DNA of 55,543 nt, taken from Alloalcanivorax gelatiniphagus (GTDB lineage Bacteria; Pseudomonadota; Gammaproteobacteria; Pseudomonadales; Alcanivoracaceae). The notes beneath the pieces were generated by a model. It saw only the letters and a program-made list of their open reading frames with translations. It made no database searches and was not told the origin of the DNA. A program made the position numbers and the translations under genes. The stretch covers positions 1 to 55,543 of the forward strand of contig NZ_VCQT01000032.1 of assembly GCF_005938655.1 (NCBI RefSeq), written 5' to 3'. The stretch's first letter is position 1; each line of letters starts with the position of its first letter. Below are positions 1 to 55,543 of the stretch, piece after piece.

Positions 1-137
1 CCAACCGCCTATTCGAACCGCTAGGATATATCCCGCCGGCGGAAGCTGAGGCAAACTACTACAGGCAACTCAATAGTCAGGCCTCCGTCGCAGCCTGACT
101 TAAACCAAACAGCCTCCGCGAAATACGGGGCGGTTCA
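1..137 (+). mobile_element. Right end of an IS3-family insertion sequence
   Basis: The window opens inside an insertion sequence. The last 31 codons of an IS3-type transposase are followed by a non-coding end whose outer bases, read inward on the minus strand, begin TGAACCGCCCCG. This TG...CA end is typical of IS3-family terminal inverted repeats. The element stops at about base 137, and right there an open frame for an Inovirus Gp2-like protein continues, so the IS sits inside that gene. The left end lies outside the window, so the target duplication cannot be read. Confidence 0.75.
3..98 (+). CDS. IS3-family transposase (OrfB), C-terminal fragment
   Basis: Only the last 31 residues are in the window. 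The motif RLFEPLGYIPPAEAEANYY matches the end of the DDE integrase domain of IS3 OrfB transposases, where a 'LGY.SP.E.E' block closes the protein. The catalytic residues lie upstream, outside the window. The stop at 96-98 is directly followed by the terminal inverted repeat, as usual for this family. Family assignment is firm; the subgroup cannot be told from this fragment. Confidence 0.75.
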   Translation, partial: NRLFEPLGYIPPAEAEANYYRQLNSQASVAA

Positions 138-184
138 ATGAGATTGATCGTGATATTGACGTTCTACTTGGAGTAAACGAGAGG

Positions 185-961
185 ATGGGTGTTGGCGCAC
201 TAGCAGGGCTGCCTTTGCACACCGACATAGATGGGAAGACGGTACATGAGCACTACCTTGAGTACCTGCGACAGATCAGGCAGCGGCTTATGACGCCCGA
301 GATGCGGAGGTACAGACGCAACCTCAGAATCAAGCGAAAGAGGCGCGTTGAAGCCATTGACGCGGCTGTGAAGGACGCTCTCTCTTTATGCAAACGAGCA
401 CGCCTGATACGTGTCGACGGCAACTATCTTCAATCAGTCAGGCCCACGGTCACCCCCGACCGCATCTCATCGGACCTAGGCCGAATGATAAAAAACATGC
501 GCCACAACAAACGCCATTTCGGCGGCCTGGTGCTGGCGGTCCTGAAGATCGAATATGGGCCAGAGAAGGGATACCACTGGCACGGCTATTTCATCTATGA
601 CGGCGACCTGGTGCACAAGGATATGCTCAAAGGGAAATACATCCTTAACTACTGGATCAAGGTGGTCACGAAGGGGGACGGCAGCGGTTTCAACGTGAAC
701 AGCGCCAGTGCTCGGCGTCAGCTCGCTAGCAGGCTGGGGATACATGAGGACCATCTGGCTATAGGGGCGTTCCGGCCGGGCGATTCGCTCCAGCAACATA
801 ACTTGGACACGCTGATTTCTTACTTGGGGAAGGAACGGCAAAGCCTAAGAGTGAAAAAGAATACAAAAACACGATCGCTACGGATTGTGCGAGGGCCAGG
901 ATACAGGGATCTGAAACAGGGACGCCAACGGCTCTCTGACCGTGACCTGCACCCGAAATGA
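185..961 (+). CDS. Inovirus Gp2/YagK-YfjJ-like HUH replication protein, 5'-truncated by IS3
   Basis: The 258-residue protein has an HWH motif at residues 131-133 (YHWHGYF) followed by a hydrophobic strand, and YLGK at 213-216, a tyrosine three residues before a lysine. This is the layout of HUH rolling-circle endonucleases and fits the Inovirus Gp2/YagK family carried by satellite prophages and integrated elements. Family knowledge suggests nicking and joining at a replication origin; that is inferred here. The frame stays open upstream of the first ATG as far as base 104, inside the IS3 end, so the native N-terminus was cut off by the insertion. ATG 185 is the first usable start, with a GAGAGG stretch close before it. 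Both key motifs survive, but expression would need a new promoter. Confidence 0.6.
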   Translation: MGVGALAGLPLHTDIDGKTVHEHYLEYLRQIRQRLMTPEMRRYRRNLRIKRKRRVEAIDAAVKDALSLCKRARLIRVDGNYLQSVRPTVTPDRISSDLGRMIKNMRHNKRHFGGLVLAVLKIEYGPEKGYHWHGYFIYDGDLVHKDMLKGKYILNYWIKVVTKGDGSGFNVNSASARRQLASRLGIHEDHLAIGAFRPGDSLQQHNLDTLISYLGKERQSLRVKKNTKTRSLRIVRGPGYRDLKQGRQRLSDRDLHPK

Positions 962-968
962 GCGCCAT

Positions 969-1004
969 ACCGCCATTCCCAGTTCGCCGACCGGGAATGG
1001 CGGT
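969..1004. terminator. Hairpin between convergent genes
   Basis: A perfect 12-bp stem (ACCGCCATTCCC paired with GGGAATGGCGGT) encloses a 12-base loop. It lies between the stop of the Gp2-like gene and the stop of the convergent DUF3987 gene, so it can end transcription from both sides. The T tract is weak (CCCTTTC on the plus strand). Confidence 0.6.
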
Positions 1005-1011
1005 CACCCTT

Positions 1012-2466
1012 TCAGCAATACCAAAGAGGGCAATCCCAAGGTAAAGCGAGGCCTGGCGCCATATCGATGTAAACGATGTTCCTAGTGTCCTGCATAGGCC
1101 TGATGGCACCCTCCCTAGCGAGAACATCTAAAGCCTTATAGAACCGCCCTCCGCTCCTAAGGCTGTTGGGGCAGCGTTGCCGCAGATAGTTCTTCCTAAC
1201 GATGCGATAACCGTCGTTACACATCCTTTGCATCATACCTCTCAGCTCCTCTGCATCCGAAATCTCTTCAGGCACCGGAACGAACAGGTCGATAAAGTCC
1301 TGAGAACACTCATTGCAGGTATCCGCTGCCACCCGGAGGGTGTTGGCCGAGATCTGCCCCTCGAAATCTTCGAAATAGTGGAGCAATGCAGCAACCCGTG
1401 CCATATTCTCCGCCAGCTTGGAGGCGTGATCAGAGGCATTTTCATACTTCCCGCCTGACCGAATTCCATCTTCGATTTCGTCAGCGAGATCAAACCAGAG
1501 CGAGGCGGCTTCCTGCGAGAATAGGATCTCTTCTCGCTCTGCATTGCCAACGACCCTAGCCATTCTGGCCCTATCCAGTATCTGGGAAAGGCGATGATCA
1601 AAGCGCTCCATATGCTCCCAGGAATTGGCTTGTTTTCTAGAGAAGCGCGTTCCCTGAGTAGACTCTGGATTGAACACTAAGTATCTAGCCCAATGGCCCG
1701 AGCCTCGAACCTTCTCGCCCTTCTTACCCGTATGCGGCCCAAAGATGTCTGGCTGAAGCATGATGGATATCGTCAGCCGCGCGTCATTGATTTGAAGGGT
1801 AGCCTGCCGCATCCGAGAAACCCCGACGGGCTCACCGCTCCAGAGTGAATTGAAGTACGGTACGCCGTCAAAGGATTTTCCATCTACGATAATACCCCCC
1901 TCGCTAGAAACCAGAGTCCCTACCTTCGTCTCATTCAGCGCTGTCAACATTGCCATGGGAGAAATGTCTTCATAGACAATCCGAGCCCGTTGAGGCTCTT
2001 CGGGCTTCTCTTTCCAATGCTCGACTAATTCTTCGCTGACTCGTTTGTGCTCCGAATGCTCAAGCCCCTTCTTTTCCAGTATCTTTTCGAGGCGCTTTCT
2101 ATGCCCTTTCCATTGATGAAGTCGAACATTATAATCAGCCATTCTATTTTTGTGGTCAGCTTCAAGGGCTTCTTCAATGGCCCTGATCCGCTGCATGAAC
2201 CTATGCTCGACTGCTGATTTACGCTCCCCGGATTTGGCAATTCCCACCAGGAAAAGGCTAAGCGGCACAGTAGCGCCATAAGGCATGACGACATCAACTA
2301 GTGGCTGAGTAGCTGACGATATAGCCGCCAGCGCCGCCATCAAGCAAAGACGGTAAGGAGCCTGATAATTCTGGTGAGCTTGCCGCGCGGCCTCACTAAC
2401 GAGGGGCGTAAATTGGCAGGATGCAGCAGGGTTGTTCGTGCCTGTCATCGGATATGCCATGATCAA
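1012..2466 (-). CDS. DUF3987 (YfjI-like) prophage protein
   Basis: The 484-residue protein resembles the YfjI/DUF3987 family found in P4-like satellites and genomic islands. A short hydrophobic strand followed by GIAKSGERKS at residues 75-84 is the family's P-loop-like signature (usually PSGERKS). A charged helical stretch at about 90-155 follows, and then the conserved central part (residues ~165-270) with the IVYEDISP and SSEGG segments. In known elements these genes sit beside AlpA regulators and replication functions, and a helicase or primase-like role is usually assumed; no activity can be read here. Its start overlaps the stop of the upstream AlpA gene by 4 bases, which indicates translational coupling. 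Confidence 0.7.
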   Translation of the reverse strand: MIMAYPMTGTNNPAASCQFTPLVSEAARQAHQNYQAPYRLCLMAALAAISSATQPLVDVVMPYGATVPLSLFLVGIAKSGERKSAVEHRFMQRIRAIEEALEADHKNRMADYNVRLHQWKGHRKRLEKILEKKGLEHSEHKRVSEELVEHWKEKPEEPQRARIVYEDISPMAMLTALNETKVGTLVSSEGGIIVDGKSFDGVPYFNSLWSGEPVGVSRMRQATLQINDARLTISIMLQPDIFGPHTGKKGEKVRGSGHWARYLVFNPESTQGTRFSRKQANSWEHMERFDHRLSQILDRARMARVVGNAEREEILFSQEAASLWFDLADEIEDGIRSGGKYENASDHASKLAENMARVAALLHYFEDFEGQISANTLRVAADTCNECSQDFIDLFVPVPEEISDAEELRGMMQRMCNDGYRIVRKNYLRQRCPNSLRSGGRFYKALDVLAREGAIRPMQDTRNIVYIDMAPGLALPWDCPLWYC

Positions 2467-2711
2467 GCCTCCCTTGCTGCAGAAATCGTTCGGGACTCAA
2501 CCCATTCGATGATCTCATGCCTATACCAGCCTACAGATCTTCGCCCAAGGCTTACTTTTTTCGGCCAGCTTGGATCAAAGTACGCAGATTTCGGATCCAT
2601 CTTTGCGTAGATGGTTGACCTGGAAAGGCCTGTCAAACGTTCAACCTCAGGCCTGCGAATGACCTGGATTTCCTTTGCTAAATTCGTGCTTAACGGTGCT
2701 TGGCGACTCAT
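2463..2711 (-). CDS. AlpA-family excisionase-like transcriptional regulator
   Basis: An 82-residue protein with a MerR-like winged helix-turn-helix (LTGLSRSTIYAKM, residues 26-38) followed by FDPSWPKKVSLGRRSVGW and a final helix with EIIEWVESR. This is the standard layout of AlpA regulators of prophages and P4-like satellites, which activate integrase or excision genes. A GGAGACC stretch precedes the ATG. The gene ends in a 4-base overlap with the DUF3987 gene. About 126 bases of A+T-rich DNA separate it from the 459-residue gene upstream and probably carry its promoter. Confidence 0.85.
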   Translation of the reverse strand: MSRQAPLSTNLAKEIQVIRRPEVERLTGLSRSTIYAKMDPKSAYFDPSWPKKVSLGRRSVGWYRHEIIEWVESRTISAAREA

Positions 2712-2837
2712 ATCGGTCTCCTAACTCGTGACTGGAGGCGCCAATGTAGAGCGTCAAAAAACCGGCGGGCGGAATAAAAAATACCCCTTGTTTATTCCAA
2801 AATAAAGCCCTCTAACTTATTGTTTTTATTGGTATTT

Positions 2838-4217
2838 TTAAAAATAAATATTTTTATCTTGTTCGCTTAAAATCACCTCTATAACAGATTTTATCATGTA
2901 ATCCGGTATAGGTTGCATTTTTAAGTAGCCACTTACCTGTTCTTGCCACTTTGTGTAGCTAGGCACCCTTGCATTCCTCGATAGGCCAAGGACATTCTTC
3001 TTCCAGGCATGAATTAATACTTTCAACGCCGTCTTTTTCCAGTAATCTTCCTTAGTCTTCCTGACGAGATATGGGGCCCTATTACGCCCAGATCTTTTAG
3101 CCGTATTAAAATTAAGAATAACCAGCCGTGTCCAGTCATCAAAGAAACTTTCGAAATCTTTATTCATTCTGTTTATTAGGTTCTTACAATTCACCTTGTC
3201 TGCCTTTCCTTTGAGCGGCACATCCTTCCAAACCATCACCGCAATCGTTGCCAAGTCAACCAGAGGAATAGCGCTTTCAACATCCCGTTGTTCGACGCCA
3301 ACTTCATCACATATCCATTGAAGCGCAGTTTTGCGACAGTCCTCATATCCGGGGACATCGTCTAGTTTCTGAACAGACTCGATTGCGTCGAAAACCTTTT
3401 TGTACGGGGCTTGGGCACGCGTCCTACTTACATTGAGATCATGAAGGTCCTTTTTAAGAACGAAAATGTCATCAACTTCAACGTCAATCTTTTTGGGTTT
3501 AATTATAATAGACGAGTCATCGTTAAGAATTGACTCATCTTCAAGCACCGAAAAACTATAATTAATGACCGGATTAGGACCAGACAAGTAAACATCCAGA
3601 GATCGCGTTTTAGACCAGCGATAGAAGAGCTCGCCAATTAGACTGACCTCATACTTTACCACGGGCTTAAGTGGGCCAATATCTCGTATTACAGTAGCCA
3701 GACGGGAGCTACCCGAAATTTCCTCTCGCCCCTCCTCCTTACATACACCACCTTGGTTTATTTTCTCCAACGATTGATCAGAGAAACATCCTTCCTCATA
3801 GAAGTCACGCGCACCGGGCACATAGTCTCGCCTTAGGGTGAAGAGTCGCTCAAAGCTACCATCTCCGGTGTATCTTATCGCCCCTGAAAAAAAAGAGGCC
3901 TCAGACAGAATCCCTTTTCTTACGTCGAAAATTAATTCTCTATCTATCTCGACAGCAATAACATCATCGTGTCTCACCGGCAGGTATATGCTTTTATTAT
4001 TTAAAACAATGCCCGGATACTTTTTTACTTCACGACTGTGCTTAATTATGTTGGGGCGCCCCACAAACTCCTTTATTAATGAATAGACACTACCCTTCTT
4101 TACTTTCAAATAAAATCTTAAACCCTGATCCAGAGCCTCATTTATAAACTTCTCCAAGTCGCCCTTGAGTTCTTTCGAATCACCTTTTTTCGCAGCATCT
4201 TTTACTGAGACGAACAT
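2838..4217 (-). CDS. Unrecognised 459-residue cargo protein of the integrated element
   Basis: I do not recognise this protein. It is mostly soluble, lysine- and aspartate-rich, with no signal peptide, membrane segment, Walker motif or clear nuclease motif. The N-terminal ~45 residues look helical. Residues ~60-130 look beta-rich (IYLPVRHDD, IDRELIFDV). The last ~180 residues look helical and basic, ending with a PSYTKWQEQVSGYLKM segment. Codon use is A/T-rich compared with the flanking chromosome, which points to transfer. The start follows AAGGGG and lies 12 bases after the stop of the integrase remnant. The slot between integrase and AlpA/DUF3987 in P4-like elements often carries cargo, including phage-defence genes; that role is only a possibility here. 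Confidence 0.7.
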   Translation of the reverse strand: MFVSVKDAAKKGDSKELKGDLEKFINEALDQGLRFYLKVKKGSVYSLIKEFVGRPNIIKHSREVKKYPGIVLNNKSIYLPVRHDDVIAVEIDRELIFDVRKGILSEASFFSGAIRYTGDGSFERLFTLRRDYVPGARDFYEEGCFSDQSLEKINQGGVCKEEGREEISGSSRLATVIRDIGPLKPVVKYEVSLIGELFYRWSKTRSLDVYLSGPNPVINYSFSVLEDESILNDDSSIIIKPKKIDVEVDDIFVLKKDLHDLNVSRTRAQAPYKKVFDAIESVQKLDDVPGYEDCRKTALQWICDEVGVEQRDVESAIPLVDLATIAVMVWKDVPLKGKADKVNCKNLINRMNKDFESFFDDWTRLVILNFNTAKRSGRNRAPYLVRKTKEDYWKKTALKVLIHAWKKNVLGLSRNARVPSYTKWQEQVSGYLKMQPIPDYMIKSVIEVILSEQDKNIYF

Positions 4218-4229
4218 CCCAACCCCTTG

Positions 4230-4330
4230 TTAAATTTTATTTTCTAACTTATCTAAGCAATCTTCCCACAACTGCATCATATTGCGCCGCTCCTCCAGAT
4301 GGGCGGACGGCGGGTGTTGCGGAGGATCAC
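4230..4330 (-). pseudogene. Tail of a P4-type tyrosine integrase
   Basis: The last ~30 codons before the stop at 4230 read SAHLEERRNMMQLWEDCLDKL, which resembles the closing helix of P4-like integrases (typically 'YLEERR.MMQWWADYLD'). The catalytic domain is absent: upstream the frame runs directly into IS1380-family transposase sequence. The integrase was therefore probably destroyed by an insertion and later deletion. The position beside the attachment site fits an integrase. The match is short, so confidence is moderate. Confidence 0.5.
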
Positions 4331-4735
4331 CTCGAACACCATGATCAGCTTCAGCCGCAGAGTACTGGCGCTCATTCTTTCGGAGGGTGTTTTTCAGGCG
4401 AGCCCGTAACCGTTCGACCAACGTATAAGCGAACCCCGAGAGGATCAGCCGCCACTAATTGGTGGACCGTTGCGTGCTGGAGGTGCGGTCCGCGAGCAGA
4501 CACAAATGCTGTGTTCTTGATCCGGTTTTCTATATCGCCTCGAACCCAGTATTGTTCGTCGTACAGCTTGAAGCCGTCGTCGTAGCGTGAACGGATGACG
4601 AACCGTAGATTGGCGCCAGTTCGCCTTCTTCCAGGCTCGCCGCAACCCAGCGAGGGTATTTCCAGGAGCATGCCTGATACGGGAACCGGTAGTTTTTTTC
4701 TCCGCGCTCCTGACAGGCCTTACGAACCACCTGCG
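4331..4735 (-). pseudogene. Degenerate IS1380-family transposase fragment
   Basis: Read on the minus strand, pieces of one IS1380 transposase appear in three frames. FPYQACSWKYPRWVAASLE is followed by LRFVIRSRYDD...YWVRGDIENRIKN in a second frame. After a shift near base 4517, a third frame gives HLCLLADRTSST and WRLILSGFAYTLVERL. An in-frame amber codon (about 4455-4457) replaces the residue before WRLIL, where the family normally has a glutamine or similar. The order and spacing match the C-terminal third of the family, but several frameshifts and a stop make it non-functional. It joins the integrase remnant around base 4331-4370. Confidence 0.65.
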
Positions 4736-4863
4736 AGCCAGTAAGCCCAGATGCGAAGAACCAAGCCTACCAGTTTGCTATTAATCTGCCACGGGTAAGA
4801 TTGTGGGTACGATTGCAAACGGCCACACTTTATTATCTATGAAATCAGAGAGATAGAGACACA

Positions 4864-4887
4864 GTTCAAGTCCTGGTGGGCCCACCA
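4864..4887 (+). other. tRNA 3'-end sequence: attachment site of the integrated element
   Basis: The 24 bases starting GTTCAAGTCC and ending GGGCCCACCA are the T-loop, 3' acceptor strand and CCA of a tRNA. The 5' part of a tRNA is absent, because the preceding bases do not fold. Elements with P4-type integrases insert at tRNA 3' ends and leave such a copy at the far junction. The element lies to the left, so the intact tRNA should be outside the window at the other junction. The acceptor would begin GGGCCCA; the amino acid identity cannot be read. Confidence 0.7.
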
Positions 4888-5131
4888 CTCTTCCCTCACC
4901 CAAACGCCAGCGCTGCCGTCCCTGGCGCTACGTTTCTGCCTCATACAACCCCAGCTGAAACATCCCTGTTTCCGCGTTCGTCCGCTGCGAAGCAGTGCTT
5001 CGGTCCTCCTCACCCCACCACTCGCTTCGCTCGCGCCGGGCAATTCGCTGCGCGAATTCAGGACTCCCGGCCACGCATAAAAAACACCTAGGGTTGCGCC
5101 GTCCCTGGCGCCAGGCTGGTCCTTTATACCG
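4888..5131. other. Spacer between attachment site and core genes
   Basis: No gene is supported here. The stretch has several short G+C-rich palindromes (AATTCGCTGCGCGAATT at about 5041-5057, TTCGCTGCGAAGC-like pieces) and two copies of GCCGTCCCTGGCGC (near 4915 and 5099). Open frames on both strands have no start signal and no recognisable sequence. Confidence 0.5.
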
Positions 5132-5209
5132 CTAGCTCTTCTCTTTCTTATCGCGGCGTTTTTCCTTCAGCGTTCGTTTCGCTTTTTTCTTTTCTTTTTC
5201 CTTACTCAT
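5132..5209 (-). CDS. Lysine-rich 25-residue micro-ORF coupled to the Rnk-like gene
   Basis: A 25-residue frame made almost entirely of lysine, arginine and glutamate (begins MSKEKEKKKAKRTLKEK, ends EKS). Its ATG overlaps the stop of the upstream Rnk-like gene in an ATGA arrangement, which favours translation by reinitiation. It would be a very basic peptide able to bind nucleic acid or the ribosome; no function is known to me. It could also be a non-coding tail, since it is only 26 codons. Confidence 0.4.
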   Translation of the reverse strand: MSKEKEKKKAKRTLKEKRRDKKEKS

Positions 5210-5601
5210 GATTCTGACTCCTGCCAGGGTTCCACCCGTTTGATCAGGACACTGTATTCGTGGCCGAGAAATCGCGGGTGGACCATGTCGCCCACGCGGG
5301 CGCCGAACAGCGCCTCGCCGAAGGGCGACAGGATTGAGATAAAGCGAAGGTTAGGCTTCGCGCGGGACGGTTCCACCAGGACAAAGTCCATCTCGCCACC
5401 GTGGTCCAGGTCGATGATCCAGACCCGGGTGTCGATGTCCGCAACCATGGAGCGGTCCCGTTGGCGTTTTCTTTGTTCCATCCTTGCCAACAAACCGCCG
5501 AGCAGTTGCGGGGACAACATCCACCATCCGCGAACAGACAGGTATCCGCGCGCCTTCGCCGATAAGCCGGGCAGGCGCCGTCGCGCACACGGGGGCGCCA
5601 T
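5206..5601 (-). CDS. Rnk/GreA C-terminal-domain-like protein
   Basis: About 131 residues. The C-terminal half (LSPFGEALFGARVGDMVHP) matches the FKBP-like domain shared by Rnk and the GreA/GreB factors, where 'SPLG.ALLG..VGD.V' is the core. Rnk-type proteins bind RNA polymerase; a similar role is inferred. The N-terminal part is basic and not recognised. ATG 5601 has AGGAG eight bases upstream; a GTG two codons earlier is the alternative, and an internal ATG at 5520 would leave a shorter Rnk-like protein. The 3' end overlaps the lysine-rich micro-ORF. Confidence 0.6.
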   Translation of the reverse strand: MAPPCARRRLPGLSAKARGYLSVRGWWMLSPQLLGGLLARMEQRKRQRDRSMVADIDTRVWIIDLDHGGEMDFVLVEPSRAKPNLRFISILSPFGEALFGARVGDMVHPRFLGHEYSVLIKRVEPWQESES

Positions 5602-5648
5602 CAGCACATCTCCTGATTGGAAATAAACGATTTTGAAAATAACCAGAC

Positions 5649-5672
5649 GCCGGACGGGGAGACCCGTCCGGC
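5649..5672 (-). terminator. Perfect hairpin downstream of the quinone oxidoreductase gene
   Basis: A 10-bp perfect stem GCCGGACGGG / CCCGTCCGGC closes on a GAGA tetraloop. On the minus strand it is followed by a T-rich stretch (GGTTATTTTC), so it most likely ends the oxidoreductase transcript. The plus strand has no T run. Confidence 0.55.
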
Positions 5673-5834
5673 TTAGAGGAGGAAGGTGGGGAAAACAGTC
5701 AGAAAAGTGCGGTGAATAATCACGGCGTGCCTCGTACCATGAATGAACTCAACGCTCGACCATAGCCCAATTAAAATATAAAGCAAGCCAGCACGCTGGA
5801 ATGCGGTTCAGCCCCTCCTGGTCGATCCTGGCGT

Positions 5835-6794
5835 TCAAGCTAACAGGACAAGACTTCCCGTGGTTTGACCGCTTTCAAGCGCTCTATGTGCTCTTGCGGC
5901 GTCGACTAGCCGGTACTGGCCACCAATTTCGGCGGTCAGACCATCCCTGAGCGCATGGAGAACCGCCTCGGTTGCGTCACGATAGCGTTCCCGGTCGGCC
6001 GAATAGGCCATCACGCTCGGCTTCGCCAAGGAGACGGTTCCCAGTTCCTCCATTTCGATCGGCGGGACCGGCCCGGCGACCCAGCCGATGCTGGCGACGG
6101 CGCCAAATGGACGAACGCATTTCAGAGATTTCCTGAGCATGTCGCCACCAATACCATCAATAGCAAAGTCGGCTCCCCGTCCATTGGTGAGATTGGAGAT
6201 TTCGCCGACGATGTCCGCATCGCGGCCGACGATAACGTGGTCGGCGCCGTTGGCCATGGCCATCGTCGCTTTCTCCTGGTTGCTTGTGGTCGCGATCACG
6301 GAGGCGCCAAGGCGATTGGCCCAGCGGGTAAGCATTCCTCCGAGCCCACCCGCCGCCGCGTGCACCAGCAGGGTGGACCCGGCGCCAACCGGATAGCTCA
6401 CCGTGAGCAGCATATGCGTGGTAAGCCCTCGCAGCATCGAGGTGGCCGCCACCTCAAAGGGGATCTCCTCCGGCAACCGCACCGCCCGCCAGGCGGGCAA
6501 AAGCCGGGTTGAGGCATAAGCCCCTGGGACCCCGGCATAAACCACGCGATCGCCGACCCGAATCCCTTCGACACCCGCTCCCAGTGCTTCCACCACGCCG
6601 GCGCCCTCGACGCCGGGTATACAGGGGCTCGGTAGTGGATAGTGTCCGGAACGGTGGTAGATATCTAAAAAATTCACGCCAATAGCCCGCTGGCGCAGGC
6701 GAATTTCTCCGGGGCCGGGCTGTTGCGGCAGGCAGTTGCTTGCTTCCAGCTGTTCCGGACCGCCGGAAGCCTTTATACGAATCTGAATATTCAT
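5835..6794 (-). CDS. Quinone oxidoreductase, zeta-crystallin-like MDR family
   Basis: A 319-residue NADPH-dependent quinone oxidoreductase of the medium-chain reductase superfamily. The N-terminal GroES-like domain has GVNFLDIYHRSG and the PGVEGAGVV segment. The Rossmann domain has AAAGGLGGMLTRWA near the middle, the nucleotide-binding glycine motif. No structural-zinc cysteine cluster is seen, as expected for this branch. Family knowledge: one- or two-electron reduction of quinones or enones in the cytosol. ATG 6794 is preferred over the upstream ATG at 6809 because GGAGATAA lies six bases before it. It is transcribed divergently from a LysR gene that probably regulates it. Confidence 0.85.
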   Translation of the reverse strand: MNIQIRIKASGGPEQLEASNCLPQQPGPGEIRLRQRAIGVNFLDIYHRSGHYPLPSPCIPGVEGAGVVEALGAGVEGIRVGDRVVYAGVPGAYASTRLLPAWRAVRLPEEIPFEVAATSMLRGLTTHMLLTVSYPVGAGSTLLVHAAAGGLGGMLTRWANRLGASVIATTSNQEKATMAMANGADHVIVGRDADIVGEISNLTNGRGADFAIDGIGGDMLRKSLKCVRPFGAVASIGWVAGPVPPIEMEELGTVSLAKPSVMAYSADRERYRDATEAVLHALRDGLTAEIGGQYRLVDAARAHRALESGQTTGSLVLLA

Positions 6795-6862
6795 GGGCGT
6801 TATCTCCATCTGAGAGATGTCGATAATATGGCTCAGCTGCCCGTCAATAAATTCACTTCATA

Positions 6863-6880
6863 TTTCCATTCATTGGGAAT
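6863..6880. promoter_or_regulatory. Candidate LysR box in the divergent spacer
   Basis: The 96-base spacer between the oxidoreductase and the LysR gene contains TTTCCATTCATTGGGAAT, an imperfect dyad of the T-N11-A type that LysR regulators bind. It lies just upstream of the LysR start, where autoregulation and control of the divergent gene are usually combined. Sequence support is modest. Confidence 0.3.
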
Positions 6881-6890
6881 AAATTAACGT

Positions 6891-7736
6891 ATGGATTGGG
6901 AAAGTCTTCGCCATTTTTCGCTGTTCGCAACGCACGGCAGTCTCTCTGGGACCGCGCGGTCGCTCGGCGTGGAGCACGCGACGGTTGCCCGTCGGATCGC
7001 GGCGTTGGAGGCCGATCTTCAGGTCAAGCTGATCGACCGCCGTGGACGGCGTCTGGTGCTGACGCCGGACGGCGAACGAATCGCGGCGATGGCCCGGGCC
7101 ATGGAGGCCGAGGCCACGGCGATCGAACGGGTAGCCGCGGGGGCCCGCGAAGCGTTGAGCGGCGAAGTTACTATCAGCGCACCGCCGGCTTTCGCGGCTG
7201 CCCGGCTCGTGGCGCCACTAGCGGCATTACGAGAGCGCCATCCCGACTTGGCCATACGGTTGATCGGTGAATCTCGCAGTGCGGTGCTGGAAAGGCGCGA
7301 GGCGGATATCGCCATCCGCCTGAGTCGCCCCGAAGAGGGTGATCTCACGATAATGAAGCTGGGCGTGATGTCCTTTCGACTCTATGCCAGCCCTGGCTAT
7401 CTGGAAAACGTGCCGGAGTCCGAATGGACGTTCATTGGTTATGACGGCCCAATGACGCTTGCCCCGCATCAAGTGAAACTCCGGGACGTCGCGGCGGGCA
7501 GGCGCGTCGCCTTTACCGCCAGCACGGCGGAAATACAGCTTTCAGCAACCAAGGCGGGAGCCGGTGTCGCGATTTTGCCGGAGTTCATGGCGGAAGGTGA
7601 CGACGGGCTTGTGCGTTTGAGCGTCGGCCAACCGGTGTTCCGGCGCGATATCTGGCTGGTGGTTCACTCGGATATGAAGGCGGCCGCCAGCATCCGCGCC
7701 ACTATTGAGGCGCTGAAAAGCGAGTTGGGAAAGTAG
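6891..7736 (+). CDS. LysR-family transcriptional regulator
   Basis: 281 residues. The N-terminal winged helix reads LRHFSLFATHGSLSGTARSLGVEHATVARRIAALE, the standard LysR recognition helix region, here with the 'HATVARR' variant common in the PA-type short LysR group. Residues ~90-280 form the periplasmic-binding-like effector domain (VTISAPPAFAAARLVAPL). It is divergent from the quinone oxidoreductase, 96 bases apart, so control of that gene is likely. No good ribosome-binding site precedes ATG 6891, but no better start is present. Confidence 0.85.
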   Translation: MDWESLRHFSLFATHGSLSGTARSLGVEHATVARRIAALEADLQVKLIDRRGRRLVLTPDGERIAAMARAMEAEATAIERVAAGAREALSGEVTISAPPAFAAARLVAPLAALRERHPDLAIRLIGESRSAVLERREADIAIRLSRPEEGDLTIMKLGVMSFRLYASPGYLENVPESEWTFIGYDGPMTLAPHQVKLRDVAAGRRVAFTASTAEIQLSATKAGAGVAILPEFMAEGDDGLVRLSVGQPVFRRDIWLVVHSDMKAAASIRATIEALKSELGK

Positions 7737-7772
7737 CGCGTCTCGTGGCGGTCAAGCCCGGTGCCAGCTTCA

Positions 7773-7794
7773 TCGCCACTAAAGTCGCTCCTAC
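7773..7794 (-). repeat. REP element, single copy
   Basis: TCGCCACTAAAGTCGCTCCTAC is one degenerate unit of the REP family seen nine times in this window (core GTAGGAGCGACTTCAGTCGCGA). The stem is imperfect here. It sits between the convergent ends of the LysR gene and gdhA. Confidence 0.7.
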
Positions 7795-7910
7795 GGGCCC
7801 ATCAACGCTATGGGGTCGCGCGTGACGCCCCCCCCCCGGGTGTGAACAACGATGAAGCAATGGAAAAGCCCGAGCAGCGGAGCCGCCCGGGACGGTCGTG
7901 GGAATGCGGT

Positions 7911-9272
<1,362 letters not shown>

Positions 9273-9316
9273 CTATAGCAACGAGCCGAACAATAAAGCG
9301 GCTCAAAAATAAAAAC

Positions 9317-9338
9317 AGAAAAGCGGGCGTCACCGCCC
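9317..9338 (-). terminator. Rho-independent terminator after the DUF4336 gene
   Basis: On the minus strand GGGCG-GTGA-CGCCC is followed by GCTTTTCTGTTTTTA. The hairpin is short but the T-rich tail is good. It lies between the stop of the DUF4336 gene and the start of gdhA. Confidence 0.5.
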
Positions 9339-9353
9339 AAGCGTGGTCCGGCC

Positions 9354-10109
9354 CTAAACCCCCAACCAGGAGAAAACCTGGCGCAGATAGGCAGTGCCGT
9401 TGTCGGCGCGCCAGACGCCGTGGGCCATGATCACCTTTTCCGGGCGCCAGGCAAGCATTTGCCGCACCCGGGCACGGGCGCGACGGCGGCGCAGGGTGCT
9501 CAGGCGCACTTCCAGCGGCGCCTTGCCGGGCCGTTCGGTGATGCCCCAGAGCCGCGCGATCCAGCGTTGCCAGGGCTTCCAGTGGTGGCGCAGGAAATGG
9601 TCGCTGAACGCCTCGCTGAAGTCCGCCAGAATCACGGTGCGCGACGGGCGGTGGAAGAACACCACTTCGTCGAGAAACAGGGCCTCGCGCAGCCAGATCT
9701 GATCCAGGGTGCCGGCCCAGGCCGCCGGCGGGGTGTCGTCCAGGGTGCCGGTGAAGGTGAGGTCGGGCCTTTTGCGCTGGCTGGAGGCCGGGCCCCACAG
9801 CTGGGCCTGTGGCCAGGCCTGTTGCCATTCCGCCAGGTACAGGTGATGCAGCTTGTTGGGGCTGACCAGGTAGCGCACCGGCCCAAGCCGGTCCACGAAG
9901 GCGCGCAGCGCCTCGGTAAGCGGCACCGGCGACCATACCCACAGGCCGCCGTCGGGCAGGCGCGCGATCACCGCCCGGGTGGGATACGGCATCCGGTAGA
10001 AATCCACCACCGGGCCATCCACCAGCCACAGGTCCTCGCCAACCTGCACCGGGGTGTCATGGCGGCACTCCTGGTGGGCCGCGGCGGTTTGCTCTGGTGA
10101 GCTTGTCAT
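9354..10109 (-). CDS. DUF4336 (metallo-beta-lactamase-like fold) protein
   Basis: 251 residues. The N-terminal part (TRAVIARLPDGGLWVWSPVPL, YLVSPNKLHHLYL) matches DUF4336 proteins, thought to have a degenerate metallo-beta-lactamase fold; SPNKLHH is the recognisable motif. The middle has ALFLDEVVFFHRPSRTVILADFS, also typical. Reaction unknown. A GGGAG stretch six bases before ATG supports the start. The next gene upstream (DUF1330) is on the same strand 48 bases away, so they may be cotranscribed. Confidence 0.75.
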   Translation of the reverse strand: MTSSPEQTAAAHQECRHDTPVQVGEDLWLVDGPVVDFYRMPYPTRAVIARLPDGGLWVWSPVPLTEALRAFVDRLGPVRYLVSPNKLHHLYLAEWQQAWPQAQLWGPASSQRKRPDLTFTGTLDDTPPAAWAGTLDQIWLREALFLDEVVFFHRPSRTVILADFSEAFSDHFLRHHWKPWQRWIARLWGITERPGKAPLEVRLSTLRRRRARARVRQMLAWRPEKVIMAHGVWRADNGTAYLRQVFSWLGV

Positions 10110-10157
10110 TGATCGCTCCCTGCCAGGAAAGAAAGATGCTGGAACCGGTACGCCGGG

Positions 10158-10469
10158 TCAGGTCGGGGCGGCGGAACCGTCGAGACCATCGACCAGGAAG
10201 AAGGGCCCCACCGATCCCCGTTGCCGGGCCGCTTTGAAGGGGGCGTATTCCTCGCTGTGGTAGAAACCCTCCGCTACCTGCCGGGAGGGAAACTCGATAA
10301 TCAGGAAGGTCCCCGGCGGCGGGCCCTCCCCTTCAATCCGGTCGACCCGGTTGGTGCGCGCCAGGTAACGGCCGCCGAGCCGTTCCACCATGGGCGTGAC
10401 CCGGGCGACATAATCCTTGATCCAACCCGAGTCGGTAAAGTCGATCATCGCAATCGCATAGCATTTCAT
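10158..10469 (-). CDS. DUF1330 family protein
   Basis: 103 residues with the DUF1330 pattern: AIAMIDFTD at the start, YVARVTPMVERLGGRYLARTN in the middle and FLIIEFPSRQVAEGFYHSEEYAPF near the end. These are small dimeric alpha-beta-barrel (ferredoxin-like) cytosolic proteins of unknown role. AGGA precedes the ATG by eight bases. It is first in a probable two-gene unit with the DUF4336 gene. Confidence 0.85.
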   Translation of the reverse strand: MKCYAIAMIDFTDSGWIKDYVARVTPMVERLGGRYLARTNRVDRIEGEGPPPGTFLIIEFPSRQVAEGFYHSEEYAPFKAARQRGSVGPFFLVDGLDGSAAPT

Positions 10470-10599
10470 GACCAGGTCCTCATTACGATAAAACCCTGAC
10501 TATCCATCGGCGTGGCGGCGCGGGCAATGACCGGTTTGCCCGGCGGTTCCTGGCCGGGCCGGGGATCGCCTGTTATAACGGGCGCCTGTTCATGGATGG

Positions 10600-11637
10600 A
10601 TGCTCGCCTTGATCCCGGTCGCCCCTTTTTCACCGCTTTTCCTCGGGTTGCTGACGCTGTCGATGCTGGCCGGCGCGGCGCTCGCGTTGTTCTGGCTGCT
10701 GGTGCTGACCCACCCCGGGGTAGGCGGCTGGCGCCGGCGCCATCGGCGCGGCACCGCACTGCTGTCGGTGGTGTTGGCCGTGCTGTTCGTGCCCTATGTG
10801 GCCTGGCAGGTATTGGGGTGGTGGTCGCTGGCCGAGGGGGTACGGGAGCAGGCGGCGCTGCGGGTGACTCTGCAAGCGCCGGCGCGGGTGGCGGGCATCG
10901 ATATGCCCGCCGGCAGCGAGCTGGTGCTGAAGGAACAGGATCGGCTGGAGAGCTTCGAGCGGGCGGCGTTTCCGGCGCCGGTAACGGTGTACGGCTTCCA
11001 GGCGTCGGCGGTGCGCCGCTTTCTGGACCGGGGCGAGCAGGGCCGGCACTACGTTCCCCGGCGGCTGCGCATGACGCTGGCCGGGGATCAGACCTGGGAA
11101 GGCTGGCGCTGCGCCGGCGGCGAGCCGCTGACCGCGGACCTGGCCCCCGGCGGCACGCCGCGGTGGGTGGACGGCTGCGTGCTGGCCGCCGGCAACCGGC
11201 TGGCCGGCGCCGGACTGCCCGCAGGCAGCGCCCTGCGCGCCTCGAAAGGCACGGTCTACACCAACGGCCGGCGGGACCCGGATCGTTGGGTGGTGGACCT
11301 GCCCGAGGCGGAGGCGGTGCCTCTGGCCGGCGCCCGGCTGCGCGGGCGCATCCACCTGGATGGGGAGCACCGACCGGTGCGTGCCCTGGGCGCCCTGGCG
11401 GAGCCGTTTACCCTGGGCGCCCTGTCCTACCCCGCCGGCACCCGGGTGCGGGTGCGCTTCGCGGCGGGACAGCCGGAGTCCTGGTGGTTCAGCCCGGTTC
11501 AGGACGGAGAGACGCGGCGGCGGGACGGCCCGCCGGTGCCCCCCGGCCAGGCGGTCCATCAGGACCGACAGGGCCGGGTAGTGGAAATCACCGACAACCA
11601 AAGCGCCGGTTTCTTTCAGGCCCTCCCCGTGCGCTGA
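10600..11637 (+). CDS. Unrecognised membrane-anchored protein with repeated beta segments
   Basis: 345 residues. Two hydrophobic helices (about residues 10-37 and 51-72) flank a basic loop (WRRRHRRG); the rest should lie outside the cytoplasm if the N-terminus is inside. The remainder is rich in short beta segments with a recurring pattern: VAGIDMPAGSELVL, LAGAGLPAGSALRA and LGALSYPAGTRVRV, so at least three related units. No catalytic motif is visible and I do not recognise the family. It is a lone gene on the plus strand. GATGGATG precedes the ATG rather than a clear ribosome site, so the start is uncertain. Confidence 0.6.
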   Translation: MLALIPVAPFSPLFLGLLTLSMLAGAALALFWLLVLTHPGVGGWRRRHRRGTALLSVVLAVLFVPYVAWQVLGWWSLAEGVREQAALRVTLQAPARVAGIDMPAGSELVLKEQDRLESFERAAFPAPVTVYGFQASAVRRFLDRGEQGRHYVPRRLRMTLAGDQTWEGWRCAGGEPLTADLAPGGTPRWVDGCVLAAGNRLAGAGLPAGSALRASKGTVYTNGRRDPDRWVVDLPEAEAVPLAGARLRGRIHLDGEHRPVRALGALAEPFTLGALSYPAGTRVRVRFAAGQPESWWFSPVQDGETRRRDGPPVPPGQAVHQDRQGRVVEITDNQSAGFFQALPVR

Positions 11638-11652
11638 AAGGCGGCAGCCCCC

Positions 11653-11730
11653 TTGTAGGAGCGGCTTCAGCCGCGAAAGCGATCATGTGGATCGCGCAGG
11701 GAGATGATCGCGGCTGAAGCCGCTCCTACA
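11653..11730. repeat. Inverted pair of REP elements (GGC/GCC type)
   Basis: TGTAGGAGCGGCTTCAGCCGCGA and its near-complement GATCGCGGCTGAAGCCGCTCCTACA face each other about 30 bases apart. Each unit folds into a GCGGC-TTCA-GCCGC hairpin. The pair lies between the convergent ends of the membrane protein gene and the acyl-CoA dehydrogenase-like gene and may block readthrough. Confidence 0.85.
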
Positions 11731-11764
11731 GCACAGACAACACCGGCAACACCGACAGCGACGG

Positions 11765-12697
11765 CTACAGTTGTTCCCAGGCCCGTTGGGCGCGCAGGGC
11801 ACGGGCCTTGCCGGCCACCTGGAACAGGGGCCGGTCCCGGCGCCAGCGTTCGGCGCTGGCGTCGCCTTCGCCGTCCCAGAGCCCGTCCGCCCGCGCGTAG
11901 AGACTCTGGGTACGGGCCAGGGCGCCGGCCAGGGCCAGGTGGGTCACCGGGTCGTCGGCGGGCCCCTCGCTGACGGCGGCCAGGGTCACCAGGCTGGCGG
12001 TGAGCGCTTCGGCGAAGTCCGCCGGCCAGTGCCGCGCCCGGGCCTCGCGCAGCAGCCAGCTCTGCACCGCCAGGGCGATAAAGGTGTCCTCCACGGCACG
12101 GAACGGTTTCACCACGGTGTCGTAGCCGTCGCCGTCCAGCAGGGCGTCGCCGGGCAGGGCCACCGCCTCGAATACGGCGGCGGTGTGGGGAATCTCCGGC
12201 ACGAACGCCAGGGCCGGCTTGTCCCGCAAAGCCACCCCGTCGGCGCCGGCGGGCACCCGCGCCACTTTCAATACCGGCCGGTCCCCTGGCTGGTCCAGCC
12301 GTGCCACCACCAGCAGTTCGTCACACACCGGCCCCAGGGTGATCCAGCTCTTCTGGCCGTGCAGCCGCCAGCCATCGCCGTCCGCGCGCAGCGTGGTGGT
12401 GATATCCCGGGGCCGGTTGCCGCCCTCTTCCGTGGCGCACAGGGCCAGCCGGACGGCGGGGCCGGGGGTGATGCCGAAGTTCGCCAGCAGGTGACGCAGG
12501 GCCGCCTGGTAGCCGGCGGCGAACGCCCAGCCCACCCGGTCGGCGGCGAAGCCGCCGTACAGGGCCAGCGCCACCGGGTCCCGCTGGTCGCCGGCCAGGC
12601 TTTCCCAGCCGCGGCTCCAGGCGGCCAGGTCGGCGGGCGGCGTGATCGTGACGGGGGCGCGCAGCAGCGCCCCCAGCGTGTCCCGGCACCCGCTCAA
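11765..12697 (-). CDS. Acyl-CoA dehydrogenase-like protein, divergent
   Basis: 310 residues, shorter than typical acyl-CoA dehydrogenases (about 380-400). The middle (LALCATEEGGNRPRDITTTLRADGDGWRLHGQKSWITLGPVCDELLVVAR) matches the beta-domain of the family, with 'T...GSD' replaced by ATEEGGNRP. The C-terminal helical part is reduced, and no clear catalytic glutamate can be placed. It is likely FAD-linked but possibly altered in chemistry. TTG is the likely start, overlapping the stop of the upstream SDR gene (TTGA), which suggests coupling; the two genes form an operon. Confidence 0.7.
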   Translation of the reverse strand: MSGCRDTLGALLRAPVTITPPADLAAWSRGWESLAGDQRDPVALALYGGFAADRVGWAFAAGYQAALRHLLANFGITPGPAVRLALCATEEGGNRPRDITTTLRADGDGWRLHGQKSWITLGPVCDELLVVARLDQPGDRPVLKVARVPAGADGVALRDKPALAFVPEIPHTAAVFEAVALPGDALLDGDGYDTVVKPFRAVEDTFIALAVQSWLLREARARHWPADFAEALTASLVTLAAVSEGPADDPVTHLALAGALARTQSLYARADGLWDGEGDASAERWRRDRPLFQVAGKARALRAQRAWEQL

Positions 12698-13416
12698 AAC
12701 GCGGCCCGCCCGACGGAGGCGCCGCCGTCCACGCAGATCGTCTGGCCGGTCATATAGCCGCTGTCCTCGCCCAGCATAAAGGCCAGGGTGGCGGCGATTT
12801 CCCGGGGTTCACCGAGCCGGTCCATGGGCACCATGGCCAGGTAGGCGGCTTCGCCGTCACTGCCCTTGGCGTTGTTGGCGCGGAACAGTTCGGTCTCGAT
12901 GGGGCCCGGGGCGATGGCGTTGACGGTAATGCCGGTGCGCGCCAGTTCCAGGGCCCAGGTGCGGGTGAAATTGACCATGGCGGCCTTGGCGCTGCCGTAG
13001 GCGGTGCGCCCGGGCAGGCCGAAGATGGTCAGGCTGGAGACATTGACGATACGTCCCCAGCCGCGCGCCTTCATGCCCGGCAGCAGCGCCTGGCTGGCCT
13101 GGATCGCCGGGTGCAGATGCAGGGCGTGGGTGGCGTCGAAGGTGTCCAGGTCGATCTCGCCCAGGGCCTGGGGTTTGATCATGCCCACATTGTTGACCAG
13201 GCCGTCGAACTCGAAACGGCCGGCCAGGTCCTTGAACACCGCGTCGGCCTGATCCCGGTCGCCCAGATCGGCGCTCACCAGGGTGCCCGGAAAGTCCGGG
13301 TCATCCCCCTGGCGGGCAATGCCCACCACGCCATGGCCGCCGGCGGCCAGCCACTCGGCGGTGGCGCGGCCGATGCCCTTGGTGGCGCCGGTGATCAGAT
13401 AGGTACGACGTTTCAT
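12694..13416 (-). CDS. SDR-family oxidoreductase, FabG-like
   Basis: 240 residues of a classical short-chain dehydrogenase. The cofactor motif TGATKGIG (residues 8-15), NNVG, catalytic serine in NVSSLTIFG, and YGSAKAAMVNF (YxxxK) are all in place, as is the terminal TGQTICVDGG. Substrate is probably a 3-hydroxyacyl or secondary alcohol compound; NADP(H) preference is not certain. GGGAG lies seven bases before ATG. It is the first gene of a two-gene unit with the acyl-CoA dehydrogenase-like gene. Confidence 0.85.
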   Translation of the reverse strand: MKRRTYLITGATKGIGRATAEWLAAGGHGVVGIARQGDDPDFPGTLVSADLGDRDQADAVFKDLAGRFEFDGLVNNVGMIKPQALGEIDLDTFDATHALHLHPAIQASQALLPGMKARGWGRIVNVSSLTIFGLPGRTAYGSAKAAMVNFTRTWALELARTGITVNAIAPGPIETELFRANNAKGSDGEAAYLAMVPMDRLGEPREIAATLAFMLGEDSGYMTGQTICVDGGASVGRAAF

Positions 13417-13444
13417 TAAGCTCTCCCGTTTTTGGTTATTGTTG

Positions 13445-14005
13445 TCAGCCGCGCATGGGCTTGAGCGCCTCCGCCCAGCGCTGCAGTTCGTCGAGCATGA
13501 CGATGGCGGATTTCTCCTGCACCTCCTTGGCCTTGAAGGTGCCGTTTTCCAGTTGCTCCTGCACCATGGGCACCGCCACCTGCTCGATCAGCGGCATCAT
13601 TTTCAGGGTGGTCAGGGTCGGCTTGGTGGCTTCCACCGAACGCATGCCCCCGGAGATGCCGCCGTAGCTGACGAACGCCGCCGGCTTGTAGTTCCACTCG
13701 TGGTAGACGTAATTGAGGGCGTTGAGCAGCGCCGGCGTGGGCCCGAAGTTGTACTCCGGCACCACCAGCACATAGGCGTCCGCCTCGTCCACGCTGGCCG
13801 CCCAGCGCTTGGTGTGTTCGTGCTGGTAGTTCTGCTGGCGGGGATGGTTGGGCTCGTCGAACACCGGCAGGTTGAAGTCCGCCAGGTCCACCCAGCGGAC
13901 GTCGAAGTTGCCGTGATGGCGGGCCAGTTCATAGAACCAGGTGCCCACCGTCGAGCCCACCCGGCCCGGGCGGGTGCTGGCGATGATCACATTGAGACGA
14001 AGCAT
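13445..14005 (-). CDS. NADPH-dependent FMN reductase family protein
   Basis: About 186 residues. IIASTRPGRVGS at the N-terminus is the flavin phosphate-binding loop, followed by VVPEYNFGPTPALLNALNYVYHEW, the flavin-ring segment (PEYN), and SYGGISGG. This is the flavodoxin-like FMN reductase/azoreductase family, cytosolic quinone or flavin reduction. ATG 14005 is chosen because AGGAG lies seven bases before it; the frame is open further upstream, but that part has no family similarity. Confidence 0.85.
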   Translation of the reverse strand: MLRLNVIIASTRPGRVGSTVGTWFYELARHHGNFDVRWVDLADFNLPVFDEPNHPRQQNYQHEHTKRWAASVDEADAYVLVVPEYNFGPTPALLNALNYVYHEWNYKPAAFVSYGGISGGMRSVEATKPTLTTLKMMPLIEQVAVPMVQEQLENGTFKAKEVQEKSAIVMLDELQRWAEALKPMRG

Positions 14006-14128
14006 GGTTGGCTCCTTATGCGTGGGCGGTGAAGGAAAAAAGAGGAACACCGGGTTTATCACTATCCGGGCACCGGGCGCAACGTCCGACGCTGGTCGCC
14101 GCGGCATGGGCACACTATTCTAGGCGCC

Positions 14129-14851
14129 ATGCCCCACATCACCCTGCCCCCCTGCCTGCACGATCTGGAAACCCTTGCCCGGGGCCCCGGCCTGGTGCTG
14201 GCCCGCTGTGGTTACCGGCCGGACGCGTTCGCCGGGGACGCCTTCGCCCACGCCGGCATCCCGCTGCCGGCGGGGCTGGAAAAAGCGGTGGCCAAGCGCC
14301 GCACCGAGTACCTGGCCGGCCGGGTGTGCGCCCGTGCCGCCCTGGGCCAGGCCACCGGCCTGGAGGCGGTGCCCGCCATCGGCGACGACCGGGCACCCTG
14401 CTGGCCGGACGGGGCGGTGGGCGCCATCACCCACTCCCACGGCCAGGCCGCCGCCCTGGTGGGCCGCCATGCGGACTGGCAGGGGCTGGGCCTGGATGCG
14501 GAGCACTGGCTGGCGCCGGACCGGGCCCGGCGCCTGGCCGGGCAGCTTCTTACCCCGGCGGAACGGGAGGCGCTGGGCACGCTGGACGATACCGCCTTCG
14601 CCCGCCGCCTGACCCGGGTGTTTTCCATCAAGGAGAGTCTGTTCAAGGCGCTCTATCCGATCACCGGCGTGCGTTTTTATTTCCAGGACGCGGAGATGGT
14701 GGCGGAGGACCACATCGCGCTGCGGCGCGACCTGTCCGATCAGTGGCGGCGGGGCGCCACCGTGGAAGCCCTGTGGCGGGATGAGGACCAGGGCGTGTTG
14801 AGTTGGATCGCGGTGCCGCGGGGGAGGAAGTCATTGGGGGGTCGCGACTGA
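14129..14851 (+). CDS. 4'-phosphopantetheinyl transferase (EntD/Sfp type)
   Basis: 240 residues. Two signature blocks are present: GLGLDAEHW (GxDxE, Mg-binding) and FSIKESLFKALYP (FxxKExxxKA). The N-terminal KRRTEYLAGRVCARAAL is also typical of the EntD branch. It moves phosphopantetheine from CoA to carrier proteins such as ACP. The stop codon is supplied by a REP element (CGCGAC-TGA-AGTCGC), so the last few residues (GGRD) come from repeat sequence. Confidence 0.9.
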   Translation: MPHITLPPCLHDLETLARGPGLVLARCGYRPDAFAGDAFAHAGIPLPAGLEKAVAKRRTEYLAGRVCARAALGQATGLEAVPAIGDDRAPCWPDGAVGAITHSHGQAAALVGRHADWQGLGLDAEHWLAPDRARRLAGQLLTPAEREALGTLDDTAFARRLTRVFSIKESLFKALYPITGVRFYFQDAEMVAEDHIALRRDLSDQWRRGATVEALWRDEDQGVLSWIAVPRGRKSLGGRD

Positions 14852-14904
14852 AGTCGCTCCTACGGCGGCGGAGTTTTTCCCGTAGGAGCGACTTCAGTCG
14901 CGAT
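14841..14904. repeat. Inverted pair of REP elements (GAC/GTC type)
   Basis: GTCGCGACTGAAGTCGCTCC and CGTAGGAGCGACTTCAGTCG face each other about 20 bases apart between convergent genes. The left unit overlaps the end of the phosphopantetheinyl transferase gene and gives it its stop codon. Confidence 0.85.
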
Positions 14905-14912
14905 GCCACCAA

Positions 14913-16688
14913 TCAGAACAGGTCCTGCTCCAGGCTCATCATGGTGGCCGGGCCGGCCTTGATCTGCTCGGCCAGGGCGCCGGCGCGGGGCAGCAGTCGC
15001 TCGAAGTAGAAGCGGCCCACGGTGAGCTTGGCGCGGCCGAAGTCGTCGTCCCGTTGCGCGGCGGTAACCATCATGCGGGCCCACAGCCAGGCGTAGGTGA
15101 CGTAGCCAAACAAGTCCAGGTATTCCACCGCGCTGGCATTGACCATGTCCGGGTTGTCGCCGGCCTGGCGCAGCAGTTCGGCGGTGGTGCTTTCCAGCAG
15201 GTCCACGGCGGCCACCAGCCGTTCGCGGATGCTGTCCAGGCCCTGCTCGTTGGCGTTGTCATCGATCCAGCCGCGCAGGTCGGCCAGGAAGGCGTCCACG
15301 TACTTGCCGCCGTTGCGGGTCACCTTGCGGCCGGCCAGGTCCAGGGCCTGAATGCCGTTGGTGCCCTCGTAGATCTGGGAAATGCGGCAGTCGCGTACGA
15401 ACTGCTCCATGCCCCATTCGCGCACGTAACCGTGGCCACCGAACACCTGCTGGCCGATCACCGTGGTGTCGAAGCCCCGGTCGGTGAAAAACGCCTTGGC
15501 GATGGGCGTCAGCAGTGCCACCCGATCCTGGGCCGCTTTCTGCTCGGCGTCGTTCTCGGAGAACTTGGCCTTGTCCAGTTCCATGCCCACGTAGGTGGAG
15601 AGGGCGCGGCCGCCTTCGTTGAGGGCGCGCATGGTCAGCAGCATGCGGCGCACGTCGCCGTGCACGATGATCGGGTCGGCGTTGCCGCCTTCGTTCTGGA
15701 CGCCGGTGGCGGCGCGGCCCTGCAGGCGCTCGCGGGCGTAATCGGCGGCACTCTGGTAGCTCACCTCGCCCAGGCCCAGGCCCTGGATGCCGATGGACAG
15801 GCGCTCGTAGTTCATCATCGTGAACATGGCGGCCAGCCCCTGGTTGGGCTCGCCGATGATCCAGCCCTTGGCGTCGTCGAAGTTCATCACGCAGGTGGCG
15901 GAACCCTTGATGCCCATCTTGTGTTCGATGGACCCGGCGGCCACGCCATTGCGTTCACCCGGGTTGCCGTCCGCGTCGGGCAGGAACTTGGGCACCAGGA
16001 ACAGGGAGATGCCCTTGGAGCCGGCGGGGGCGTCGGGCAGCTTGGCCAGCACCAGGTGGATAATGTTGTCCACCATGTCGTGCTCACCGCCGGTGATGAA
16101 AATCTTGGTGCCGGAAATATTGAAGGAGCCGTCGTCGTTGGGCACGGCCTTGCTGCGCATGATGCCCAGGTCGGTGCCGCAGTGCGGTTCGGTAAGGCAC
16201 ATGGTGCCGCTCCATTCGCCACTGTACAGCTTCGGCAGATAGGCCTGCTTGAGGTCTTCGCTGGCGTGGGCGTCCAGGCACAGGGTGGCGCCATTGGTCA
16301 GCGCCGGGTACAGCGCGAACGAGGAATTGGCGCTGTGCATCATTTCCTCGAACAACACGGCGAGGGATTTGGGCATGCCCTGGCCACCGAATTCCGGATT
16401 GCCGGAGAACGCGGTCCAGCCGTTTTCGGCGTAGGTTTTGAACGCTTCCTTGAAACCTTTCGGCGTGGTGACCTGACCGTCGTCGAAGTGGCAGCCTTCT
16501 TCGTCGCCGTCGCGGTTAAGCGGAAACAGCAGGTTTTCCACCATTTTTCCCGCTTCATCGAGAATCGCGTCGGACAGGTCGCGGGTGACTTCGGCGGTGG
16601 CGGGCATGGATGCCCACAAACGATCAGCCTGAAATACATCGTTCAAAATGAAACGCATGTCTTCCAACGGCGCTTTGTAGGTAGCCAT
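14913..16688 (-). CDS. Acyl-CoA dehydrogenase with extended C-terminal domain
   Basis: 591 residues, the length of the large acyl-CoA dehydrogenase group with an additional C-terminal helical domain. MCLTEPHCGTDLG and FNISGTKIFITGGEHD form the FAD/substrate beta-domain. The catalytic region is YEGTNGIQALDLAGRKV, which places the base in IYEGTNG. It starts beta-oxidation of acyl-CoA and passes electrons to ETF. GGGAG precedes the ATG. It is strongly similar in order and motifs to the next acyl-CoA dehydrogenase (17394-19190), so the two are paralogues. Confidence 0.9.
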   Translation of the reverse strand: MATYKAPLEDMRFILNDVFQADRLWASMPATAEVTRDLSDAILDEAGKMVENLLFPLNRDGDEEGCHFDDGQVTTPKGFKEAFKTYAENGWTAFSGNPEFGGQGMPKSLAVLFEEMMHSANSSFALYPALTNGATLCLDAHASEDLKQAYLPKLYSGEWSGTMCLTEPHCGTDLGIMRSKAVPNDDGSFNISGTKIFITGGEHDMVDNIIHLVLAKLPDAPAGSKGISLFLVPKFLPDADGNPGERNGVAAGSIEHKMGIKGSATCVMNFDDAKGWIIGEPNQGLAAMFTMMNYERLSIGIQGLGLGEVSYQSAADYARERLQGRAATGVQNEGGNADPIIVHGDVRRMLLTMRALNEGGRALSTYVGMELDKAKFSENDAEQKAAQDRVALLTPIAKAFFTDRGFDTTVIGQQVFGGHGYVREWGMEQFVRDCRISQIYEGTNGIQALDLAGRKVTRNGGKYVDAFLADLRGWIDDNANEQGLDSIRERLVAAVDLLESTTAELLRQAGDNPDMVNASAVEYLDLFGYVTYAWLWARMMVTAAQRDDDFGRAKLTVGRFYFERLLPRAGALAEQIKAGPATMMSLEQDLF

Positions 16689-16727
16689 GATAAATCTCCC
16701 GAAACGTGGCGATTGCGGGAGCCTAGT

Positions 16728-17144
16728 TTAGTCGCGGCGAACCGGGCGTAAACGTTTATTTGTGACCCGCCGTTCATCCTCGGCGGTGGGTTCCGGCCGC
16801 CGCCACATCCACAACAGCAATCCGCAAAGAAACAAAGGCACGCCGATTTTCACGCTGTTCGGCACATTGGAAAGGGCGATCAGCACGACGCTGATCATCA
16901 TCACCGTGGAGGCGGCGCATTTGGCGCGGCGGGACATAGCGCCCTGTTCGCGCCACAGCACGATGGGCGGCCCGAAGCGGGGATGGTTCACCAGCCAGTG
17001 CTCCAGGCGCGGCCAGCCCCGGGTGCCCGCCCAGGCGGCGATCAACATGAACACGGTGGTCGGCATGCCCGGCACCACCACGCCGATCAGCCCGAGGGCC
17101 ACGCACAGCAGTGCCAGACTGCGCCAAAGAAAAGTACGCAGCAT
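16728..17144 (-). CDS. DUF454 (YbaN-like) inner-membrane protein
   Basis: 138 residues. LIGVVVPGMPTTVFMLIAAW is the family signature: a first helix with a PGMPTT turn. WPRLEHWLVNHPRFGPPI follows, then two more hydrophobic helices near residues 80-115. YbaN-type proteins are small integral membrane proteins of unknown role. ATG 17144 starts just before the conserved LRTFLWRSLALL; the frame is open further upstream but runs into REP sequence, so those codons are unlikely to be coding. Confidence 0.85.
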   Translation of the reverse strand: MLRTFLWRSLALLCVALGLIGVVVPGMPTTVFMLIAAWAGTRGWPRLEHWLVNHPRFGPPIVLWREQGAMSRRAKCAASTVMMISVVLIALSNVPNSVKIGVPLFLCGLLLWMWRRPEPTAEDERRVTNKRLRPVRRD

Positions 17145-17200
17145 GGCCACAGTATAAAGCCAACAACGAGCGCCCGCGCCCCCCGGTCCACGCGCCATCA

Positions 17201-17322
17201 TGTAGGAGCGGCTCAGGGCGCGACGCCCTTCCGGGCCCCTTGTAGGAGCGACTTTAGTCGCGATGACGATGGCACCCCAGAGGATCGCGGCTAAAGCGGA
17301 GTGCCGCCCAGTCGCTCCTACC
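17201..17322. repeat. Cluster of degenerate REP elements
   Basis: Three or four units are visible: TGTAGGAGCGGCTCAGGGCG, TGTAGGAGCGACTTTAGTCGCGAT, ATCGCGGCTAAAGCGG and CAGTCGCTCCTAC. Some are interrupted, and one pair is split by an unrelated insert. They fill the spacer upstream of the YbaN-like gene and before the terminator of the second acyl-CoA dehydrogenase. Confidence 0.75.
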
Positions 17323-17339
17323 GGGAGATTCATGGCCAT

Positions 17340-17368
17340 AAAAAAGCCCCGCCGAAGCGGGGCTTTTT
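17340..17368. terminator. Bidirectional rho-independent terminator
   Basis: AAAAAAGCCCCGC-CGAA-GCGGGGCTTTTT has a 7-bp G+C stem, a CGAA loop and A/T runs on both sides. It ends the acyl-CoA dehydrogenase transcript on the minus strand. Confidence 0.9.
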
Positions 17369-17393
17369 CAGAGCCATGCCGGAGCATGCCGGA

Positions 17394-19190
17394 TCAGAAC
17401 GCGAAGTGTTCCTGGTCCAGTTCCATCAGGCAGTCGAGACCACCTTCGATGGCGCCTTTATGACCCGCCGCGCGCGGCAGGATGCGCTTCATGTAGAAGC
17501 GGGCGGTGCTGATCTTGGCCTTGTAGAAGTCCTCGTCGCCGGCACCGGCGTCGAGCTGCTCCTGGGCCTTGGCGGCCATCCGCGCCCACAGGTAGGCGAG
17601 GGTCACGTAGCCGGAGTACATCAGGTAGTCCACCGAAGCGGCGCCCACGTAGTCCGGGTTCTGCATGGCCTGCATGGCGATCGCCTGGGTCAGTTCGCCC
17701 CACTCGCGGTTGTATCGGGCCACCGGCTCGATCAGTTCCTTGAGTTCGCCGTTGTCGCCGTGGGCTTCGCAGAACTTGTGCACGATCTTGGTGAAGTTCC
17801 GCAGCGCCTGGCCCTGGGTCATCATCACCTTGCGGCCCAGCAGGTCCAGCGCCTGGATGCCGGTGGTGCCTTCGTAGAGGGTGGAGATGCGCGCGTCACG
17901 CACGTTCTGCTCCATGCCCCATTCGCGGATGAAACCGTGGCCGCCGTAGATCTGCACGCCGTGGTTGGCCGCTTCCAGGCCCACCTCGGTGACGAACGCC
18001 TTGGCGATGGGCGTGAGCAGCGCCATCAGGTCGTGAGCCTGTTCACGCTCGGCGTCGTCGCGGGCCAGTTTCACCTGGTCGCCGAGCTGGGCGCACAGGT
18101 AGACCAGCGCGCGGCCGCCTTCGGCGAACGCCTTGGAGGTGAGCAGCATGCGGCGCACGTCCGGGTGCACGATGATTGGGTCCGCCGGGCCGTCCGGATT
18201 TTTCGGGCCGGACAGGCTGCGCATGGCGAGCCGCTCGCGGGCATAGGCCAGACCGCCCTGGAAACCCAGCTCGGCGTGGGCCACGCCCTGGATGGCGGTA
18301 CCCAGACGGGCGAAGTTCATAAAAGTGAACATGCAGTTCAGGCCTTTGTTCTCCGGGCCGATCAGGTAGCCGGTGGCGCCGTCGAAGTTCATCACGCAGG
18401 TGGCGGAAGCCTTGATGCCCATCTTGTGTTCGATGGAACCGCAGGCCACCGCGTTGCGCTCGCCCACGCCGCCGTTACCGTCGGTGAGGAACTTGGGCAC
18501 GATGAACAGGGAAATCCCCTTGGTGCCTTTGGGCGCGTCGGGCAGGCGGGCCAGCACGATGTGCACGATGTTCTCGGCCATGTCGTGTTCGCCGGCGGAG
18601 ATGAAGATCTTGGTGCCGGTGATGCTGTAGCTGCCGTCGGCGTTGGGCTCGGCCTTGGTTTTCAGAATGCCCAGGTCGGAACCACAGTGCGGCTCGGTCA
18701 GGCACATGGTGCCGGTCCATTCACCGCTGGTCAGCTTCGGCAGGTAAGCGTTCTTCTGCTGGTCGGTGCCGTGTTCCTCGATGGTGGCCACGGCGCCGTG
18801 GGACAGGCCCGGATACATGCTCCAGGACCAGTTGGCGGTGCCGGTCATTTCGGAAATGGCGATGCTGGCGGAACCGGGCAGGCCCTGGCCGCCGAATTCC
18901 GGATCGCCGTTGATGGCCGGCCAGCCACCTTCCACGTACTTGGCGTAGGCTTCCTTGAAGCCTTTCGGCGTGGTCACCACGCCGTCTTCGAAGTGGCAGC
19001 CTTCCTCATCGCCGGAACGGTTCAGGGGAGCCAGTTCGTTCTCGGAGAATTTGGCGCCTTCGTCGAGGAAGGCGTTGAGCAGCTCGCTGTTCACCTCTTC
19101 CAGACCCAGCTTGGCGTAATGCCCATCCAGGTCCAGCACTTCGTTGAGCACGAAGCGCATATCGCGCAGGGGAGCTTTGTACTCGGGCAT
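17394..19190 (-). CDS. Acyl-CoA dehydrogenase, second large paralogue
   Basis: 598 residues. MCLTEPHCGSDLG and SITGTKIFISAGEHD are in the beta-domain, and YEGTTGIQALDLLGRKV is in the catalytic region, as in the neighbouring paralogue. The N-terminal MPEYKAPLRDMRFVLNEV is nearly parallel to MATYKAPLEDMRFILNDV of the first copy. It belongs to the ~600-residue FadE-like group acting on acyl-CoA at the membrane or in the cytosol. ATG 19190 is preferred over 19214 because GGGAG lies nine bases upstream and the paralogue starts at the same point. A terminator follows directly. Confidence 0.9.
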   Translation of the reverse strand: MPEYKAPLRDMRFVLNEVLDLDGHYAKLGLEEVNSELLNAFLDEGAKFSENELAPLNRSGDEEGCHFEDGVVTTPKGFKEAYAKYVEGGWPAINGDPEFGGQGLPGSASIAISEMTGTANWSWSMYPGLSHGAVATIEEHGTDQQKNAYLPKLTSGEWTGTMCLTEPHCGSDLGILKTKAEPNADGSYSITGTKIFISAGEHDMAENIVHIVLARLPDAPKGTKGISLFIVPKFLTDGNGGVGERNAVACGSIEHKMGIKASATCVMNFDGATGYLIGPENKGLNCMFTFMNFARLGTAIQGVAHAELGFQGGLAYARERLAMRSLSGPKNPDGPADPIIVHPDVRRMLLTSKAFAEGGRALVYLCAQLGDQVKLARDDAEREQAHDLMALLTPIAKAFVTEVGLEAANHGVQIYGGHGFIREWGMEQNVRDARISTLYEGTTGIQALDLLGRKVMMTQGQALRNFTKIVHKFCEAHGDNGELKELIEPVARYNREWGELTQAIAMQAMQNPDYVGAASVDYLMYSGYVTLAYLWARMAAKAQEQLDAGAGDEDFYKAKISTARFYMKRILPRAAGHKGAIEGGLDCLMELDQEHFAF

Positions 19191-19380
19191 GATCAGGTCT
19201 CCCAGGAGAGTCATCGTTAAGCGGGAAAACCGGCCCCGGAACGGGCTGAGACAAAGGCAGCGGGCGGGGCGGGTCCATCGTCAGGGAGAGAATGGTAGCC
19301 GCGCCCCGGAGCCACTGCCCACAACTATTTGTGACCCATAAGTCAAACAAGCGTTTGAAATCACTTTTGTCCGACAACAC

Positions 19381-19389
19381 TGGTATAGT
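19381..19389 (+). promoter_or_regulatory. Extended -10 promoter for trm112-pldA
   Basis: TGGTATAGT fits the extended -10 form TGnTATAAT with one mismatch. It lies about 80 bases before the Trm112-like gene. No good -35 box is seen at 17 bases, which is tolerated by extended -10 promoters. Confidence 0.5.
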
Positions 19390-19466
19390 CCGCCCAAGCC
19401 GCCCCCTATTCCCGGGTTTATGACACTGGGTTTACGACACAGGGTTTACCATAGGAGTACCACCCC

Positions 19467-19655
19467 ATGATCGACCCCAATCTGCTGGACATTCTGGTCT
19501 GTCCCGTGAGCAAGGCGCCGTTGATCTACGACGAACAACGGGCCGAGTTGAAGTGCAAGGCCAGCGGCCTGGCCTACCCGGTACGGGACGGCATTCCGGT
19601 GATGCTGGAGGAAGAGGCCCGCACTCTGGACGACGGCGAACTGCGCACGCTCTGA
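19467..19655 (+). CDS. Trm112-family small zinc-ribbon-like protein (YcaR)
   Basis: 62 residues. [19 protein letters not shown] and [13 protein letters not shown] are the family's two conserved blocks. Only one of the usual cysteine pairs is kept (CP, then KCKAS), as in many bacterial YcaR proteins. Bacterial members are usually beside lpxK-kdsB; here the gene is followed by pldA. Eukaryotic Trm112 activates methyltransferases; the bacterial role is not settled. GGAGT precedes the ATG. Confidence 0.9.
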
Positions 19656-19679
19656 CCACCTCCATCGAGGACCACCTCT

Positions 19680-20720
19680 ATGTCCCGTCCGCTTTTCGCT
19701 CTGCTGCTGTGCCTGGCGGCGCCGGCCTGGGCCGACACCGACACTGGCGCCGGCGATGCACCGGAAACCGCCCCGGACCAGGCCGCCCTGGAACTCCAAC
19801 AACAGAACGAATGCCTGCAGCGCGCCGCCCGCACCGTGGGCGATGAGGTCACCGCCCGGCAGTTACGCGACTGGTGTCTGGACAACGCCCCCCGGCCCAA
19901 GCAACGCACGCCCCACGAAGACGCCCTGCGCACCCGCCTGGCCCTGGAGCGCTCCAGCCAGGACAACCCGTTCGTGATCACGCCGCACCGGCGCAACTAC
20001 CTGTTGCCCTACAGCCACTGGTCCAACCCCAAGTGGAACGACCCGGACCGGGCCGGCCAGGACCTGGACTCCAAGGAGGTCAAATTCCAGATCTCCCTGA
20101 AGGCGCCGCTGTACGACGATTTCTGGAACGGCAGCACCATCTACATGGCCTTCACCGGGGTGTTCTTCTGGCAGGCCTACAACAAGAGCGAGTCGAGCCC
20201 GTTCCGGGAGATCAATTTCACCCCGGAGATCTTTCTCGCCAAGCCGGTGGACTGGAAACTGGGCCCGGTGCAAAGCGAGCTGCTGGCGTTCGGCTTCCGC
20301 CACGATTCCAACGGCCGCGACGAGCCCACCTCGCGGAGCTGGAACCGCCTTTATCTGCGGCATATTTCCCAGATCGGCCCGTACTATGTGTCGCTGATGC
20401 CCTGGTACCGGATTCCCGAGGATGACAAGGACTATCCGCTGGACCCGCGCGGCGACAACAACCCGGACATCGAAAAATACATGGGCCATTTCGAGCTGGA
20501 AGTGGCGCGCGCCTTCGGCAACCACGTGGTGGAACTGATGGTGCGCAACAACCTGCGTTCCGACAACAAGGGCGCCGGCCGGGTCAATTACTCCTTCCCC
20601 ATCAACGAGCGCTTCAAGGGTCTGGTGCAGGTGTTCACCGGCTATGGCGACTCGATGATCAACTACGACGACTACGAGACCCGCTTCAGCCTGGGCATCC
20701 TGCTCACCGATACGCTTTAG
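19680..20720 (+). CDS. pldA: Outer-membrane phospholipase A
   Basis: 346 residues with a signal peptide (LFALLLCLAAPAWA, cleavage before DTDTG). FGFRHDSNGRDEPTSRSWNRLYL is the active-site block: the catalytic His and Ser (HDSNG) and the downstream Asn, followed by barrel strands. The protein ends with a barrel-like strand and 'SLGILLTDTL'. OMPLA removes acyl chains from phospholipids that reach the outer leaflet and needs calcium and dimer formation. It starts 24 bases after the Trm112-like gene, so the pair is an operon. Confidence 0.9.
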   Translation: MSRPLFALLLCLAAPAWADTDTGAGDAPETAPDQAALELQQQNECLQRAARTVGDEVTARQLRDWCLDNAPRPKQRTPHEDALRTRLALERSSQDNPFVITPHRRNYLLPYSHWSNPKWNDPDRAGQDLDSKEVKFQISLKAPLYDDFWNGSTIYMAFTGVFFWQAYNKSESSPFREINFTPEIFLAKPVDWKLGPVQSELLAFGFRHDSNGRDEPTSRSWNRLYLRHISQIGPYYVSLMPWYRIPEDDKDYPLDPRGDNNPDIEKYMGHFELEVARAFGNHVVELMVRNNLRSDNKGAGRVNYSFPINERFKGLVQVFTGYGDSMINYDDYETRFSLGILLTDTL

Positions 20721-20741
20721 GGCTGACGCTCAGCGCCTTCC

Positions 20742-20766
20742 TGATCGCGGCTGAAGCCGCTCCTAC
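20742..20766 (-). repeat. REP element, single copy (GGC/GCC type)
   Basis: GATCGCGGCTGAAGCCGCTCCTAC is one intact unit between the convergent ends of pldA and the nicotinate phosphoribosyltransferase gene. Confidence 0.8.
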
Positions 20767-20827
20767 CGCCGCCATCAGGCGCCGGGGAGCGCCCAGGCGG
20801 CGCTCATGGCGCCGCCGGCCACGCCGC

Positions 20828-22168
20828 TCAGGGCAGGCTGTCCAGGGTGCGCGTGCGCAGCTCTTCCAGGCCGTCGCTGAAGGTCACCGGATAGGGCGCG
20901 TTGGAGCGGGCGGTACCGCGCAGGGCCGGCGGCAGCGACGCCAGTTCCCGGCGCAGCCGTTCGCGGGCGGCGTCCGGGTCCGGCGCCGGCAGCACCGGTT
21001 TACCGTCCGCCACCACCGTGCGCAGCAACGGCTCGCCGTGGCGTTCCTCATCGGCGGCGGTGATCTCGTCGCCCACCAGCCGGCCCTCGCCGTCGTACTG
21101 CCGCCACACCTGCTTGGCGCCGGGGTAGACCGGTTTGCCCGGCGACGCCTTGAGGCGCGGGCGGCCGTCGTACTCGGTGAGTTTGTAGGCGAAATCCAGG
21201 GACGGCGCGTCCGCCACCGAGCCCATCTCGGTGCCCACGCCGAAGCCGTCAATGGGGGCACCGGCGGCCACCAGGGCGGCCACCTTCCATTCGTCCAGGC
21301 CGCCGCTGACCACCACCCGGACGCGGGACAGGCCGGCGCCGTCCAGTTTGTCGCGCACCGCCCGGGCCAGGGCCGCCAGGTCCCCGGAGTCGATGCGCAC
21401 CGCGCCCACGTCCAGGCCCTCGTCGCGCACCAGGCCGATCACCTTGTCGGTGGCGGCCAGGGCGTCGTAGGTGTCGATCAACAGGGTGGTGCCCGGATAG
21501 TCCCGGGCGTAGCGGCGGAACGCCTCGGTTTCGTCGTCGAACGACTGAATGTAGGAGTGCGCCATGGTGCCGCGCAGCGGCAGGTCGAAGGTCAGGCCAC
21601 CGAGCACATTGCTGGTGGCCTGGATGCCGGCGACCCGGTAGGCGCGCACGCTGCGCCAGGCGGCCTCCAGGCCGTGCATGCGGCGCATGCCGAAGTCCAG
21701 CACCGGGGCGTCGCCGGCGGCCAGCACCACCCGCGCCGCCTTGGAGGCAAGCAGGGTTTCCAGATTCACATAGTTCATCAGCAGGCTTTCCAGCAGCTGG
21801 CCCTCGGCCACCGGGGCGCGCAGTTCCAGCAGCGGCTCCTGGGGAAATACCAGGGAGCCTTCCGGCAGGGCCCGCACCTCGCCGCTGAAGCGGAAGTTGG
21901 CCAGCCAGTCGAGAAAGTCGTCGCGGAAACCCAGCGGCGCCAGCCGGCGCACCTGTTCCTCGGGGAAACGCAGCTCGCTGATCAGCCGCGCCGCGTGCTC
22001 CTGGCCGCAGGCCACGACGAAGTTGCGCTCGCCGGGCAGCACCCGGTAGAACAGGCTGAACACCGCCTCCCCGCGCCGCTGGTCCAGATGGTAGGCCTGG
22101 GCCATGTTCAATTCATAGAGATCGGTGAGCAGACCCAATTCGTCCGCCCGTGGCCAGACTGCGGTCAT
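20828..22168 (-). CDS. pncB: Nicotinate phosphoribosyltransferase
   Basis: 446 residues of the PncB family: LLTDLYELNMAQAY at the N-terminus, GTMAHSYIQSF around the autophosphorylated histidine, and VRIDSGDLAALAR with VVSGGLDEWK and GFGVGTEMGS as phosphoribosyl-binding blocks. It makes nicotinate mononucleotide in NAD salvage, cytosolic. GGAAG precedes the ATG. The next gene upstream on the same strand encodes a macrodomain protein 82 bases away, so both may relate to NAD and ADP-ribose turnover. Confidence 0.93.
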   Translation of the reverse strand: MTAVWPRADELGLLTDLYELNMAQAYHLDQRRGEAVFSLFYRVLPGERNFVVACGQEHAARLISELRFPEEQVRRLAPLGFRDDFLDWLANFRFSGEVRALPEGSLVFPQEPLLELRAPVAEGQLLESLLMNYVNLETLLASKAARVVLAAGDAPVLDFGMRRMHGLEAAWRSVRAYRVAGIQATSNVLGGLTFDLPLRGTMAHSYIQSFDDETEAFRRYARDYPGTTLLIDTYDALAATDKVIGLVRDEGLDVGAVRIDSGDLAALARAVRDKLDGAGLSRVRVVVSGGLDEWKVAALVAAGAPIDGFGVGTEMGSVADAPSLDFAYKLTEYDGRPRLKASPGKPVYPGAKQVWRQYDGEGRLVGDEITAADEERHGEPLLRTVVADGKPVLPAPDPDAARERLRRELASLPPALRGTARSNAPYPVTFSDGLEELRTRTLDSLP

Positions 22169-22250
22169 CGGCGCTTCCTATGGCTGGTGGTGTCAAACAT
22201 CGCTATGGATTGCACCCCGGAGGGCGCTTTTCAAGGTCCGTCGGCGGCTT

Positions 22251-22772
22251 TCAGCGGGCCAGGTCGTCGAGTACGGCTTGATGGGCCGCCAGGGCGGCGG
22301 CGTCGAACAGCACGAAACGGATGCGTTGCACCCGGCTCAGCGCGGCGCTTTCCTCCGCCACCGTGGTCACCGCGATGCGCGCCGCCTCCGCCAGCGGGTA
22401 ACCGAAGGCGCCGGTGGAGAGCGCCGGAAACGCCAGGCTGTGCAGCCCTTCCCGCTCCGCCAGCCGCAGCGCGTTGCGGTAACAGTCCGCCAGCAACCGG
22501 TCGGCGGGCTCATCACGGCCATGGACCGGGCCCAGACAGTGAATCACAAAACGATTGGGCAGGCCGTGTGCACCGCTGATCACCGCCTGTCCGGGGCGGA
22601 TCGGCGCCATCGGCGCGCATTCCTCGGCGAGCCCCGGCCCGGCGGCGCGGTGCAGGGCACCGGCCACGCCGCCGCCGGTGCGCAGTTGCGCGTTGGCGGC
22701 GTTGACCACCGCGTCCATATCGGTCTGGGCGGCAATGTCGCCTTGCCGGCACTCAATGCTTACCTGGGCCAT
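22251..22772 (-). CDS. Macrodomain protein (O-acetyl-ADP-ribose deacetylase-like, YmdB type)
   Basis: 173 residues. GDIAAQTDMDAVVNAANAQL is the opening macrodomain signature, then GGGVAGALHRAAG binds the distal ribose, and FPALSTGAFGYPLAEAARIA is the conserved phosphate loop. Such proteins hydrolyse O-acetyl-ADP-ribose or remove ADP-ribose from targets. ATG 22772 has AGGAA eight bases before it; the frame upstream is open but unrelated. The gene is divergent from the LEA-like lipoprotein gene. Confidence 0.93.
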   Translation of the reverse strand: MAQVSIECRQGDIAAQTDMDAVVNAANAQLRTGGGVAGALHRAAGPGLAEECAPMAPIRPGQAVISGAHGLPNRFVIHCLGPVHGRDEPADRLLADCYRNALRLAEREGLHSLAFPALSTGAFGYPLAEAARIAVTTVAEESAALSRVQRIRFVLFDAAALAAHQAVLDDLAR

Positions 22773-22848
22773 GAAGGGCTTCCTGGCATCGCGGCCCGGC
22801 TCGGGTATGATCCTCGGCGGGCCTGTGTATTTAAACTGGGAGAACACT

Positions 22849-23319
22849 ATGCGAACTCTGGCTCGAATCGGCGTGCTCGGCCTGCTTGCCCTGCTCAGCG
22901 CCTGCCAGACCCTCACCGGTCTGGAAGCTCCGGAGGTGAACCTGTCCAGCCTGCGCCTGGAGCAGGTCAGCGTGTTTGAGCAACAGTGGCAGGTGGTGCT
23001 GCGCGCGCGCAACCCCAACGACCGTGAGCTGACGCTCAAAAGTCTGGATTACGAGCTGTTCGTCAACGGCGAGAAGCTGGCCCGTGGCCTGACCGGCGAC
23101 GATGTGACCCTGCCGGCCATGGGCGACGCCCTGGTCACCACCCGCATCACCACCAGCCTGATGCAGACTCTCGGCAAGCTTAAGGGCCTGCAGCAGGACC
23201 CCGGAGCGCCGCTGGACTACCGCATCAAGGGCACCGCCCGGGTCAAGGGCCTGGCCCTGCCGCTCAGCTTCGACCAGCGCGGCGAGTTTCGCCTGCCGGA
23301 CACCCTGCCGCTGCGCTGA
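22849..23319 (+). CDS. LEA type 2 family lipoprotein
   Basis: 156 residues. The lipobox LLALLSAC predicts lipid attachment at Cys-19. The mature part has the LEA14/WHy pattern: VVLRARNPNDRELTLKSLDYELFVNGEKLARG, with the NPN motif. Such beta-sandwich proteins are linked to desiccation or osmotic stress, but the role in Gram-negative envelopes is unsettled. GGGAG lies eight bases before the ATG. Confidence 0.88.
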   Translation: MRTLARIGVLGLLALLSACQTLTGLEAPEVNLSSLRLEQVSVFEQQWQVVLRARNPNDRELTLKSLDYELFVNGEKLARGLTGDDVTLPAMGDALVTTRITTSLMQTLGKLKGLQQDPGAPLDYRIKGTARVKGLALPLSFDQRGEFRLPDTLPLR

Positions 23320-23325
23320 GGCACT

Positions 23326-23415
23326 GGTAGGAGCGACCGGGCGGCGTTCCGCTTCAGCCGCGATCCCACCAGCCACACCGCGCCCGCGGCGATCGCGGCT
23401 GAAGCCGCTCCTACA
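23326..23415. repeat. Pair of REP elements, one interrupted
   Basis: GGTAGGAGCGAC...CGCTTCAGCCGCGAT (interrupted by GGGCGGCGTT) faces GATCGCGGCTGAAGCCGCTCCTACAG. It lies between the LEA lipoprotein and the monooxygenase gene on the same strand. Confidence 0.8.
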
Positions 23416-23523
23416 GCGGCCCGGCCGACCTGACCGGGGCGGCCGTCGGACCGAGCGTTCCGGTCATGCCCCCGGCACCGGCTGCCCGGCTACAGTGGGG
23501 GCATTCTGGTAGAGGCAGCTTCC

Positions 23524-24978
23524 ATGCGAGCGGATTTCCAAGTGGCCATCATCGGCGCCGGCTTTGGCGGGCTGGGCATGGCCATCGAATTGAAGAAACG
23601 CGGCCGCCATTCCCTGGTGATCCTGGAAAAGGCCGATGGCGTGGGCGGCGCCTGGCGGGACAACACCTACCCCGGCGCCGCCTGCGATGTGCCTTCGCAT
23701 CTGTATTCCTTTTCGTTCACGCGCAAATTCGACTGGTCCCGGCGCTTCGCGCCCCAGGCGGAGATCCTCGCCTATCTGCGGAAGTGCGTGGACGACTACC
23801 ACCTGGCGCCCCATCTGCGTCTGCGCACCGAGGTGCGCGGCGCGCGCTTCGACGAAACGGACAATCTCTGGCACCTGGACACCGGCGACGGCACCGTCAC
23901 CGCCGTAGCCCTGATCACCGCCACCGGCCAGTTGAACCGCCCCGCCTGGCCGCGCCTGCCCGGGCTGGAACGCTTCGCCGGCCCGGCCTTCCACAGCGCC
24001 CGCTGGGACCATGACCTGGACCTGGCGGGCAAGACCGTGGCGGTGGTGGGCACCGGTGCCAGCGCCATCCAGTTCGTGCCGGAGGTGGCGCGGGTGGCGG
24101 CCCGGGTAAAGCTGTTCCAGCGCTCCGCCGCCTATGTGATCCCGAAACCGGACCGCCCCTATTCCGCGTTGGAGCACACCCTGATGCGGCGCCTGCCGAT
24201 ACTGCAGCGCCTGGACCGGGCACGCATCTACGCGCTGAACGAGAGCCGGGTGCTGGGCTTCACCGCCCTGCAGGGAGTGATGCGGGTCTATCAATGGCTG
24301 TTCCGGCGCTACCTGCGGCGCACCGTCAGCGACCCGGCCCTGCGCCAGACGCTGACGCCGGATTACCCCATGGGCTGCAAGCGCATCCTGATCTCCAACG
24401 ATTACTTCCAGGCCATCGAGCGGCACCACATTGAGGTGCACGACGGGGCGGTGACGGCGGTGGACGAGACCGGTCTGGTGGATGGCCAGGGGCGCCACCA
24501 CGCGGCGGACGTGTTGATTTTCGGCACCGGCTTCCAGGCCACCGATTTTCTGGCGCCGATGACCATCACCGGACGCCAGGGCCGCGATCTCAACCAGGCC
24601 TGGCGGGATGGCGCCCAGGCGTACCTGGGCATCAGCGTGAGCGGCTTCCCCAACCTGTTCATGCTGTACGGCCCCAACACCAACCTGGGCCATAACTCCA
24701 TCGTCTACATGCTGGAGTCGCAGATCGCCTATGTGCTGAGTGCCCTGGAGACCCTGGAGCGGCCCGAGGTGGCGCGGCTGGAAGTGCGCCCGGAGATCCA
24801 GGACCGCTTCAACCGGCAACTGCAGCAGCGGCTGCGCGCCACGGTCTGGGAACGCGGCTGCGACAGCTGGTACAAGACCGCCAGCGGCAAGAACACCAAC
24901 AACTGGCCCGGCTTCACCTTTGCGTACCGCCGCCGGACCCGACGACTGGACCCCCGTGATTATGAGCTGTACCCGTGA
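23524..24978 (+). CDS. Flavin-containing Baeyer-Villiger monooxygenase
   Basis: 484 residues. The FAD motif GAGFGGLGMAIELKKRG opens the protein; FAGPAFHSARWDHDL matches the BVMO fingerprint FxGxxxHxxxW(P/D); GTGASAIQFVPEVA is the NADPH Rossmann motif. Such enzymes insert oxygen next to a ketone to give an ester. The next two genes overlap it in sequence: an esterase and an SDR. Together they would turn secondary alcohols into ketones, esters and then acid plus alcohol. The related AlmA alkane hydroxylase is an alternative, but the fingerprint favours a BVMO. Confidence 0.88.
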   Translation: MRADFQVAIIGAGFGGLGMAIELKKRGRHSLVILEKADGVGGAWRDNTYPGAACDVPSHLYSFSFTRKFDWSRRFAPQAEILAYLRKCVDDYHLAPHLRLRTEVRGARFDETDNLWHLDTGDGTVTAVALITATGQLNRPAWPRLPGLERFAGPAFHSARWDHDLDLAGKTVAVVGTGASAIQFVPEVARVAARVKLFQRSAAYVIPKPDRPYSALEHTLMRRLPILQRLDRARIYALNESRVLGFTALQGVMRVYQWLFRRYLRRTVSDPALRQTLTPDYPMGCKRILISNDYFQAIERHHIEVHDGAVTAVDETGLVDGQGRHHAADVLIFGTGFQATDFLAPMTITGRQGRDLNQAWRDGAQAYLGISVSGFPNLFMLYGPNTNLGHNSIVYMLESQIAYVLSALETLERPEVARLEVRPEIQDRFNRQLQQRLRATVWERGCDSWYKTASGKNTNNWPGFTFAYRRRTRRLDPRDYELYP

Positions 24979-25912
24979 ACAGGGCGGCGTGGCCCCGAGC
25001 CCGTCGCAACGTCTGATCGCCGCCACCCTGCGCGGCACCCTGAAAAGCCTGCTCAGCCCCGCCTTCCAGGCGCGCGCCCCGGTGGCGCTGCAGCGCCGCT
25101 GGCTGGCCACCGTGGCGCGGGCCACCCTGCCGGCCCGGGGCGTGCCCCGGCACCAGACCCGCTTTGCCGGGGTGCCGGTGGAGGTGGTGGGCGAAGGCCC
25201 CGCCGCCACCCTGCTGTACCTGCACGGCGGCGGCTACGTGGCCGGCAGCCCGGCCACCCACCGGGCCATCACCACCCGGCTGGCCCGGGCCCTGGACGCC
25301 ACCGTGATGGTGGTGGACTACCGGCTGGCGCCGGAGCATCCCAGCCCGGCGGCCCTGGACGATGTGGTGGCGGTGTACCGGGCGCTGCTGGACCACGGCC
25401 ACCGGCCGGAGCGCATGGCGGTGGCCGGCGACTCCGCCGGCGGCGGCCTGAGCCTGGCGTTCCTGCAGCATGTGCGCGACGGCGGTGAGCTGCCACCGCC
25501 GGCCGCCGGGGTGCTGCTGTCGCCCTGGCTGGACCTGACCCTGACGCAAACGCCCCGGCGGGTGCCCGGCGAGGCCATGCTCAGCCACGACTGGCTGGCG
25601 TTCGCGGCCAACGCCTACGCCGGCGAGCGCCGCCAGCGGCCGGAGGTATCGCCGCTGGCCGGTGATCTCAACGGGCTGCCGCCGCTGCTGATCCAGTGCG
25701 GCGGCGATGAAATTCTGGGCCCGGACAGCGAACGGCTGGCCACCGCCCTGGAGCAGGCCGACACCGAGGCGCGCTACCAGTTGTTCGCGGATCGCTGGCA
25801 CGTTTTCCAGATGCACGGCGGCGTGCTCGCCGACGCCGACCGGGCGCTGGCCCACATCACCGATTTCCTGGGCGCCCGCTTCCAGGCCGGCCAGCGGGAG
25901 CCCCGGCCATGA
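24962..25912 (+). CDS. Alpha/beta hydrolase of the hormone-sensitive lipase family
   Basis: 316 residues. LYLHGGGYVAGS is the HGGG oxyanion motif, AVAGDSAGGGLSLA carries the nucleophilic serine (GDSAGG), and CGGDEILGPDSE plus WHVFQMHG hold the Asp and His. This is the bacterial HSL (type IV) esterase group. ATG 24962 overlaps the end of the monooxygenase gene by 17 bases, a sign of tight coupling. It is the natural partner to hydrolyse the ester made by the preceding enzyme. Confidence 0.88.
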   Translation: MSCTREQGGVAPSPSQRLIAATLRGTLKSLLSPAFQARAPVALQRRWLATVARATLPARGVPRHQTRFAGVPVEVVGEGPAATLLYLHGGGYVAGSPATHRAITTRLARALDATVMVVDYRLAPEHPSPAALDDVVAVYRALLDHGHRPERMAVAGDSAGGGLSLAFLQHVRDGGELPPPAAGVLLSPWLDLTLTQTPRRVPGEAMLSHDWLAFAANAYAGERRQRPEVSPLAGDLNGLPPLLIQCGGDEILGPDSERLATALEQADTEARYQLFADRWHVFQMHGGVLADADRALAHITDFLGARFQAGQREPRP

Positions 25913-26667
25913 ACCGTATCCTGATCACCGGCGCCGCCAGCGGCATCGGCCTGGCCACCGCCCAACGCCTGCATGCCCGTGGCTGGCGCCTGGGCCTGCT
26001 GGATGTGAACGACCATGCCCTGCGCTCGCTGCACGCCGAACTGGGCGGCGACACCTGGTTCCGGGCCGTGGACGTGACCGACCCGGCCGCCTGCCAGGCC
26101 GCCGCCGACGACTTCGCCGCCCAGGCCGGGGGCCTGGATGTGCTGTTCAACAGCGCCGGGCTGCTGCGCATGGGGCCGGTGGAAGAAGTGGACCTGGCGG
26201 ACCATCACCGCACCCTGGAGATCAACGTGCTCGGGGTGCTGCACATGAGCCTGGCCTGCCTGCCCCATCTGAAACGCTCCGAGCGCCCCCGGGTGCTGAA
26301 CATGAGTTCCGCTTCGGCGTTGTACGGGGTGCCGGACCTGGCGGTCTACTCCGCCTCCAAGTTCGCGGTGCGCGGCCTCACCGAGGCGCTCAATCTGGAA
26401 TGGCGGCGGCACGGCATCCAGGTGCAGGACCTGATGCCGCCGTTCGTGAATACCCCGATGGTCACCGGCCAGACCTACCGGGCGCCGGTGCTGGAGCGCA
26501 TGGGCGTGAAGCTGAGCGCCGAGGACATCGCCCGCGCCGCGGAGCAGGCCCTGGAAAGCCAGCGGGTGCACACCCCGGTGGGGCTGCCGTTCCGGGTCAC
26601 GGTGCTGTTGGAGAAGCTGGCGCCACGCTGGGTGACCCGGGAGATCCTGCGCCACCTGAGCCGCTGA
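25909..26667 (+). CDS. SDR-family oxidoreductase of the BVMO operon
   Basis: 252 residues. TGAASGIGLATAQ is the cofactor loop, FNSAG the strand-4 motif, MSSASALYG and YSASKFAV the Ser-Tyr-Lys triad. The protein resembles SDRs acting on long-chain or alicyclic alcohols. Its ATG overlaps the hydrolase stop by 4 bases (ATGA). Probable role: oxidation of a secondary alcohol to the ketone used by the monooxygenase. It ends three bases before the convergent 3D-domain gene. Confidence 0.85.
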   Translation: MNRILITGAASGIGLATAQRLHARGWRLGLLDVNDHALRSLHAELGGDTWFRAVDVTDPAACQAAADDFAAQAGGLDVLFNSAGLLRMGPVEEVDLADHHRTLEINVLGVLHMSLACLPHLKRSERPRVLNMSSASALYGVPDLAVYSASKFAVRGLTEALNLEWRRHGIQVQDLMPPFVNTPMVTGQTYRAPVLERMGVKLSAEDIARAAEQALESQRVHTPVGLPFRVTVLLEKLAPRWVTREILRHLSR

Positions 26668-26670
26668 AGA

Positions 26671-27141
26671 CTATTCCTCGCCCCAGTGAATGATCACCCG
26701 GCGCCGGCCCCAGTCCCGCGCCGCGTCCTGGTCCTCGCCCATGTAGATGTCGATCTTGTTGCGCCAGCGGCTGTGCATCTTGTCGCGCACATACCAGACC
26801 CCGTCCAGCCCTTCGATGCGCACCGGGGTGCCGTAATCCAGGCCGGCGCCAATCAGGTCCCGGGACACGGCGATGGCTTTCATGCCGGGCACCAGGGTGT
26901 CGCCCCAGGCCGCCAGGCTGTGATCGTCGCCGGCGCCCTGGCCTTCCAGGGAATTGTAGGCGGTGGCGGTGACCGTGGTGCTGTCCTTGAACGCCTCGGC
27001 GGGGGGATTCCGGGCCGGCGCGGCAACCGGGGCGGCCACCCCCAGCACCGCCAGCAGCAGCGCCGCCGCCCGTGGCCGGCGCCCGCTTTCCGGTCTGAAC
27101 CCGCTCTTCACCTTCACGTGGCGATACTGTGTCGATGTCAT
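26671..27141 (-). CDS. 3D-domain protein (MltA-like fold), secreted
   Basis: 156 residues. A basic start (VKVKSG...RRPRAAA) is followed by a hydrophobic stretch (LLLAVLGVAAPVAAPA), a likely signal peptide. The 3D domain spans ~50-150: VTATAYNS, then GTPVRIEGLDGVWYVRDKMHSR and NKIDIYMG, with the aspartates of the family. Related domains occur in lytic transglycosylases and resuscitation factors; the substrate here is unknown. The start overlaps the start of the divergent hydrolase gene by about 13 bases, with only AGGGA as a ribosome site. Confidence 0.8.
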   Translation of the reverse strand: MTSTQYRHVKVKSGFRPESGRRPRAAALLLAVLGVAAPVAAPARNPPAEAFKDSTTVTATAYNSLEGQGAGDDHSLAAWGDTLVPGMKAIAVSRDLIGAGLDYGTPVRIEGLDGVWYVRDKMHSRWRNKIDIYMGEDQDAARDWGRRRVIIHWGEE

Positions 27142-28013
27142 CCAGATTCCCTGCCTTGCTATTGATGCTGTTCGGACTTAACGCCTGCGCCACCCAGCCC
27201 ACGCCGGCTCCGCCGGAGGCCCGGCTGTGGCCCGCCGAGGGCACGCCCCGGGGCACCCTGGTGGCTCTGCACAGTTTCGGCGACCACGACGACGCCTTCA
27301 ATCTGGCGGCGCCGGCGCTGGCCCGGGCCGGCTATACGGTGTACGCCTTCGACCAGGCCGGCTTCGGTGAGCGCACCCTGGAGGACGGCCGCTGGGCCGG
27401 CGAGGACCGGCTGGTGGCGGACGCCGCCGCCATGGTCCGCCAGGCGGCCCGCCAGCAACCGGGCCGGCCGCTCTATCTGCTCGGCGAGAGCCTGGGCGGC
27501 GCCGTGGCCATGCTGGTGGCGGCGCGCCACCCGGAACTGCCGGTGGACGGCCTGATCCTGGCCGCGCCGGCGGTGCGCGAGGGCATTCGACTGCGTTACG
27601 GCTGGAACGTTCTGATCGCCGCCGCCGCCACCCTGGCGCCGGGTTACAAGCTCACCGTGGACCGTCCGCCGGACGATCCCCGGCTGGCGCCCGCCGCCGC
27701 CCGGCGCCTGGCGGACGACCCACGGGTGATGCGCCGGGTGCGCATGGACGCCTACTGGGGGCTGATCAAGCTGGCCGACAACGCCAGCGACGCGGCCCCC
27801 TCCCTGACCCTGCCCACCCTGGTGCTGTACGGCGGCCTGGATACCTCGGTGCCGGCGGTGGGCATCGAGCGGCTCAACCAGCACCTGGGGGAGCGGGGCG
27901 ATTATCGGTACTTCCCGGACGGCCCGCACCTGCTTTTGCAGGGCCGCCACTGGCCGGCGGTGGTGGAGGCCATCGAGCAATGGCTGGCGGACCAGCCCCG
28001 GTTGCCGCACTGA
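27129..28013 (+). CDS. Alpha/beta hydrolase lipoprotein, lysophospholipase-like
   Basis: About 294 residues. FPALLLMLFGLNAC gives a lipobox ending at Cys-19 or 20, so the protein should be envelope-anchored. LVALHSFGDHDDAF is the oxyanion strand, LLGESLGGAVAML holds the serine (GESLGG), and GGLDTSVP and DGPHLLLQG the Asp and His. It belongs to the monoacylglycerol lipase/lysophospholipase group. GTG 27129 or ATG 27135 may start it; neither has a clear ribosome site. Start region overlaps the divergent 3D-domain gene. Confidence 0.82.
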   Translation: MSMSSRFPALLLMLFGLNACATQPTPAPPEARLWPAEGTPRGTLVALHSFGDHDDAFNLAAPALARAGYTVYAFDQAGFGERTLEDGRWAGEDRLVADAAAMVRQAARQQPGRPLYLLGESLGGAVAMLVAARHPELPVDGLILAAPAVREGIRLRYGWNVLIAAAATLAPGYKLTVDRPPDDPRLAPAAARRLADDPRVMRRVRMDAYWGLIKLADNASDAAPSLTLPTLVLYGGLDTSVPAVGIERLNQHLGERGDYRYFPDGPHLLLQGRHWPAVVEAIEQWLADQPRLPH

Positions 28014-28104
28014 CGGCGCGGCGGCGGCGATCAGGCCCCGGTATCGGCGCCGGAATTTGCTAGGCTTGCCGTTATCGCCCCCCTTTCCAGGAGATAACGG
28101 CACC

Positions 28105-28938
28105 ATGAGCAAACGGGTTCTGATCACCGGCGGCAATTCCGGCATTGGTTTGTGCACGGCGGAACAACTGGCGGCGCGTGGCGCCGAGGTGATTCTCGCC
28201 TGCCGCGACCAGGCCAAGGGCCAGGCGGCACTGGCGCGCATCAAGCACAACACGCCGAACGCCCGGGTGCGGGTGGTGAGCCTGGATCTGGCGGATCTGG
28301 CGCGGGTGCGCGGCGTGGCCCGCCAGCTCAACGACGAACTGGACGGCCTGGACGTGCTGATCAACAACGCCGGGGTGGTACCGCGCCGCCAGCAGTTCAC
28401 CGCCGACGGCTTCGAGATGCAGTTCGGCGTCAACTATCTGGCCCCCGTGCTGCTGACCCATCTGCTGCTGCCACTGCTGCAGCAGCGGCCCGGCGCCCGG
28501 GTGGTGCACGTGGCCTCGGTGGCCCACTGGCTGGGCCGCATCAACCCGGGCACCTGGCGCGGCCGCCGGCCCTACTTGATGCTGGACGCCTACGGCCAGT
28601 CCAAGCTTGGCAACATTCTGTTCAGCGATGTGCTGGCCCAGCGGCTGGCCGGGCAGGACATCACCAGCAATGCCCTGCACCCGGGCGGCGTGGACACGCC
28701 CATCTTCCGCTACACGCCGGGGCTGCTGATGAAGGCGATCCGCCCCACCCTGACCACGCCGGAAAACGCCGCCCGCCTGCCGGTGAGCCTGGCCCTGGAC
28801 GACCGCTACAACGGCGTCACCGGCGGCTACTTCGACGCCAAGGGCCCGGCCACCCGGTCCCCCCGGGCGCGCAACAAGGCCAGCGCCGAAAAGCTCTATC
28901 AGGAAAGCATGAAGCTGCTGGGAATCAATCCGCTGTAA
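28105..28938 (+). CDS. SDR-family oxidoreductase, retinol-dehydrogenase-like
   Basis: 277 residues. TGGNSGIGLCTAEQLAARG, INNAGVV, VHVASVA and YGQSKLGNILF (YxxxK) give the full SDR set. 'PGGVDTPIFRYTP' after the active site is typical of the RDH/WW-oxidoreductase-like group that acts on lipophilic alcohols. AGGAG twelve bases before ATG supports this start. It is convergent with the ACP phosphodiesterase gene. Substrate is unknown. Confidence 0.85.
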   Translation: MSKRVLITGGNSGIGLCTAEQLAARGAEVILACRDQAKGQAALARIKHNTPNARVRVVSLDLADLARVRGVARQLNDELDGLDVLINNAGVVPRRQQFTADGFEMQFGVNYLAPVLLTHLLLPLLQQRPGARVVHVASVAHWLGRINPGTWRGRRPYLMLDAYGQSKLGNILFSDVLAQRLAGQDITSNALHPGGVDTPIFRYTPGLLMKAIRPTLTTPENAARLPVSLALDDRYNGVTGGYFDAKGPATRSPRARNKASAEKLYQESMKLLGINPL

Positions 28939-29544
28939 TCAATCCGGTTGAGAGGGCGCCTGCTCCAGGGCCTGCTCGGCCACCGCCCGCTGCAGGCCGG
29001 GATAGAGCTCCAGGAACACCTGCTCCAGATGCTCGTAGTGGTGTTCGATGTCGGCCTGGCAGCCCTGGAAGCGGTTGGCGAAACGCACCCGGGCGGCGAT
29101 CCGGTCCAGGGCCCGGCCCACGGTGTCCAGCTCGGCGTAATGACGCACCCAGTCCTGGGCCACCATGCGCTCCACCACCGCCCGCATGGGCACCGGCATC
29201 AGCGCCCGCCCCTCCAACAACAACCGGTAGTCCCGGTCGATGGCCTGGTGCAGCGGCTGGTCGTGGAAGCGCGCCCAGTGACGCACCAGAAAATGGTCGA
29301 ACAGCACATCCAGGGCCACCCCGGCGAACCGCCGCCGGGGCGCGGCGAACAGCTGCCGGCTGTGACGCACCGGCGGGTGATCGTCGGTGACCCGGTCCAC
29401 CAGCCGGTGGTTGAGCAGCCCCCGCCGCACCGGCTCCGGCAGTTGTTCCTCGCGCACCCCGCGCATGAAATCCCCGAGCAGGTTGCCCACCTTGGACGGG
29501 GCGGTGGGCTGTGCCAGGGCCAGGTGGGCGAAGTAATTCAAGGC
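28939..29544 (-). CDS. ACP phosphodiesterase (AcpH-like)
   Basis: 201 residues beginning LNYFAHLALAQ and continuing VGNLLGDFMRGV...VRRGLLNHRLVDRVTDDHP, the AcpH pattern (HD-like fold with Asp and His metal ligands). It removes the phosphopantetheine from holo-ACP in E. coli. The likely start is TTG at 29544, which overlaps the end of the upstream acetyltransferase gene by seven bases; a GGAG lies about 11 bases before it. A longer frame exists but has no family similarity. It forms a partner in function to the phosphopantetheinyl transferase at 14129. Confidence 0.85.
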   Translation of the reverse strand, partial: ALNYFAHLALAQPTAPSKVGNLLGDFMRGVREEQLPEPVRRGLLNHRLVDRVTDDHPPVRHSRQLFAAPRRRFAGVALDVLFDHFLVRHWARFHDQPLHQAIDRDYRLLLEGRALMPVPMRAVVERMVAQDWVRHYAELDTVGRALDRIAARVRFANRFQGCQADIEHHYEHLEQVFLELYPGLQRAVAEQALEQAPSQPD

Positions 29545-30134
29545 CGCTGCCGCTCCAGCAGGAAGCGCAGATTCTGGCGCACCGCCGGCCATTCCTGATT
29601 GATGATGGAAAACACCACGGTGTCGCGGTAAATGCCGTCGGCGGTCACCGTATGGTTGCGCAGCACGCCATCCTGCTTGGCGCCGAGCCGGGCGATGGCG
29701 GCCCGCGATGCCCGGTTGTGCCAGTGGGTACGAAATTCCACCGCGATGGCGTCCAGGCTCTCGAAGGCATGACGCAGCAGCAGCCACTTGCACTCGGTGT
29801 TGACGCCGGTGCGCTGATAGCGGCCGGCGTACCAGGTGTGGCCCAGTTCCAGACGGCGGTTGTCTTCGTCCACCTTGAAGAACCGGGTGGTGCCGATCAC
29901 CCGGCCACTTTCCCGGTGGCGCACCGCGAACGGCAGGTCGCCCTGGTCGCGGCCGGCCAGGGCGGCTTGGATGTAGTCGTCCACCCGCTGCGGGGCCGGC
30001 GCGAAGGTAAACCAGAGTTTCCAGAGTTCACCGTCCCGACAGGCCTCGGTCAGGTCGTCGGCGTGGGACGGAGCCAGGGGTTCCAGGCATACCCGGTCCC
30101 CTTCAAGGGTGACCGGTTCGATCCAGCGGGCCAT
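29538..30134 (-). CDS. GNAT-family N-acetyltransferase (RimJ/RimL-like)
   Basis: 198 residues. VTLEGDRVCLEPLAPSHADDL and GRVIGTTRFFKVDEDNRRLELGHTWYAGRYQRTGVNTECK follow the RimJ/RimL-type GNAT layout; NRASRAAIARLGAKQDG is the CoA-binding end. Transfers acetyl from acetyl-CoA to an amine, substrate unknown. ATG 30134 has GGGAG seven bases before it; the upstream ATG at 30182 has no such signal. The 3' end overlaps the ACP phosphodiesterase gene. Confidence 0.88.
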   Translation of the reverse strand: MARWIEPVTLEGDRVCLEPLAPSHADDLTEACRDGELWKLWFTFAPAPQRVDDYIQAALAGRDQGDLPFAVRHRESGRVIGTTRFFKVDEDNRRLELGHTWYAGRYQRTGVNTECKWLLLRHAFESLDAIAVEFRTHWHNRASRAAIARLGAKQDGVLRNHTVTADGIYRDTVVFSIINQEWPAVRQNLRFLLERQRP

Positions 30135-30215
30135 GGGGCGCTCCCGGATGAATGAGGGAAACAGCAGCATAGCGCAGGGCACCGCACGGCGCAGGTGGCG
30201 CGGTGCCCGTGTGGT

Positions 30216-30647
30216 TTATTGGGGGGTGGTCGGTTTAGTGGCCGGTTTAGTGGCCGAATCGGCGGCCGGGGCGTTCATTTGTTTGCGGATGCGCTGCAAA
30301 GCCGGCGGCACCGCGTCGCAGCGGGCGGCGCCCTGGTCGCAGGCCACGCAATCGGCGGCGGCGCTGGCGGCCATGGTCAGATTGATGCGGTAGGCCAGCT
30401 GCGGCAACTTGGCGGCCCGGTCGCGCAGGGCCAGGGCCTGCTCATGGAGGGCGCCGTGCTCGGCGCGGCACTGCTTGAGCGCGGCTTGATCCGCCGGGTC
30501 GTAGTCCTTTTTGAAAGCCTGGCCGCCGCCGTGAAGCGTCTCCAGCTCGGCGATCATGCCGTTGATCCGCTCCGGATTGTCCGGCGTCAGCGCCAGGGCC
30601 GGGCCGGTCAGGCACAGCGCCAGGGTCGAAATCAGCAGGCGTTTCAT
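30216..30647 (-). CDS. Secreted protein of unknown function
   Basis: 143 residues with a signal peptide (LLISTLALCLTGPALA, cleavage before LTPDN). The mature part is helical with three cysteines (KQCRAEH, DCVACDQGAARC) and ends in an Ala/Thr/Pro-rich tail (TKPATKPTTPQ). Not recognised. AGGAG eight bases before ATG. It may be a small periplasmic helical bundle. Confidence 0.7.
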   Translation of the reverse strand: MKRLLISTLALCLTGPALALTPDNPERINGMIAELETLHGGGQAFKKDYDPADQAALKQCRAEHGALHEQALALRDRAAKLPQLAYRINLTMAASAAADCVACDQGAARCDAVPPALQRIRKQMNAPAADSATKPATKPTTPQ

Positions 30648-30758
30648 GGTGGTGCTCCTTTTTCTTGTTCGGTTTTTATTGTTCGGGACGGTTCAGGTCC
30701 TTGTGACGGCCGGGACTCAGCCCGGCCGTGCTCTGAGACCGGCCGGCGGCCCGGGAGT

Positions 30759-31172
<414 letters not shown>

Positions 31173-31239
31173 TCACACCCCGACCATGCGGGAGAAGCAA
31201 TTTACAAAACCCGGGGTGAGACCGGAGCGCCGCTGAGAC

Positions 31240-31245
31240 TATAAT
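31240..31245 (+). promoter_or_regulatory. Sigma70-like -10 box for the PTPS-like gene
   Basis: A perfect TATAAT lies 39 bases before the ATG at 31284. The -35 region at 17 bases upstream is poor (TGAGAC), so an upstream element or activator may help. Confidence 0.5.
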
Positions 31246-31283
31246 GGCCGCCCTGCTTGCAACCCCTTTCAAACAAGAGACTT

Positions 31284-32195
31284 ATGGCCACCCTGTTCGT
31301 TGAAAACCTGACCGTGGTGGACTTTTCCTACCTGCACGCCAAACGCGGCATGGTGGGGGAGTCCTGGATCGTCGATCTGGAACTGTCCGGCGATCTCGAT
31401 GCCCAGGGCATGGTGTTCGACTTCGGACGCATCAAGAAAACCGTCAAACAGACCGTGGACGAGCGCGTGGACCACCGGCTGCTGGTGCCGGCGGGCAGCG
31501 ACCAGCTCAACCTGCATGTCCGGGACGACGACCACCTGGGCCTGACCTGGACCTATCTGGCCGGCGAGATCCGCATGGTGACCCCCGCCTCCGGCGTGCT
31601 GGAACTGCCCGGCACGGAAGTCAGCAAAGCCGGCGTGACCCTCTACCTGCTGGATCTGATCCGCGACACGGTGCCGTCCAACGTCAGCGAGATCCAGGTG
31701 ATTCTGCGCGAACAGGACACCGGCACCGCGCCCTTCTACCACTATTCCCACGGCCTCAAGAAACACGACGGCAATTGCCAGCGCATCGCCCACGGCCACC
31801 GCTCCGGTATCGAGATTTTCGAGAATGGCCGCCGCAGCCGGTACTGGGAAAAGCTGTGGGCGGACCGCTGGGAAGACATCTACATCGGTACCCGCGAAGA
31901 CCTGGAAGGCACCTACTACGTGGAGGAGACCCCGCACCACCGGTTCCGCTACGACGCCCCCCAGGGCCACTTCGAGCTGGTGATTCCCGAGGACCACTGC
32001 TATCTGGTGGACACCGATTCCACGGTGGAGAACCTGGCCGAGCACATCGCCAGTGAACTGGCCCGGGAAGCCCCCGGCAAGCGCTTCCGGGTGCGCGCCT
32101 TCGAAGGCGTGGGCAAGGGCGCCATCGCCGAAGCCGGCGAGGAAAACCCGCGTCTGGGCAACGGCGGCTGGCTGCGGGGCACCTCGGTATTCTGA
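31284..32195 (+). CDS. 6-pyruvoyl-tetrahydropterin synthase family protein, two-domain
   Basis: 303 residues, about twice the usual length of a PTPS/QueD. The first half (LTVVDFSYLHAKRGMVGESW, VDHRLLVP) is a divergent PTPS domain. The second half has NCQRIAHGHRSGIEIFENGR, the Cys...HGH motif, and DTDSTVENLAEHIASELA, the typical end motif. Family role: pterin or 6-carboxytetrahydropterin synthesis from dihydroneopterin triphosphate, with zinc bound by histidines. Its substrate would be made by the GTP cyclohydrolase FolE2 present later in the window. ATG 31284 follows AAGAGA. Confidence 0.8.
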   Translation: MATLFVENLTVVDFSYLHAKRGMVGESWIVDLELSGDLDAQGMVFDFGRIKKTVKQTVDERVDHRLLVPAGSDQLNLHVRDDDHLGLTWTYLAGEIRMVTPASGVLELPGTEVSKAGVTLYLLDLIRDTVPSNVSEIQVILREQDTGTAPFYHYSHGLKKHDGNCQRIAHGHRSGIEIFENGRRSRYWEKLWADRWEDIYIGTREDLEGTYYVEETPHHRFRYDAPQGHFELVIPEDHCYLVDTDSTVENLAEHIASELAREAPGKRFRVRAFEGVGKGAIAEAGEENPRLGNGGWLRGTSVF

Positions 32196-32204
32196 GGTGC
32201 CCGC

Positions 32205-33155
32205 TCAGGGGTCTTCCTTGAGAATCTGCTCCGCTTCTTCCTGAATCAGCCGGCGCAGCCAGCGGTGCGCCGCGTTGTGATGCAGCAACGGCGACCAGGC
32301 CATCTTCAATTCGAACTCCGGGATATCGAACGGCGGCGGCTTGATCACCAGCTGCGAATTCTGCGCCTGCATGCGCGCCACCCGGCTGGGCAGGGTGGCC
32401 ACCAGATCGTTGTTCATGGCCAGCAGACCGGGCATCTGATAGTGGCGGGTAAAGATACTGATCTTGCGGCTGCGCCCCAGGCGCTGCAGGGCGTGGTCGA
32501 TCCAGCCCAGCCCGCCCAGTTTCTCCGGGTTCATGCCGAAGCCCACCCCGAAGCCGGTTTTCGACACCCAGATATGCTGGGCGGACAGGTAGCTGTCCAG
32601 GTCGAAATGGCGGGCGATGGGGTTATCCCGGTTGAGCAGGCAGGAAAAGGTATCCCGCCACAGGGTCACCTGGTGGAAGGACCCGGGGATCTCGTTGAAG
32701 CGGTTCAGGGCCATGTCCACCCGACCCTGCTCCATGTCCGGGTAGCTCACGTCCGAGGGCGTGACGAAATCCAGCACCACGTCCGGTGCTTCCTCCCGCA
32801 GGCGCCGCACGATGTGCGGCACCAGGGTGCCCTCCGCGTAATCGCTGGTCATGATGCGGAACACCCGGCGGCTCTCCGCCGGCCGGAAGCCGTCCTCCGG
32901 CGTGAACAGCGACTCGGCCTGGGCGATCAGCTGGCGCACCAGCGGCTGCAACTCCTGGGCCCGGTCGGTGGCGGTCATGCCTTCGCTGGTGCGGATCAGC
33001 AAGGGGTCACCGAACATCAGCCGCAGCCGCTTGAGGCTGTTGCTCATGGCCGGCTGGGTGATGCCCAACTGCTCGGCGGCACGGGTCACGTTCTTCTCGC
33101 GGAGAAGCACGTCCAGGTACTTGAGCAGGTTGAGATCGGCGCTGGCGATGTTCAT
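32205..33155 (-). CDS. LysR-family transcriptional regulator
   Basis: 316 residues. The N-terminal helix-turn-helix reads NVTRAAEQLGITQPAMSNSLKRLR; the effector domain covers ~95-300 (FRIMTSDYAEGTLVPHIVRRL). The segment MSNSLKRLRLMFGDPLLIRT is that of the NodD/LeuO-like subgroup. Nothing nearby shows a clear target, as the PTPS-like gene is convergent and the Arc-like gene divergent. ATG 33155 is chosen at the start of similarity. Confidence 0.85.
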   Translation of the reverse strand: MNIASADLNLLKYLDVLLREKNVTRAAEQLGITQPAMSNSLKRLRLMFGDPLLIRTSEGMTATDRAQELQPLVRQLIAQAESLFTPEDGFRPAESRRVFRIMTSDYAEGTLVPHIVRRLREEAPDVVLDFVTPSDVSYPDMEQGRVDMALNRFNEIPGSFHQVTLWRDTFSCLLNRDNPIARHFDLDSYLSAQHIWVSKTGFGVGFGMNPEKLGGLGWIDHALQRLGRSRKISIFTRHYQMPGLLAMNNDLVATLPSRVARMQAQNSQLVIKPPPFDIPEFELKMAWSPLLHHNAAHRWLRRLIQEEAEQILKEDP

Positions 33156-33309
33156 GGCGGGGCTCGACGGAAACCGGAAAACCGGCGGAGTATAGCACCG
33201 CGCCGGTGTTAACTCCGTCACTGTCCGGACAGATCATGGCGCTTTGCCACTCGCAGGATTGAAAAAAAGTGCGTATCTTGAGCGTTTTCCAACAGCCTCA
33301 GTAGGGACT

Positions 33310-33582
33310 ATGAAGCAGGACGCCACCAGTCAGGCGCAGAAGTTCGTGGTGCGGTTCCCGTGTGACATGCGCGGCCGCATCGCCGAGGTCGCCGCGCTCA
33401 ACCACCGCAGCATGAACGCCGAGATCGTCGCCCGGTTACAGCACAGCCTGGCGAACTGGTCCACGCTGGAGCCCACCACCGCCGACGCCATCCCGGTGGG
33501 GCGTGAAGAACAGGTGTTGCTGCAACGCTTCCGGTTGCTCTCCCCGGCCCGGCAACGGGCGCTGCTCGGCCTGTTGGACTGA
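33310..33582 (+). CDS. Arc-like ribbon-helix-helix DNA-binding protein
   Basis: 90 residues. KFVVRFPCDMRGRIAEVAALNHRSMNAEIVARLQ is the Arc/Mnt ribbon-helix-helix (strand FVVRFP, then helices with NHRSMNAEI). The C-terminal 40 residues are family-typical in marine gammaproteobacteria but of unknown role. AGGGAC precedes the ATG. It is 108 bases before a diguanylate cyclase gene on the same strand and may control it. Confidence 0.85.
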   Translation: MKQDATSQAQKFVVRFPCDMRGRIAEVAALNHRSMNAEIVARLQHSLANWSTLEPTTADAIPVGREEQVLLQRFRLLSPARQRALLGLLD

Positions 33583-33690
33583 TCCGTCCGGCGCCCCGGT
33601 CGGGGGAGCATTGCTAACACCTTTGCTGTTACTCTACTTTCGTCTTTTTAATCCGATGGTCACGACTGGCCGGACGGCCGTGTCGATGGG

Positions 33691-34926
33691 GTGGAACCTA
33701 ATTTGAAGGACGAATCGCAAAGGCTGAACGTTTTGCCCAGCGGCCGCGATCTGCGCCTGCCCTGGCACCTGCGTCTGCCCGCGCCACTGGAACGGGATTT
33801 CGCCGAGTTCTTCCGCAACAGCGTCGCCAAGGTGGCGCCCTGGGCCGCGCTCAACGTGGTGGTGCTGCTGGTGTTGGCACTGGCTCTGGAACTCTATATT
33901 TCGCCGGAAGTGGCGGCGCGCACCTGGCGGCCGCGACTGCTGTGCGCGATGCTGGCGGTGGCCACCATCCTGGTGGCGCGGCACGCCGAATGGCGGCGCT
34001 GGCTGCACAGCGCCAGCCTGGCGCTGGCGTTCTCGGTGGCGCTCACCGGCGACTGGATCGGCATGCGGGTGGACCATCCACTGGCGTTCAGCCTGTTTCT
34101 GCAAACCTCGCTGGCGATTCTGCTGATGTCGGTGCTGCTCAGGGTACCCTTCTACTGGGCGGTGACCGGCAGCCTGGCGATGATCGCGGCGCTGGCCGCC
34201 AGCCTCCACAACAGCCCGCACATCGACCACCAACTGGCCCTGGTGCTGTTGCTGCTGTCCCTGGCCAGCGCCAGCATGAGTCTGTTCGGCCAGTACATCT
34301 ATGAGCGTCTTCTGCGCCAGCACTTTCTCTCCGAGAACGTGCTGTTCCAGCACCGCGACGAGCTGCACTCCGCCAACCGGGTGCTGGAAAGCCAGGCCAC
34401 GGTGGATGGCCTCACCGGCTGTTTGAACCGGCGCGGCATGGAAAGCCGGCTCAATGAGCTGCTGCATGGCTTCGGCCGGGGCGGCACCGGCGAACGGGCC
34501 TCGGTGCTGCTGTTCGATATCGATTTCTTCAAGCAGTACAACGACACCTACGGCCACCAGGCCGGCGACGAATGCCTGAAGACCGTTGCGTCCATCCCCC
34601 GTGCCCTGACCCAGGGCGATAAGGACTTCGTGGCCCGCTACGGCGGTGAGGAGTTCATGGTGGTGCTGGCCAATACCAGCCTCAAGGACGCCCTGGTGTT
34701 CGCCGAGCGCCTGCGCACGCGCATCGAGCAGCTGGGCCTGCCCCACGCCGGCTCACGGGTCAGCCAGGTGGTGACCATCAGTATCGGGGTGGTGTGCGCC
34801 AGTGAGCGGGTCTCCGACGCCCCGGGCCTGATCAAGTGCGCCGATGAGGCGCTGTACCAGGCCAAGGGCGCCGGCCGCAACCGGGTGGCCTATATGAGCG
34901 ATCAGGGCCGGGTGGCGATGCTCTAA
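33691..34926 (+). CDS. Membrane-bound diguanylate cyclase (GGDEF)
   Basis: 411 residues. Six hydrophobic segments lie in residues ~50-215 (LNVVVLLVLALALELYI, LLCAMLAVATILVA, LALAFSVALTGDWIGM and others) and form the sensor part. The GGDEF domain is at ~230-400: ATVDGLTGCLNRRG, DIDFFKQYNDTYGH, and RYGGEEFMVVL with an intact GGEEF active site. It makes cyclic di-GMP at the inner membrane. GTG 33691 is the start. It overlaps convergently with the MFS gene by three bases, and an HD-GYP phosphodiesterase follows beyond that. Confidence 0.92.
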   Translation: MEPNLKDESQRLNVLPSGRDLRLPWHLRLPAPLERDFAEFFRNSVAKVAPWAALNVVVLLVLALALELYISPEVAARTWRPRLLCAMLAVATILVARHAEWRRWLHSASLALAFSVALTGDWIGMRVDHPLAFSLFLQTSLAILLMSVLLRVPFYWAVTGSLAMIAALAASLHNSPHIDHQLALVLLLLSLASASMSLFGQYIYERLLRQHFLSENVLFQHRDELHSANRVLESQATVDGLTGCLNRRGMESRLNELLHGFGRGGTGERASVLLFDIDFFKQYNDTYGHQAGDECLKTVASIPRALTQGDKDFVARYGGEEFMVVLANTSLKDALVFAERLRTRIEQLGLPHAGSRVSQVVTISIGVVCASERVSDAPGLIKCADEALYQAKGAGRNRVAYMSDQGRVAML

Positions 34927-36155
34927 CGGCCGCTGGAATCCGCTTCCGCCCACAGCGGCTCGGGCACGCCGAACGCCAGTTCGGTGAAGAAATAGAGCAA
35001 CGCCAGCAGCGGCAGGACCACGCCGATCCAGCCGGTGAGCTGCCAGCCACCGTGGGCCTGGGACCAGCCCCCCAGCGCCGAGCCGATGGCGCCGCCGGTG
35101 AAGAAGGTGGCCATGTACAGGCCGTTGAGCCGGCCCCGGTAGCTGTCCCCCAGGCTGTAGATGGCGCGCTGCCCCAGCACCACATTGGCGGACACACCGA
35201 AATCCAGCACCACCGCCGCCACCACCAGCAGGGCCACCGCCACCACGCTGCCCGGCTCGGCGATCAAGGTCAGCAGGAAGGCCCCGCTGCAAATCAGCAT
35301 CGCCGTTACCGTGGCCGGGCGGGTCAGGCCGCCGTCGGCGAGCCGGCCGGCGATGGGCGCGGCCACCGCGCCGGCCACCCCGGCCAGCCCGAACAGGGCG
35401 ATTCCACCCTGGGAAAAGCCGAAGGCCGGGCCCGCCAGCAACAGCGGCACCGCGGTCCAGAACAGGCTGAAAGCGGCGAACAGGCAGGCCTGGTACAGGG
35501 CCCGCCGGCGCAGGATCGGCGTGGTCCGCATCAGCCGGCCCATGGACAGCAGCAGACGCCCGTAACCCACTCCCGCCGTCGGTTGCCGGCGCGGCATCAC
35601 CCGCGCCAGCACCAGGCTGAGCACCACCATCAGCAGCGACGACAGCACGAATACGGACTGCCAGCCGAACGCCTCGGTGAGCGCACTGGCCACCGGCCGC
35701 GCCAGCATGATGCCCAGCATCAGGCCGCTCATCACCGTGCCCACCACCTGGCCGCGCCGGGCCGGCGGCGCCAGGTGGGCCGCGTAGGGCACCAGAATCT
35801 GCACCGCCACCGAGCCAAAGCCGATAAACAGGGCGGCGCCCAGAAACAGGGTGGCGTGGCCGGCGAACAGGGCCGCCACCAGGGCGACGGCGGCCAGCAG
35901 GATCACCGAGATCACCAGCCGCCGGTTCTCGACCAGGTCGCCCAGGGGCACCACCAGCAGCAGCCCCACGCCGTAACCCACCTGGGTCATGGTCACGATC
36001 AGGCCGGCGGCGCCCGGCGACAGGCCCAGGGACTCGGCAATCGGCCCCACCAGGGGTTGGGTGTAGTAAATATTGGCGACGATCAGGCCACAGGCAGTGG
36101 CCAGGGTCCATACCAGCCACGCCGGCATGGACGCGGTTTCGGCGTTCGATGACAT
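34923..36155 (-). CDS. Major facilitator superfamily transporter
   Basis: 410 residues with about 12 hydrophobic segments. ANIYYTQPLVGPIAESLGLSP, GYGVGLLLVVPLGDLVENR (the MFS loop 2-3 motif, GD..ENRR) and GIMLARPVASALTE are visible. The group is drug:H+ antiporter-like; the substrate cannot be told. ATG 36155 precedes SSNAETASMPAW; no strong ribosome site was found. It lies 16 bases after the HD-GYP gene and on the same strand, so the two form an operon. Confidence 0.85.
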   Translation of the reverse strand: MSSNAETASMPAWLVWTLATACGLIVANIYYTQPLVGPIAESLGLSPGAAGLIVTMTQVGYGVGLLLVVPLGDLVENRRLVISVILLAAVALVAALFAGHATLFLGAALFIGFGSVAVQILVPYAAHLAPPARRGQVVGTVMSGLMLGIMLARPVASALTEAFGWQSVFVLSSLLMVVLSLVLARVMPRRQPTAGVGYGRLLLSMGRLMRTTPILRRRALYQACLFAAFSLFWTAVPLLLAGPAFGFSQGGIALFGLAGVAGAVAAPIAGRLADGGLTRPATVTAMLICSGAFLLTLIAEPGSVVAVALLVVAAVVLDFGVSANVVLGQRAIYSLGDSYRGRLNGLYMATFFTGGAIGSALGGWSQAHGGWQLTGWIGVVLPLLALLYFFTELAFGVPEPLWAEADSSGR

Positions 36156-36171
36156 TGCTTGCTGAGGTCCG

Positions 36172-37740
36172 TTAACGGAAAGGCGCGGGGTCAACCACAT
36201 CGAGCTGTTCCGGGTCCAGGGCGACGCGCGCGTAATCGCGCCACACTCCGGCGTCCAGAAACAGCCGGTAGAGGTCCGGATCAAGGTGCTGATTATCACG
36301 CATGCGTTGCATGATGCCCAGGGCCTCGGAGATTTTCAGCGGCGTTTTGTAGGGGCGCTCACGGGCGGTGAGCGCCTCGAACACGTCGGCGATGGCCATG
36401 ATGCGCGCCGGAATCGACATCTGCTCGCGGGTCAGGCCGCGGGGAAAACCGCTGCCGTCCATGCGCTCGTGGTGGCCGCCGGCGTACTCCGGCACGCGCC
36501 GCAGTTTGCGCGGAAACGGCAGCGACTCCAGCATCTCCAGGGTCACGTCCATATGGCTGTTGATGATTTCCCGTTCCCGGTCGGTGAGGGTACCCCGGGT
36601 GATGCACAGGTTGGCCACCTCATCGTCGTTGAGCAGCGGCCGGACCTGCCCGTGGGCGTCGGTCCAGGGCCGCGCGGCGATCCGCCGCACCCGCTCGGTG
36701 TCGGCGGCGGCCATGGCCTCGCCACCTTTATTGATACGCTCCAGAAACGCCAGATCGGATTCCAGCCCGGCGATGTCCTGCTCCAGGCGGCGCCGGTGTT
36801 CCGGCTCCCGGGCCGGCTCGCTGAGCGACTCCCGTTCGTAGCGCCGCTCGGCTTCCACCCGCAGCGCCGAGAAACGCGCCGCCACCAGCTCGATGCGGTC
36901 GTGCAGCCCGTGGAGCTTGGTGGCCTTGTCGAGCACCGAATCGGGAATCGCCAGCTTGCCGCAGTCGTGCAGCCAGGCCGCCACCCTCAGTTCGTACCAC
37001 TCGTCCTCGTCGAGCTGGAATGAGGAGAAGGTGCCGCCATCGTCGCAGGCGGCCCGGGCCAGTAATTCGGTCAGAAGAGGCACCCGCTCGCAGTGCGCGC
37101 TGGTGTGTGAGCTTTTCGCGTCAATGGCGCGGGCAAACACCCGCACGAAGGCGTCCAACAGGTCCTTGAGTTCCTGCACCAGCAGCAGATTATTGAGGGC
37201 GATGCCGGCGTAGCCGCCGAGGGCGCCGAGCAGAGTGCGGGTGCGCGCCGGAAACGGGCCGGGCCCGCTCTCGCCCCGGGCGTTGACCAGCTGCAGCACG
37301 CCCACCACCCGGCCCTCATGGTTGGTCAGCGGCACCAGCAGCAGGGACACCACCCGCGTCACCAGGCCGGGCACCAGCCGCGCCCGGTCGTCCTCCGGCA
37401 GGGCCGAGGGGTCCGCCAGATGCAGCATGGCGCCGTCTTCCACCACCCGCACCGCCGGATGGTCCCGGTGGGCCGCGTCCAGCGGCAGGCGCGGCAGGTC
37501 CGGGCCCGGGGCGGCGCTGCCCTCCTCGCCGGCGGTGATCTGACGCACGCATTCCAGCCACTCGTCCCGGGTATCGTCGCGCCGCAACCAGAGCACGCCG
37601 GCTTCGGCACGGGCCAGCTCAAGAGCCTCTTCCAGCACCGTGCGGGTCAACGGCGCCAGATCGCTTTGCGCATTAATCTGCCGGGCCACCCGCAACAGCG
37701 GCGGCAACCGGGTGCCGGGCACCTGTTCCAGCTTGTTCAT
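36172..37740 (-). CDS. GAF / HD-GYP phosphodiesterase
   Basis: 522 residues. A GAF domain (~20-185) with VLWLRRDDT and LVPLTNHEGRVVGVLQLVN precedes an HD-GYP domain. Metal ligands are in SAHCERV, AAWLHDCGKLAIPD, INSHMD and GGHHERMDGSGFP. The GYP triplet is GFP here, and about 150 residues with a coiled-coil-like charged stretch separate HD from the GFP block, longer than in the standard form. These enzymes degrade cyclic di-GMP. It is opposed in function to the GGDEF gene nearby. Confidence 0.88.
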   Translation of the reverse strand: MNKLEQVPGTRLPPLLRVARQINAQSDLAPLTRTVLEEALELARAEAGVLWLRRDDTRDEWLECVRQITAGEEGSAAPGPDLPRLPLDAAHRDHPAVRVVEDGAMLHLADPSALPEDDRARLVPGLVTRVVSLLLVPLTNHEGRVVGVLQLVNARGESGPGPFPARTRTLLGALGGYAGIALNNLLLVQELKDLLDAFVRVFARAIDAKSSHTSAHCERVPLLTELLARAACDDGGTFSSFQLDEDEWYELRVAAWLHDCGKLAIPDSVLDKATKLHGLHDRIELVAARFSALRVEAERRYERESLSEPAREPEHRRRLEQDIAGLESDLAFLERINKGGEAMAAADTERVRRIAARPWTDAHGQVRPLLNDDEVANLCITRGTLTDREREIINSHMDVTLEMLESLPFPRKLRRVPEYAGGHHERMDGSGFPRGLTREQMSIPARIMAIADVFEALTARERPYKTPLKISEALGIMQRMRDNQHLDPDLYRLFLDAGVWRDYARVALDPEQLDVVDPAPFR

Positions 37741-38012
37741 GACGTCATTCCGTTGTCAGCCACGCCTAGGGAGCCTCCCGTGAACGCCGATCGGGCCCCG
37801 CGGAGCGGCCAGTGATCGAGCCCCGGCCGGCGGCGGCAACAAACCACGGCAACCCGCTTGAGACCACGCGGAATGCGACAGGCGTGATGCGGAAGCTCCC
37901 TAGCATAGGCACAGGCTGTCATGGTGGTAAAGCATGCTCGCTTGAACGGTGCCGGTCGATTGCCTACCATTCGTCGGTTCCGCAACCCTCAGCCTCGGAC
38001 CCCATTTCATCC
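37741..38012. other. Divergent spacer with long thrS leader
   Basis: This 272-base stretch lies between the divergent starts of the HD-GYP gene and thrS. It holds no gene. An imperfect inverted repeat, CTAGGGAGCCTCC at 37766-37778 and GGAAGCTCCCTAG at 37891-37903, matches at 12 of 13 positions and could form a long-range stem. I see no clear -35/-10 pair, no Zur-type operator and no tRNA-like fold that I can trust. Confidence 0.4.
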
Positions 38013-39926
38013 ATGAGCGTGCAATACAGACTGCCCGATGGGGCAAATATGGAGTTTGATCAGCCGGCCTCCGGATTGGAGATCGCCGAGCGGATCAGCA
38101 AAAAACTCGCCAAGCAGGCCCTGGCCGTCAAGGCCGACGGGCACCTTACCGACGTCTATCTGCCGCTCACCGATGGAACCACCGTGGAAATCATCACCCG
38201 GGATCACGACGATGCCCTGGAGTTGATCCGCCACGATGCCGCCCATGTCATGGCCGAGGCGGTGCAAGAGCTGTTTCCCGATACCCAGGTGACCATCGGG
38301 CCGACCATCGAGAACGGCTTCTATTACGACTTCTACCGGGAAGAACCCTTCACCCCGGAGGATCTCACCGCCATCGAGAAGCGCATGCAGGAAATCGTGC
38401 GCCGCAACGAGCAGATCCGCCGGGAGGTCTGGGACCGGGACGAAGCGGTCAGCTTCTTCCTGGAAAAAGGCGAGGACTTCAAGGCGGAGATCATCCGCGA
38501 CCTGCCCGCCGACCAGGAAGTGTCCCTGTACCGCCAGGGCGACTTTATCGACCTGTGCCGGGGCCCGCACCTGCCCGCCACCAGCAAGCTGGGTGACGGC
38601 TTCAAGCTGATGAAGGTGGCCGGCGCCTACTGGCGCGGCGACGCCAACAACGCCCAGCTGCAGCGCGTCTACGGCACCGCCTGGCGGGACAAGAAGGAAC
38701 TCAACGCCTACCTGCAGCAGCTTGAGGAGGCCGCCAAGCGGGACCACCGCAAGCTGGGTAAGGAGATGGATCTGTTCCATCAGCAGGAAGAGGCCCCGGG
38801 CATGGTGTTCTGGCACCCGCGCGGCTGGGCCATCTGGCAGAAGGTGGAGCAGTACGTGCGCAAGGTCTACCGCAACAGCGGTTACCAGGAAGTGCGCGGC
38901 CCGCAGATCATGGATGTGAGCCTGTGGAAACGCTCCGGGCACTGGGACAACTACCAGGAAAACATGTTCTTCACCGAGTCCGAGAAACGGACCTACGCGG
39001 TGAAGCCCATGAACTGCCCGGGCCACGTACAGATCTACAACGCCGCCCTGCACAGCTACCGGGACCTGCCGATCCGCTACGCGGAATTCGGCGGCTGCCA
39101 CCGCAACGAGCCCTCCGGTGCCCTGCACGGCATCATGCGGGTGCGCGCCTTTACCCAGGACGACGGCCATATCTTCTGCACCGAGGACCAGGTGGAAGGG
39201 GAAGTCACCGCCTTCCACAAACAGGCCATGGCGGTGTACGCCGACTTCGGCTTTGAGAACATCTCGGTGAAGCTGGCCCTGCGCCCGGAAAAACGCATCG
39301 GCACCGATGAAGCCTGGGACAAGGCGGAAAACGGCCTGCGCGCGGCGCTCAGCAACGCCGGCGTGGAATGGGAGGAACTGCCCGGCGAGGGCGCCTTCTA
39401 CGGTCCCAAGATCGAATACCACCTCAAGGATTCCATCGGCCGCGCCTGGCAGATGGGCACCGTGCAGTTCGACCCGATGATGCCCGAGCGGCTCGACGCG
39501 GAGTACGTGGACGAGCACTCCCAACGGCAGCGGCCGATCATGCTGCACCGGGCCATCGTCGGCTCCATGGAACGCTTTATCGGCATTCTCATCGAGCACC
39601 ACGCCGGCCATCTGCCGCTGTGGCTGGCGCCGGTGCCGGTGGTGATCGCCACCATCACCAACGCCGCCGACGACTATGCCCAGACCGTGAAGGAACAGCT
39701 GGAAGCCGCCGGCGTGACCGTGGAAATGGACCTGCGTAACGAGAAGATCGGCTACAAGGTGCGCGAGCACTCCCGCGCCAAGATCCCGGTGATCCTGGTA
39801 CTCGGCAAGCAGGAAGCGGAGGAGCGCCAGGTGGCGATCCGCCGGCTGGGTTCCAAGGACACCGAAACCCTGGCCCTGGACCAGGCGGTGGCCGACCTGG
39901 CCGCCGCCACCCGGCTGCCGCTCTGA
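38013..39926 (+). CDS. thrS: Threonyl-tRNA synthetase
   Basis: 637 residues, full length. A TGS domain starts the protein ([19 protein letters not shown]), followed by the editing domain ([17 protein letters not shown] and the [11 protein letters not shown] block), the class II catalytic core and the anticodon domain. The zinc ligands known from E. coli are all present: Cys in MNCPGH, His in DDGHIFC and His in MLHRAIVGS. It charges tRNA-Thr. In most gammaproteobacteria thrS is followed by infC-rpmI-rplT; here it is followed by hisI and cysS, so this may be a second copy. No clear ribosome site is visible before ATG 38013. Confidence 0.93.
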
Positions 39927-39934
39927 CGGAGCGA

Positions 39935-40019
39935 CCGTAGGAGCGACCGTAGGAGCGACTTCAGTCGCGATCAGCGCTTGCGGTAGCAGAGAGCAATCGC
40001 GACTGAAGTCGCTCCTACA
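39935..40019. repeat. Inverted pair of REP elements with a partial duplication
   Basis: CCGTAGGAGCGA is repeated directly before the full unit CCGTAGGAGCGACTTCAGTC, and an inverse unit AATCGCGACTGAAGTCGCTC follows 24 bases later. It separates thrS from hisI and may stabilise or weaken expression of the distal genes. Confidence 0.85.
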
Positions 40020-40056
40020 AATACCTACGGGGCCAGCCCCAGCGTTTGGAGGCACC

Positions 40057-40485
40057 ATGTTCAAAGAGAACGAACAGCAGGCGGAAGGGTTCAGCGTGGC
40101 GCTGGGCGCGGCGCTGGACGACCTGGCGTTCAACGATGCCGGCCTGGTGCCGGTGATCGCCCAGCAGCACGACAGCGGCGAGGTGCTGATGTTCGCCTGG
40201 ATGAACCGGCAGGCCATCGAGGAGACCCTGCGCACCGGGCGGGTCTGTTATTACTCGCGCTCCCGGGGCAAGCTGTGGCGTAAGGGGGAGTCTTCCGGCC
40301 AGGTGCAGATGCTGCGCGAACTGCGCGTGGACTGCGACGGTGACGTGCTGCTGGCGCGGGTGGACCAGACCGGCCCGGCCTGCCACACCGGCCGTCGCGA
40401 CTGTTTCTACTGGAAGCTGGATGGCGAGAAGGCGACCATCGACAAAGCACCGCTGATCGACCCGGCGGACCTTTACAAGAACTGA
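40057..40485 (+). CDS. hisI: Phosphoribosyl-AMP cyclohydrolase
   Basis: 142 residues, monofunctional (no HisE part). [39 protein letters not shown] is the family core. The metal-binding cysteines are present: [11 protein letters not shown] and [14 protein letters not shown]. It opens the adenine ring in histidine synthesis and needs zinc and magnesium. hisI normally sits in a his operon or next to hisE-tatA; here it is between thrS and cysS. GGAGG lies six bases before ATG. Confidence 0.92.
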
Positions 40486-40507
40486 CCACGGACGAAGTGC
40501 CTGTTCC

Positions 40508-41893
40508 ATGCTGACATTGCACAACACCCTCACCGGACAGAAGGACGTTTTCCAGCCGCTGGACCCGGAGCGCGTGACGCTCTATGTGTGCGGCCCCACG
40601 GTCTATAACTACGTCCATATCGGCAACGCCCGCCCGGTGGTGGTGTTCGACGTGCTCTACCGGCTGCTGGCGCGGCTTTATCCCAAGGTGGTCTACGCCC
40701 GTAACATCACCGATATCGACGACAAGATCATCAACGCCTGCGCCGACTCCGGCGAGACCATGGAGGCCCTTACCGGCCGGTTCACCGCCGCCTTCCGCGA
40801 GGACATGGCCGCCCTGGGCGCCCTGGAGCCGTCGATCACGCCGCTGGCCACCGACCATATCGGCGACATGATCGCCATGATCGAAACCCTGATCAGCAAG
40901 GGCCATGCCTATGAGTCCCAGGGCCATGTGCTGTTCGCGGTGCAGTCCATGCCCGACTACGGCAAGCTCTCCGGGCGCAACCTGGAAGACATGCTGGCCG
41001 GCGCCCGGGTGGAAGTGGCCGACTACAAGCGCCACCCCGGCGACTTCGTGCTGTGGAAACCCAGCAGCGACGACCAGCCCGGCTGGGACTCCCCCTGGGG
41101 GCGCGGCCGCCCGGGCTGGCACATCGAATGCTCGGCGATGATCCACCGCCACCTGGGCGACGTGATCGACATCCACGGCGGCGGCCAGGACCTGATTTTC
41201 CCGCACCACGAAAACGAGATCGCCCAGGGCTGCTGCGCCCACGGCACCGAATACGTGCGCTACTGGATGCACAACGGCTATATCAATATCGACGGCGAGA
41301 AGATGTCCAAGTCCCTGGGCAACTTCCGGCTGGTGCGCGACCTGCTGCAGCACTATCCCGGCGAGGTACTGCGCTTCGCCCTGCTGTCCAGCCACTACCG
41401 CTCGCCGCTGAACTTTTCCGTGGAGCTGCTGGAGCAGGCACGCAGCAGCCTGGATTCGCTTTACTACGCGCTGCTGGGCCGGGGCCGCATCGTGCGCGCC
41501 GACCCGGATTACCGGCTGCCCGACGACCACCCGGTGGTCACCGCCCTGCTCGACGACCTGAACACCTCCGAGGCGATCAGCGCCCTGCACGCGGTGGCCG
41601 CCCGCCTGAACAAGGCAGAGCCGGACGACAAACCGGCCCTGAAGGCGGAGCTGCTGGCCGGCGCCGGCCTGCTGGGCCTGCTCGACGCGGACCCCACCGG
41701 CTGGTTCCAGAACAAGCAGGGCGGCGGCGAGGACGATCTGGACAACGCCACCATCGACGCCCTGGTGGCGGAGCGTAACCAGGCCAAGAAAGACCGGGAT
41801 TTCGCCCGCGCCGACGACATCCGCGACCAGCTCAAGAACGCCGGCATCCAGCTCGAGGACACCCGCGAAGGGACCCGCTGGACCCGCGGCTGA
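40508..41893 (+). CDS. cysS: Cysteinyl-tRNA synthetase
   Basis: 461 residues. [18 protein letters not shown] has the first zinc cysteine and the HIGN motif; [34 protein letters not shown] carries the other Cys, His and Glu ligands; KMSKSLGNF is the second class I signature. All zinc ligands appear intact. It charges tRNA-Cys in the cytosol. It follows hisI by 22 bases and is probably in one transcript with thrS and hisI. Confidence 0.95.
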
Positions 41894-41926
41894 GGGCCGG
41901 CCGGCGCCGGAGCCCGCGCTGGTTTT

Positions 41927-41935
41927 TGTTATAGT
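41927..41935 (+). promoter_or_regulatory. Extended -10 promoter with TGTTATA half-site
   Basis: TGTTATAGT fits the extended -10 form (TGnTATAAT, one mismatch) 50 bases before the yidD GTG start. TGTTATA is also one half of the gammaproteobacterial Zur operator (inverted TGTTATA...TATAACA), but the second half (TGTTCGG) does not match. The promoter is likely; the Zur link is weak. Confidence 0.4.
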
Positions 41936-41955
41936 GTTCGGTTTATGATGGCTCG

Positions 41956-42216
41956 TTGAATTCACCTCCGTCTGCGGATGTCGCCGTGAAACCCGTTTTG
42001 CTTGCCGGTCTGCGGTTTTACCAACTGGTGCTCAGCCCCTGGGTGGGCAACCAGTGCCGCTTCTATCCGACCTGCTCGGAGTACGCCCGGCAGGCGGTGG
42101 AAACCCATGGCAGCCTGCGCGGCAGCGCCCTGGCGGCCAAACGGCTGTGCAAGTGCCACCCCTGGCATCCCGGCGGCTTCGACCCGGTGCCCGGCCGGGA
42201 AGCCGACCATGACTGA
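41956..42216 (+). CDS. yidD: YidD-family membrane protein insertion factor
   Basis: 86 residues, or 76 if GTG 41986 starts it. [28 protein letters not shown] and [15 protein letters not shown] are the YidD signature with its conserved cysteines. YidD assists YidC and normally lies between rnpA and yidC; here it is after cysS and before zinc uptake genes. The 3' end overlaps the next gene by 8 bases. Alternative: an orphan second copy. Confidence 0.9.
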
Positions 42217-42499
42217 GCGCCGCCCCCACCTTCGTCTGTGGCTCGCCGCCCTGCTGCTTACGGCGCAGACCCTGGTGGCCTGGCACGGACCCAGTCATAT
42301 TCTCGACGGCCATGGCCACGGCCCGGTGGCTCAGCAGGACTGCCAGGCACTGCACGGCCATGGCCTGGCCTGCGCGCCGACCGCTGATCTGCCGCCGGCA
42401 CGCTTCACCCCCGCGCTCGCCGTTACGCCTCCGGTGGGCGCCCCCGATATCCTGCTGCCCCGGGTCCACCCCGCCCGCGCCCCACCGGTTTTCTCCTGA
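42209..42499 (+). CDS. Small His-rich secreted protein preceding the zinc receptor
   Basis: 96 residues. A hydrophobic N-terminus ([16 protein letters not shown]) is followed by [27 protein letters not shown], a His-rich stretch with two cysteines, and a Pro-rich end. It looks like the DUF2946-type small proteins found next to metal uptake genes; the family match is not certain. It could bind zinc in the periplasm. ATG 42209 overlaps the end of yidD, which suggests coupled translation. Confidence 0.65.
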
Positions 42500-42574
42500 T
42501 ACCAACCCTTTGACGTTGTTCACACGGACCTTACCGGCATAACACCCCGGCCGTGCCTGTATCCAGGAGAGACC

Positions 42575-44647
42575 ATGAAACGCGCAATTTTCCCCATGGC
42601 GGCCGCCACCCTGGCCGCCATGGGCGGGTCAGTGGCGTTTGCCCAGCCCGCTGATTCCAACGAAGCCCGCCTCGACGCGGTGGAAGTGTCCGCCCTGCCC
42701 CTGGGCAGCGATGCCAACCTGACCCCAGCCTCCTACGACCTGCTGGAAGACGACCTGCTGTTCCAGCAAAGCGAAGCGACCCTGGGCGATACCCTCAATG
42801 GCCTGCCCGGCGTGCACGCCGACACCTTCGGCGGCGGCAGCAGCCGGCCGGTGATTCGCGGCCAGACCGCCCCCCGGGTCAGCGTGCTGTCCGACGGCGC
42901 CCAGTTGTTCGATATGTCCGCCATCTCACCGGACCACGCCACCACCGTGGAGCCCATGCTCAGCCGCAAGGTGGAAGTGCTGCGCGGCCCGTCCACGCTG
43001 CTGTACGGCGGCGGCGCCATTGGCGGCGTGGTCAACGTGCTCGACAACAAGATTCCCACCCGCATGCCCGACGGGCCGGTGGAGGGATTCTTCGAAGGCC
43101 GCGGCAATACCGTGGCCGATGAAGGCGCCGCCGCCTTCGGCCTGACCACCCGTGCCGGCGACAACCTGGCCCTGCACGTGGAAGGGGCACGCCGGGACGC
43201 GGACGACTACGAGGTCAACGGTTTCACCGAGAAGACCATCGACGGCACCTGGGCGAAAAGCGACAACGGCAGCGTCGGCCTGTCCTGGATCGGTGACCGG
43301 GGTTATCTGGGCCTGGCCTATTCCTACCGGAGCGATCAGTACGGCCTGCCCGGCCACAGCCACGAGTTCGAGGGCTGCACCGCCAATGGCTCCAGCCTGG
43401 AATGCGCCGAGGAAGAACACGACCACGAGCATGGCGAACACGAAGCCCCGTTCGTGGACCTGGACAGCCGCCGGGTGGATCTGCGCGGCGAGTACCGGCA
43501 GCCGGTGGCCGGCATCGAGGCGGTACGCCTGCGCGCCAGCCACACGGATTATCGCCACCACGAGATCGAGGAAGGCGCCATCGGCACCACCTTCCGCCAC
43601 CGGGGCGTGGACGCCCGGGTGGAAGCGGAGCACGCACCGGTGCTGGGCTGGCGCGGCACCTTCGGCACCCAGTTCACCGACGGGCAGATCGAAACCAGCG
43701 GCGAGGAAGCGGTGGTTCCAAAAACCGATACCCGCACCGCGGCCGTGTTCGCGGTGGAGCGCTACCGCTTCAATGAGCGCTGGCAGTTGGAAGCCGGTGC
43801 CCGCCTGGAACACCAGAAGCTGGACCCGGATGACGCTGACCGGCCGCTGCCTTCCTACAGCGAGTCCGCCACCTCCCTGTCCACGGCGCTGACCTGGGCG
43901 TTCCGCCCGGACTACAACGTGTCCGTGTCCCTGGCCCGGTCCGAAAGGCTGCCCCAGGCCCAGGAGGTGTATGCCCGGGGCGTGCACCTGGCCACCAACA
44001 CCTATGAGTGTGGCCTGCTGGCGGACACCTTCACCTGCGGCGGCGCCGGCAACGACTCCAGCCTGAAAACCGAGACCTCCTACAACGCAGGCATCAACCT
44101 GCGCAAGGTGAGCGGTGACCTGACCTTCAACCTGGGCCTGTTCCACAACCGGGTGGACGACTACGTCTACGCCCGCACCCTGGATCAGATCGAGGAATTC
44201 CGCCTGATCAAATACAGCCAGGCGGACGTGGAATTCACCGGCGCCGAAGCGGAGGCCACCTACCAGTGGACCGACCGCGTCTCCACCACCCTGTTCGGCG
44301 ACACCGTGCGCGCCGAGTTCAAGGACGGCGGCGACAGCCTGCCGCGCATCCCGGCCCACCGGCTGGGCGCCCGGGTAAACACCTTCTGGCGCGCGTTCGA
44401 CGGCGAAGTGGAGTTCTACCGGGTGTTCGCCCAGGACGACATCGCCGCCTTCGAGACCCGCACCCCGGGCCACGACATGCTCAATGCCACGGTGAGCTAC
44501 ACCTTCACCGGCAAACCCCAATACAACGTCTTCCTGCGGGCCAGCAATCTGCTCGGCGAGGAAGTGTGGAACCACGCGTCCTTCCTGGCGCGCACCGTCC
44601 CGGAACCCGGTCGCAACCTGACCGCCGGCGTGCGCATGACCTTTTGA
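42575..44647 (+). CDS. ZnuD-like TonB-dependent zinc receptor
   Basis: 690 residues with a signal peptide (AAATLAAMGGSVAFA). The plug has LGDTLNGLPGVHADTFGGGSSRPVIRGQ and the barrel follows from ~residue 165 to the terminal F (MTF end). The first long loop has a His/Asp/Glu-rich segment (EEEHDHEHGEHE) flanked by two cysteines (EGCTANGSSLEC), as in ZnuD of Neisseria. It should move zinc across the outer membrane using TonB energy. GGAGA lies six bases before ATG. It is followed 34 bases later by the AztD-like gene. Confidence 0.87.
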   Translation: MKRAIFPMAAATLAAMGGSVAFAQPADSNEARLDAVEVSALPLGSDANLTPASYDLLEDDLLFQQSEATLGDTLNGLPGVHADTFGGGSSRPVIRGQTAPRVSVLSDGAQLFDMSAISPDHATTVEPMLSRKVEVLRGPSTLLYGGGAIGGVVNVLDNKIPTRMPDGPVEGFFEGRGNTVADEGAAAFGLTTRAGDNLALHVEGARRDADDYEVNGFTEKTIDGTWAKSDNGSVGLSWIGDRGYLGLAYSYRSDQYGLPGHSHEFEGCTANGSSLECAEEEHDHEHGEHEAPFVDLDSRRVDLRGEYRQPVAGIEAVRLRASHTDYRHHEIEEGAIGTTFRHRGVDARVEAEHAPVLGWRGTFGTQFTDGQIETSGEEAVVPKTDTRTAAVFAVERYRFNERWQLEAGARLEHQKLDPDDADRPLPSYSESATSLSTALTWAFRPDYNVSVSLARSERLPQAQEVYARGVHLATNTYECGLLADTFTCGGAGNDSSLKTETSYNAGINLRKVSGDLTFNLGLFHNRVDDYVYARTLDQIEEFRLIKYSQADVEFTGAEAEATYQWTDRVSTTLFGDTVRAEFKDGGDSLPRIPAHRLGARVNTFWRAFDGEVEFYRVFAQDDIAAFETRTPGHDMLNATVSYTFTGKPQYNVFLRASNLLGEEVWNHASFLARTVPEPGRNLTAGVRMTF

Positions 44648-44681
44648 CGCGATCCACTGAAAAACGAATTCGGAGACCACG

Positions 44682-45989
44682 ATGAAACGCTATTTTTCCC
44701 CCACCGGCGCCGCCCTGCTGGCGGCATCGGTGCTGCTTGCCGCCTGCAACAACGACACCGGCAGCACCGAGCTGCCCGGCGACCACCACGACCATGACCA
44801 TGAGCACGGCGAAGCCGCCGGCCGGCTGGTGTTCACCCACGCCGACGGCGCCAACTCCCGGGTCTATGTGCATGATCTGGAAAGCGGCCAAACGGTGGGC
44901 GACTTCGCCCTGGTGCACCCGGCCACCGGCGTCTACACCAGCCCCGAAGGCCGCTATGCGGTGATCGTGCAGCGCGACAACGACCAAGTGGAGTTCCTGG
45001 ACAGCGGCATCTACCCGCACGGCGACCATGTCCACGAAGACGAGCCGGCCCTGCTCGGCTTCACCCTGAACGGCGTGGCGCCCACCCACTACCGCAGCAA
45101 CGGTGAGTACGCCGCGCTCTACTTCGATGGCGACAACGGCGCCGGTCAGATGAGCAGCTTCCAGCTGTTCAGCGACGAGAGCCTGGCCGACGGTGGCGTG
45201 CTGGCGTCCCAGACCCTGGACACTGCCCACCATGGCGTGGCCGAGCCCCTGGACGGCCTGGTGCTGGCCAGCCACGCCAGCACCAGCGGCGGTTCCGCCG
45301 ACGGCGTCACGGTGTTCGAACTGCACGGCGATCACTTCCACGGCGAGGGCGAGCTGGCCACCGCCTGCCCGGGGCTGCACGGCGCCGCCACCCACGGGGC
45401 CTATAGCGTGTTCGGCTGCCAGGACGGCGTGCTGGTGGCGGAGCTGCACGGCGACCACTTCCACGACGCCAAGGTGGCGGTGCCGGAGCGGATCGCCACG
45501 GTGCTGGGTCATCCGGACGTGGAGACGCTGATCGGTGTGTCCTACCCGGACGGCAACCTGTACGCCATCGATCCGGAGGCGGGCACCGCCACCCAGGTGG
45601 ACTGGCGGGACGGCGCCGTGGACGGCGGCGGTGACCCGGTGACGCCGAAGGCCCAGGCGTTCGATGCCCACGGTGAGCATCTGCTGGTGCTGGACAGCGA
45701 GGGCAGTCTGCATGTGCTGGAGACCTCTGACTGGTCCCATCGCGCCGCCCTGGCCCTGCTCAGCACGGTTCCCAGCGCCGGCCCGGCACCGGCCCTGGCG
45801 GTGAGCGGCGCCGGTGATCAGGCATACGTCAGCGACCCGGCGGCCCAGGCCCTGCACATCATCGACCTGGAAGCGCTGTCCGTGGAGACCGAGGATCTGG
45901 ACTTCGCCCCCACCGGGCTGGCCTGGACCGGCGTCGTGGGGGACCATGACCACGGCGGGGAAGACGGCGAGCACGATCACGAGCATTGA
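44682..45989 (+). CDS. AztD-like zinc metallochaperone lipoprotein
   Basis: 435 residues. The lipobox LLAAC anchors the protein. The N-terminal DHHDHDHEHGE and C-terminal DHDHGGEDGEHDHEH runs are His-rich; between them repeated short blade units with HGDHFHGEG and HGDHFHDAK suggest a beta-propeller. This matches AztD, the periplasmic zinc chaperone that hands zinc to the AztC binding protein in Paracoccus. No AztABC transporter lies nearby. GGAG precedes ATG. The gene shares a transcript with the TonB receptor. Confidence 0.82.
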   Translation: MKRYFSPTGAALLAASVLLAACNNDTGSTELPGDHHDHDHEHGEAAGRLVFTHADGANSRVYVHDLESGQTVGDFALVHPATGVYTSPEGRYAVIVQRDNDQVEFLDSGIYPHGDHVHEDEPALLGFTLNGVAPTHYRSNGEYAALYFDGDNGAGQMSSFQLFSDESLADGGVLASQTLDTAHHGVAEPLDGLVLASHASTSGGSADGVTVFELHGDHFHGEGELATACPGLHGAATHGAYSVFGCQDGVLVAELHGDHFHDAKVAVPERIATVLGHPDVETLIGVSYPDGNLYAIDPEAGTATQVDWRDGAVDGGGDPVTPKAQAFDAHGEHLLVLDSEGSLHVLETSDWSHRAALALLSTVPSAGPAPALAVSGAGDQAYVSDPAAQALHIIDLEALSVETEDLDFAPTGLAWTGVVGDHDHGGEDGEHDHEH

Positions 45990-46006
45990 TCGGCGTCACA
46001 CCCCTT

Positions 46007-46065
46007 TCGCGACTGAAGTCGCTCCTACAGTACGATACCCGCCGTAGGAGCGACTTCAGTCGCGA
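46007..46065. repeat. Inverted pair of REP elements (GAC/GTC type)
   Basis: CGCGACTGAAGTCGCTCCTACAG and CCGTAGGAGCGACTTCAGTC lie 14 bases apart downstream of the zinc chaperone gene and before the small barrel gene. Confidence 0.85.
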
Positions 46066-46070
46066 TACAC

Positions 46071-46114
46071 CGCGTCGCCCCTCTTGCCGCGTCGCCCCCT
46101 CTTGCCGCGTCGCC
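46071..46114 (+). repeat. Tandem 17/18-base repeat, 2.5 copies
   Basis: CGCGTCGCCCCTCTTGC (17 bases) is followed by an 18-base copy with one extra C and a partial third copy CGCGTCGCC. It adjoins the REP pair and ends just before TTGACGCGGC, upstream of the outer-membrane barrel gene. Confidence 0.7.
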
Positions 46115-46176
46115 ATTGACGCGGCTTTTCACTACAATGAGGCTCGTCCTCAAAGCAGTGGAACTCGGAGTCTCTC

Positions 46177-46707
46177 ATGAAACGATGGCTGTTGGCCGCG
46201 GGCCTTGCCCTGCCCTTTTCCGTTCTTTCCGCCCCGGCCCTGGCGGCGGGTTACGCCGGCCTGGATTACGTCAGCGCGGACATCAGTCCCGATCGCGGCG
46301 GCAGCGCCGATCCGTCCGCTCTGCAATTCAAGTTCGGCAGCTGGATCAACCGCAACGAAACCCTGGGCGGCGAGCTGCGCCTGGGCCTGGGCATCGGCGA
46401 CGACAGCCTGGGCGGCGGCGTTGACGTGGAAATCGACCGCTACTACGGCGCCTATTTCCGTGGCCAGTTTCCCAACACCCTGCCGGTGCGTCCCTACGGC
46501 CTGATCGGCCTGACCCGCGTGGAAACCACCGTCGACTATCCGGACGGCGGCTCCAGCGGCGACAACTACAGCGGCCTGTCCCTGGGCCTGGGCGCCGACA
46601 TCAGCCTCACCGACGTGGTGTTCCTGAGCGTGGAATACCTGCGCGCGGTGGACAGCGGCGGTGATGAGATCAACAACATCGGGGTCGGCCTGAACGGCAG
46701 GTTCTAA
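46177..46707 (+). CDS. Small outer-membrane beta-barrel protein
   Basis: 176 residues. Signal peptide LLAAGLALPFSVLSAPALAA, then alternating strands rich in Tyr/Gly/Leu (GYAGLDYVSADIS, LQFKFGSWI, GGELRLGLGIG, RPYGLIGLTRVE) and a terminal aromatic residue (GLNGRF), which fits an 8-stranded barrel of the OmpW/OmpA-like fold. Role not known; its place next to zinc genes may be chance. GGAG lies seven bases before ATG. A terminator follows. Confidence 0.8.
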   Translation: MKRWLLAAGLALPFSVLSAPALAAGYAGLDYVSADISPDRGGSADPSALQFKFGSWINRNETLGGELRLGLGIGDDSLGGGVDVEIDRYYGAYFRGQFPNTLPVRPYGLIGLTRVETTVDYPDGGSSGDNYSGLSLGLGADISLTDVVFLSVEYLRAVDSGGDEINNIGVGLNGRF

Positions 46708-46735
46708 GCTGCAAGCTGCAAGCTGCAAGCTGCAA
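46708..46735 (+). repeat. Heptamer tandem repeat GCTGCAA x4
   Basis: Four perfect copies of GCTGCAA directly follow the stop codon of the barrel gene, before a strong hairpin. A related sequence (TGAAGCTTGAGGCTTGAAGC) follows on the other side of the hairpin at about 46800-46819. Confidence 0.85.
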
Positions 46736-46744
46736 GCCCAGAAA

Positions 46745-46773
46745 GCATGACGGCCCCTTCGGGGCCGTCATGC
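46745..46773. terminator. Strong bidirectional hairpin with UUCG loop
   Basis: GCATGACGGCCCC-TTC-GGGGCCGTCATGC is a perfect 13-bp stem on a C(UUCG)G-type loop between the convergent barrel gene and folE2. It has no long T run, but stem strength makes termination likely. Confidence 0.75.
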
Positions 46774-46825
46774 TGTTCAGAGGTGTTAAGCCTGTAGCCT
46801 GAAGCTTGAGGCTTGAAGCTCCCCG

Positions 46826-47788
46826 TCAGGGGATAGGCAGGTACCCGCCGTCCACCTGCTTGGTGACGATCGCCACCGCGTTGTGGGCGTGCAGGCTTTC
46901 CAGGTGGTTCACGCGCAGCCAGAAATCCTTGTAGCAGGGCTGCGGGTCCAGGGCCTGCTTGAGGCGCCGGGCGGCGTCTTCGCAGAACATCAGGTTCTTA
47001 CCGTTGAGCTTGGCGAATTCCTGCTCGTCCACCCGTTTCACGGCGGTCTGCACCGGCGTCTTCAGCGCCCCTTCGATGGTGTCGATCAGGGCGGTGATCG
47101 GAAACGCCTCGTCGCAGCCGGCATCCAGCAGCACCCGCACCTGCGCCACGGAGCGCTGGCTGTGGGGGGTGGCCATGATGCCTTCCTCGGTGCCCAGCCA
47201 TTCGAACACCTTGTCCACGTCCACCTGGCTGTCCTTGCCGAAGTCCTCGCGGAACTGTTCCTGGATCAGTTGCCGGGCCAGGGCCGCGGAACAGGGGCAG
47301 GTGGAGGAATACGGCACTTCCACCGCCAGTTCGATGCGCAGGCCATCCGGGGCCATGGTGGCCTTGATGGTGACCGGGTAGCTCTTCCAGCCGGCGTAGC
47401 TGCTCTTCAGCGCCGGGCGGCGCATGGAATACTCGAAATCGAACTGCACGAACGCCTTGTCGCTGAGGCCGTCGTGGGTTTCCAGGAAGTTGTTCAGCAG
47501 CTGTTCGATGGAGTGGGCGCTCACCGAGTGATCGCCGAACGTCTCTTCCAGCATCAGATACAGCCGGGACATGTGAATGCCCTTGGCGTCCGGGTTGGAC
47601 AGGCTCACATAGGCCTGAATGGAGGTGCTCACCGGGCGCTCACCGGCCAGGGTATCGCTGATCCGGGCCGGCAGATGGATTTCACTCATGCCCACCCAAT
47701 CCAGGGTGCTGTGCAGGTGGTCCACCATGGAATTGGTCGCCACATCGGGCATGGATTTGGTGGTATCCGCACCACTATCGCGCTTCAT
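46826..47788 (-). CDS. folE2: GTP cyclohydrolase IB (zinc-independent)
   Basis: 320 residues. The family signature [14 protein letters not shown] holds the catalytic cysteine; [11 protein letters not shown] and [11 protein letters not shown] are other conserved blocks, with the conserved Glu and His of FolE2. It makes dihydroneopterin triphosphate from GTP, feeding folate and PTPS/QueD, and works with Mn or other metals instead of zinc. In many bacteria folE2 is induced by zinc lack through Zur; its place beside zinc genes fits. GGAG lies seven bases before the ATG. An extended -10 promoter is upstream. Confidence 0.95.
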
Positions 47789-47885
47789 GGGAATCTCCGT
47801 AGGGACGACGGCGGCGAATCATGACGCCGATCAGGTGAAGGGAATGCCAACCTGACTGTCATCGACCGATCACAAAGGGACGCGA

Positions 47886-47894
47886 AGTGTAGCA
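47886..47894 (-). promoter_or_regulatory. Extended -10 promoter of folE2
   Basis: On the minus strand TGCTACACT (TGnTATAAT-like) lies about 100 bases before the folE2 ATG. I found no Zur dyad around it. A -35 box is not clear. Confidence 0.35.
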
Positions 47895-47968
47895 GAATCA
47901 CCGGCACAAATAGACCTTTCGGGACGCGGGCTTTGGCAATGGCGCCGACAGGCCGGAACTATCAGAAA

Positions 47969-47989
47969 CGGGCCGCCCATAGCGGCCCG
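47969..47989 (-). terminator. Short hairpin after the TPR gene
   Basis: CGGGCCGC / GCGGCCCG forms an 8-bp stem with a five-base loop; on the minus strand TTTCTGATAG follows. It probably ends the TPR gene transcript. Confidence 0.45.
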
Positions 47990-47994
47990 CCGGG

Positions 47995-48897
47995 CTAGAG
48001 CAGCGATTCCGGGTCGTCTTCCGGGCGGCCCACCACCTCCTGGAAGCGCTCCAGCTCGCGCAGCGGCACGAACATTTCCTCCGCCCGGGCGTGGCGCCGC
48101 AGGGCCTCGGAAATGCTCACCGCCTGCTCCAGGTCACGCAGGGCGTTGTCGTTTTCACCCAGGCCGGCCCAGGCACAGGCGCGCTGATAGAGAGCGTGGG
48201 CGTTGTCCTCGTCCACCTCCAGCACCCGGTCGCACAGGCTCAGCGCCCAGCGCTGCTCGCCCAGCTCCAGGGCGGCATCGGCCTTCCAGGCCAGCGCCTC
48301 CGGGTCGTCCGGGCGCAGCTCCAGGATCCGATCGTAGAGCTCGATCTTCTCCTTGTAGCTGCCTTCCTTGGTGGCTTTCAGCCACAGGCTGTGGATCTCG
48401 TTGGTGCGCTCGATCTCTTCCTGGTTCTCGGCGATGGTGCGGGATTTCTGGCGCAGCTCCTGCTCCAGATCCACCAGCCGCGATTCGTATTCCACGGTCA
48501 GCCGCGACATTTCCTTCTCCGCGTAGACGCGGATGTTGTCCTTGAGATCGCGGATCGTGGACCAGCCCACCAGCGCCAGAATCGAGGCGGCGCCGGCGAT
48601 CAGGTAGAAGAAGTAGGTCACCGTGTTGGTGGCGTAGCCCATGGCCTTGTCAGCCACCTCCAGCTCCCGGTCGGTGACGATGCGGTTCATGTCGTTGCGG
48701 TATTCCATCATGTCCTGACGGATGGACCGCAGCTCGCCGAGAATCCAGTTTTCCCGGAACTGGGAAATCACCGGACCCTTCTCGATCTCGCTCTGCGCTT
48801 CCGGGCGGGACTCGGCGGGCTCCGACTGGGCCGTGGCCATGGCACCCATGGTCATCAACAGCACCCAGATTCCCACCTTCAGGCATGGCTTGAACAA
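47995..48897 (-). CDS. Membrane-anchored coiled-coil TPR protein
   Basis: 300 residues from TTG 48897, which has AGGAAG eight bases before it; ATG 48933 gives a longer version without such a signal. Signal peptide (VLLMTMGAMATAQ), a second hydrophobic helix at about residues 92-112 (YFFYLIAGAASILALVG), a coiled coil at ~115-165 (EKEMSRLTVEYESRLVDLEQELRQK), then TPR-like helices (YDRILELRPDDPEALAWKADAALELGEQ, ALYQRACAWAGLGENDNALRDLEQA). No family name is clear. The layout suggests a protein-protein scaffold at the membrane. Confidence 0.75.
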   Translation of the reverse strand: MFKPCLKVGIWVLLMTMGAMATAQSEPAESRPEAQSEIEKGPVISQFRENWILGELRSIRQDMMEYRNDMNRIVTDRELEVADKAMGYATNTVTYFFYLIAGAASILALVGWSTIRDLKDNIRVYAEKEMSRLTVEYESRLVDLEQELRQKSRTIAENQEEIERTNEIHSLWLKATKEGSYKEKIELYDRILELRPDDPEALAWKADAALELGEQRWALSLCDRVLEVDEDNAHALYQRACAWAGLGENDNALRDLEQAVSISEALRRHARAEEMFVPLRELERFQEVVGRPEDDPESLL

Positions 48898-49022
48898 GAC
48901 CGCTTCCTCTTTATTGCTGATTCGCCACGGCAACGGCCGTGGCCGGGAAAAACCGCGAGTATGGTGGCATTAAGACCCGGTGTTCGCCAGCCTGAACACG
49001 GCAAACGCGAACCGGAGCGCGC

Positions 49023-49051
49023 TTGACAGGCTTTCCTCGATGCAATGTAGT
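49023..49051 (+). promoter_or_regulatory. Sigma70 promoter of the TRAP binding-protein gene
   Basis: TTGACA, 17 bases, then TGTAGT. The -35 box is perfect and the -10 box matches at four of six positions. It lies 36 bases before the ATG, with AGGAG between. Confidence 0.75.
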
Positions 49052-49086
49052 GAGTTGCTCCCCGCATGCCAACATCAAGGAGTTTC

Positions 49087-50106
49087 ATGAGAATGCATCG
49101 ACTCATGGGCGCCACCGCCGCGCTGGCGCTGATGGCGCTCAGCGCCGCCGCCAGCGCGGAAACCTGGCGCCTGGGCCTGGAGGAAATCGAGGGCAGCGTC
49201 CAGCACCGCTACGCCGAGCGCTTCAAGGAACTGGTTGAGAAGCGCAGCGACGGCGACATCACCGTGCGCTTGCTGCCCTACGGCACCTGGGGCTCCACCT
49301 ACACGGCCCTCTACGACGCGGTCCAGAACGGCGCCATTCAACTGGGCTTCGGTTCCGGCGCCCTGGGCGGCACGGTGCCGGAAAGCCAGCTGCTCAACCT
49401 GAACTTCGTGATGCCCGCCGACCAGTGGCGCACCGCCAAGGTGCTCAACTCGGATGCGTTCCTGAAAAGCGAGGCCTGGCAGCAGTCGTTCCGCCAGCGC
49501 GATCTGGTGCCCCTGGCGGAGCTGCCCGAGGGTTATCAGGTGTGGACCGCCAACAAGCCGATTCGCCAGCCGGCGGACATGAAGGGCCTGAAAATCCGCG
49601 TCATGGACAACAGCCTGCTGCGCGCCACTTATAAGGCCTATGGCGCCGCGCCCACCACCATCGCCTACGGCGAACTGTACAGCGCCCTGCAGCAGGGCCA
49701 GGCGGAAGCCAACATCCAGCCGGTGTTCGCCCACCAGGAGATGGGCTTCTACGAGGTGCAGGAGTACATGATCTTCGCCCGCCAGTCCCAGTTCGTGGCC
49801 ACGCTGATGGGCAATGAACAATGGTACGACGGCCTCTCCGAGGAGCGCCGGGCGATGATCGACAAGGTGGTCGCCAAGCTGGTGCGTGAAGGCCATGACA
49901 TGCAGACCAGCTTCAACAAGAAGCGGCTCAAGGCGATCAAGAAGGCCAGCGACATCCAGATCATCGAACTGGACGACGCCCAGCGCCAGGCGTTTCGCGA
50001 CAAGGCCCGGCCGGTGCGCCAGACCTACATCGACGAAGTGGGCGAGCGCGGCCAACAGGCCCTGGACACCCTGCTCAAGGCGTTCGGAACCGCCGGCGAC
50101 CAGTAA
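49087..50106 (+). CDS. TRAP transporter solute-binding protein, TeaA-like (DctP family)
   Basis: 339 residues with a signal peptide (GATAALALMALSAAASA). WRLGLEEIEGSVQHRYAERF opens the mature domain; IRVMDNSLLRATYKAYGAAPTTIAYGELYSALQQGQAE is the TRAP signature with the conserved arginine. The EEIEGSVQ start resembles TeaA, the ectoine-binding protein of Halomonas, as I recall it, and ectABC lies nearby. Ectoine is therefore the most likely ligand, by inference. The permease genes are on the opposite strand, which is unusual. ATG 49087 follows AGGAG. Confidence 0.85.
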   Translation: MRMHRLMGATAALALMALSAAASAETWRLGLEEIEGSVQHRYAERFKELVEKRSDGDITVRLLPYGTWGSTYTALYDAVQNGAIQLGFGSGALGGTVPESQLLNLNFVMPADQWRTAKVLNSDAFLKSEAWQQSFRQRDLVPLAELPEGYQVWTANKPIRQPADMKGLKIRVMDNSLLRATYKAYGAAPTTIAYGELYSALQQGQAEANIQPVFAHQEMGFYEVQEYMIFARQSQFVATLMGNEQWYDGLSEERRAMIDKVVAKLVREGHDMQTSFNKKRLKAIKKASDIQIIELDDAQRQAFRDKARPVRQTYIDEVGERGQQALDTLLKAFGTAGDQ

Positions 50107-50120
50107 ACAACGAAAGCTGT

Positions 50121-50182
50121 TTGTAGGAGCGACTTCAGTCGCGATAACCGCCTCCGATGATCGCGGCTAAAGCCGCTCCTAC
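50121..50182. repeat. Inverted pair of REP elements, mixed types
   Basis: TTGTAGGAGCGACTTCAGTC (GAC/GTC type) faces GATCGCGGCTAAAGCCGCTC (GGC/GCC type) between the convergent TRAP binding-protein gene and permease genes. Here one unit of each stem type forms the pair. Confidence 0.85.
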
Positions 50183-50207
50183 TGCCTCCCACTGAACACG
50201 GAAAACC

Positions 50208-51491
50208 TCAAAGGCTGCCCAGGGACGGCAGCCACAGGGAGATCTGCGGGTAGGCGATCAGGATCACCGTGGCCAGCATCAGGATCAGGATGAACGGCGG
50301 CGTGCCCCGGATCACTTCCAGGTAGGGCCGGCGGAACACGGCGATGGCGGTGAAAATATCGCAGCCGAACGGCGGCGTGGCGGAGCCGATGGCCGCCTGC
50401 AGGGTGACGATCACCCCCACGTGCACCGGGTCCAGGGCGGCGGATTGCACCAGCGGTTTGAAGATCGGCACCAGAATCAGGATCACCACGATCGGGTCGA
50501 CGAACATACAGCCGATAAAGAACGCCACCGCGATCAGCGCCAGCGCCGCGGTCTTGTTGTCGCCGATGGCCTCGATGGCCGGCCCCAATACCGCCTCCGG
50601 CACCCCGGCGGTGCCCAGGGTATGGGAGAAGGCGGCGCCGATGGCCACCAGGATGAACACCACCGCGGTGATCATCCCCGACGACAGCGCCAGGCCGCCC
50701 AGGTCGCGGATGCTCACCTTCCGATAGATCAGCACCTCCAGCACCAGGGCGTAGGCCACCGCCACGGCGGACGCCTCCACCGCACTGAAGAAGCCCAGGT
50801 AAATGCCGCCCACCACCAACACCGGAAAGCCCAAGGGCAGAATCGCGCCACCCACGGCCTTGAAGCGTTCTTCCCAGCTGGCGCGCGGCTCCGGCTCGAT
50901 ACCCTGGACCCGGGCGCCGATCCAGCAGTAGGCGGCGAACATCAGCAGAATCAGGATGCCGGGCAGAATACCGGCCAGGAACAGGTCGCCGATGGAGGTG
51001 CCCATCACCACGCCATAGACAATAAAACCGATGCTGGGCGGAATCAGCAGGGCAATATCACTGGCGTTGATGATCAGCGCCAGGGCGAAACTGTCGGAAT
51101 AGCCCTTGGCCAGCAGGCGCGGGCGCATGGGCCCGCCCATGGCGACCACGGTGGCCTGGGTGGAGCCGGAGACCGCGCCGAACATGGCGCAACCCGCCGC
51201 CGTGGTGATCGGCAGCCCGCCGCGCCAGTGGCGGCTGAACACGTCCACCAGATCCAGCAGCCGATTGGCGGTGTGCCCCTTGGTGAGAATATCCGCGGCG
51301 AAGATAAACATGGGCACCGCCGCCAGCACCCAGCTGCCGACCCCGGTGATCATCCAGGTGATGGCCTGGTCGGGGCCGAAGAAGGTCAGCCCGGAGAACA
51401 TCATGAACAGGGTGCCCACCGCCAGCGGCACCATCATCGGGTAACCCAGCAGCAGCAGAACCAACATGATCAGGGCGAGAGCGATCAGCAT
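50208..51491 (-). CDS. TRAP transporter large permease (DctM family)
   Basis: 427 residues, hydrophobic throughout with about 12 membrane helices. GAVSGSTQATVVAMGG and INASDIALLIPPSIGFIVYGVVMGTSIGDLF are DctM signatures; the region near VAFFIGCMFVDPIVVILILVPI is the second half of the elevator core. Works with the small subunit and a sodium gradient. It is 27 bases downstream of the small-permease gene and convergent with the solute-binding protein gene. Start codon ATG at 51491. Confidence 0.9.
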   Translation of the reverse strand: MLIALALIMLVLLLLGYPMMVPLAVGTLFMMFSGLTFFGPDQAITWMITGVGSWVLAAVPMFIFAADILTKGHTANRLLDLVDVFSRHWRGGLPITTAAGCAMFGAVSGSTQATVVAMGGPMRPRLLAKGYSDSFALALIINASDIALLIPPSIGFIVYGVVMGTSIGDLFLAGILPGILILLMFAAYCWIGARVQGIEPEPRASWEERFKAVGGAILPLGFPVLVVGGIYLGFFSAVEASAVAVAYALVLEVLIYRKVSIRDLGGLALSSGMITAVVFILVAIGAAFSHTLGTAGVPEAVLGPAIEAIGDNKTAALALIAVAFFIGCMFVDPIVVILILVPIFKPLVQSAALDPVHVGVIVTLQAAIGSATPPFGCDIFTAIAVFRRPYLEVIRGTPPFILILMLATVILIAYPQISLWLPSLGSL

Positions 51492-51518
51492 GACGGCGCC
51501 CTCCGGCCCGGTCGCGAT

Positions 51519-52112
51519 TCAGACACGGTCATCGCCGGCCCCTCCCATTTCCCCGCCGTGCACCGGCGTGTCCGAATAGGTTTCCTGTTCGTTGAAGGAG
51601 CGCCAGATCCCCGGCGACAGGGCATTGCGCGCCAGGGTCAGCAGATACTGCACCCCGGCCAGCCCGAACCCGGCGGGCAGCGCCAGGTAGACGATCCACA
51701 TGGGCAGGCCCAGGGATGAACTGACCCGCCCCCGGTCGTGGATCGCCACCACGTACTGCCCGGACTTCCAGGCGAAATAGAACATCAGGGCGGCGGTGCC
51801 GGCGCAGATCAGCATCAGCAACCCCTTGCGGGCCTTGCCGTGCAACTGCTCGTACAGCGCGGACATGCGGATATGACGGGCATGGCGGGCGGCGTAGCTG
51901 ACCCCCACGAAGGTCATCACCACGATCAGCATCTCGGTGACCTCGTAGGTACCGGGAATGCCCCGCTCGAACAACAACTGCCCCACCACATGGGCACTCA
52001 TCAGCAGCGCCATGATCAGAACCGTGCCGCCGATGATCAGCCGTTCGATCACCCCGATGACCCGATCCAAAGCGGCCAAACAGGCCAGCAAGCCTTTGAA
52101 AACGTTATCCAT
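51519..52112 (-). CDS. TRAP transporter small permease (DctQ family)
   Basis: 197 residues with four hydrophobic helices (IERLIIGGTVLIMALLMSAHVVG, VTEMLIVVMTFVGVSYAA, LLMLICAGTAALMFYFAW, PAGFGLAGVQYLLTLA). FERGIPGTYEVTEML is the DctQ signature. It pairs with the large subunit. ATG 52112 begins DNVFKGLLA; an earlier start at 52130 is possible but lacks support. The gene is divergent from ectR across a 262-base spacer that contains a promoter and an operator candidate. Confidence 0.88.
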   Translation of the reverse strand: MDNVFKGLLACLAALDRVIGVIERLIIGGTVLIMALLMSAHVVGQLLFERGIPGTYEVTEMLIVVMTFVGVSYAARHARHIRMSALYEQLHGKARKGLLMLICAGTAALMFYFAWKSGQYVVAIHDRGRVSSSLGLPMWIVYLALPAGFGLAGVQYLLTLARNALSPGIWRSFNEQETYSDTPVHGGEMGGAGDDRV

Positions 52113-52205
52113 CGCTAAATACAACCACAATGTTTACCCGCCCGGCAACGGGCGCTGTTCACCCACCGGATAGCGCCCGGGATGGCGCCCGCCCCAACAA
52201 GTACT

Positions 52206-52234
52206 TTGACATCTAAATGTTATAGCTCTAAACT
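52206..52234 (+). promoter_or_regulatory. Sigma70 promoter of the ectR-ectABC operon
   Basis: TTGACA, 17 bases, then TAAACT. The -35 box is perfect; the -10 box matches at four of six positions. It lies 141 bases before the ectR ATG and upstream of the palindrome at 52296. Confidence 0.75.
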
Positions 52235-52295
52235 AGCCTACCACTTATCGCAAGGAATCGCTCGGTCATGCCGTTGTTCTCCGGCTACATCCTGA

Positions 52296-52316
52296 ATGTA
52301 AAATCATTTTTTACAT
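52296..52316. promoter_or_regulatory. Palindromic operator candidate for EctR
   Basis: ATGTAAAA-TCATT-TTTTACAT is a perfect 8-bp dyad with a five-base centre, in an A/T-rich patch between the ect promoter and ectR. MarR-family regulators bind such dyads, and EctR is known to repress its own operon in methylotrophs. Direct binding is inferred. Confidence 0.55.
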
Positions 52317-52374
52317 CAAAATGACGCTGCAGCAACACGGTCATATTAGTTTGTTATCCAGAGAATTAACGATC

Positions 52375-52911
52375 ATGGCCCGACACGACGAAGTGCTGAT
52401 TGCCCTACGCCAAATCATCCGCGCCACGGACCTGTACTCGCGCAAGCTGAGTAAGGTCGCCGGCCTCACGGCGCCCCAGTTGCTGATCCTCCAGGCGATA
52501 GCCTCCCGGGGAGAAATGACCATGGGCGATATCGCCACCGAGGTATCGGTGAGCCAGGCCACCGTGACCACCATCCTGGACCGCCTCGAGAAGCGCGAGC
52601 TGATCGAACGCAAAAGGGGTGAGCGGGATAAACGGCGGGTCTATGCTTATTTGACCGACGCCGGCCGCGACATCATGGAGCGGGCCCCGACCCCCTTGCA
52701 GGACGAGTTCATGGACCGTTTTGCCCGGCTCGAGGATTGGGAGCAGTCGTTGATTCTCAGCTCCCTGCAACGGGTCGCGGCGATGATGAACGCCGGCGAC
52801 ATCGATGCATCGCCGGTGCTGGATCTGGGCGCCATCGACCGTATTCAGCCCAATGGCGACGGCCAGCGCCGCCGCCGAAACCCTTCATCCTTTCAACCTG
52901 ACCACAAGTGA
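52375..52911 (+). CDS. ectR: MarR-family regulator of ectoine genes
   Basis: 178 residues. The winged helix reads GEMTMGDIATEVSVSQATVTTILDRLEKRELIERKRGERDKRRVYAYLT with the MarR wing (RDKRRVYAYLT). The gene directly precedes ectA, overlapping its possible GTG start by 4 bases. EctR in methanotrophs represses ectABC at low salinity. ATG 52375 (MARHDEVLIAL) is preferred to ATG 52321 because similarity begins there. The C-terminal tail (RRRRNPSSFQPDHK) is basic. Confidence 0.88.
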   Translation: MARHDEVLIALRQIIRATDLYSRKLSKVAGLTAPQLLILQAIASRGEMTMGDIATEVSVSQATVTTILDRLEKRELIERKRGERDKRRVYAYLTDAGRDIMERAPTPLQDEFMDRFARLEDWEQSLILSSLQRVAAMMNAGDIDASPVLDLGAIDRIQPNGDGQRRRRNPSSFQPDHK

Positions 52912-53459
52912 AACTCATGCCATCAGACGATCAAAAAGGGGCATCGACCCCCGCCGACATCAAAAAAGAGATCATTCTGCGCAAGCCTGAAAGTCAGGAT
53001 GGGCCGCGGGTGCACAAGCTGATTTCCGAGTGCAAGCCGCTGGACGAGAACTCGGTGTATTGCAACCTGCTGCAGTGCACGCATTTCGCGGACACCTCCG
53101 TGGCGGCCGAGATGGATGGCGAACTGGTGGGTTTCATTTCCGGCTACATCCCGCCCAAGCAGCAGAACACGCTGTTCGTCTGGCAGGTGGCGGTGCACTC
53201 CAAGGCCCGCGGTCACGGCCTGGCCAAGCGCATGCTGGCCAACCTGATCGAGCGCGAGGAAAGCCGGGATGTGCAGTTTATCGACACCACCATCACCCCG
53301 GATAATGAAGCATCCTGGGGGATGTTCCGCAGCTTCGCCTACGAACGCCGGATGCCCACCGAGGAGTTCATTCTGTTCGACTCGCGCCTCCACTTCGCGG
53401 GCCAGCACAACGACGAACACCTTCTGCGGATCGGCCCGTTCAACCGGGACGACGCCTGA
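52908..53459 (+). CDS. ectA: L-2,4-diaminobutyrate acetyltransferase
   Basis: 183 residues (180 from ATG 52917). IILRKPESQDGPRVHKLISECKPLDENSVYCNLLQCTHF is the EctA start, with the GNAT motif VAVHSKARGHGLAKRMLANL and the FIDTTITPDNEASWGMF end block. It acetylates diaminobutyrate at the gamma-amino group, the second step to ectoine. GTG 52908 overlaps the ectR stop; ATG 52917 follows nine bases later. First structural gene of the operon. Confidence 0.95.
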   Translation: MKLMPSDDQKGASTPADIKKEIILRKPESQDGPRVHKLISECKPLDENSVYCNLLQCTHFADTSVAAEMDGELVGFISGYIPPKQQNTLFVWQVAVHSKARGHGLAKRMLANLIEREESRDVQFIDTTITPDNEASWGMFRSFAYERRMPTEEFILFDSRLHFAGQHNDEHLLRIGPFNRDDA

Positions 53460-53493
53460 GCGTAAAGAACGCCTGAACATCGAATTGAATTGA

Positions 53494-54837
<1,344 letters not shown>

Positions 54838-54919
54838 ACCCTGGTTCCCCGCCGGCCCCACCGGGGCCGGCACCCTCTCTTTTTCCCGATTCCCTTATTC
54901 AGTCCCCTGGAGGTCCCAG

Positions 54920-55318
54920 ATGATTGTTCGTACCCTGGCGGAAGCCGAAAAATCCGAACGTCGCGTGGTTGCCGAGAACGGCAACTGGCAATCCGTGCGC
55001 CTGTCCCTGAAAGAAGACAAGATGGGCCACTCCTTCAACATCACCACCATCTTCAAGGGCACCAAGACCCACATCAAATACGCCAACCACTGGGAATCCG
55101 TGTACGTGATTTCCGGCAAGGGCAAAATCGAGATGGTGGAAACCGGTGATGTGTACGAACTGACCCCGGGCACCATCTACCTGCTCGACCAGCACGACGA
55201 GCACTACCTGTACGGTGGCGAGAACGAAGACATGGTGGTGGCCTGCGCCTTCACCCCGCCGCTGAGCGGTAAGGAAGTGCACGACGAAAACGGTGTTTAC
55301 CCCGCCGACCTGGACTGA
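54920..55318 (+). CDS. ectC: Ectoine synthase
   Basis: 132 residues of the cupin EctC. The block GHSFNITTIFKGTKTHIKYANHWESVYVISGKGKIEMVETGD has the metal-ligating Glu/Tyr/His positions, and LTPGTIYLLDQHDEHYLYGG the second motif. It closes the ring of N-gamma-acetyl-diaminobutyrate to ectoine. GGAGG lies seven bases before ATG. A terminator follows, and no ectD or ask_ect is present downstream in the window. Confidence 0.97.
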   Translation: MIVRTLAEAEKSERRVVAENGNWQSVRLSLKEDKMGHSFNITTIFKGTKTHIKYANHWESVYVISGKGKIEMVETGDVYELTPGTIYLLDQHDEHYLYGGENEDMVVACAFTPPLSGKEVHDENGVYPADLD

Positions 55319-55346
55319 TTCACAGCCCGGACGGTGCGAACACCGA

Positions 55347-55374
55347 AGCGGAGCCCCTGGCTCCGCTTTTTTTT
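55347..55374 (+). terminator. Rho-independent terminator of the ect operon
   Basis: AGCGGAGCC-CCT-GGCTCCGCT is a 9-bp stem followed by a run of eight T. It ends the ectR-ectABC transcript. Confidence 0.95.
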
Positions 55375-55437
55375 GGTTCATCGCACTTTGGCGGGAAATC
55401 GATGCGAGGGGTCTCTATCCGGGACGCGGATCTGTGT

Positions 55438-55520
55438 GGGTGCCTTCCGGGATCGCTCAAGCCGTCCCTGGGCGCTCCCGTTTTTGGCATCCCTGCCAAA
55501 AAGGGTCCCGGAAGGCACCC
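55438..55520. repeat. Nested inverted repeat at the window end
   Basis: GGGTGCCTTCCGGGA (55438-55452) and its exact complement TCCCGGAAGGCACCC (55506-55520) enclose 53 bases with a second dyad TTTTTGGCA-TCCC-TGCCAAAAA (55481-55502). The outer stem is 15 bp and the inner one 9 bp. No gene is visible here; it may be a REP-like or mobile repeat of another family. Confidence 0.75.
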
Positions 55521-55543
55521 CCCCCTCTCCGCTTCGAGGTTTT

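Follow-up and report, generated by a model that had tools for sequence, protein, structure and literature searches.

A mosaic threonyl-tRNA synthetase gene in a housekeeping block of Alloalcanivorax gelatiniphagus that adjoins a zinc-uptake module

We analysed a window of 55,543 nucleotides from Alloalcanivorax gelatiniphagus, a member of the Alcanivoracaceae whose 4.2 Mb draft genome (50 contigs) is rated 100% complete. Open reading frames were listed for 34-52 kb of this window. The block of interest lies on the forward strand, with the exception of folE2, and begins with thrS (38013..39926; 637 aa), the sole copy found (TIGR00418, 709 bits; cut-off 384). This gene is a mosaic. Its native 5' part (38013..38702) encodes the TGS and editing domains and resembles that of same-genus relatives, while an exchanged tract (38703..39812) encodes a catalytic core of type B together with the greater part of the anticodon-binding domain. 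The gap between thrS and hisI holds a REP-like inverted repeat (39949..40018, arms at 39949 and 40005) that adjoins the 3' edge of the tract; several such repeats occur in the window. Next come hisI (40057..40485), the sole phosphoribosyl-AMP cyclohydrolase gene found (single PF01502 match, NF000768 above cut-off), and cysS (40508..41893), the sole cysteinyl-tRNA synthetase gene found (single match in the genome, TIGR00435 above cut-off). HisI aligned to 1ZPS has Cys93, Cys109 and Cys116, which we take to be zinc ligands, and CysS aligned to 1LI5 has the motifs corresponding to those that presumably carry the zinc ligands in E. coli.

A Zur half-box, TGTTATA (41927..41941), with an unmatched right half and followed by TATGAT at 41944, lies upstream of yidD (41956..42216), which encodes a membrane insertion factor (PF01809 and TIGR00278 above cut-off). 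The stop of yidD is overlapped by a His-rich ORF of 96 aa with a signal-like N-terminus (42209..42499), which was absent from the gene list of an earlier sequence-only reading of this DNA. It is followed by genes for a ZnuD-like TonB-dependent receptor (42575..44647), an AztD-like zinc chaperone in lipoprotein form (44682..45989) and a small outer-membrane beta-barrel protein conserved in the family (OMP; 46177..46707; PF13505). On the reverse strand, folE2 (46826..47788; NF010200 above cut-off) is the sole GTP cyclohydrolase I gene found; the genome has no match to PF01227 (FolE), which a control search found in 11 of 14 genomes. Profile matches confirmed the identities and places that had been assigned to the genes from thrS to folE2.

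The His-rich ORF and the genes for the ZnuD-like and AztD-like proteins form a separate zinc-uptake module whose presence between yidD and the OMP gene is variable. Of 20 relatives, 7 had a tblastn match to the His-rich ORF at the corresponding position, with 37-83% identity. Like Neisseria ZnuD (PDB 4RDR, E 5.5e-116), the receptor aligns over plug and barrel and has a His-rich loop (about residues 261-290, rich in His, Asp and Glu), but unlike ZnuD proper it scores below the cut-off of NCBIfam NF038289 (672.4 vs 950 bits; a model of the exception kind). The AztD-like protein, with the lipobox LLAAC as judged by eye, likewise stays below the cut-off of NF038015 (106.1 vs 400 bits; also of the exception kind) and aligns to AztD (PDB 6CK1, E 1.2e-17). 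According to the available text of PMC6689063, site 1 of P. denitrificans AztD consists of His124, His167 and His218, and Cys214 and Cys231 form a disulfide; the counterparts here are H136, H184 and H233, and C229 and C246. At site 2 (His99, His102, Asp104 and the C-terminal His408), our protein has HGDH at 113-116, Asp104 falls in a gap, and the C-terminus is His-rich. The AztABCD zinc system is described there for Paracoccus and Citrobacter; unlike it, our locus has no aztABC, and the AztD-like protein is a lipoprotein encoded beside a ZnuD-like receptor. No ABC genes were found between yidD and folE2. Given the profile matches and the alignments to 4RDR and 6CK1, the earlier assignment of this pair as zinc-uptake proteins is likely correct.

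The sequence-only reading had taken thrS, hisI, cysS and folE2 for a set of paralogues. This did not hold: the genome search gave one place each for thrS, hisI and cysS in the 4.2 Mb draft, and all four genes are sole copies in their own genome. Judged by frame length, the other three PF00587 matches resemble SerRS, ProRS and HisRS. Copy number was determined for cysS, hisI and folE in this genome and for thrS across the family, where 43 of 46 genomes, six of them one-contig assemblies, had a single match (E <= 1e-40) and G010, G014 and G030 had none. That these are the only copies, and that thrS is single family-wide, is one half of what the sequence-only reading itself had named as speaking against it, the other half being a lack of zinc-dependent expression. 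All 20 relatives examined share the order thrS-hisI-cysS. As had been noted before, thrS stands outside its usual neighbourhood, the infC-rplT-pheS cluster: no thrS was found in the ~1.1 kb examined before infC, which is followed by rplT and pheS on contig C6 (neighbours named by eye). In G137 (locus L195), from the same order, the arrangement is thrS-infC-rpmI-rplT-pheS, again by eye. The stretch is an old Alcanivoracaceae housekeeping block, in which the sole copies of thrS, hisI and cysS stand in fixed order.

Could this block be a former zinc-limitation paralogue set that took over as the family's sole thrS-hisI-cysS after the primary genes were lost? The absence of thrS from the infC cluster would fit such a take-over, as would the editing domain of our ThrRS, which is 58-68% identical to betaproteobacterial and many xanthomonad sequences and only ~50% to that of the infC-linked G137; some xanthomonad editing domains, however, also reach only 48-50%. 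Zinc-uptake operons, moreover, flank the block, on one side in some relatives and on the other in others. In G032, G033 and G037, which lack the module, the space that separates thrS from a divergent metal-ABC-like operon carries a perfect Zur-like palindrome, ~145-185 bases upstream of thrS, so that zinc is a recurring theme of this neighbourhood. Nevertheless, there is no Zur box here, and former regulation cannot be read from gene order alone. We consider a take-over unlikely.

The mosaic structure of thrS was apparent from a comparison with the close relative G020 in 60-base steps. Identity was 80-96% from 37901 to ~38740, dropped to 56-80% up to ~39930, was near nil in the thrS-hisI gap and returned to 83-98% from hisI onward. 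At the protein level, residues 1-60 and 61-240 of ThrRS are 88-92% identical to those of G020 and G026. Informative sites in codons 1-240 were G020/G026-like in 66 cases and like g2 type B in 23, whereas codons 241-600 gave 281 type-B-like and 46 G020/G026-like sites. Codons 601-637 (11 G020-like, 13 B-like sites) leave a diffuse 3' edge near codon 600; the 5' edge lies between codons 231 and ~260. A max-chi-square scan limited to codons 110-520 placed the break against six congeners at codons 231-248, and none of 300 shuffles, run for G020 only, gave a value as high as observed. Over the same codons, the best break fell at 228-273 in 15 of 15 B-versus-A pairs, although pairs with a second family of the same order (f29) gave weak breaks (chi-square 14-26; the shuffle test covered G020 only). 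The other genes of the block (upHD, hisI, cysS, yidD, znuD, aztD, omp, folE2) are 90-98% identical to those of G020 and the His-rich ORF 83%, compared with 71% for thrS, which excludes co-exchange of the neighbouring block genes. CysRS is 97% identical to that of G020 and G026.

The ThrRS catalytic core comes in two versions, A and B, which are ~58% identical (54-60% in the tabulated pairs). Both occur in the Alcanivoracaceae and in f29, with one type per genome and an identical gene order at the thrS locus of A- and B-core genomes. Of the 43 genomes of the family in which thrS was matched, 40 were assigned a type; in the other three, G036 (a fragment), G041 and G045, the whole-protein ThrRS is 66-71% identical to ours. 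Our core is 98-99% identical to those of G009, G006 and G002, 90-94% to those of G034, G035 and G031 and 91-93% to those of three f29 genomes, but only 57-60% to those of the 33 other typed Alcanivoracaceae. The editing domain, in contrast, tracks taxonomy (92% to G020, 77% to G252). All 37 of the 37 all-or-none differences between A and B fall within residues 262-529. The B core sits on native backbones in six other genomes of the family and in the three f29 genomes, including the one-contig assemblies G034 and G073. No loss of zinc ligands was seen in ThrRS: Cys, His and His occupy the columns of Cys334, His385 and His511 in 146 of 146 sequences. The substrate and zinc residues that were checked are the same in A and B, apart from one A sequence with Phe for Tyr313. 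A and B are therefore predicted from their residues to be divergent forms with the same function.

Trees of the two parts of the protein, rooted with 18 chosen sequences out of the 146 aligned, disagree. In the editing-domain tree the Alcanivoracaceae are grouped (99/98), and type B as one clade is rejected (p-AU 6.8e-5). The core tree rejects both an Alcanivoracaceae clade (p-AU 1.7e-56) and a group of our sequence with G020 and G026 (p-AU 6.5e-58); all AU-tested groups were named after the data were seen. In a CysS tree of 46 sequences, our genome groups with the A genomes G020 and G026 (99/98), and the core type requires eight changes on this tree, at least five of them forced by well-supported (starred) branches. 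The B-core tree roughly parallels the backbone tree, with the Alcanivoracaceae B cores grouped at only 84/47, so that, for the family as a whole, the invading type may have been A. At four-fold sites, our B core is 65% identical to that of G009 and the editing domains are 70% identical. Because the core has diverged about as much as the editing domain, the B donor was not a close relative of G009, and our lineage and G009-like genomes cannot have exchanged the B core recently. No direct donor was found, nor was a plasmid vehicle: among the matches listed in a tblastn search of both cores against plasmids, the best had 62.5% (A) and 69% (B) identity.

Such a pattern could also arise if ancestors carried two full-length thrS genes, followed by differential loss and N-terminal gene conversion. 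The old synonymous divergence within each type fits a long coexistence of two lineages. However, each of the 43 genomes of the family in which thrS was matched has one copy, and six of these are one-contig assemblies; A and B occupy the same locus, and loss plus conversion would have to be repeated at least five times, which makes this history improbable.

Regulation by Zur was examined with the consensus and with matrices. In the window, the palindrome had two matches with three mismatches (chance mean 0.98) and none with two or fewer, and the matrix scan gave nothing above threshold. Elsewhere in this genome, a Zur-like gene and a COG0523 gene adjoin on contig C41 behind a perfect Zur palindrome; around the block, COG0523 is indeed missing, as stated before, from the ORFs listed for 34-52 kb. 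Strong Zur-box matches accompany the zinc-uptake module in 6 of the 12 family loci that carry it, including sites upstream of yidD in G009, G006, G034 and G035, where our genome has only a half-site. Matrix 1, built from four sites of our genome only, found the same sites in relatives as matrix 2, which was also built with the relatives' sites and is partly circular for them. Zur control in our genome was rejected on the sequence, as consensus and own-site matrix gave no palindrome in the window and only the half-site at 41927.

The available part of PMC2770081 describes Zur regulons that include ThrRS, CysRS, HisI and FolE2, the first three with zinc ligands kept, and its supplement legend has Alcanivorax borkumensis among the genomes aligned. 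Among the open PMC papers searched, just one contains Alcanivorax and threonyl-tRNA synthetase together, and there Alcanivorax turns up solely in the legend of a supplement. Together with the adjacent ZnuD-like and AztD-like genes and the Zur sites of relatives, by the module and upstream of thrS, such regulons speak for a Zur-controlled zinc-saving set (thrS2, hisI2, cysS2, folE2) that would act alongside zinc importers under zinc scarcity. Yet unlike the COG0523-linked clusters of that source, which are extra copies under Zur, the genes here are sole copies, FolE was not found in the genome, no family genome showed more than one thrS, whose position is conserved, and the window is without a Zur palindrome although the genome has a perfect one. 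A zinc-saving set is thus very unlikely. An assembly chimaera or contamination, conceivable in a draft of 50 contigs, is extremely unlikely as the source of the mosaic, since B cores on native backbones recur in nine other genomes, including two one-contig assemblies.

Taken together, we are confident in an account that combines a housekeeping block, a separate zinc-uptake module and an intragenic exchange of the thrS core from A to B. We infer a change from A to B in our lineage, in which intragenic homologous exchange at a fixed locus would have put a B core in place of the resident one, along with most of the anticodon-binding domain; the TGS/editing domain and the genes nearby remained of native type. 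The scatter of rival cores gives the impression of a long-standing contest for an essential enzyme. As to why both persist, our leading explanation is a guess: natural inhibitors of ThrRS that target the core may exert selection. Tentatively, the core may be a long-lived polymorphism across genera and two families under shifting selection by borrelidin- or obafluorin-like compounds, with recombination at the editing/catalytic border switching only the targeted module. Our genome and its close relatives G020 and G026, with unlike cores in a single essential enzyme, provide a natural experiment, and with natural A and B enzymes the driver of homeoallele switching in aminoacyl-tRNA synthetases becomes directly testable. 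Whole-protein ThrRS trees mix two histories.

No report of a domain-scale exchange of the ThrRS core was found in open PMC papers, mostly searched by listing, which is weak evidence of absence. In the accessible text of PMC11252418, ObaO is an obafluorin immunity ThrRS, a second copy with Ser at Gly463. Like ObaO, type B is an alternative form, with Met at the position of Leu489, but it is a single copy, and Gly463 is kept in both A and B; in E. coli ThrRS, neither L489M nor A316N conferred obafluorin resistance according to the same source. The case resembles homeoalleles, which the available text of PMC3191353 describes for TyrRS in bacteria and for ThrRS and SerRS in archaea as divergent forms of an essential synthetase, usually one per genome and scattered within higher taxa. 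For TyrRS, as here, both forms occupy the same syntenic place. Two forms, one per genome at the same place, and conflicting phylogenies are all found in our case. The homeoalleles of that source are whole genes, and the two archaeal ThrRS types (~29% identity) are held there to be unlikely to recombine. In thrS, the change is confined to the catalytic core and part of the anticodon domain, with a break inside the gene at a domain border. The thrS case is a domain-scale exchange of aminoacyl-tRNA synthetase homeoalleles: whole-gene swaps are known for essential synthetases, whereas here the catalytic module alone changes, repeatedly, within a gene and neighbourhood that are otherwise vertically inherited.

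All the genes named in the sequence-only reading were found in the window by open reading frame listing and profile matches, but its interpretation of them as a zinc-limitation island of thrS, hisI, cysS and folE2 paralogues was not supported. The A. gelatiniphagus genome is a 4.2 Mb draft in 50 contigs, rated 100% complete, and searches of it returned one copy each of ThrRS, CysRS and HisI. FolE (PF01227) was not found in this genome, although a control search detected it in 11 of 14 genomes, so that FolE2 is the one GTP cyclohydrolase I detected. In the window, FolE2 and the zinc enzymes are therefore working copies rather than spares. Across the family, 43 of 46 genomes had exactly one thrS match and three had none. 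As had been proposed, thrS lies away from its usual place: judged by eye, infC on contig C6 is followed by rplT and pheS and is not preceded by thrS. The order thrS-infC-rpmI-rplT-pheS was seen, also by eye, in one genome of the same order.

The order thrS-hisI-cysS was kept in all 20 relatives fetched, followed by yidD in 19 and preceded by a divergent HD-domain gene in 17; folE2 lay downstream within the fetched stretch in 13. Genes for the ZnuD-like receptor and the AztD-like lipoprotein occupied the same place in 11 of these relatives (12 loci counting the window) and were not found there in nine, and AztD-like proteins were present in 29 of 46 family genomes. In place of the zinc island, the analysis supports a movable module for zinc uptake, adjacent to housekeeping genes that are sole copies. 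The window proteins match solved ZnuD (4RDR, E 5.5e-116) and AztD (6CK1, E 1.2e-17), and each scores under the cut-off that NCBIfam sets for ZnuD or AztD proper. In the AztD alignment, the published site-1 His and disulfide Cys residues (PMC6689063) are kept. The module also holds a His-rich ORF of 96 aa (42209-42499), which overlaps the end of yidD, precedes the receptor gene and is conserved in part of the family; its product may bind zinc. One relative (G002, L045) keeps this ORF with no znuD or aztD match between yidD and the OMP gene. In another (G025:C1:933719-934900; L022, L037), two aztD-like matches fall within a single open frame of 410 aa, which lacks approximately 33 residues of the A. 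gelatiniphagus protein (query 221-253) through an internal deletion.

A PF01475 search returned two proteins in the genome. Given an adjoining COG0523 GTPase and an upstream site that matches TGTTATANNNTAACA perfectly, the weaker one is read as the putative Zur. Four more sites matched TGTTATANNNTAACA with one mismatch; by eye, one on C18 lies near a TonB-receptor-like gene, two on C24 lie ahead of a gene for a His-rich secreted protein accompanied by ABC genes and near an unassigned ORF, respectively, and one on C32 is without an obvious zinc gene. At up to two mismatches, the pattern was no commoner than its reversed control (27 vs 34, both strands summed), so only strong sites were counted. 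None was found in the window. Strong sites were present in six of the 12 module-carrying loci, upstream of yidD in G009, G006, G034 and G035 and upstream of znuD in G028 and G019, and were not found in those of A. gelatiniphagus, G020, G026, G023, G003 and G031. Since A. gelatiniphagus retains TGTTATA at 41927, and TATGAT stands ahead of yidD in this genome, G020, G026 and G023, the site looks as if it had decayed in A. gelatiniphagus and G020. In G032, G033 and G037 (L052, L053, L054), a perfect Zur-like palindrome, TGTTATCATATAACA, lies ~145-185 bases upstream of thrS and is shared, by eye, with a divergent operon that encodes an outer-membrane protein and what looks like a metal ABC importer; with the palindrome so placed, ThrRS itself might be zinc-controlled there.

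The notable feature of the locus is homeoallele exchange at domain scale in ThrRS. In blastn against the sister species G020, identity was 88% over 36001-37751, 78% over 37899-39929 and 91% over 40048-48997; G026 gave similar values. In 60-base steps, identity to G020 was 80-96% up to ~38740, 56-80% over the remainder of thrS, close to nil between thrS and hisI and at least 83% from hisI on, and the gap ahead of thrS also differs. Over ThrRS residues 1-60, 61-240, 250-530 and 531-637, identity was 88, 92, 58 and 64% to G020, and 80, 91, 99 and 88% to G009, which belongs to another genus. Among 468 informative sites, codons 1-240 contained 66 resembling G020/G026 and 23 resembling the g2 type-B genomes; the corresponding counts were 46 and 281 in codons 241-600 and 11 and 13 in codons 601-637, the remainder fitting neither group. 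The best break fell at codons 231-248 against six congeners, and none of 300 shuffles reached the value observed with G020. Because E. coli catalytic-fragment structures start at the residue equivalent to A. gelatiniphagus 243, the break is near the boundary between domains. REP-like repeats, with GAAGTCGCTCCTAC or the complementary sequence, occur at 39949-40018, 46015-46057, 14850-14895 and 50123; one pair lies between thrS and hisI, where the exchanged tract has its 3' edge, and another between aztD and the OMP gene.

Two alternative catalytic cores, A and B, were distinguished in the 40 Alcanivoracaceae ThrRS that were typed, from 43 genomes with a match. Core B was found in seven (A. gelatiniphagus, G009, G006, G002, G034, G035 and G031) and core A in 33; in f29, a second family of the same order, the counts were three and eight among 11 genomes of the order sample. 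For the pairs tabulated, core identity was 87-99% within B and 54-60% between types, and all 37 all-or-none sites (10 B vs 41 A sequences) fell in residues 262-529. In the editing-domain tree, Alcanivoracaceae grouped together (99/98) whichever core they carry. In the core tree, B sequences of both families joined (100/97), adjoining Nevskia-type and then Dyella/Luteibacter cores, with A on a long branch; AU tests rejected the alternatives. On the CysS tree, core type required eight changes, at least five of them forced by starred branches, and 84 of 500 random labelings were as good as the real one, meaning that, within this sample, ancestry has almost no bearing on core type. Outside both families, the nearest B-like cores found were 80-87% identical and their editing domains 49-66%; in an even class sample (369 genomes, no f29 member listed), the best core identity was 79%. 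Xanthomonad rows among loci L062-L136 had editing domains ~48-50% or 58-66% and cores ~78-86% identical to those of A. gelatiniphagus, a split suggesting that the exchange of ThrRS modules reaches beyond Alcanivoracaceae.

At four-fold sites of 45 pairs within B, mean identity was 59.9% in the core and 62.8% in the editing domain. With both diverged to a like extent, B looks like an old form retained across genera, not a recent sweep. Judging from the flanks and editing domain of A. gelatiniphagus, which are those of its A-type sisters, it was apparently this lineage that changed to B.

The threonine-, ATP- and zinc-site residues checked were the same in A and B, save in one A row at position 313. 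Among the differences, the position equivalent to E. coli 316 is Asn in B and Asp in A, and that equivalent to 489 is Met in B and Leu in A. Obafluorin contacts include position 316 (PMC11252418), and mutations at 489 raise the Ki of borrelidin (PMC4389257). Nevertheless, inhibitor selection on the cores is only a hypothesis, since neither L489M nor A316N conferred obafluorin resistance in E. coli (PMC11252418), and among 95 other sequences Met489 occurred in 91 and Asn316 in 87. One of two ThrRS matches in G287 (G287:C1:4705053-4706912; L171, L190) has Ser at the Gly463 position and Met at the Leu489 position, the signature of ObaO, the obafluorin immunity protein.
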